A DNA stretch of 27,131 bases. It comes from a virus. The stretch lies in the IMG/VR virus record IMGVR_UViG_3300031673_000388, positions 1-27,131 of that record; one strand, 5' to 3'. A model generated the notes under the pieces. That model did not search any database. It was not told where the DNA came from and saw only the letters and a program-made list of their open reading frames with translations. The position numbers were made by a program, and so were the translations under genes. Positions 1 through 27,131 of the stretch are shown piece by piece. Numbering within the stretch: the stretch's first letter is position 1; each line of letters starts with the position of its first letter.

Positions 1-2
1 AG

Positions 3-1706
3 TCGTTAATCGGATTAAAAGATACTTTTAGTGCATATACTATCTCGAAAGGTATTTTAGCTAATAATGCTACTCCTAATGGAGTTATACAAAGTACTAT
101 CACCGCGGATGCAAGTGGTAATTTAGGATCTGTATCTACTTTAAATACAGTAACATGGCCGGCAGCTGGTGGTACTACAAACTATGTGCTTACGTTAACT
201 GGTCCAACAACAGCAGCCTGGTCTACAAATCCCTCTGGTATAGCAAATGTAGTAGACGATACAACGCCGCAATTAGGTGGAAACCTAGATGTTAACGGCA
301 AAACTATTGTATCGGTGTCTAATGGAGATATTGCTATAACGCCAGATGGCACAGGCAACGTGGTTCTTGACGGATTGAAATATCCGCAAAGCGACGGTAC
401 AGTTGGACAAGTGATGTATACGGATGGCTCAAATCAACTAGCTTTTAAAACTGAGAGTTCCGGTATAGCGGATGTAGTAGATGACACTACTCCGCAATTA
501 GGGGGTAACTTAGATGTCAACGGCAAGAGCATTGTGTCCGTATCTAACGGGGATATTGCCATAACGCCAGACGGCACAGGCAACGTGGTTCTTGACGGAT
601 TGAAATATCCGCAGGCCGACGGGACAGTGGGACAAGCTCTTACAACAAACGGGTCAAATCAACTAGCTTTTACAACAATAGCGGGTGGTGGAGCAATTCC
701 AACTAATATGCTCACGTCGGGTGATTTTTCTAAAATCCCGTTGTGGATTTTAAGCACTGGAGCGACTGCTTTTGCCGACGGTGCTCTCATAACTCCATCG
801 TTTTCTATTCTGCATGACGGTGCCGCTGTGGCTCAACGTGACATATCATATAGTGGACAGAATGAGCTATTAATACAGTGTAATTCGGCAATAATGCACT
901 TAGCTGGTTTTGAAATATTGTATCCGGAGGAGTTTTATACGCAGTTTAATGCTACGAAAGATGCCGGCGAGTATATATCAGTAGGGATGTACGGTAGGGC
1001 AGCGGGTATAACTCAAATCAAAATGGATATCATACAGTGGATTCCGTCAACAAATCAGAAATGTTTAAAGGATCCAATCGCCACGTGGGCATCAACACCT
1101 ACGTTATCATCAGATTCTACAGGGACATGGACGTATGTCGCAAATTCTCCAACGTTGACGATAGGCAGTAGTAATTCAATTATTAAATGGGAGGGCATAA
1201 GCTTAGCTTCATTTAATCCAGCGGCAACTAGGCTAGGACTTTTAATCAGAACACCAGGTACTGAAACAATAACTGAATATATGGTATTTAAAAAATTAGC
1301 AATGCACCGAGGTGCTACGTTTGTTGGGTTTGAAGATCGAGACGAGGTCACAAAAACAGAAACTAGAATTGCGTGTACAGAGGATAATCGTATTAAAGTA
1401 GGAACTGCGTCACGGATGACATCAGCAATACTGTCCGCATTTTGCTATGAAGTGGATCCTACGATGATGCATGTTGCACACTTTAACTACACTACTGCAT
1501 TGCTTGATGTTCCGACAGCAGCCAATGTTACGGTATACAACCCAAATAGCGGAGCGACGGGGTCGGTTCGTAACTTAGCGGGATCGGATAAGACTATAGA
1601 AACAGTGGACACTGTTAGTCAGCATTCGGTTTCTATTAAAGCTGAAATCAGCTGGGGGGATCCGTTCAAGATGCACGTGATTGTATGGCCTAAACCTTAT
1701 CAGTAA
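3..1706 (+). CDS. Repeat-containing phage structural/adhesin-like protein (5' end missing)
   Basis: The frame is open from the left edge (first full codon at base 3) to TAA at 1704-1706, so the gene starts outside the window; internal GTG/ATG codons are not convincing starts. At least 567 residues are visible. The N-terminal part carries two copies of a module of about 72 residues with the motif DTTPQLGGNLDVNG, then a VSNGDIAITPDGTGNVVLDG segment, then a GSNQLAF segment. This module type is familiar from tail and virion-surface proteins of many environmental phages, where it looks like repeated beta-structure. The C-terminal half (from about base 700) has no repeats and I do not recognise it; it may be the distal or receptor-facing part. 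It sits directly upstream of the lysis-like cluster. A structural role is inferred from composition and context only; the collar-type tail fibre is a separate gene at 18239. Confidence 0.7.
   Translation, partial: SLIGLKDTFSAYTISKGILANNATPNGVIQSTITADASGNLGSVSTLNTVTWPAAGGTTNYVLTLTGPTTAAWSTNPSGIANVVDDTTPQLGGNLDVNGKTIVSVSNGDIAITPDGTGNVVLDGLKYPQSDGTVGQVMYTDGSNQLAFKTESSGIADVVDDTTPQLGGNLDVNGKSIVSVSNGDIAITPDGTGNVVLDGLKYPQADGTVGQALTTNGSNQLAFTTIAGGGAIPTNMLTSGDFSKIPLWILSTGATAFADGALITPSFSILHDGAAVAQRDISYSGQNELLIQCNSAIMHLAGFEILYPEEFYTQFNATKDAGEYISVGMYGRAAGITQIKMDIIQWIPSTNQKCLKDPIATWASTPTLSSDSTGTWTYVANSPTLTIGSSNSIIKWEGISLASFNPAATRLGLLIRTPGTETITEYMVFKKLAMHRGATFVGFEDRDEVTKTETRIACTEDNRIKVGTASRMTSAILSAFCYEVDPTMMHVAHFNYTTALLDVPTAANVTVYNPNSGATGSVRNLAGSDKTIETVDTVSQHSVSIKAEISWGDPFKMHVIVWPKPYQ
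237..677 (+). repeat. Two tandem in-frame repeats, period 225 bp
   Basis: Copy 1 spans 237-452 and copy 2 spans 462-677, offset by 225 bp (75 codons). They are diverged at many third positions over the first half, but 348-388 and 573-613 are identical over 41 bp. The repeat is in frame inside the structural gene and encodes the module that begins with DTTPQLGGNLDVNG. Confidence 0.9.
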
Positions 1707-1719
1707 AAGAACATAGAAA

Positions 1720-2118
1720 ATGTATTATTTTAGTAAGACATCAAAAGCTCGGCGAGATACTTGTCATCCGTTAATTATAGATTGGCTTAATGAAATTATT
1801 AAATGGAGAGATTGTACAGTAGCTTGGGGGTACCGAGGTGAGAAAGATCAAAATGAAATGTTTGCAAAAGGATTAAGTAAAGCTAAATATCCGGACAGTA
1901 AACATAACACTAATCCCTCTCTTGCAGTTGACGTTTATCCGTATGCTCTTGGTCGTATGATCAATGGTGATGTGGAGGGTGATGAGGTTTTGATAAATAG
2001 ATTTATTGGTTTTGCACAAGGCATTGCCACAATACGTGGTATTCCAATACGATCTGCTAGTGAATGGAGTAGTTTTCAAGGTGATCTTGGGCATTGGGAG
2101 ATATATAAAGATATTTAA
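1720..2118 (+). CDS. Peptidase M15-type endolysin (L,D-/D,D-peptidase-like)
   Basis: A 132-residue single-domain protein, the usual size for phage M15 endolysins. It should cleave peptide cross-links of peptidoglycan during lysis. The zinc-site pattern is visible: His62 in SKHN, Asp71 in AVDVYPY and His125 in GHWE. Asp122, three residues before the last His, is in the place of the catalytic acidic residue of the family. His62 and Asp71 are eight residues apart, slightly longer than the common six. No signal peptide is evident, so a holin or similar export route would be needed. It starts 13 bp after the structural gene with only a poor ribosome site, and is followed 13 bp later by a second putative wall-active gene. 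Function is assigned from motif and context; the exact bond cut is not determinable. Confidence 0.85.
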   Translation: MYYFSKTSKARRDTCHPLIIDWLNEIIKWRDCTVAWGYRGEKDQNEMFAKGLSKAKYPDSKHNTNPSLAVDVYPYALGRMINGDVEGDEVLINRFIGFAQGIATIRGIPIRSASEWSSFQGDLGHWEIYKDI

Positions 2119-2131
2119 GTTGAGGTGAGAT

Positions 2132-2629
2132 ATGGCTTCATTAAAAGAATGTATAAAACTAAATTTAATTTCTGAGGGTGATCTGGTCGCGGTCTCACGT
2201 AAAGGTATTTTGTCGAGAATAATAAGGAGATGGACTGAAGAGACATACAGTCACGTTGCTATCATCTATAATATTAATTCTATGCGTGTACGAATAGTCG
2301 AGGCGTCGGCTAAGGGTATACGGTTCTCATCGCTCAATAAGCTATTACCGGTATACGTTTTTAATATTGATCAAGAGCTAAAATCAGAAACTCTAAATTT
2401 TATAAATAGTAAACTAGGACAGAAATATTCGTGGGCTGATTGCTTGCGAGCAGCTTTTCATTTAAAACCGAAAGATGATAGCAGATGGCAATGTGCTGAA
2501 TTTGCGAATGCTATTTTAAGAGAAAACGGGTTTAAGATAGATAGAAAAGACATAACTCCGGGATTGATTGTTAAAGCTGTCTTAAAAAAAGGATCTGGTA
2601 AATCTGTCTACATAGATAGAAACAAATAA
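2132..2629 (+). CDS. Permuted NlpC/P60 (YiiX/YebB-like) papain-fold protein
   Basis: A 165-residue protein with the layout of the circularly permuted NlpC/P60 superfamily: GDLVAV near residues 16-21, His41 in YSHVAI, Glu57 in IVEAS, a central GQKYSW segment (96-101), and the catalytic-type Cys121 in WQCAEF. Such proteins act on peptides, amides or lipids, and some phage members assist wall degradation. The start ATG at 2132 has a good upstream GAGGTGA. Its stop overlaps the start of the next gene by 1 bp (TAATG), so the two are probably translationally coupled. Position between two M15-family genes suggests a role in lysis or entry, but that is inference; a host-modifying amidase is an alternative. 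Confidence 0.75.
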   Translation: MASLKECIKLNLISEGDLVAVSRKGILSRIIRRWTEETYSHVAIIYNINSMRVRIVEASAKGIRFSSLNKLLPVYVFNIDQELKSETLNFINSKLGQKYSWADCLRAAFHLKPKDDSRWQCAEFANAILRENGFKIDRKDITPGLIVKAVLKKGSGKSVYIDRNK

Positions 2630-3063
2630 TGTTTAGGTTAAATATTTTATCAAAACAAAGACTGCTCACGTGTGATGTACAACTACAAGCTCTCGTTTGT
2701 GAAGTCATCAAGCACAGAGATTGTTGTGTCTTGGCTGGGTATTTGGGGAGAAGTGAATATCACTATGCGACTAAAGACTTGATAGGTGCTCTTCAATTTC
2801 CGAATAGCCCCCATAATACTAAGAAAAAAGGCAAAATGTGCTCGCGAGCGGTACATATATTACCTCGCGAGAATAAAAAAATCATTACAGGAGATCTGAT
2901 TGACGATCAGACTAAAATATATATATTTGCAGGATTTGTACTCGGAGTTGCTTCGCAAATGGAAATCCCTCTTATCTGGGATGGCGAGATAAAAGCGCAT
3001 ACATTTTTAAGTAATTGTAGAGAGCTATCACATTACGAATTAGCTGAGGAGGCGAGTGAATGA
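2629..3063 (+). CDS. Diverged M15-like paralogue with altered metal site
   Basis: This 144-residue protein aligns along its length with the M15 endolysin at 1720: IKHRDCCVLAGYLG against IKWRDCTVAWGYRG, FPNSPHNT against YPDSKHNT, and a terminal LSHYEL against LGHWEI. The first His (62) and last His (135) are kept, but the metal-ligand Asp is replaced by His76 (AVH instead of AVD), a short Lys-rich insertion precedes it, and the acidic residue three before the last His is Glu132 rather than Asp122. It may be an inactive regulator, a wall-binding paralogue, or an enzyme with a three-His site. It overlaps its neighbours by 1 bp and 4 bp, so it is expressed with them. The paralogy is clear by eye; the activity is unknown. 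Confidence 0.75.
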   Translation: MFRLNILSKQRLLTCDVQLQALVCEVIKHRDCCVLAGYLGRSEYHYATKDLIGALQFPNSPHNTKKKGKMCSRAVHILPRENKKIITGDLIDDQTKIYIFAGFVLGVASQMEIPLIWDGEIKAHTFLSNCRELSHYELAEEASE

Positions 3064-3359
3064 ATGAATGTTATGCTGTAGCTACTTCATTTAGAGAGGG
3101 AATTAGCTTAATAGGGAGCGTGCTGGTTAGCGGAGGAATTATGTCTATTATTATTAAAAGGTATTTCACAAAAATAGATAAGATTGAAGATATTATAAAT
3201 AAACTTATACCGATCATACCTCTTATTAAATTTATAGAGAGTAAATTAAATGAAAAGGTGGATGGTATTAAACAGGATTTGGATAAATTCCAAGGGAGAA
3301 TGGAGAGAAATATCGAAAAACTAGAGGATAAAGTGGAGAGCTTAATAAAAAAAGAGTAA
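3060..3359 (+). CDS. Small membrane protein with coiled-coil tail (holin candidate)
   Basis: A 99-residue protein with one hydrophobic segment at about residues 14-33 (GISLIGSVLVSGGIMSIII), followed at once by basic KR, and then a long charged amphipathic helix (about residues 38-99) with coiled-coil heptad character. The basic residues after the membrane segment favour a cytoplasmic C-terminus, which argues against a classical i-spanin and leaves a holin or pinholin-like protein possible. The ATG overlaps the previous stop by 4 bp (ATGA). It is the only membrane protein in this cluster, so it is the best local candidate for controlling release of the endolysin. I do not recognise a family. 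Confidence 0.65.
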   Translation: MNECYAVATSFREGISLIGSVLVSGGIMSIIIKRYFTKIDKIEDIINKLIPIIPLIKFIESKLNEKVDGIKQDLDKFQGRMERNIEKLEDKVESLIKKE

Positions 3360-3414
3360 ATATATTGAAACAGATTTTTATATGTGCAATATTCAAAAAA
3401 ATAAAAGGCGGACT

Positions 3415-4449
3415 ATGGACAATTTAACACACTTAGACGGTACATTTGAAATAAAAGCGGTTACCGAGGATAATAATTATTATTATTTTGAAGGGTACGG
3501 ATCCACATTTGGCAATGAGGATCTGGGGGGTGATGTTGTTGTTGGCGGGGCTTTCAAAAAAAGTCTAAGAAAGCGAAAACCGAAATTATTATGGCAGCAC
3601 GATCGAAATAAGCCGATCGGAACAATTGAAGAGATAAAAGAAGATGGGAACGGCTTATTTTTAAAAGCTAGTTTGCCCAAATTTGTATCTTTTTCTAATG
3701 ATATTGGCGGGCTATTAAAAGCTGGAGCGGTAGACAGTATGTCTATTGGTTTCACCACTAAAGATTTTGATATACAAAAAAACGTAAGACATTTAAAAGC
3801 ACTTGATCTATACGAGGTATCCGTTGTGACTTTTCCGATGAATCCGGAAGCCGTTGTGACTAATGTGAAAATGATAACTGCTTTTAAAGATTACGCATTA
3901 GCTGATAGAGGAGTGGCATGGGACAGTTCAGCTGCTGAGAAAAGAGTTAGAACTTTCACCGAGGCAGTAGAAGAGCCGAACAGTAAATACGCGGACTGTT
4001 TCATGTGGTACGATGCCGAAGATTCAGCTAATTTTACAGCATATAAGTTACTCTACTGTGATGTTATGGACGGCGAGCTGAAAGTGATACCGCGTGCTAT
4101 TTTTGCAATTGCAGCAGTACTGCAAGGTGCTCGCGGGGGTGTTGATATTTCACAAGATGATCAAGAAAAAATCAAAGGGCACGTGATTAAATATTATAAA
4201 AAAATGGATTTAGAAGATCCGTTTAAAGAAAAAGCCATCTCGGTTGAGATGGTAGAGTTTATTGAGACAAAAAAAGATTATGAAAAATTCTTACGTGATG
4301 TATTGGGTTTTTCAAGAAAAGCGGCAGTCATTTGGGCTAGTCGCTTTAAAGAAGGTGTTCAGAGTGAGTCTGTTAGTACCGAACTAAGCGATGAAAATGT
4401 TCTAAAAGAACAAATTCAGGAATTAAAAAGAATACTATTAAAAATATGA
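3415..4449 (+). CDS. HK97-type prohead protease with C-terminal extension
   Basis: The start is ATG 3415 (MDNLTH), which has AAGGCGG at good spacing; an in-frame ATG at 3382 has no such site. The product is 344 residues. The first ~150 residues are a U35-type prohead protease: FEGYGSTFGNEDLGGDVV, then the catalytic His in LLWQHDRNKPIG, then the Ser in DSMSIGF, and YEVSVVTFPMNPEA. This serine protease cleaves the capsid delta domain during head maturation. The C-terminal half begins LADRGVAWD and includes VIPRAIFAIAAVLQGARGG and a final FLRDVLGFSRKAA segment; similar extensions occur on some phage proteases and may act in scaffolding. It is followed after 9 bp by the capsid gene, as expected. 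Confidence 0.9.
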   Translation: MDNLTHLDGTFEIKAVTEDNNYYYFEGYGSTFGNEDLGGDVVVGGAFKKSLRKRKPKLLWQHDRNKPIGTIEEIKEDGNGLFLKASLPKFVSFSNDIGGLLKAGAVDSMSIGFTTKDFDIQKNVRHLKALDLYEVSVVTFPMNPEAVVTNVKMITAFKDYALADRGVAWDSSAAEKRVRTFTEAVEEPNSKYADCFMWYDAEDSANFTAYKLLYCDVMDGELKVIPRAIFAIAAVLQGARGGVDISQDDQEKIKGHVIKYYKKMDLEDPFKEKAISVEMVEFIETKKDYEKFLRDVLGFSRKAAVIWASRFKEGVQSESVSTELSDENVLKEQIQELKRILLKI

Positions 4450-4458
4450 GGTATTAAC

Positions 4459-5685
4459 ATGTCTACAAATGAAATAGCACAATTGACTGAAGAGTTAAGG
4501 AAAGTTGTTGAGAGTAAAAATGCAGATAGTGCTGATAGCAAGCAGAAAATTGCAAATTTAGAAGAGGGCTTCTTAAAAGCTGAAAAGAAAAATCAAGAAT
4601 TAGTTTTAAAACAAGTTGAAGCTGATAAAAAAGCTATTGAACTAGCTGAAAAACAAGAAAAGGAGCTATCCGAATTATCTAAGAAATTTAATGACTTGGA
4701 AAAACAGGCATATCGTCCGGCTGCTAATGCGTCTGCTGAAACAAAATCGCTTGAAGCAAAAACGTTTAATAGAGCATTACGTTATGATCAAGATGAACTT
4801 TCAGCTGAAGAGTATAAATATTTAAGAACTGATTCGAACGTTGAGGGTGGCTTTTTATGTCCTCCTGAATACGATACGGATATGATTAAGTTGGTAACTG
4901 AGATTTCTCCTATTCGTGCTTTGGCTCGGGTAACTACTACGTCGAGAAAATCAGTACAGATACCTGTACGTAAAAGTTTACCTAGTGGCGGTTATGAAGG
5001 TGAAGCTGAAGAAGATGGCACTTCTAATTCAAATTACGATATGGTAACGTTAACACCATATAGACTTAGTAATACTGTTGAGTACACAAGAAATATATTA
5101 CTTGATTCTGTATTTAATATTGAGAGTGAATTACAGGCTGATCAAGCTGAATCTTTTGCTCAAATCGAAGGTAACGCTTTTGTGAACGGTACTGGTACTA
5201 AACAGCCACTAGGCTTTTTGAAAAGACCAGCAGACGGTGGACAATTAGCTACTACTTTATTAACTGCAGCACTTACGGGTGATGATGTAATTAAGGTTAC
5301 AGCTAAAGTAAAGACTACTTACTATAATCCAGTCTTTATGTTTAATCAGCAAACTTTAGTTGATCTTCGTACGCTAAAAGATGATGAAGACAGGTATTTA
5401 TTTGAGTACGGTAATTTGGCTGCCGGTATGCCTGCTACAATTGCTGGGTATAAATACGTAATAGTTCCTGATATGCCTGATCTGACAGCTGTTAGTGGTG
5501 TTCCGATCGTGTTTGGCGACATGGCTCGTGGATATAGAATTGTTGACCTAGAAGGTCTCTTCGTAATCCGTGACCCCTACGCACAGAAACGAAAGGGTAT
5601 TGTAGAGATCACTTTCACTAAGTTTAATACTGGACAACAAGTAAATAGCGAAGCATTACACGGTATTTTAACTCCAGCTGCTTAA
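4459..5685 (+). CDS. HK97-fold major capsid protein
   Basis: A 408-residue protein of normal length for the phage major capsid (HK97 gp5-like) family. Residues 1 to about 85 are a highly charged coiled coil (Lys/Glu/Ala-rich), the usual delta or scaffold domain removed by the protease encoded upstream. The mature capsid region then begins near KSLEAKTFNRAL and shows family features: EGGFLCPPEY, PIRALARVTTTS, a YEGEAEEDGTSN E-loop-like segment, QIEGNAFVNGTG, QPLGFL, the FMFNQQTL helix and GMPATIAGY. It forms the icosahedral shell. A GAGG site lies 7 bp before the ATG, overlapping the stop of the protease gene. Confidence 0.95.
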   Translation: MSTNEIAQLTEELRKVVESKNADSADSKQKIANLEEGFLKAEKKNQELVLKQVEADKKAIELAEKQEKELSELSKKFNDLEKQAYRPAANASAETKSLEAKTFNRALRYDQDELSAEEYKYLRTDSNVEGGFLCPPEYDTDMIKLVTEISPIRALARVTTTSRKSVQIPVRKSLPSGGYEGEAEEDGTSNSNYDMVTLTPYRLSNTVEYTRNILLDSVFNIESELQADQAESFAQIEGNAFVNGTGTKQPLGFLKRPADGGQLATTLLTAALTGDDVIKVTAKVKTTYYNPVFMFNQQTLVDLRTLKDDEDRYLFEYGNLAAGMPATIAGYKYVIVPDMPDLTAVSGVPIVFGDMARGYRIVDLEGLFVIRDPYAQKRKGIVEITFTKFNTGQQVNSEALHGILTPAA

Positions 5686-5698
5686 TATCAGGTAAGTG

Positions 5699-5893
5699 AT
5701 GTTGCTTAGAAACTATGAGAGAAAAGTTATATATCCTGCAGCTGAAAATAAAAATCTGCAGGATATGACTAAAGAGGAATTGTGGCATTTTTGCATTAGT
5801 GAATTCGGTGTTAATTTAGATATTGAAAGATCTATTGAGCAATTACGCGACGAGGTCCAAGAATGTATTTGTTTTTTTAAATTTGAGGAGTAA
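5699..5893 (+). CDS. Small acidic head-region protein, unknown
   Basis: A short gene between capsid and decoration-like genes, about 64 residues from ATG 5699 (a GTG directly before it at 5696 is an alternative start). The sequence has EELWHFCISEFGVNLD, then a helix ending EQLRDEVQE and a C-terminal Phe/Cys-rich CICFFKFEE. The middle resembles short helix-extended-loop-helix segments found in small phage head proteins, but the match is too weak to name. It ends 5 bp before the next start and its last codons carry that gene's GAGGAG ribosome site. Probably real, because the gene packing leaves no other reading. Confidence 0.6.
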   Translation: MLLRNYERKVIYPAAENKNLQDMTKEELWHFCISEFGVNLDIERSIEQLRDEVQECICFFKFEE

Positions 5894-5898
5894 AAAAA

Positions 5899-6294
5899 AT
5901 GGGATGTTCATACGATTTACATACTATTGTTAAAGAAGTTGAGCCCTTAGCACTAGCTACTATTGTCACAAATACCACAACTTACGGTGCTGAAATTGAC
6001 ACCGCAGGGTTCGAGGCTTTTGAGTTTGTACTTTCAGTTAATACCTGGGTTGACGGAGCTTATGCTCTATCATTAGAAGATTCAGATGTTAGCGGCTCCG
6101 GATATGTAGCTGTTGATTCTGAATTAGCTTTCATTAAAAATGCTTCTTTAAGCGCGGTTGGTTTAACTAGATTGGGTTATGTTGGGCATAAAAGATATGT
6201 TCGATTAAAGATAGTGTCGACTGGCGTAACTGACGGAGCTAATTTAATAGGGTTTGGCTTTTTAGCTCATCCGAAATTTGCTGCAGTAACTTAG
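5899..6294 (+). CDS. Putative head decoration or minor capsid protein
   Basis: A 131-residue, mostly beta-type protein. It contains FEAFEFVLSVNTWVDGAYAL, LEDSDVSGSGYVAV and RLGYVGHKRYVRLKIVSTGV. Small proteins of this layout commonly lie right after the capsid gene in Caudoviricetes and are thought to bind or decorate the head. GAGGAG lies 8 bp before ATG 5899. The family is recognised by pattern and place only; a head-completion role is an alternative. Confidence 0.6.
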   Translation: MGCSYDLHTIVKEVEPLALATIVTNTTTYGAEIDTAGFEAFEFVLSVNTWVDGAYALSLEDSDVSGSGYVAVDSELAFIKNASLSAVGLTRLGYVGHKRYVRLKIVSTGVTDGANLIGFGFLAHPKFAAVT

Positions 6295-6306
6295 TAGATA
6301 TAAAAC

Positions 6307-6924
6307 ATGGTAGCTTCATATATAGTTGTGACACCGCCAGCTGAGCTGGCGGTCTCGCTTGCTTTAGCTAAAGAATATCTTAAACTAGATGTAACCGATA
6401 CTAGTCAAGATACTTATTTGACACTATTAATTCGAGCAGTCACTAATACTATAGAGAATTATATCGGAAGAACGTTAATTAATACTGAATTTAAGACATA
6501 TAGAGAATGTTTTGCAAATCCTTTTTTAATCAAACGCTCAAAATTACAATCTGTCACTTTTATTAAATACTATACGGATAGCGTATTAACAACAGTTGGT
6601 TCTGATATTTACTATATGACTGATGAGACTGAATTCGCGAGTATTATTTTAGCAGAAGATCAGTCCTGGCCTTCTGACGTAGATAATAGAACGCAACCGA
6701 TTGTGATACAATTTGTTGCCGGATATGGTACTACTCAAGCGAGCATACCTTCGGATCTTCAAATTGCGCTATTATCTGCGATAGCATACTTCTATGAGAA
6801 TAGAGGAGATTGCACAGATGGGTGCGCGTTAATAGACGCTGCATTTTTGCCAAAAGGCATACAGCAAGCATTACATTTTTTTAAAATTATGCAATTTGAT
6901 AAAAAACCATATGGCTGTTTGTAA
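6307..6924 (+). CDS. Head-tail connector protein (gp6/gp8-like)
   Basis: A 205-residue protein with the features of the phage head-tail connector family (HK97 gp6 / phiE125 gp8 type): an N-terminal LALAKEYLKLDVTDTSQDTY helix, LIRAVTNTIENYIGRTLINT, then a beta region with LQSVTFIKYYT and QPIVIQFVAGYG, and a helical C-terminus with AIAYFYENRGDC. It should form the ring below the portal. The order capsid - decoration - connector - closure - gp10 matches that of many HK97-type phages. No strong SD precedes ATG 6307. Confidence 0.85.
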   Translation: MVASYIVVTPPAELAVSLALAKEYLKLDVTDTSQDTYLTLLIRAVTNTIENYIGRTLINTEFKTYRECFANPFLIKRSKLQSVTFIKYYTDSVLTTVGSDIYYMTDETEFASIILAEDQSWPSDVDNRTQPIVIQFVAGYGTTQASIPSDLQIALLSAIAYFYENRGDCTDGCALIDAAFLPKGIQQALHFFKIMQFDKKPYGCL

Positions 6925-7300
6925 AGTAACACAAAGAACACATAAAAGAGTTTGCATCGGATCTCTTAATCGTAAAATTGAAATACATGTGCGGAGCATT
7001 AAGGCTCCGGCTAAAGGTAGTGTTGATTTTTCGGATAAGTATACGCTTAAGAAAAAAGTTTGGGCGATGATAGAGACGGTTAGCGGCGAGACTATGTTTA
7101 ACGCTAGTAATATTGAGACTGTAGTAACGCATCAATTTTATATAAGGTATATTCCTGATGTAGATATAGTTGATGTTATTGTCTATGGTGGATTGAGATA
7201 TACACTAGTAAATGTTGAAAATTTAAATAATGAAAATTATTTTTTGTTAATAAAGGCATCTGACCGAGGCGATTCTGATTTACCAGCGAATGAGTTTTAA
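6911..7300 (+). CDS. Head closure / head-tail joining protein
   Basis: About 129 residues from ATG 6911, which overlaps the connector gene by 14 bp; a TTG at 6896 is a possible earlier start and neither has a good SD. The fold signature of the small head-tail adaptor family is visible: IGSLNRKIEIHV, KKKVWAMIETVSGE, THQFYIRYIPDVD and a final GGLRYTLVNVENLN before ANEF. Such proteins close the connector after DNA packaging and give the tail a docking surface. Neighbours on both sides fit this place in the assembly line. Confidence 0.8.
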   Translation: MAVCKVTQRTHKRVCIGSLNRKIEIHVRSIKAPAKGSVDFSDKYTLKKKVWAMIETVSGETMFNASNIETVVTHQFYIRYIPDVDIVDVIVYGGLRYTLVNVENLNNENYFLLIKASDRGDSDLPANEF

Positions 7301-7302
7301 AA

Positions 7303-7761
7303 ATGTTTGGCATACATCCAGAACAAACAGCGCAAAATTTAAGAGCGTATAATACTCTTAGTAAAATAGAGCATAATACGCGAGAGGGTATGCGTAAAGC
7401 ACTGTACTTTATTGGTGATAAGATAACTAGGGATGCTAAACGATATATATTAGATAGAAATAAAACTGGACGCTTATACTTAATTCGCAGAGGCAAACGG
7501 TTAAAAAGACATCGAGCATCCGCACCTTATGAGTCGCCCGCAAGTTTATCGGGCAATTTACAAAGATCACTTAATTTTACAGTTAAAGGTTATGACGAGG
7601 TCGAGGTTGGTGATCATGCTTCTTATGCTAAATATTTAGAGGTGGGAACTTCTAAAATGATAAAACGACCGTATTTAATAAAAGCTATCAGTGCTAATGA
7701 TAAATATATAAGAGAAATGTTTTCAAAGGAGATTACGCGTGCGCTGCGAGGACGTGATTAG
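7303..7761 (+). CDS. HK97 gp10-like neck/tail-completion protein
   Basis: A 152-residue basic protein. The family mark is the C-terminal part: VEVGDHASYAKYLEVGTSKM followed by RPYLIKAISAN, typical of HK97 gp10-like proteins that work at the head-tail junction. The N-terminal helix (GMRKALYFIGDKITRDAKRY) and the ESPASLSGNLQRSLNF segment also fit. It overlaps the following gene by 23 bp, and that gene's SD (AAAGGAG) lies inside it. Confidence 0.85.
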   Translation: MFGIHPEQTAQNLRAYNTLSKIEHNTREGMRKALYFIGDKITRDAKRYILDRNKTGRLYLIRRGKRLKRHRASAPYESPASLSGNLQRSLNFTVKGYDEVEVGDHASYAKYLEVGTSKMIKRPYLIKAISANDKYIREMFSKEITRALRGRD

Positions 7762-8809
7762 ACAATTACAAGAGTATATGCCTAGGCACACTGCGTTATT
7801 TGGTGATGACTTTAGCGTAAGCTCAATGACTAGAGCAGGTACTACAGTAACAGTTATAACTACCTCGGCGCATGGATTAGTTAGTAGCGACAAAGTTTTT
7901 ATATCTGGAGCTATCGCGCCCATCGGCATTAGCCCGCTCACACAAACAAACAATATCGCTACCGCTGTGACAGTATCGGATCACGATTTAACAGAAGGCT
8001 ATCAGTCTACGATAGAGATATCAGGTGCAGTAGAGACCGATTATAACGGTGATCATACTCTTTTAAAAGTGCCAAATAGGCGAAAGTTTACTTATCAAAT
8101 ATCAAATGACCCGACAAGTCCTGCAACTGGAACTCCAGTTTTGCATGATACTGGTTGGTACAATGGATATAATGGTTTACATCAAATAACAATTGTAGAC
8201 ACTACAACTTTTACTTTTGAAACAGACAAAGAGCCTAATAGTCCAGCGCAAGGTACTATTATCACTACGACAGCTACTAGGATAAGCGGTGCCGTCTCTA
8301 TCGAACGAGCAGCGGAGGCGTATACTCCTCAATCAGAAAACAGACCATGGCTATTTGTAGTTTTGGGAGACGTGACTGTTAGTAAAGATCGAGCGATGAA
8401 AAATGATGCAACTACTATTTCACATCCGGGCATACAGTATCGACAAAGACTTATCCAACCCTTTTCAATTTATATTTTTTTAGATGCTACTAATTCTATA
8501 GCCGGAAGAGAAGTGCGAGATTTAGCAGAAACAATAGCACTACCGCTCTATGCCTCTTTGCTCGGTACAAAAAATATTATATCTTATTTGTCAGAAGAGC
8601 AGTGGGCTGAAGTCACTTTTAACGGCCATAGATTTTTTGGATATAATGGAAGTTATTATATTCATGAATATAACTTTGAAACAGTCGGAGATATCACATA
8701 CAATGATACGGTGGGCGAAGGTGTAAACGTTGCTTTCCGCGATATTGATTTAAGTTTTGTAGATGGGAAAGCAATTGCGGCTATAGATTTAGATGAGGAG
8801 CCTTTATAG
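7739..8809 (+). CDS. Neck / tail-terminator-like protein with inserted repeat modules
   Basis: The start is GTG 7739, preceded by AAAGGAG at ideal spacing and lying 23 bp inside the gp10-like gene. The product is 356 residues. N-terminal residues 1-29 and the C-terminal part (about 175-356, with ENRPWLFVVLGDVTVSKDR and QRLIQPFSIYIFLDATNS) look like a small neck or tail-terminator protein, matching its place between gp10 and DUF2635. Residues 30-174 are an insertion of repeated beta modules marked by AHGLVSSDKVFISGA, YNGDHTLL, YNGLHQITIVDTTTFTF and PxSPAxGT motifs. Without the insertion the protein would be about 210 residues. The terminator role is inferred from order; the insertion is plain in the sequence. 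Confidence 0.7.
   Translation: MRCEDVIRQLQEYMPRHTALFGDDFSVSSMTRAGTTVTVITTSAHGLVSSDKVFISGAIAPIGISPLTQTNNIATAVTVSDHDLTEGYQSTIEISGAVETDYNGDHTLLKVPNRRKFTYQISNDPTSPATGTPVLHDTGWYNGYNGLHQITIVDTTTFTFETDKEPNSPAQGTIITTTATRISGAVSIERAAEAYTPQSENRPWLFVVLGDVTVSKDRAMKNDATTISHPGIQYRQRLIQPFSIYIFLDATNSIAGREVRDLAETIALPLYASLLGTKNIISYLSEEQWAEVTFNGHRFFGYNGSYYIHEYNFETVGDITYNDTVGEGVNVAFRDIDLSFVDGKAIAAIDLDEEPL
7826..8260 (+). other. Nested beta-module insertion within the neck gene
   Basis: Coding for residues 30-174. An outer copy appears to start at TRAGTTVTVITTSAHGL and SDKVFISGA (30-58), break at about residue 66, and resume at YNGYNGLHQITIVDTTTFTF through PNSPAQGTI (141-174). Between them lies a second, complete copy at about 67-135 (bases 7937-8143): ATAVTVSDHDL, STIEISGA, YNGDHTLL, FTYQISNDPTSPATGT. 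A third copy is found in the baseplate J-like protein (bases 16752-16973). The split is read by eye. Confidence 0.6.
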
Positions 8810-9009
8810 TGAAAATTAAAGTGAGATTAAATGTTGCGTTAAAGCATTATTCTAAAGATACTATCCTAGATCTTGATGTTGATGAGAGAGGCATTTTTAT
8901 AGATAGATATTGGCGTAAACGTTTTAAAGATTCTAAAATAGATAGTTGTATTGAGATAATCAATACTAAAAAACAAATTAAAAAAGTTACAGAGAAGGAG
9001 GTATCCTGA
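8809..9009 (+). CDS. DUF2635-family small tail protein
   Basis: A 66-residue basic protein starting at GTG 8809, overlapping the previous stop by 1 bp and with GAGGAG about 10 bp upstream. The segment LDLDVDERGIFIDRYWRKRF matches the conserved pattern of DUF2635, the small protein that lies just before the sheath gene in Mu-like phages (the place of Mu gp38). Its exact role is not known. Its last codons carry the strong AAGGAGG site of the sheath gene. Confidence 0.75.
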   Translation: MKIKVRLNVALKHYSKDTILDLDVDERGIFIDRYWRKRFKDSKIDSCIEIINTKKQIKKVTEKEVS

Positions 9010-10556
9010 TGACTATTTCTAAACCAGAAGTTACAGTTAATATAGTTAGTGCACAAAATTTAGTGGGCTTGAGTTCACAGAAAATACTGTTTGTTGGACA
9101 AATGACATCCGCGGGTACTGCTACAGCAGGAGCACTTGTTGAAGACATAGATAATACGGGCATAGAGGATACGTTGTTTGGTGCTAAGTCTATGCTTGCG
9201 GCAATGATTAGGGCTGCAAAAAGAATAAATAAACAAGTTAGATTTGATGCTATTCCTCTTGATGATGCCGCAGGAACTGAGGCAACAGCGAGCATAGCTT
9301 TTGCCGGTGCAGCTACCGCAGCCGGAACTCTAACTTTCTATATCGGATCTAAAAAGAATAACGCTTACGAGATAGATGTTGCGTTAACAGATACTGGAGC
9401 TGAGATATCCGCGGCTTTAGTTGCCGCGATTACTGCGGACACGCACGCATGTGCTACAGCTGTTGTGGATAGTTTGGCTGCAGATTTAACCTACGTGCAC
9501 GCAGGCTTAGAGGGTAATTTTGTTACTATAAAAATAGAAGGCTCAGTCGCAGGTATTACACCAACGATTACCGGTTTTGCTAGCGGCGCAACTAATCCAA
9601 CGTTAACTGGTATTTTTGATGTTGCTGAAGGTATAAGATACCAAACTGTTGTTTGGCCCTCAAGCTATGTTACAACTACTGTTAACTCTTTTTTAGAGGA
9701 TCGGTGGAATGTTAGTAATCAAGTATTAGACGGTGTGTACATTACTGAAAAGATAGATACCCTAGCTAATTTAAAAACTGCAGCGGGTCTTCTTAATTAT
9801 AAGTCAGCTAATTTATTAGGTAATGATTCTGTCAGTATTGCAGCTAGTCATATTGGCGGCTCTCTAGTTGAATTGCCGCATGTCGTTTCCGCGCAATATG
9901 CTGCAATTAGAGCTTTGCGCTTAGAAGATGGAACAGATATCAGTAGGTATGTTATTTCTCCTTACGGGGCTAGAGATTCTTTCGGGGGTATTGCAATATC
10001 TTCTTTACCGTACGCAAACACTCCTTTTTATGAATTATCAACTATAGATACTGGACTGGGCTTTTCTATAGAAGAAGTAGACGAATTAGAAGAAGTTGGC
10101 ATTACAGTGCTAGGAGATAACCTCGCGAATACTCAAGTTATATTAGGGAATGCTGTCACAACGTACAAAACAGACGCAGGTGCTAATCCCGATCTTAGTT
10201 TTAAATATTTAAATTATGTTGATACAATAAGTTCTATCAGAGAATATTATGTAAATAATTTTAAAGCTAGATTTGCAGACAGTAGGTTAACAGCTGGTGA
10301 TCTAGTTCAAGGTAGAAGTATGGCTAATGCGCAATCTATCCGTGCTTTCGCAATAGGAATATTTACTACACTAAGCGGGTCTGACTATGTGTTAACGCAG
10401 GCTGGTGAAGATGCTCGAAATTATTTTATTAATAACTTAGTTGTAGCTTTAGATTTAAGTTTAGGAAAAGTAACTATAACTATGAAATGCCCAATCGTAA
10501 CTCAACTAAGAGAGATCATTGCTACTTTGCAATTATCGTTTGTAACTGCCGGTTAA
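9009..10556 (+). CDS. Contractile tail sheath protein
   Basis: A 515-residue protein of the Mu gpL-like tail sheath family. Features: N-terminal PEVTVNIVSAQNLVGLSSQK and ILFVGQMTSAG; an inserted Ala/Gly-rich beta domain at about residues 95-205; then YQTVVWPSSYVTTTVNSFLE and DRWN, and a C-terminal region with GRSMANAQSIRAF, SDYVLTQAG and a LDLSLGKVTITMKCPIVTQL segment used for subunit linkage in sheaths. It forms the outer contractile tube that drives DNA delivery. AAGGAGGT precedes ATG 9009, one of the best ribosome sites in the window, in keeping with a high-copy product. It marks the phage as a myovirus morphotype. Confidence 0.93.
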   Translation: MTISKPEVTVNIVSAQNLVGLSSQKILFVGQMTSAGTATAGALVEDIDNTGIEDTLFGAKSMLAAMIRAAKRINKQVRFDAIPLDDAAGTEATASIAFAGAATAAGTLTFYIGSKKNNAYEIDVALTDTGAEISAALVAAITADTHACATAVVDSLAADLTYVHAGLEGNFVTIKIEGSVAGITPTITGFASGATNPTLTGIFDVAEGIRYQTVVWPSSYVTTTVNSFLEDRWNVSNQVLDGVYITEKIDTLANLKTAAGLLNYKSANLLGNDSVSIAASHIGGSLVELPHVVSAQYAAIRALRLEDGTDISRYVISPYGARDSFGGIAISSLPYANTPFYELSTIDTGLGFSIEEVDELEEVGITVLGDNLANTQVILGNAVTTYKTDAGANPDLSFKYLNYVDTISSIREYYVNNFKARFADSRLTAGDLVQGRSMANAQSIRAFAIGIFTTLSGSDYVLTQAGEDARNYFINNLVVALDLSLGKVTITMKCPIVTQLREIIATLQLSFVTAG

Positions 10557-10574
10557 TTTTAGGAGAACAGAATT

Positions 10575-10964
10575 ATGTCATTATTAAGTATAAGTACCCC
10601 TACGGTTTTGATTAACAATATAAGCTATGGAATAGTACCTAATAGTTTCTCGTTTACAGAGGGCTTTGGTGAGCAGACAGTTAGGGCGCAATCAGCGGGT
10701 GGTGGTTCTGTCGCACAAGTTTATAGTGATAACGCTGAGATGAAATATTCAACAGTTAAATTTAGTATGTTTAATATTAATTTAGACATTGAGCGTATAC
10801 GCGGATGGAAAGCTAACAGAAATGAAAATGTTATTGAAGTTATAGATTCAAATTCAAATTTTGCAAGAACTTTTAAAGCTGCGGCATTAACTGGTGATTA
10901 CGAGGTTCAGTTATCAGCTGATGGTGTGATTGATCTCGAATGGAAAAGTGCTCCTGCTCAATAA
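10575..10964 (+). CDS. Tail tube protein (Mu gpM-like)
   Basis: A 129-residue protein directly after the sheath, the usual place and size of the Mu gpM-like tube protein. Visible features are VLINNISYGIVPNSFSFTEG, a loop with VRAQSAGGGSVAQVYS, AEMKYSTVKFSMFNINLDIE and a C-terminal DYEVQLSADGVIDLEWKS strand pair. It polymerises into the inner tube through which DNA passes. AGGAGA lies about 9 bp before the ATG. Confidence 0.85.
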   Translation: MSLLSISTPTVLINNISYGIVPNSFSFTEGFGEQTVRAQSAGGGSVAQVYSDNAEMKYSTVKFSMFNINLDIERIRGWKANRNENVIEVIDSNSNFARTFKAAALTGDYEVQLSADGVIDLEWKSAPAQ

Positions 10965-11045
10965 TAGGTATCCTTAAAGTACCAATATTGTTTTTGTATG
11001 TTTTGTGTGCTAGCCTTATTTATTTTTATTATTAGGGGTAAAAAC

Positions 11046-11513
11046 ATGTCTAAAAAACAATTTGAATTTATTTTGTCTGATGAAATTTCGTATGCATATA
11101 AAGGCGATATGAAAAAGACAACATTACTAGTATTAAAATCTCCGGCTAGCGAACAGGGATTTTCCGCACGCAGGCTTCAGCAATTTATAATGCGAGCTTT
11201 TAAAGAAAATCAAGCTGCACAGAAAATAGAAAATACACAGTCGCAACAATCTGCTCAAGAAGTTTCTGATCAAGAAATCCCCGGTGAGATCCTACTTGGA
11301 TTATTATTTATGTCGGATAATATAAAAATTGAAGATGTGGAGAAAGAATTTAAAAGCTTAATGACTTCAGGCTGTTGTTTTCTCGGCGGGGAAACGCCTC
11401 TTACTTCAGAAAAATATGATAAAATAAGTATTGAGGATACTACTAAGCTGATGGGGGAATATTTAGCTAATTTTTTGTTACTATCTCTTCTTTCCCCGAA
11501 GAGGACGAGCTAG
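11046..11513 (+). CDS. Tail assembly chaperone, zero-frame product
   Basis: A 155-residue product from ATG 11046 (MSKKQFEF), which has AGGGG just upstream; an in-frame ATG at 10998 would add a hydrophobic 16-residue leader and lacks a ribosome site. It lies between tube and tape measure, the fixed place of tail assembly chaperones, which coat the tape measure during tail building. The N-terminal half is beta-like; the middle is Gln-rich (QSQQSAQEVSDQE); the C-terminal half is helical. The zero frame ends at TAG 11511-11513, but a -1 frame extends the protein (see the longer product). Confidence 0.8.
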   Translation: MSKKQFEFILSDEISYAYKGDMKKTTLLVLKSPASEQGFSARRLQQFIMRAFKENQAAQKIENTQSQQSAQEVSDQEIPGEILLGLLFMSDNIKIEDVEKEFKSLMTSGCCFLGGETPLTSEKYDKISIEDTTKLMGEYLANFLLLSLLSPKRTS

Positions 11514-11665
11514 GATATTTAATCGCAAATATTATTTTATTTTATAAAGGTGGGATATCTTATGGGTATGCTCAGAAAACACCGGTATTAGAGTTATTTG
11601 AATTGTCTGAATACGCTGCTCGAATTAATCGAGAGATCGAAAAGCAATCAAAACAAAAAAACTAG
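11046..11665 (+). CDS. Tail assembly chaperone, -1 frameshift extension product
   Basis: The expected product of a programmed -1 shift at 11471-11477: zero frame from 11046 through 11477 (144 codons), then re-reading base 11477 in the -1 frame to TAG 11663-11665, adding 62 residues for a total of 206. The added part runs VTISSFPEEDELGYL, then LFYKGGISYGYAQ, then ELSEYAARINREIEKQS. It looks like real protein and fills what would otherwise be a 175 bp gap before the tape measure gene. The -1 frame is closed by TAA at 11468-11470, so the shift must occur downstream of that. Such paired chaperones (gpG/gpGT of lambda, Mu gp41/gp42 region) are common in long-tailed phages. Efficiency cannot be read from sequence. 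Confidence 0.75.
11471..11477 (+). promoter_or_regulatory. Slippery heptamer T TTT TTG for -1 frameshift
   Basis: In the zero frame the codons read AAT TTT TTG; the heptamer T TTT TTG fits the X XXY YYZ rule, and both tRNAs can re-pair as TTT TTT after a one-base slip. It lies at the very first place where the -1 frame becomes open (after TAA 11468-11470) and 34 bases before the zero-frame stop. I did not find an obvious strong downstream stem by eye. Confidence 0.7.
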
Positions 11666-11688
11666 TGTGCGAGTATAGAGGTTAGGCT

Positions 11689-13023
11689 ATGGCTGAAAAT
11701 ACAATTGTATACACGATTCGAGCAAATGACGCTTTTAGTAGTGTTGCCAAACGGATAAATGCTGCTACTAAATCCATGGATAAACATGTTGCCGGACTTG
11801 ATGCGCGTATGAAAGCTTTTGGTAGGCGGACATCAGGTGTTGGTAGGTATTTGTCTTTACGACTAAGCGCGCCCATACTAGCACTCGGGGGCTATGCGGT
11901 CCATGCATACGCTAAGATGGAGAAACTACAGACATCTTTTAGTATTTTGTTGAGAAGTGCTGCGGCAGGTAAAGGTCTTATTGAGTATCTAAACAAATTC
12001 ACAATGGGGGCGCCATTTGATATTCAAGAAGTTGCGTCAGCTACTAAAACCATGCTTAGTTTCGGCATGAGTTTACAACAAGTTAAGGCGAATTTAAGCA
12101 TGGTCGGGGATGTTGCTGCGGCAACAGGTATGCCGATGCAGCAGCTAGCTAGATACTTAGGTCGTATATCGGCTATAGGATATATTCCAGCAGGAGCACT
12201 GGGCACAATGGGTAGCTATGGTATTCCTGCGGTTAAAAGTTTTGCTAAAATTATAGGTATATCACAAAAAGAAGTCCTTAAGTTAGCTGCGGCAGGGAAA
12301 ATTACATTTCCTATTTTTTTAAGTCTGATGGGTAAAATGACAGGTAAAGGAGGTGCGTTTTATCAAATGATGATAAAACAATCTGAGACTTTAACGGGTA
12401 GACTTTCTTTATTACACAATAGAATTTTTTCGATAAGTCGTAAACTAGGAGATTTAATTGTAACCCAGCTAAAACTTAAAGAGGTTGTTTCAGCTGTATC
12501 TAATGCTCTACAACCTCTTTATGATAATTTTAGTAAATTAGTTGAAAAACATCCCCTTTTAATGAAAATTGCAATAGCTTTTGGCGTAATAGGAGTCGTA
12601 TTACCCCCAATACTAATAGCCATAGGTTTGTTTACAACACTAATGGCGGCTCTTCTTGCGCCAACTAATCTGATTGTCGCTGGGATTATTGCTGCAGGAG
12701 CAGCTGCGGTACTCTTATACCGAAAATTTTGGATGTTTAGAATGATTGTAAAAGGGATTGGTGACTTAATAAATTATACTATTGTTAAACCTATTATGTT
12801 TTTACTCGATCATTTGCATTCTGGAACTTATGGGCATCCAAATAGACAGATGGTTGGTGGTTTAGTCGGTGGACTGCTAGGTGGAAATAACGCATCTGCA
12901 ACGATGGATATTAATTTAAACGCTCCAGCCGGCGTTGTGAAAAGTACAGCGCTTTCAGCTAAAGGTTTTGGTAGTGCTAATTTGTCAGGACTAGGCAAGA
13001 ACATGTTTAAGGGAGCTTTTTAA
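11689..13023 (+). CDS. Tail tape measure protein (short)
   Basis: A 444-residue protein after the chaperone genes. It has an N-terminal segment with IVYTIRANDAFSSVAKRINA, conserved tape-measure elements (YAKMEKLQTSFSILL, FTMGAPFDIQEVASATKTML and LARYLGRISAIG), a strongly hydrophobic region at about residues 286-345 (AIAFGVIGVVLPPILIAIG and LIVAGIIAAGAAAVLLY) that could insert in the host inner membrane, and a C-terminus with ATMDINLNAPAGVVKSTAL like Mu-type tape proteins. It sets tail length and is ejected with the DNA. At about 0.15 nm per residue this predicts a short tail of very roughly 65 nm. The start has AGAGGTTAGG upstream. Confidence 0.9.
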   Translation: MAENTIVYTIRANDAFSSVAKRINAATKSMDKHVAGLDARMKAFGRRTSGVGRYLSLRLSAPILALGGYAVHAYAKMEKLQTSFSILLRSAAAGKGLIEYLNKFTMGAPFDIQEVASATKTMLSFGMSLQQVKANLSMVGDVAAATGMPMQQLARYLGRISAIGYIPAGALGTMGSYGIPAVKSFAKIIGISQKEVLKLAAAGKITFPIFLSLMGKMTGKGGAFYQMMIKQSETLTGRLSLLHNRIFSISRKLGDLIVTQLKLKEVVSAVSNALQPLYDNFSKLVEKHPLLMKIAIAFGVIGVVLPPILIAIGLFTTLMAALLAPTNLIVAGIIAAGAAAVLLYRKFWMFRMIVKGIGDLINYTIVKPIMFLLDHLHSGTYGHPNRQMVGGLVGGLLGGNNASATMDINLNAPAGVVKSTALSAKGFGSANLSGLGKNMFKGAF

Positions 13024-13026
13024 TTA

Positions 13027-14211
13027 ATGTTTGAAAAATTGAGACAAGCTTCGTTCAAAGGAGTACCTTTTTTAGTAGATACTACGAGCACTACAGCGGG
13101 TCGTAAAACAGCTACACATGAATATATCAATCAAGGTCAGCGATATGTAGAAGATCTCGGACGTTTACGAAAGACTTTTAATATATCAGGATTTATTACA
13201 GAGCCAAATTACGTACTAAAAAGAGATGCTTTAATTCTTGCGCTAGAGACGGAGGGGCTCGCACCGCTAGTCCATCCGACACTCGGAATATATAATGTAG
13301 TACCAAAACCCTACACTTTAACTGAGGATATGTCCTCCATTAACATTGCAACTTTTGAGATGGTTTTTGAAGAAGCGCAGTTACCGATTTACCCGATTGA
13401 CTCGGGTAATAGTGTATCAAAATTGATAAACAGTATTGACAGTGTTTTAGACGGAGTACAGGATTATATTGGTAACTCGTTTGAATTAATTTATAGTAAT
13501 GTTGCAAATCTAGCTGACATCGGTTTTAAAATAGATTATGTAGTTAGTGCGTATCAAAGTGCTGTAGAGTCCTCAGGCACGGGATATACTTCAACTGTTA
13601 ATAATTTTTCAGCTACACTAAATGATCTACAGATAAATAAAATAAAAAAAGTATATAGCCCGGATGATTTAGCTAATTCGTTTAGATCTATCGGGGATCA
13701 AACCTCTAATTTAGCACCAAATGCACTTAGTAATTTTAATCTTAATAAAAAACTTTTCCATTTCGGAGAATCAGATATACCCTTTATTGCTGATACTGGA
13801 TCTTTGATAGAAAGGCAATCTAATAGAGATATATTAAATGCTGCTATAAATATTATGTGTTTAACAAACGCCTATCTTAATGCAGTTCAGTTGACCTATG
13901 AAACTTTAACAGATCTAAAAAATATTCAAGATATTTTAGAAGACCAGTTTAATTATATTTTAAATTTACAAGAATTACCCGAGGAGACTTTAGAAATACT
14001 AAAAGAGATACGCGTATACGCTATGGCTTTTTTTGAAAAAGAGCAAATCATTGTCTATAAGATCTCTCAGATTAACGTAAATACTACAACTATGCGCGAA
14101 TTAACATATAGATATTACGGTAATTTAGATAATTATGATGAGTTAATAGCTTTAAATAATACGCTAAATCCATCATATATAGAAGGGGATATATCGGTAT
14201 TAACATTATGA
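13027..14211 (+). CDS. Mu gp43/gpN-like baseplate protein (DNA circulation N-terminal family)
   Basis: A 394-residue protein. The N-terminus is characteristic: FEKLRQASFKGVPFLVDTTS, then RKTATHEYINQGQRYVEDLG, LRKTFNISGFI and HPTLGIYNVVPKPYTLTED, matching the family named for 'DNA circulation' (Mu gpN) that is now regarded as a baseplate-hub component. The C-terminus ends with MRELTYRYYGNLDNYDELIA and LNNTLNPSYIEGD, a LysM-like segment. It starts 3 bp after the tape measure gene and overlaps the next gene by 4 bp, keeping the Mu order. Confidence 0.87.
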   Translation: MFEKLRQASFKGVPFLVDTTSTTAGRKTATHEYINQGQRYVEDLGRLRKTFNISGFITEPNYVLKRDALILALETEGLAPLVHPTLGIYNVVPKPYTLTEDMSSINIATFEMVFEEAQLPIYPIDSGNSVSKLINSIDSVLDGVQDYIGNSFELIYSNVANLADIGFKIDYVVSAYQSAVESSGTGYTSTVNNFSATLNDLQINKIKKVYSPDDLANSFRSIGDQTSNLAPNALSNFNLNKKLFHFGESDIPFIADTGSLIERQSNRDILNAAINIMCLTNAYLNAVQLTYETLTDLKNIQDILEDQFNYILNLQELPEETLEILKEIRVYAMAFFEKEQIIVYKISQINVNTTTMRELTYRYYGNLDNYDELIALNNTLNPSYIEGDISVLTL

Positions 14212-15341
14212 TTACTTTAGAGATTGAGGGCACAGAGTTTACAGGATTTCAAGAGGCTACTCTAAGTAAAAGTTTTGACAGCGCATCTGCACAGTTTACA
14301 GCTACAATATCCTCAACGCTTCCGATTGAAAATCCGATAAAAGTGGGCAATAGCGTTAGGGTTTTAGTTGATGGTTTTATTGCGTTAACGGGTTTTGTTG
14401 ATCGCCTAGATAGCGATTTTTCATCCGACGACCACACAATAACAGTGCGCGGTCGTGATAAAACCGCTGATCTAATCGATTCTACAATTTCAGAAGATAT
14501 ATCAGTTAGTACGCCAACGACATTAACTAAACTAGCAAAACAGGTCATTAGTAATATAGGTTCTGACATAGAGGTTGTAAGTTACATTCCTGATGAGACT
14601 TTTGATATAGACGATAATTTGACCGCGCAGACAGGGGAGTCTGCGTTTGATTTTATAGAGGGGTATTGTAGAAAATTACAAGTTATAGCTACAACAGACG
14701 GTCTCGGTCGCTTAATTTTTACGCGAGCAAGCTCTACAAACAAAGCCGCGGTGATGCTTATAAACCAGAAAGACGGGACCCAAAATAATGTGTTGAGAGG
14801 ATCTTTCTATGTAGATCACTCGCAGCGATATCACACGTATACAATTTTATCGCAAGGAAATGCCATCGGAGAGATCAACTTAGATTTAGATCTTGCAAGC
14901 CCTGCCGACATGGCTAATAGGAGTTTTACTGTGACAGATACAGAGATTAGAAGCTCTCGAGTTTTTAATAAAAATTCAGAAAAATCTGCTAATCAAGACC
15001 AATGCGAGGCGGAATGTAAATGGAATACGAATATAAAAAGAGCTAGATCATTTGCGTACACTGCGACCGTTGCCGGTCATGTGATGTCGCCAAATACCGA
15101 TATCTGGAGAACTAATGTTGTAGTTCATGTCATAGACGATTTTGCTGATTTACCATCCGCCTATTTGCTAATATCTGATTTAACTTTTAATTATTCAGAG
15201 GAGGGCTCAACAACGGATATCACGTGTGTAACATCTGATGCTTTTACGCTACAACCTGTTAAGCTTAAAAAGACATCAGTATCTGCGGCTACTCTTGAAT
15301 CGTTAGCAGAGTATGTAAAAAAAGAAGGAGTAACCGCATGA
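14208..15341 (+). CDS. Mu gp44/gpP-like baseplate hub protein
   Basis: A 377-residue protein, about the length of Mu gp44. It begins with beta strands (LEIEGTEFTGFQEATLSKSF) and has VGNSVRVLVDGFIALTGFVD, then HTITVRGRDKTADLIDSTI, all typical of the gp27-like hub family (phage late control D-like fold). It forms the trimeric hub that holds the central spike. It overlaps the upstream gene by 4 bp and the spike gene by 4 bp, so hub and spike are probably co-translated. Confidence 0.88.
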   Translation: MITLEIEGTEFTGFQEATLSKSFDSASAQFTATISSTLPIENPIKVGNSVRVLVDGFIALTGFVDRLDSDFSSDDHTITVRGRDKTADLIDSTISEDISVSTPTTLTKLAKQVISNIGSDIEVVSYIPDETFDIDDNLTAQTGESAFDFIEGYCRKLQVIATTDGLGRLIFTRASSTNKAAVMLINQKDGTQNNVLRGSFYVDHSQRYHTYTILSQGNAIGEINLDLDLASPADMANRSFTVTDTEIRSSRVFNKNSEKSANQDQCEAECKWNTNIKRARSFAYTATVAGHVMSPNTDIWRTNVVVHVIDDFADLPSAYLLISDLTFNYSEEGSTTDITCVTSDAFTLQPVKLKKTSVSAATLESLAEYVKKEGVTA

Positions 15342-15910
15342 TAAATACTATTAGAAATATGATAAAAAGAGCATATGTGACTTTAGTACACCAAGATACT
15401 AAAGTGTATTCTTACGCGCAGATAAGTTGTCTAGGGAATACTTTAGACGCTGAGACAATATACCCGTATGGTTTAAATGCTAGTGCTCCGTTGAATTCCG
15501 CGGCCGTAGTATTTAATATCCAAGGAGACGCTAGTAATAGATGTTGTATTTGCTATACTCCAGATAGACGATTCAAAGAGTTAAAAGCAGGTGAAGTACA
15601 GCTCGGAAATGTGCTAACGCAGGCAAGTATAAAATTCTCTGAAGATGGTAAAATTCAAATAGTAGCAGATGCTGATATCGAAATAACATCTAGTGCAAAA
15701 GTTAAGATAATTTCGAGTACAGATGTTGAAATAAATGCTGTAAATATTAAAATTACTGGAGACGTAGATATAACCGGTGATTTATCAGTGAGTGGGGCTA
15801 CGGCGCTAGGTGCTAGTGGTGCGGCTATTGCGAGAGTTGGCGATACTGTAGTCGTAAGTGGTAATCCAGGTACTATAACATCTGGGTCTAGTACTAACAC
15901 TTCAGCATAG
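15338..15910 (+). CDS. Mu gp45-like central spike protein with PAAR-like tip
   Basis: A 190-residue protein, about the size of Mu gp45. The N-terminal half is an OB-type region (RNMIKRAYVTLVHQDTKVYS, then YGLNASAPLNSAAVVFNIQG, then CICYTPDRRFKEL). Residues about 107-155 form a run of short alternating strands (KIQIVADADIEITSSAKVKI and so on), as in triple-stranded beta-helix spikes. The C-terminus, IARVGDTVVVSGNPGTITSG, resembles a short PAAR-like tip; the HxH iron motif of P2/Mu-type spikes is not present. It pierces the host outer membrane. GAAGGAG precedes the ATG. Confidence 0.85.
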   Translation: MINTIRNMIKRAYVTLVHQDTKVYSYAQISCLGNTLDAETIYPYGLNASAPLNSAAVVFNIQGDASNRCCICYTPDRRFKELKAGEVQLGNVLTQASIKFSEDGKIQIVADADIEITSSAKVKIISSTDVEINAVNIKITGDVDITGDLSVSGATALGASGAAIARVGDTVVVSGNPGTITSGSSTNTSA

Positions 15911-15918
15911 GATAAAAA

Positions 15919-16374
15919 ATGGCAACAATAGACATAGCCTTAGTTAAAACAGTAAATGGATATTTCGATATTGATTTTGCGACCAATGGGGATTTTATAC
16001 TAACTGAGGGACTCGATACGGCTTTGGATATGAGCATATTAGAGCAGCGGAGAGCAGACGCATCCGAAGTTGTGAGGCCAGAATTAAGGCGCGGCTGGTG
16101 GGGGAATACTTTAAACGATCTAGCTTTTGAGATAGGATCTAAACTATGGTTATTATCACAAGCTAGAAAAACACAAAGTACTTTGAACTCAGCAGAGGAT
16201 TATGCGCAAAATGCTTTAGAATGGATGCTAGCCGATGATCTTGTAGATGACATTAATGTAAATGCATACTTTGAAAATAACACTATGTATCTTAAGCTAG
16301 ATCTTTTAAAACAAAATAATTTAATACACACGGCTTTTTATGATGCCTTTGCGGCTTCGGGAGAAATTAACTAA
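15919..16374 (+). CDS. Mu gp46-like (gp25/gpW-like) baseplate wedge protein
   Basis: A 151-residue protein with strong family marks: DIALVKTVNGYFDIDF, GLDTALDMSILEQRRADASE, RRGWWGNTLNDLAFEIGSKL and LLSQARKTQSTLNSAEDYAQ with LEWML. These match Mu gp46, the sheath-initiator side of the baseplate wedge. It ends in TAATG, overlapping the gp47-like gene by 1 bp. Confidence 0.88.
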   Translation: MATIDIALVKTVNGYFDIDFATNGDFILTEGLDTALDMSILEQRRADASEVVRPELRRGWWGNTLNDLAFEIGSKLWLLSQARKTQSTLNSAEDYAQNALEWMLADDLVDDINVNAYFENNTMYLKLDLLKQNNLIHTAFYDAFAASGEIN

Positions 16375-17678
16375 TGACAATTATATTTCCAGATGATGTG
16401 AGAGAGATCGTTGATCGAATAAAAGCTGATGTGCAAAACGCATTACCAGAATCAAATCCCTTTTTAAAAAACAGTTATCTAGCTGCTTTAATCTATGGAT
16501 ATGCTGGGCAGATAGCTGATTTTTACAAGCAGCTCGAGCGTGTTCTGGACGAGATGTTTATGGACACTGCGGAAGGGATCTATTTGGAAAGATGGGGCAC
16601 GTATGTCGGAATAACGCGAAAACCTGCGGCTCAATCAGAAGGACTCGTTACTTTTACCGGAACTGTAAGCTCTACTATTCCTAGCGGCACTTTGCTGCAG
16701 AGCTCAGATGGTAATCAGTATACGACTCAAGCAGAAACAACTATTGCGTCACATGTTTTATCTATTTCTATAACTAGGTCGGGAAATGTTGCAACTGTAA
16801 CTACAGCATCGGATCATCATTGGGCGAGCGGAGTATCTGTCACAATAGCCGGCGCAACTCAGCCTGAATACAACGGGATTTTTAGTATTACAGCAACCGA
16901 AGTTGATGAGTTTCAGTATACGGTCAGCGGAACTCCCGCAACTCCTGCAACCGGCACTATCACTGCAACTGCAAGTACTGCATCTGCTGATGTGAAATCT
17001 GTAGATTTTGGAATAGATGTTAATGCTGATGGTGGTGCTATAGTAAAAATAACTAATCCGATTGCCGGGGTTAATACCAACGCGATTGTGCAGTATGAAG
17101 GATTACAGGGAGGTACTGATTTAGAATCTGATGAGGATTTAAGGACTCGTATTTTATTTAGGTATCAAAACCCGGTTGCGAATTTTAATGTTGCTGCGAT
17201 CATCACAAAAGCTACAGAAGTGCCGGGGGTAACTAGAGTTTTTGTTGAGGAGGTCACCCCGGCTTTAGGTGAGGTGACTATATATTTTGTACGAGATAAT
17301 GACGATGGTATAATCCCCACTTCATCCGAAGTTACGGATGTTAAAAATAAAATATTAGAGATAAAGCCCGCTAATACTTCAGATTCACAAGTCATCGTAA
17401 GTGCTCCAACTCCAGTCGATGTTGATTTTCAGTTTGCAAGTTTAACACCGAATACGTTAACAATGAAAACCGCGGTTATTAATAACTTAACTCAATTTTT
17501 TAGAGAGAGCACTGAAATCGGTGTTGATGTGCCTAAGATTGCTTATGATTCTGCAATATACTCAACTGTAGACACAGAAACTGGAGACTCGGTTACTGCT
17601 TTTACACTAACGGCTCCGACAGGCACTATTTCGATAGGTACCGGAGAATTAGCAATATTGGGTGATGTGACATTTTAA
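16374..17678 (+). CDS. Baseplate J-like protein (Mu gp47-like) with module insertion
   Basis: A 434-residue wedge protein. The N-terminus (PDDVREIVDRIKADVQNALP), the TAEGIYLERWGTYVGITRKP segment, GTVSSTIPSGTLLQSSDGNQ, and in the C-terminal half GGTDLESDEDLRTRILFRYQ, VPGVTRVFVEE and DNDDGIIPTSSEV are typical of baseplate J / Mu gp47. Residues about 127-200 (bases 16752-16973) are an extra beta module with TRSGNVATVTTASDHHW, VTIAGATQPEYNG and GTPATPATGTI, the same type as in the neck protein at 7739. Removing it gives about 360 residues, close to Mu gp47. It joins wedges to the hub and triggers sheath contraction. Confidence 0.9.
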   Translation: MTIIFPDDVREIVDRIKADVQNALPESNPFLKNSYLAALIYGYAGQIADFYKQLERVLDEMFMDTAEGIYLERWGTYVGITRKPAAQSEGLVTFTGTVSSTIPSGTLLQSSDGNQYTTQAETTIASHVLSISITRSGNVATVTTASDHHWASGVSVTIAGATQPEYNGIFSITATEVDEFQYTVSGTPATPATGTITATASTASADVKSVDFGIDVNADGGAIVKITNPIAGVNTNAIVQYEGLQGGTDLESDEDLRTRILFRYQNPVANFNVAAIITKATEVPGVTRVFVEEVTPALGEVTIYFVRDNDDGIIPTSSEVTDVKNKILEIKPANTSDSQVIVSAPTPVDVDFQFASLTPNTLTMKTAVINNLTQFFRESTEIGVDVPKIAYDSAIYSTVDTETGDSVTAFTLTAPTGTISIGTGELAILGDVTF

Positions 17679-17679
17679 T

Positions 17680-18228
17680 ATGACAAATAAATTTGAAAAA
17701 CATACACTAGAACAAAACACACAGAGTTTAGCTAATACTTTGCCGAATGGTGGCACTTTTATATCTAAAAATATGGAAGATAGTAATTTAAGAAATTTAC
17801 TGCGCGGGGTATCTGGTGAGATATCTAGGATTGAAAGTTTGCTAGTGGATATTACAGAAGATTACTATCTTCCGCAGACTACATTTCTATTAGCTCGTTG
17901 GGAGAAAGCATTAGGTATTCCTGATGGCTGTTTTAAAAATACAGAAATTCACTTAATTAGAATCATACACTGTATCGCAAAATTTCTAGCGATGGGGACG
18001 CAAACGGAACAGAATTTTATAGATATCGCATTATTGTTTGGTAAGGTTGTGACAGTAGTAGATGATCCTACTAAGCCGTACGTTATTATTATTAAAGGTG
18101 ATAATCTGGTGGGCGATGTTCCGCCGTATGATGTGCCTTTTTCGCTCAATACCGGAGAAACGACGCTAGAGTGCTTTTTCAATAAGTTAAAACCCGCAAA
18201 CTGTATTATTGAATTTATAAACAATTAG
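17680..18228 (+). CDS. Mu gp48-like (DUF2313) tail/baseplate protein
   Basis: A 182-residue protein directly after gp47, the place of Mu gp48 (YmfQ/DUF2313). Supporting segments are LANTLPNGGTFISKNMEDSN, LRNLLRGVSGEISRIESLLV, DITEDYYLPQTTFLLARWEK with ALGIPD, and a C-terminal FFNKLKPANCIIEFI. It is thought to complete the wedge and link it to the fibre, whose gene follows after 10 bp. Confidence 0.85.
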   Translation: MTNKFEKHTLEQNTQSLANTLPNGGTFISKNMEDSNLRNLLRGVSGEISRIESLLVDITEDYYLPQTTFLLARWEKALGIPDGCFKNTEIHLIRIIHCIAKFLAMGTQTEQNFIDIALLFGKVVTVVDDPTKPYVIIIKGDNLVGDVPPYDVPFSLNTGETTLECFFNKLKPANCIIEFINN

Positions 18229-18238
18229 GAGATGTGAA

Positions 18239-19270
18239 ATGGCTGCTACTGTAAAAACATGGACAAATAACTCACCGCCTCAATGTGAGGACGATGACTT
18301 AAATGGCTTTAAGTCTGAAAATAATAATTTAATATCATCCGCGGGTTTAATTTTAAATACTTCGGACAATACTCAAACAGGCAAAGCTGTTGCTGAGTAT
18401 GTTTCATATAACGGAAATTATGGGGATACGGGAACTGCAAATAGTTATGTATTGTATATGCCAAATGCTATGTATACCCCGGCGGCATATGTTGATGGAA
18501 TGCTTGTTAGATTTAGACCTTTAAACCCCAATACCGGAGCCTCTACAGTCAATCTTCTTGGGTTAGGAGTTAAAACTATAGGAAAAGGAACAGCTGGCGT
18601 GGTTAGCTTAGTGGAGGGAGACATAAGAGGTGGGTATGAGATACACTTAGTTTTTGATACTCCAACTGATAAATTTATTTTAACTAATCCGCCCGATACG
18701 GCTACAACAGGAGATCTTACACCGAGTTTTGCAGTATCTAAACTTGGTTGGGTTCTTATGGATGATAAGTCTATAGGTAGTCTTGCCTCTGCGGCTACAG
18801 GTCGTGCTAGTGACGATACAGAAGATCTATTTACTCTAATGTGGTCAGTGCCTGATACTTGGTGCCCAGTTTCAGGCGGACGTGGTGCTAGTGCAGCTGC
18901 GGATTTTGCAGCAAATAAAACATTAACTTTACCTAGGGCTTTAGGCAGGGCATTAGGTGCGGCGGGACATGGTAGTGGCTTGTCAAGCCGCGCTCTGGGC
19001 GAATATACAGGTGTTGAAACTCATATTTTAGTAACAAGTGAAATGCCAAATCATTTACATAGAGTGTGGGCTGGTAGTGCAACTAGTTCTGACTGTTATA
19101 TGATGAGCAACGGTGCAAAAACTATAGGGGGTACAAATCGTACTGACGGACAGCAGTGGTATACAAATTTTGGAGAAACTGGTCACCCGATTTTAGAAAC
19201 TACAGGCGGTGGTGCTGCACATACCAACATGCAGCCATCTGTATTCACGCATTGGTTTATTAAGCTATAA
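18239..19270 (+). CDS. Tail fibre protein with C-terminal collar-type domain
   Basis: A 343-residue protein. The N-terminal part (to about 150) looks like a phage-attachment and shaft region: AYVDGMLVRFRPLNPNTGAS is typical of fibre shafts with Ala/Gly/Asn turns. The C-terminal part has GWVLMDDKSIGS, TLTLPRALGRALGA, GETTGV-type ALGEYTGVETHILVTSEMPN followed by HLHRVW, and ends NMQPSVFTHWFIKL, the signature of the phage tail collar domain, in which His-rich motifs bind metal along the fibre tip. It should bind the host receptor. AGGAGATG precedes the ATG. At 343 residues it is short, which fits a compact fibre. Confidence 0.87.
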   Translation: MAATVKTWTNNSPPQCEDDDLNGFKSENNNLISSAGLILNTSDNTQTGKAVAEYVSYNGNYGDTGTANSYVLYMPNAMYTPAAYVDGMLVRFRPLNPNTGASTVNLLGLGVKTIGKGTAGVVSLVEGDIRGGYEIHLVFDTPTDKFILTNPPDTATTGDLTPSFAVSKLGWVLMDDKSIGSLASAATGRASDDTEDLFTLMWSVPDTWCPVSGGRGASAAADFAANKTLTLPRALGRALGAAGHGSGLSSRALGEYTGVETHILVTSEMPNHLHRVWAGSATSSDCYMMSNGAKTIGGTNRTDGQQWYTNFGETGHPILETTGGGAAHTNMQPSVFTHWFIKL

Positions 19271-19273
19271 AAT

Positions 19274-19510
19274 ATGAAAGTCACTTTTGCATTCGACACT
19301 GAAAATGAAGATGACAAGTTTAAGTTAAAATGTATGCTGCAAGCTGAAAATATGCACTTTGCATTAGAAGAACTCAAGAACATGCTCAGATCTATTTTAA
19401 AATATGATCAAGGACTTAAGAAAAGCGCTATTGATCAAGTCGAATATATTGACGATGAGTTTTTTCGCATACTAGATGATAATAAAGTTGATTTAGATCT
19501 AGCTGAATGA
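19274..19510 (+). CDS. Small acidic protein after the tail fibre, unknown
   Basis: 78 residues, starting 3 bp after the fibre stop. MKVTFAFDTENEDDKFKLKC begins a pattern I associate with a widespread family of small phage proteins (FDxEnxdDrxxLKxxLxAxxM followed by ALxELxxxLR), here with MHFALEELKNMLRSILKYD. No function is known to me. Its last 12 bp overlap the end of the opposite-strand gene at 19499, marking the point where late and early transcription converge. It could be a fibre-assembly helper or an unlinked regulator. Confidence 0.65.
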   Translation: MKVTFAFDTENEDDKFKLKCMLQAENMHFALEELKNMLRSILKYDQGLKKSAIDQVEYIDDEFFRILDDNKVDLDLAE

Positions 19511-19999
19511 CCAGGGTTTGGTGGCTGGTGGAGTATAAAGCTCGTCTCGCATTGTACTAACAAAAAAAGTAGGATCAGCACCCTCTTCATCAATAATAAA
19601 TGGGTAGTACGCTTTATTAGCTCCGTAGGGTACCTCACATGATGCAAGATATTCTTTAGCTGAGGTTATAACGGATTCACAATTCGAGAGCTTATCAGTG
19701 AAAAACTTAAAAACAGGATATCTAACTCCATAATCGGGATCGTAGTTATAGATATCTATATTTATAAAAAATCTATCTCTTACTACCCCGCAATCAAAAA
19801 CATCAGTTGTTTTGTTTACCGACGCGTACTCTTTGAGAATAGTGTTTAGTCTTCGCTCTCCATCTTCATTAATAAAACCGTATAAGAAAAGCATACTGCT
19901 GTTTAGAGAAAGACCTTTTAGAGATTTTACACCCGCATATCGTGGGGGCTTAGTAAAGTGTTTGATAAGCCAATTTTGTATTTTCTTTAAAAAAGACAT
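19499..19999 (-). CDS. Unknown 166-residue protein, last gene of the leftward operon
   Basis: Starts at ATG 19999 (MSFLKKIQNWLIKHF) with AAGGG about 9 bp upstream, and converges with the gene at 19274 (12 bp overlap of 3' ends). The basic amphipathic N-terminus could bind a membrane or nucleic acid. The rest is mixed alpha/beta with many aromatic and acidic residues (FFINIDIYNYDPDYGVRY, YYPFIIDEEGADPTFF). No known motif, membrane span or signal peptide is visible. A 132 bp stretch upstream holds a possible promoter, so it may be expressed apart from the replication genes. Confidence 0.65.
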   Translation of the reverse strand: MSFLKKIQNWLIKHFTKPPRYAGVKSLKGLSLNSSMLFLYGFINEDGERRLNTILKEYASVNKTTDVFDCGVVRDRFFINIDIYNYDPDYGVRYPVFKFFTDKLSNCESVITSAKEYLASCEVPYGANKAYYPFIIDEEGADPTFFVSTMRDELYTPPATKPWSFS

Positions 20000-20014
20000 G
20001 TTCTTATTTCCCTT

Positions 20015-20076
20015 ATTATATTAGTAACTAGTATACACCAAATCGCAAAGATATTACAAGAAAAATCGATATTTGC
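20015..20076 (-). promoter_or_regulatory. Possible promoter/operator upstream of the 166-residue gene
   Basis: Reading leftward: TTGTAA (20059-20054), 18 bp, TATACT (20035-20030). The -35 hexamer overlaps an imperfect dyad with arms GCAAATAT (20076-20069) and ATATCTTTGC (20054-20045), which could be an operator. A perfect TATAAT at 20020-20015 lies too near the ribosome site to be a likely -10 on its own. The 132 bp between the genes shows nothing else. Confidence 0.35.
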
Positions 20077-20131
20077 TTACAAAGCGTTAACTAAATATAT
20101 ATCCCAGCCCATAATATTTTCCTATTTAAAA

Positions 20132-20383
20132 CTATATGCTAGCTACCCAATTAGCACGGAGATCTTTTAGCCAATTTAATTTTTCTTTGCAAGCATCAAG
20201 CCTGCTTTCATCAGCTGAGGTACTGTTTATAAATATCTGATTCCCCTCAAGCTCTGTTGTGTTTGCGTCAATAGTTTCAAGTACTCTAGTTTCTAAATTT
20301 ATTATTAATTTTTTAAGTCTAAAAATATGCAAATCAATATCCGATATACGATCTACTATCAGCTGCAATCTATCTTCTGTCAT
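20132..20383 (-). CDS. Small coiled-coil protein A downstream of polA
   Basis: 83 residues from ATG 20383, with GAGGAGG upstream and a 4 bp overlap (ATGA) with the preceding gene. The sequence is almost all helix: DRISDIDLHIFRLKKLIINL then LETRVLE, a polar linker (ANTTELEGNQIFINSTSADE) and a second helix ESRLDACKEKLNWLKDLRAN. It may form a helical hairpin or dimer. It has a partial likeness to the next gene upstream. A replication-accessory role is possible only by context. Confidence 0.65.
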   Translation of the reverse strand: MTEDRLQLIVDRISDIDLHIFRLKKLIINLETRVLETIDANTTELEGNQIFINSTSADESRLDACKEKLNWLKDLRANWVASI

Positions 20384-20595
20384 TTTTTGCCTCCTCTTTG
20401 TGCTCTATTTTCCCAAAATGCCAAAAATGTTTCGCATCGAGCTATTCTATCTAACAGCGATTGCCGCCGCATTACTTTTGTAAACAGTACCTCAAAATCT
20501 AATAGCTCTATTTCAAGATTAATTAGCTCGTGTTCAAATTCCGATATTTTATTATTAAGCTTAAGTATATGCGCTTCGATAAAATATTCTTCCAT
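20380..20595 (-). CDS. Small coiled-coil protein B downstream of polA
   Basis: 71 residues from ATG 20595, 14 bp after the polymerase stop and with GGGGGA upstream. Helical throughout: HILKLNNKISEFEHELINLE, then IELLDFEVLFTKVMRRQ, SLLDRIARCETFLAFWENRA and a basic RGGKK tail. The ELINLEIELLD part resembles LIINLETRVLE in the following gene. The basic tail could touch DNA. No family recognised. Confidence 0.65.
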   Translation of the reverse strand: MEEYFIEAHILKLNNKISEFEHELINLEIELLDFEVLFTKVMRRQSLLDRIARCETFLAFWENRAQRGGKK

Positions 20596-20609
20596 TTTAT
20601 TTCCCCCTT

Positions 20610-22580
20610 CTATTTTTTATATCTATATCCAATCCAGCCCTCAGCTTTGATCGGACATTCGCTCGCCCAATTTGGCAAGCTACACATTAACTGTTCAAAT
20701 TCCTTAACTGAGGCATTATCGCAATTTGTTTCTGCGACAATTTCATCGTGAACTGTAAATAATATTTTATATTTATCTGTAGCGTCAATCTGCAGCATAG
20801 CCTCAACCATTATGTCACGTGCTACCGCTTGTGTTATATTTTCAACAAGCTTGCCCCCATAGGTACTTGTTCGCTCCCATTTTCGAGTAAAAGTATCTAC
20901 ACCCTCAAAAGTTATTTGCGCGCTACATGCTCCCCATGAAGTCTCTACATCAGCTATTTTTGGAAAAGGATACGCAAGAGTACGGGCACTCGGCAATCTA
21001 CAAAATAAAAAATTATCTTTTGCACCAAACTGCACTCTTCCACAATTTATAATTTTCCTTTTTTCTAACAAAGCTTGTTTTGCTGCGTTTTCAGCAAAAC
21101 CCCAAAACTCTATTACTCTATGGTATTTTTTTCTATATGAGCGCACTGTTTGTGTAGCTAATTCTTCTGTTATTTCTATCCCCCAGGAATCACATGTTTT
21201 TTTGAACTTAGCAATGCCCATGCCATAGCCTAAGCCTAAAATCGCTACTTTTCCTAATTGCCTTTGCTCTTTAGTAACTTGATCAGGAGACACTTTGTAT
21301 ATATCAGATGCCATGTCTATATAGATGTCTTTATTCTGTCTGAATAGATCAAGAGCTTTATTATCTCCAGCTAGCCACAAAAGTACTCTAGCCTCAATTG
21401 CGGCATAATCCGCGGCTATTAATATATATCCCGGTCTCGCTGTTAGACATCCTCTGATTGCAGAGCTTGCAACAGCAAAAGGATTTTTAAATTCTTTGTT
21501 AATTTGATCAAATGCTCTACTAGATAATAAATATATACATCTATCCTGATCTTTTATTTGTCCTCTCGGTAGATTCTGCAATTGAACACCTGAGGAGGCA
21601 TATCTTCCCGTTGTTGCTCCGTGGTATGTAAGTAACCCACGTATCATAGAATCATCACAAAGATATGCTAAAAGAGATTTATATTTTGCAGTACTTGTTA
21701 GTCCTAAAGTTTGTCTTATTTTTAAAAGAAGTATTACGTTTTTGGGTATATCATCTCTTTTTAAAGTCTCTTCGATACTAGCTCTGGTATAACTTTCCAT
21801 TTGTATACCTTGAGCTTGTATATATTTTAAAACTAAATCACGTCTACTCACAGTGTCTACTTGTCCGTCGGTGATACGCAAAGTTTCACTGTTTAAGGAT
21901 TTTTCTGTTTCTTTTATTAAAGCCAAAGCATTATTAACTAAAGATACATCGACATTAACACCATACATATTTATCTTTTGCGTTAATTGCCAAATTCTCT
22001 GTTCGTATTTCGAGAGAGGTTTTAACTTTTGAGATATTTGTCTTTCGATTAGAACGTCAGTTTTGCAATATTTATATAATTTATTAAACTCCTCAGGATT
22101 ACTTTGTGTAGTAAATCGTAAAGAGGTATTTGTTTTAGTTGGTTTCCGTGGTTTCGATAATTTAAGCATTATACGTCTACCCACTGTGTCTTTTTTTTCA
22201 GATAGTTTTAATGCAAGGGCTACATTTTCTAAACTACGAGGTAACGCATATGCTAAAGCTTGAGCCTGAGAACATCGCCATTGCGATAGTTGAATCTCAG
22301 GCCATTTTAATTTTTTCACACAAACCTTATTCCAAATAGCTATTTCAAAAAAAGCATTGAATGCAGATAGCAAACCTCCTCTTTCTAAGTGCTCAAATAA
22401 ATCGATAGGGGGTGTTTTGCTACCCAACGTCCACAGTTTTATATCTTCGGTATCTATACAATACGCAAGACATAAAATTTCTGTAGAGGAATGCGCCGCA
22501 TATTTCCATGCGCCACTTTTAATGTCACATTCAGAATACGTCTCGAAGTCAATGTTAGCTATTGCAATATTGTCGGGCAC
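20610..22580 (-). CDS. polA: Family A DNA polymerase with 3'-5' exonuclease
   Basis: 656 residues, the size of phage PolA replicases without a 5' nuclease domain. Exonuclease motifs: Exo I Asp11 and Glu13 in DFETYS; Exo II-like Asn75/Glu79 in FNAFFE; Exo III Tyr171 and Asp175 in YCKTDV. Polymerase motifs: GATTGRYASSGVQLQNLPRG (from 321); motif A Asp391 in LIAADYAAIEARVL; motif B Arg440, Lys444, Leu448 and Tyr452 in RQLGKVAILGLGYG; motif C His611-Asp612-Glu613 in FTVHDE. Leu448 occupies the place of E. coli Phe762. It should replicate the phage genome. The only sensible start is GTG 22580, which has no clear SD and follows a GC-rich hairpin in the 52 bp gap after the DUF2815 gene. Confidence 0.95.
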   Translation of the reverse strand: MPDNIAIANIDFETYSECDIKSGAWKYAAHSSTEILCLAYCIDTEDIKLWTLGSKTPPIDLFEHLERGGLLSAFNAFFEIAIWNKVCVKKLKWPEIQLSQWRCSQAQALAYALPRSLENVALALKLSEKKDTVGRRIMLKLSKPRKPTKTNTSLRFTTQSNPEEFNKLYKYCKTDVLIERQISQKLKPLSKYEQRIWQLTQKINMYGVNVDVSLVNNALALIKETEKSLNSETLRITDGQVDTVSRRDLVLKYIQAQGIQMESYTRASIEETLKRDDIPKNVILLLKIRQTLGLTSTAKYKSLLAYLCDDSMIRGLLTYHGATTGRYASSGVQLQNLPRGQIKDQDRCIYLLSSRAFDQINKEFKNPFAVASSAIRGCLTARPGYILIAADYAAIEARVLLWLAGDNKALDLFRQNKDIYIDMASDIYKVSPDQVTKEQRQLGKVAILGLGYGMGIAKFKKTCDSWGIEITEELATQTVRSYRKKYHRVIEFWGFAENAAKQALLEKRKIINCGRVQFGAKDNFLFCRLPSARTLAYPFPKIADVETSWGACSAQITFEGVDTFTRKWERTSTYGGKLVENITQAVARDIMVEAMLQIDATDKYKILFTVHDEIVAETNCDNASVKEFEQLMCSLPNWASECPIKAEGWIGYRYKK

Positions 22581-22602
22581 TATTTACTACTATTTAAAAG
22601 AT

Positions 22603-22622
22603 GCGCGCAGATATCGGCGCGC
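22603..22622 (-). terminator. GC-rich hairpin between DUF2815 and polA (attenuator-like)
   Basis: GCGCGC arms at 22603-22608 and 22617-22622, with GATATC between them. Reading leftward the stem is followed by ATCTTTTAAA, a short U run. It lies 11 bp past the DUF2815 stop and about 22 bp before the polA start. It may act as a weak terminator that lowers polymerase expression relative to the DNA-binding protein, or as an RNA 3' end or processing site. Confidence 0.45.
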
Positions 22623-22632
22623 TCGTTTGACA

Positions 22633-23280
22633 TTACTCTTCATCTAGCCAATTAGTATCTGCAGTAGCCTTGTTGCTTTTAAATAGATCTTCGTCTATAT
22701 CTTCTTCGGATTCTTCTTTAGCTTCTTTTTTGGCTTCTTTTTTGGCTTCTTTTCTCTTAGGTTTTGCTGCAACTTCAATATCTGCAAAATCATCTTCAGC
22801 GGACACATGACTATCTAGTCTATCACCGTCTGCTACTTTTAATATATTATTTAAACCGAAAGTCACACCTCTATTTCCGGCGGTGTCGTATGCGTATGCG
22901 CTAACTGAAGCGCGGGCATAACATCCGGCGTATAACTCGGAAGCATCAGCCATAGGCTCTTTATATTCATTTAGCACACCGGGGCGTTGATTTGACGCTG
23001 CGCGAGCAAAAATAGCGTCGTCATCATAACCATCTAGATCTTTTTCAGAACCCTTACGAAAAGGAGTTTTTAGATCAGAAGGCCATTTATTTTTGTTTTC
23101 GCCCCATTTATCAACTATAGCTTGTTTACATGCAGCTTTTAGTTCTTTTATATCAGTATCTTTATCAAAAATCATAGATATCGAATATTTAAGATCTGCC
23201 CCTTCAGTAATTGCTGCGGGCTCAAAAATCTGCGGGAATGAAACTCTAAATTTAGGCGTGATTATACGTGTTTTGCTCAT
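22633..23280 (-). CDS. ssDNA-binding protein, DUF2815 family
   Basis: 215 residues from ATG 23280 with AGGAGA upstream. Family marks: RIITPKFRVSFPQIFEPAAI at the N-terminus, LKYSISMIFDKDTD, KWPSDLKTPFRKGSEKDLDG and LYAGCYARASVSAYAYD. DUF2815 proteins have an OB fold like T7 gp2.5 and coat single-stranded DNA during replication. After residue 172 there is a Lys/Glu/Ala tract (KKEAKKEAKKEAKEE) and then a very acidic end (DIDEDLF ... NWLDEE), the type of tail through which such proteins contact polymerase or helicase. It lies between the DUF2800 nuclease and PolA, a set seen together in many phages. Confidence 0.88.
   Translation of the reverse strand: MSKTRIITPKFRVSFPQIFEPAAITEGADLKYSISMIFDKDTDIKELKAACKQAIVDKWGENKNKWPSDLKTPFRKGSEKDLDGYDDDAIFARAASNQRPGVLNEYKEPMADASELYAGCYARASVSAYAYDTAGNRGVTFGLNNILKVADGDRLDSHVSAEDDFADIEVAAKPKRKEAKKEAKKEAKEESEEDIDEDLFKSNKATADTNWLDEE
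22720..22755. repeat. 12-bp tandem repeat in the DUF2815 linker
   Basis: About three copies of a 12-bp unit (GGCTTCTTTTTT on the plus strand: 22720-22731, 22732-22743, 22744-22755, the outer ones imperfect) encode the EAKK-type linker before the acidic tail. Copy number could vary by slippage without breaking the frame. Confidence 0.7.
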
Positions 23281-23310
23281 TTATTTTCTCCTGTTAAAGT
23301 GTTATTAATA

Positions 23311-23847
23311 TCAAGTTAAAGAGTAAGTTTGCTCTTTCTCTTTGATCGGATATATGTCAAATATCCCATCCGGTTTAGTTTTGACATACGCTATATCATC
23401 AACAGTATTATCGAATACTGGTGGTGTTAAACTTAAATACGATACATAAAGGCTATACTCTTTTGCTGAGATACATAGCAAATTGCTTTCATTTAAATAA
23501 AATATATTCCATGTTATTTTAGATTTATTATTAAATAATAAAGAACCAATGTTAAATTGAGATTTAAAATCAGTATCAGTTTGCAATGGCATAACGTCTA
23601 ACTTTATATTTGACTCTACCCCGCCATGCAGACATATTTTATTACTATCACAGACCACCCTGTGAATTGCAATATTATCTTTACATAGGATATAGTCTAT
23701 ATTTTTCACTCTTCCATGGTAGTCTGATGTTCGCCTCGGCAATAGGACTAAACAGTCAAAAGTGTCTGTTAAATAACTTCTTTTAAGGGTAGGTATTTTT
23801 GTAAAATCATATTTTTTCATATTATATATGTAGTTAGCATTTGTCAT
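23311..23847 (-). CDS. Unknown 178-residue protein within the replication cassette
   Basis: Starts at ATG 23847, 5 bp after the DUF2800 stop, with only GAGAT upstream; an internal ATG at 23820 has no better site. The sequence is mixed beta with basic residues near the start (MKKYDFTKIPTLKRSYL, LVLLPRRTSDYHGR) and ends in DIYPIKEKEQTYSLT. Three Cys lie in the middle (ILCKDN, VVCDSN, ICLHGG). I do not recognise a family. Its place between the DUF2800 and DUF2815 genes, with tight spacing, suggests a part in replication or recombination. Confidence 0.7.
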   Translation of the reverse strand: MTNANYIYNMKKYDFTKIPTLKRSYLTDTFDCLVLLPRRTSDYHGRVKNIDYILCKDNIAIHRVVCDSNKICLHGGVESNIKLDVMPLQTDTDFKSQFNIGSLLFNNKSKITWNIFYLNESNLLCISAKEYSLYVSYLSLTPPVFDNTVDDIAYVKTKPDGIFDIYPIKEKEQTYSLT

Positions 23848-23852
23848 TTTTT

Positions 23853-24977
23853 TTAAATCTCAATATCTTTAAAATCTAATAAGGCACTATTACTAACGGC
23901 TCGTCTTTTATCAGATTCGGGAACAATGGTTATCTCCCCTTCTGGATTGTGATAAAACTCTTTTAGTTTTGCATCAGGTATTAATTTTGACATTTTAGCA
24001 ACTGATTTTAATTTCGGATCTTCAAATATTAAGTACTTATATTCAGAGTCATTAAATTTAGATATAAAGTCACTTTCATCTACCCATTTTCGATTAGTTC
24101 GTTTTTGAACTAGTTTATATCCGTCTAATAACCCCCCTTGCTCTAATAGTGCTTTAGCATGATTCTGCACAGAGCTTATCCATTTACCTATATCTTCTGC
24201 ATGATCTAATACTTTGATGATATCTTGTGCGGATAAAGTTTCTATAGCTGGAAGTTTAGCTCCTACATCTTTGAATTCAGTCTTCGCAACATCAACTACT
24301 TGATCATAATATTTTGGACAAATTGCCTTCGCTCTGCAAAATCTGCAATGATCTCCCTGAACTATATTTGGATTTTCCTGTTTAACTTTAGTAATTGCTT
24401 CTTGTAATTGTTGTTTAAAAAACATCAGCCGACTGTGAGTATAGTAGCAGGTTTTTATTTTTGGGCTTTCATCTCTTGCGCGAGGCTGCACAATAGCTAT
24501 ACATATTGATTTTATATTTTCCGAATACTCATACTCATTAAAAAAAGCTAAAACTCCAAGCGCGTATATTAAAAGTTGCTTATTGTCCTCTATATCTACA
24601 GAGACACCAGCTCCGTGCTTGTAGTCGATAACAAAAAGCTCGTAATCAGTCCTTATTACACAATCGCAAGTACCAAAAATCTCTGTGCCCGGGAGCTTAA
24701 CTTTTTGCTCAACATATATTTCAGAAGTTGAATAGTGTTCTCTAAGTGTATTTATATATGAAATATATAAATTAATTGCTTCTCTAAATTCTTCAGGGAC
24801 TTGATCTATTGTCATTTCTCCCAATAAAACTTTTTCTGCGAATTCATGTGCTCTTGTCCCTTCAAGCATATATTTATTCGGAGCTTCTTGCGGCAGACCT
24901 TCACAAAGCTTTATGGATGCTGGGCAATTAAACCAACGATCTGCTCCTGAGGGTGAAAGCTTTGCATGTTTAGTCAT
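23853..24977 (-). CDS. DUF2800 Fe-S PD-(D/E)XK-type nuclease
   Basis: 374 residues from ATG 24977 with GAGGAAA upstream. The Cas4/RecB-like nuclease pattern is present: His44 in GTRAHEF; Asp105 in FGTCDCVI; Asp118-x-Lys120 in FVIDYKHGAG; and Gln134/Tyr138 in NKQLLIYALG. Four Cys suit a 4Fe-4S cluster: Cys18 in WFNCPAS near the start and Cys211, Cys214 and Cys220 in CRFCRAKAICPKYY. The protein probably trims DNA ends in phage replication or recombination, working with the DUF2815 ssDNA-binding protein and PolA made from the same operon. It is the first gene after a good promoter. Confidence 0.87.
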   Translation of the reverse strand: MTKHAKLSPSGADRWFNCPASIKLCEGLPQEAPNKYMLEGTRAHEFAEKVLLGEMTIDQVPEEFREAINLYISYINTLREHYSTSEIYVEQKVKLPGTEIFGTCDCVIRTDYELFVIDYKHGAGVSVDIEDNKQLLIYALGVLAFFNEYEYSENIKSICIAIVQPRARDESPKIKTCYYTHSRLMFFKQQLQEAITKVKQENPNIVQGDHCRFCRAKAICPKYYDQVVDVAKTEFKDVGAKLPAIETLSAQDIIKVLDHAEDIGKWISSVQNHAKALLEQGGLLDGYKLVQKRTNRKWVDESDFISKFNDSEYKYLIFEDPKLKSVAKMSKLIPDAKLKEFYHNPEGEITIVPESDKRRAVSNSALLDFKDIEI

Positions 24978-25013
24978 TAACTATATTTCCTCTTTGTAAT
25001 TTCAATTACCATC

Positions 25014-25041
25014 ACTATATACTATATTTTATTGATGTCAA
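25014..25041 (-). promoter_or_regulatory. Sigma70-type promoter of the replication cassette
   Basis: Reading leftward: perfect TTGACA at 25041-25036, 16 bp spacer, TATAGT at 25019-25014 (5 of 6 to TATAAT). RNA would start near 25007, about 30 bases before the DUF2800 ATG. It lies directly after the stop of the gene at 25043, so it gives the cassette its own start inside the leftward gene run. Confidence 0.65.
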
Positions 25042-25042
25042 C

Positions 25043-25336
25043 TTATTTTATTTTATTTGTATTAGTATCTTGACGAGCTTTTAAGACAGATACATCTACG
25101 TCAAGGGATTCAACAGCTCTTATCATCGCGTACACTTCAACTCTTAGATCTTCGACTTCAATTTTTAATACCTTTTGTGTATCTTCAAGAGTATTTATTT
25201 TTTCTTCAAAGTCATGCCCTTTGCCTAGCATATAGTATATATGGTCATGATCTAGCTTTTGTGTTCTGTTTAATAGAAAAAGTAGCAGCCACATCACAGC
25301 GTAACCTGCTGCGACTAGTATTATAAATACTAACAC
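25043..25336 (-). CDS. Small membrane-anchored coiled-coil protein
   Basis: 97 residues from GTG 25336, with AAAAGGAG well placed upstream. Residues 2-22 are a membrane segment (LVFIILVAAGYAVMWLLLFL) followed by basic residues (NRTQK), which favours a cytoplasmic C-terminus. The rest is helical and charged (FEEKINTLEDTQKVLKIEVE, then DLRVEVYAMIRAVESLDVDV), so it probably forms a coiled coil. It looks like an i-spanin in outline but sits far from the lysis genes. It could tether a replication or host factor to the membrane. Its leader holds two interleaved inverted repeats. Confidence 0.65.
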   Translation of the reverse strand: MLVFIILVAAGYAVMWLLLFLLNRTQKLDHDHIYYMLGKGHDFEEKINTLEDTQKVLKIEVEDLRVEVYAMIRAVESLDVDVSVLKARQDTNTNKIK

Positions 25337-25354
25337 TATTATCTCCTTTTAAGC

Positions 25355-25453
25355 GTAGTCCGACAAAACCTAAAGGGCAAGTTATGAAAGGCAGTCTTTT
25401 GTCGGACTACTTTGCGTTTTTTATTTAAGGAATCCTGCCTGCTTGCCATTTAG
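25355..25453 (-). promoter_or_regulatory. Structured leader with two interleaved inverted repeats
   Basis: IR1: 25355-25368 and 25397-25410 are perfect 14-bp complements (GTAGTCCGACAAAA). IR2: 25370-25381 pairs with 25442-25453 (11 of 12), and, nested inside, 25389-25394 pairs with 25435-25440 (6 of 6). The arms alternate, so each stem uses sequence from the loop of the other. On the leftward transcript IR1 ends 4 bases before the AAAAGGAG ribosome site of the gene at 25043. On the plus strand IR1 is followed by TTTGCGTTTTTTATTT, so a rightward terminator is another reading. Confidence 0.6.
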
Positions 25454-25464
25454 TAAAACTTTAA

Positions 25465-25740
25465 CTATTCGTTGTCTTCAAAATTCTCTAGCATTTCATG
25501 AAAGCCTTTGATAAGTTCTGCTTTAGTATATTGATTTAATTCTTTTTTTAAAATATCAAACTTTCGTTTATCTTTAGCTTTTCTCTTAGTTGTGTCTGTC
25601 TTAGTATACCTTGCATAGTAGTCTGTGACACTAAAATTTCCGTTGATATCAGGTATGACTTTGGTAAAATTAGCTCCAAAATAACCACCATATATCTCAT
25701 ATGATACATCTTTTATTTTAAATTTGCTTTCTGCACACAT
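25465..25740 (-). CDS. Unknown 91-residue basic/acidic protein
   Basis: ATG 25740 with TAGGA upstream, 6 bp after the previous stop. An N-terminal beta-like half (KFKIKDVSYEIYGGYFGANF) is followed by a strongly basic stretch (KTDTTKRKAKDKRKFDILKK) and an acidic helix (AELIKGFHEMLENFEDNE). The basic part could bind nucleic acid. No family recognised. Confidence 0.6.
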   Translation of the reverse strand: MCAESKFKIKDVSYEIYGGYFGANFTKVIPDINGNFSVTDYYARYTKTDTTKRKAKDKRKFDILKKELNQYTKAELIKGFHEMLENFEDNE

Positions 25741-25746
25741 TTTTTC

Positions 25747-26019
25747 CTACACCATAATATCTAAAAGATCTTTACCTATTATCCAGGACAATATTCCATA
25801 ACTTATAATCAGATAGATCATTAAAAATGGAATAATTATAATTGGAATAACTAAAAAATGTAGGATTCCGTTATATGGATCATGCCCAAATAATAAAAAC
25901 AAAAAATTAATACATTTTAGTATTAAAAGCCCCCATACTATGCCCCCAAAAAGTGCCAAAATTCCAAATAAAGCTGCGCAAAACACTCTAAGTTTTGTAA
26001 TCTCCTTAGTTTTCCTCAT
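25747..26019 (-). CDS. Small integral membrane protein
   Basis: 90 residues from ATG 26019 (MRKTKEITKL), which has AGGAGA at ideal spacing; an upstream in-frame ATG at 26061 lies inside the previous gene without such a site. Basic N-terminus, then hydrophobic spans at about residues 11-44 and 51-80, separated by GHDPYN. The topology would be a two- or three-span inner-membrane protein. Early phage genes of this sort include exclusion and host-modifying proteins, but nothing here proves that. Confidence 0.65.
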   Translation of the reverse strand: MRKTKEITKLRVFCAALFGILALFGGIVWGLLILKCINFLFLLFGHDPYNGILHFLVIPIIIIPFLMIYLIISYGILSWIIGKDLLDIMV

Positions 26020-26020
26020 T

Positions 26021-26230
26021 TTATCTCCTATTGTTAATGACTTTCTGATATTCATTTTCAAAAAAAATACTTTCAGTCACATCACAAAGACACTCTATGT
26101 TATTATTATATGAATAGTACCAACTATATACCCCCGGGTGTTCTTTCCTAATTAACACATTGCCTTTAAAAAAAAGAGTTTCATGTATGTATTTATCTCC
26201 AAGCTTTAAATCATGCTCCGAACTAGTCAT
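26021..26230 (-). CDS. Unknown 69-residue protein
   Basis: Starts at ATG 26230 with only weak ribosome-site likeness, and ends 1 bp before the next start, carrying that gene's SD. The sequence is Tyr/Asn-rich in the middle (YSWYYSYNNNIECLC) and has YIHETLFFKGNVLIRKEH. It resembles small phage proteins with a beta-strand core. No function is visible. Confidence 0.55.
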   Translation of the reverse strand: MTSSEHDLKLGDKYIHETLFFKGNVLIRKEHPGVYSWYYSYNNNIECLCDVTESIFFENEYQKVINNRR

Positions 26231-26235
26231 TTTTA

Positions 26236-26523
26236 CTACACCCTTTTACTTCTTTCATTTTCTTGCGCATCCGATAAGCATATAAATTTAGCTAATGGCT
26301 TTTTATGCTCGTATATCTTAAGATGGTATATTTTTAAAATATCTTCTAGTGAACTATTTTCTAATCTCATATAGTCCGCTGAACTTTCAATGTTAGGTGC
26401 AAGATATCTTAAGATGTTCTCTTTTATTTCATTTTTAGATTTTGAATTGAACCCGCAATTGCATACGTACCGTACTTGCGTTTCAAAATCTATTATGTCC
26501 ATATCTATTAGTGAATAGTACAT
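26236..26523 (-). CDS. MYYS paralogue 1, unknown
   Basis: 95 residues from ATG 26523 with AAGGAGG upstream. It shares its layout with the gene just upstream at 26538: MYYS at the start, a cysteine or glycine loop (YVCNCGFNS), a helix ENILRYLAPNIESSADYMRL, and NSSLEDILKIYHLKIYEHKK. The C-terminus diverges. Two Cys (CNC) here are not kept in the other copy. Tandem duplication is clear; the job is unknown. Confidence 0.65.
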   Translation of the reverse strand: MYYSLIDMDIIDFETQVRYVCNCGFNSKSKNEIKENILRYLAPNIESSADYMRLENSSLEDILKIYHLKIYEHKKPLAKFICLSDAQENERSKRV

Positions 26524-26537
26524 TGTTTATTCCTCCT

Positions 26538-26792
26538 TTATTTAAATATTTCAGACATTTTTTGTGTGTAGTGCTGTTCCGGAAATTTTTCAGAATTAAT
26601 AGCCACACTACATCTATACTGAGCTAAGATGTTTTTTAAATTATTATTTTTTAAAATGTAATACGCTTCTCTAGACTCTAAATATGGTTTTAAATATTTA
26701 AGAATAGATTCTCGTAATTTAGGTATACTCGTTGATCCAATACCACAAGCAACTAGTTGCTTTGTTTTTTCGTCAAATATCGAATAGTACAT
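26538..26792 (-). CDS. MYYS paralogue 2, unknown
   Basis: 84 residues from ATG 26792 with AGAGGA upstream; a 14 bp gap separates it from the next copy. MYYSIFDEKTKQLVACGIGS, then ESILKYLKPYLESREAYYIL and KNNNLKNILAQYRCSVAI align with the neighbour at 26236. The repeated ILxYLxPxxES and NxxLxxILxxY patterns suggest a compact helical domain. No known family. Confidence 0.65.
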   Translation of the reverse strand: MYYSIFDEKTKQLVACGIGSTSIPKLRESILKYLKPYLESREAYYILKNNNLKNILAQYRCSVAINSEKFPEQHYTQKMSEIFK

Positions 26793-26841
26793 AGTTAGTC
26801 CTCTTGTACTTTTAAAAGTTAAAACTCAAGCTTTAGCGGCC

Positions 26842-26883
26842 TCAAGTAAAGAGTCTATTAATAATCTTTTCTGATTCAGTCAT
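26842..26883 (-). CDS. Tiny ORF with strong ribosome site (13 residues)
   Basis: ATG 26883 has AAGGAG at good spacing and overlaps the stop of the gene at 26876, yet the frame stops after MTESEKIINRLFT. In the frame beside it, the following bases read QKRLLIDSLLEAAKA to TGA at 26826-26828, which looks protein-like. Together these may be a very small gene broken by one indel, or a real micro-ORF. Bases 26793-26825 hold nothing else I can support. Confidence 0.3.
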   Translation of the reverse strand: MTESEKIINRLFT

Positions 26884-27061
26884 TGTCTTGCTCCTTTTTC
26901 ACTAAATTTTTAAGGTTAGATATATAACCTTTACTTTTACTTAAATGCACTAGTACGCTCTCCCGCACATGTTTAGCGCTAGTATAGTTTAAAGACCTTA
27001 TCGCGTCATCTAGCGATATTTTAATTAATATTATCATCTTGTCTATTTCGTAATCATTCAC
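26876..27061 (-). CDS. Unknown 61-residue helical protein
   Basis: Starts at GTG 27061, overlapping the end of the pentapeptide-repeat gene by 8 bp, so the two are probably coupled. Sequence MNDYEIDKMIILIKISLDDA, then RSLNYTSAKHVRESVLVHLS and a Lys-rich tail (KNLVKKEQDND). Two or three helices are likely. The RESVLVHLSKSKGY part faintly recalls RESILKYLKPYLES of the paralogous pair downstream, but this is not enough to join them. Confidence 0.55.
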   Translation of the reverse strand: MNDYEIDKMIILIKISLDDAIRSLNYTSAKHVRESVLVHLSKSKGYISNLKNLVKKEQDND

Positions 27062-27131
27062 TATCTTTTTTCTTTATTTTTACATCAGTTAAATTGACTC
27101 CAAATAAATCAGCTCCTGATAAATCAGCTCC
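27054..27131 (-). CDS. Pentapeptide-repeat protein, C-terminal end (partial)
   Basis: The frame is open from the right edge of the window to TGA at 27054-27056, giving 25 residues. They read GADLSGADLFGVNLT and then DVKIKKKDSE: three A(D/N)LxG-type pentapeptide repeats followed by a charged tail. The last 30 bases show the repeat in DNA as well (27102-27116 and 27117-27131 match at 13 of 15). Pentapeptide proteins form right-handed beta-helices and some mimic DNA. The rest of the gene is outside the window, so its role cannot be read. Confidence 0.65.
   Translation of the reverse strand, partial: GADLSGADLFGVNLTDVKIKKKDSE

Follow-up and report, generated by a model that had tools for sequence, protein, structure and literature searches.

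This locus raises the question of what two inverted repeats, interleaved with one another directly before the ribosome-binding site of a small membrane-protein gene, might do in a phage genome. The window, by which is meant the whole stretch of 27,131 nucleotides analysed, is a phage contig from IMG/VR (record IMGVR_UViG_3300031673_000388). Structural genes (protease, capsid, sheath, baseplate) point rightward and reach to about 19.5 kb; from the right end comes a leftward cluster encoding a family A DNA polymerase, an Enc34-type single-strand binding protein and a DUF2800 exonuclease. Convergent rightward and leftward ORFs overlap by 12 bases at 19499-19510, and since no terminator gap separates them, read-through antisense RNA might be expected. 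The repeats occupy a 128-nt gap between two leftward genes; only one gap of the leftward cluster is wider, and just two there exceed 65 nt. The downstream gene, with a GTG start at 25336 on the leftward strand, had been described as encoding a small membrane protein, and it does look real: its coding score is positive, its codon use is coding-like and its product begins with a hydrophobic segment. The protein has a weak match to phrog_3961 (function unknown, E 1.5e-4). A promoter-like TTGACA-16-TATAGT (11/12) lies at 25041-25014 (-), in the 65-nt gap upstream of the exonuclease gene; promoter-like sites show no overall enrichment in the region around it.

The initial annotation described one fully paired repeat (IR1) and a second (IR2) with an outer and an inner helix, the arms alternating so that each hairpin consumes the loop of the other. 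The coordinates, order and pair counts were all reproduced (Table 1), as was the spacing: four bases (GCTT) lie between the last IR1 arm, which ends at 25355 on the leftward strand, and AAAAGGAG, and the single base 25369 separates an IR2 arm from an IR1 arm. The IR1 pairs are all Watson-Crick and enclose a 28-nt loop. Because the linkers are only 1 and 2 nt long, the full IR1 and full IR2 helices should be mutually exclusive, as had been argued on steric grounds. The inner 6-bp helix of IR2 might nevertheless remain when IR1 forms; the two would make an H-type pseudoknot whose loops measure 24, 2 and 20 nt, which appears feasible by a hand estimate of geometry and energy.

Table 1. Features of the repeat element and its flanking genes (window coordinates; arms named as in the leftward transcript).
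Feature	Position	Strand	Remarks
97-aa protein, downstream gene	25043..25336	-	N-terminal hydrophobic segment, then charged region
Open frame of 36 aa that fills the leader and whose stop overlaps the ribosome site; unlikely to be a gene	25339..25449	-	
AAAAGGAG, ribosome-binding site of the 97-aa gene	25343..25350	-	from sequence
IR1 3' arm, UUUUGUCGGACUAC	25355..25368	-	14/14 with 25397-25410
IR2 outer 3' arm, CUUGCCCUUUAG	25370..25381	-	11/12 with 25442-25453
IR2 inner 3' arm, CUGCCU	25389..25394	-	6/6 with 25435-25440
IR1 5' arm, GUAGUCCGACAAAA	25397..25410	-	
TTTTTTATTT, terminator-like run after the IR1 hairpin	25417..25426	+	p 0.003 (window), 0.02 (local)
UUCCUU, complement of the ribosome site, predicted to pair with AAAAGGAG in the IR1 fold	25427..25432	-	MFE folds
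IR2 inner 5' arm, AGGCAG	25435..25440	-	
IR2 outer 5' arm, CUAAAUGGCAAG	25442..25453	-	
91-aa protein, function unknown, upstream gene	25465..25740	-	

The interleaved repeats are real and unlikely to be a product of chance. Among the perfect inverted repeats of the window IR1 is the longest, and when the complete 27,131 nt were shuffled 100 times with dinucleotides preserved, none of the shuffles contained a perfect repeat of 14 bp with a loop of up to 60 nt; in 1.08 Mb of phage DNA only five perfect repeats of at least 14 bp were found under the same loop limit, IR1 included. Scored by its strongest two perfect stems that interleave, the gap reaches -38.3, compared with a mean of -17.4 and a best value of -29.8 among shuffles (0/400 reach -38.3). 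By this score the gap ranks first among the 844 tiles of the window, and its value is reached by 3 of the 3224 tiles from other phages. Most of the interleaved score comes from IR1; once IR1 is given, complementarity between loop and flanks as good as that of IR2 arises in 22 of 3000 shuffles (p ~0.007). The folding energy of the single best structure is ordinary on both strands (z of -0.8 on the plus and -1.15 on the minus strand). The interleaved hairpins could serve as a small switch in the RNA or as a signal that stops transcription.

Read in the direction of the genes, the element would lie in a leader. A nested energy model of the leftward RNA gives IR1 a probability of 0.93 and IR2 one of ~0.0001, and the IR1 fold is favoured over an enforced IR2 by 5.4-8 kcal/mol, varying with the construct. 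IR1 being far stabler than full IR2, one state is predicted at equilibrium. Scored at core positions that sit one base off AAAAGGAG, the ribosome site was 0.25, 0.13 and 0.06 open in the IR1 fold of three constructs and, in the same order, 0.80, 0.49 and 0.98 open with IR2 enforced, the pair of 0.13 and 0.49 belonging to the longest construct. Thus, of the proposed switch that exposes or masks the ribosome site, the predicted difference in exposure between the folds survives, whereas two coexisting equilibrium states do not. Shuffling the 5' flank raises the mean openness of the site to 0.56-0.60, compared with about 0.08-0.25 in the real sequence, and 1.7-5.3% of such shuffles, depending on construct length, mask the site as strongly as the real sequence does. 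Scrambling one IR1 arm gives an openness of 0.47-0.98. The masking partner in the folded models is UUCCUU; a 5-mer complement of the site with at least two C occurs in 2.5% of local 24-mers. Transcripts truncated at the 3' end fold as IR2 as long as they lack part of the last IR1 arm, and as IR1 once it is whole. A two-step folding path is thereby predicted, with a modest masking signal.

We regard a leader that masks the ribosome site, with a transient open form, as the best reading of the element, and put it tentatively at about one in three. The stretch between the 91-aa and 97-aa genes would then act as a structured spacer of the leftward mRNA that sets the output of the second protein. 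According to the energy model, the nascent leader would fold as IR2 while the polymerase has yet to finish the last IR1 arm; release of that arm would allow IR1 to form, breaking or shortening IR2 and setting UUCCUU against AAAAGGAG, with less access for ribosomes. A burst of translation might come from the transient IR2 form, or from a ribosome or phage protein that disturbs IR1, and the settled state would presumably be one of low expression. Several observations weigh against the leader reading. The start codon is largely paired whether IR1 or IR2 forms; the stems are built of Watson-Crick pairs only and lack the G-U pairs that would reveal which strand is the RNA; the significant U-run on the opposite strand favours another reading; and since IR2 is weaker by 5-8 kcal/mol, it must be given a kinetic role. 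In its full form, a co-transcriptional timer built of two long exclusive interleaved hairpins, in which the ribosome site is open in young RNA and shut once the second hairpin displaces the first, the proposal is improbable.

Other ways for a leader to act were also considered. The 36-aa frame that fills the leader scores -0.19 per codon in codon use, lower than every true coding chunk, and shows no family matches and no clear upstream ribosome site; with its atypical codon use, no clear start signal and no matches, a leader-peptide or uORF mechanism is unsupported. Frameshifting or readthrough at the stop of the upstream gene was rejected as well: another stop in the same frame lies no more than five codons further on, and as read from the sequence the downstream frame is closed by a TAA just 5' of the ribosome site. 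The covariance models of Rfam 15 gave no match at the gathering threshold, and even at E values of up to 10 none fell on the element.

Relatives of the element are scarce. In scans of IMG/VR, neither the flanking proteins (small membrane protein, exonuclease) nor IR1 itself retrieved the region; a scan with an alignment of the single-strand binding protein recovered 80 phages, the best at 51% identity, with the flanking small genes in none; and BLAST of the element against phages and plasmids returned only pieces at chance level. The IR1 core pattern is absent from 296 genomes of the phylum of L005, which may not be that of the host. In IMG/VR the core pattern has one other match, L009, and a looser scan gave 14 matches, all of which except L009 look like chance when judged by eye. 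L009 carries an intergenic hairpin at 2076-2117 with the IR1 core AGTCCGACAAA and a T-run on the gene strand, together with an interleaved second repeat of 13 bp (AAACGGCAACTTA at 2048-2060 with TAAGTTGCCGTTT at 2097-2109) in the same order as in the window. The L009 element (2048-2117) lies between two leftward genes, one of them sigma-factor-like. The scan pattern fixed 20 bases, and the common core was therefore in part selected for; a shared GGCAA and the interleaving fall outside what the scan selected. One example does not establish a family, and the likeness may reflect either descent or coincidence. If the timer were true, L009:2048-2117 would be a second, distant example.

The near relatives by capsid (L006 at 99%, L007 and L008) end short of the element region. 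They share with the window a different hairpin, ATATCCTGCAG/CTGCAGGATAT, at 5731-5766 (+), about 46 nt past the capsid stop and inside the ORF 5696-5893, with counterparts at L007:8195-8230 and L008:898-933. All 11 pairs are kept in the relatives and two have changed on both sides (A-U to G-C, C-G to U-A), paired changes that are suggestive in an alignment of four sequences forming two groups only. L007, 79% identical, also has about 80 extra bases (9766-9847) at the gene junction 7300/7303 of the window; this insert, flanked by TTTTAAAAA at both ends, contains a perfect 17-bp inverted repeat with a 28-nt loop, and the window, L006 and L008 are without it. Near the start of the contig, direct repeats of about 220 bases, about 80% alike, occupy ~234-676 of the window within the ORF 186-1706; L006 and L007 match them repeatedly, also past the left end of the window.

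The opposite strand offers the strongest rival, which the initial annotation had mentioned in passing: a rightward intrinsic terminator, in which the plus-strand IR1 hairpin followed by GTTTTTTATTT would stop an antisense transcript, IR2 being incidental or pairing the loop with read-through RNA. It proved a serious candidate, possible although still doubtful. The plus strand after IR1 reads TTTGCGTTTTTTATTT, that is, TTTGCG and then TTTTTTATTT, so a hairpin is indeed followed by a U-run. The hairpin is stable (about -22 kcal/mol), and nine T in ten at no more than 18 nt from the stem occur at 0.3% of window positions on the plus strand (2% locally). Two extra GC/GC pairs (25353-25354 with 25414-25415) would bring the end of the hairpin to one base before the T-run. 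The L009 hairpin continues from the same core into TTTTTCTTTT, and the inserted hairpin of L007 (9768-9829), like the one in the window, has a T-run (TCTTTTT) on the antisense strand. The form of the hairpin is less favourable: its 28-nt loop is long, a TTT bulge parts the main stem from the T-run, and the main stem ends 6 nt away, rather than abutting the run behind a short loop; a consensus terminator scan, which covers short loops only, leaves it unflagged. The T-run of L009, moreover, is on the gene strand, opposite to that of the window. The genes on both sides point leftward for kilobases, so a rightward terminator would end only antisense RNA.

Three further explanations were weighed. 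An intercistronic hairpin for mRNA processing or stability, serving as an RNase III-type cut site or as 3' end protection with no switching, would account for a perfect 14-bp stem placed exactly between two co-oriented genes, and the 17-bp hairpin at another junction in L007 indicates that members of this phage group gain and lose intergenic hairpins of this sort. Typical RNase III substrates are longer than the IR1 stem, however, and IR2 is left without explanation; we consider processing unlikely. Slightly less credit is given to a neutral origin, with IR1 a functionless inverted duplication and IR2 a coincidence of scanning 27 kb. The p of only 0.007 for IR2 and the other long perfect repeats in phage DNA fit such an origin, whereas the interleaved score unmatched among shuffles speaks against it, as does the location of the element: the genome is dense with few gaps, and the element lies in one of them, immediately ahead of a ribosome site. 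Less likely again is a site acting in DNA, where a regulator or recombinase would bind a pair of sites: the arm centres are, from their coordinates, 42 bp (about four helical turns) apart, and stems free of G-U suit such a site, but the arm has no further copy in the window, no integrase or repressor was recognised among the nearby genes tested, and the T-run is left unexplained.

The element is ordinary in kind. If the leader switch is true, the membrane-protein gene of an uncultured phage would be timed by RNA folding alone, with neither ligand nor protein; if it is not, the locus would hold an ordinary terminator or mRNA-processing hairpin. Rho-independent terminators resemble the element in the order of hairpin and T-run on the plus strand, and differ from it in that the phage element has a 28-nt loop and a basal bulge and lies antisense to all nearby genes. 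In the type I toxin mRNA aapA3 of Helicobacter pylori, metastable hairpins that sequester the Shine-Dalgarno (SD) sequence form co-transcriptionally (PMC6733600), and the likeness to the leader proposed here is that mutually exclusive folds succeed one another as the RNA is made and determine SD access (PMC6733600). The transient hairpins of aapA3 mask the SD, in contrast to the phage element, whose transient form is predicted to expose it. The aapA3 structures are backed by covariation and in vivo DMS probing, whereas the phage element is known from its sequence and an energy model; a toxin and an antisense RNA belong to the aapA3 system, and the phage element shows neither.

In the repY-repZ leader of ColIb-P9, repY is reportedly a real leader ORF, and it is two loops that pair. 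As in the phage element, interleaved pairing is reportedly combined there with a small ORF that ends at the ribosome site of the gene after it. The phage 36-aa frame, in contrast, does not look like a coding frame, and whole stems interleave. The IncI-alpha pseudoknot is cited in PMC10724649 from Asano and Mizobuchi. The gene 32 leaders of phages T4, T2 and RB69 contain a pseudoknot that is bound by gp32 in translational self-control (PMC3014915), and they share with the element a place in a phage leader and interleaved helices upstream of a ribosome site (PMC3014915). Gene 32 encodes the protein that binds its own leader, whereas the gene downstream of the phage element encodes a membrane protein; compared with the gene 32 leader, the phage element has long helices joined by linkers of only 1-2 nt.
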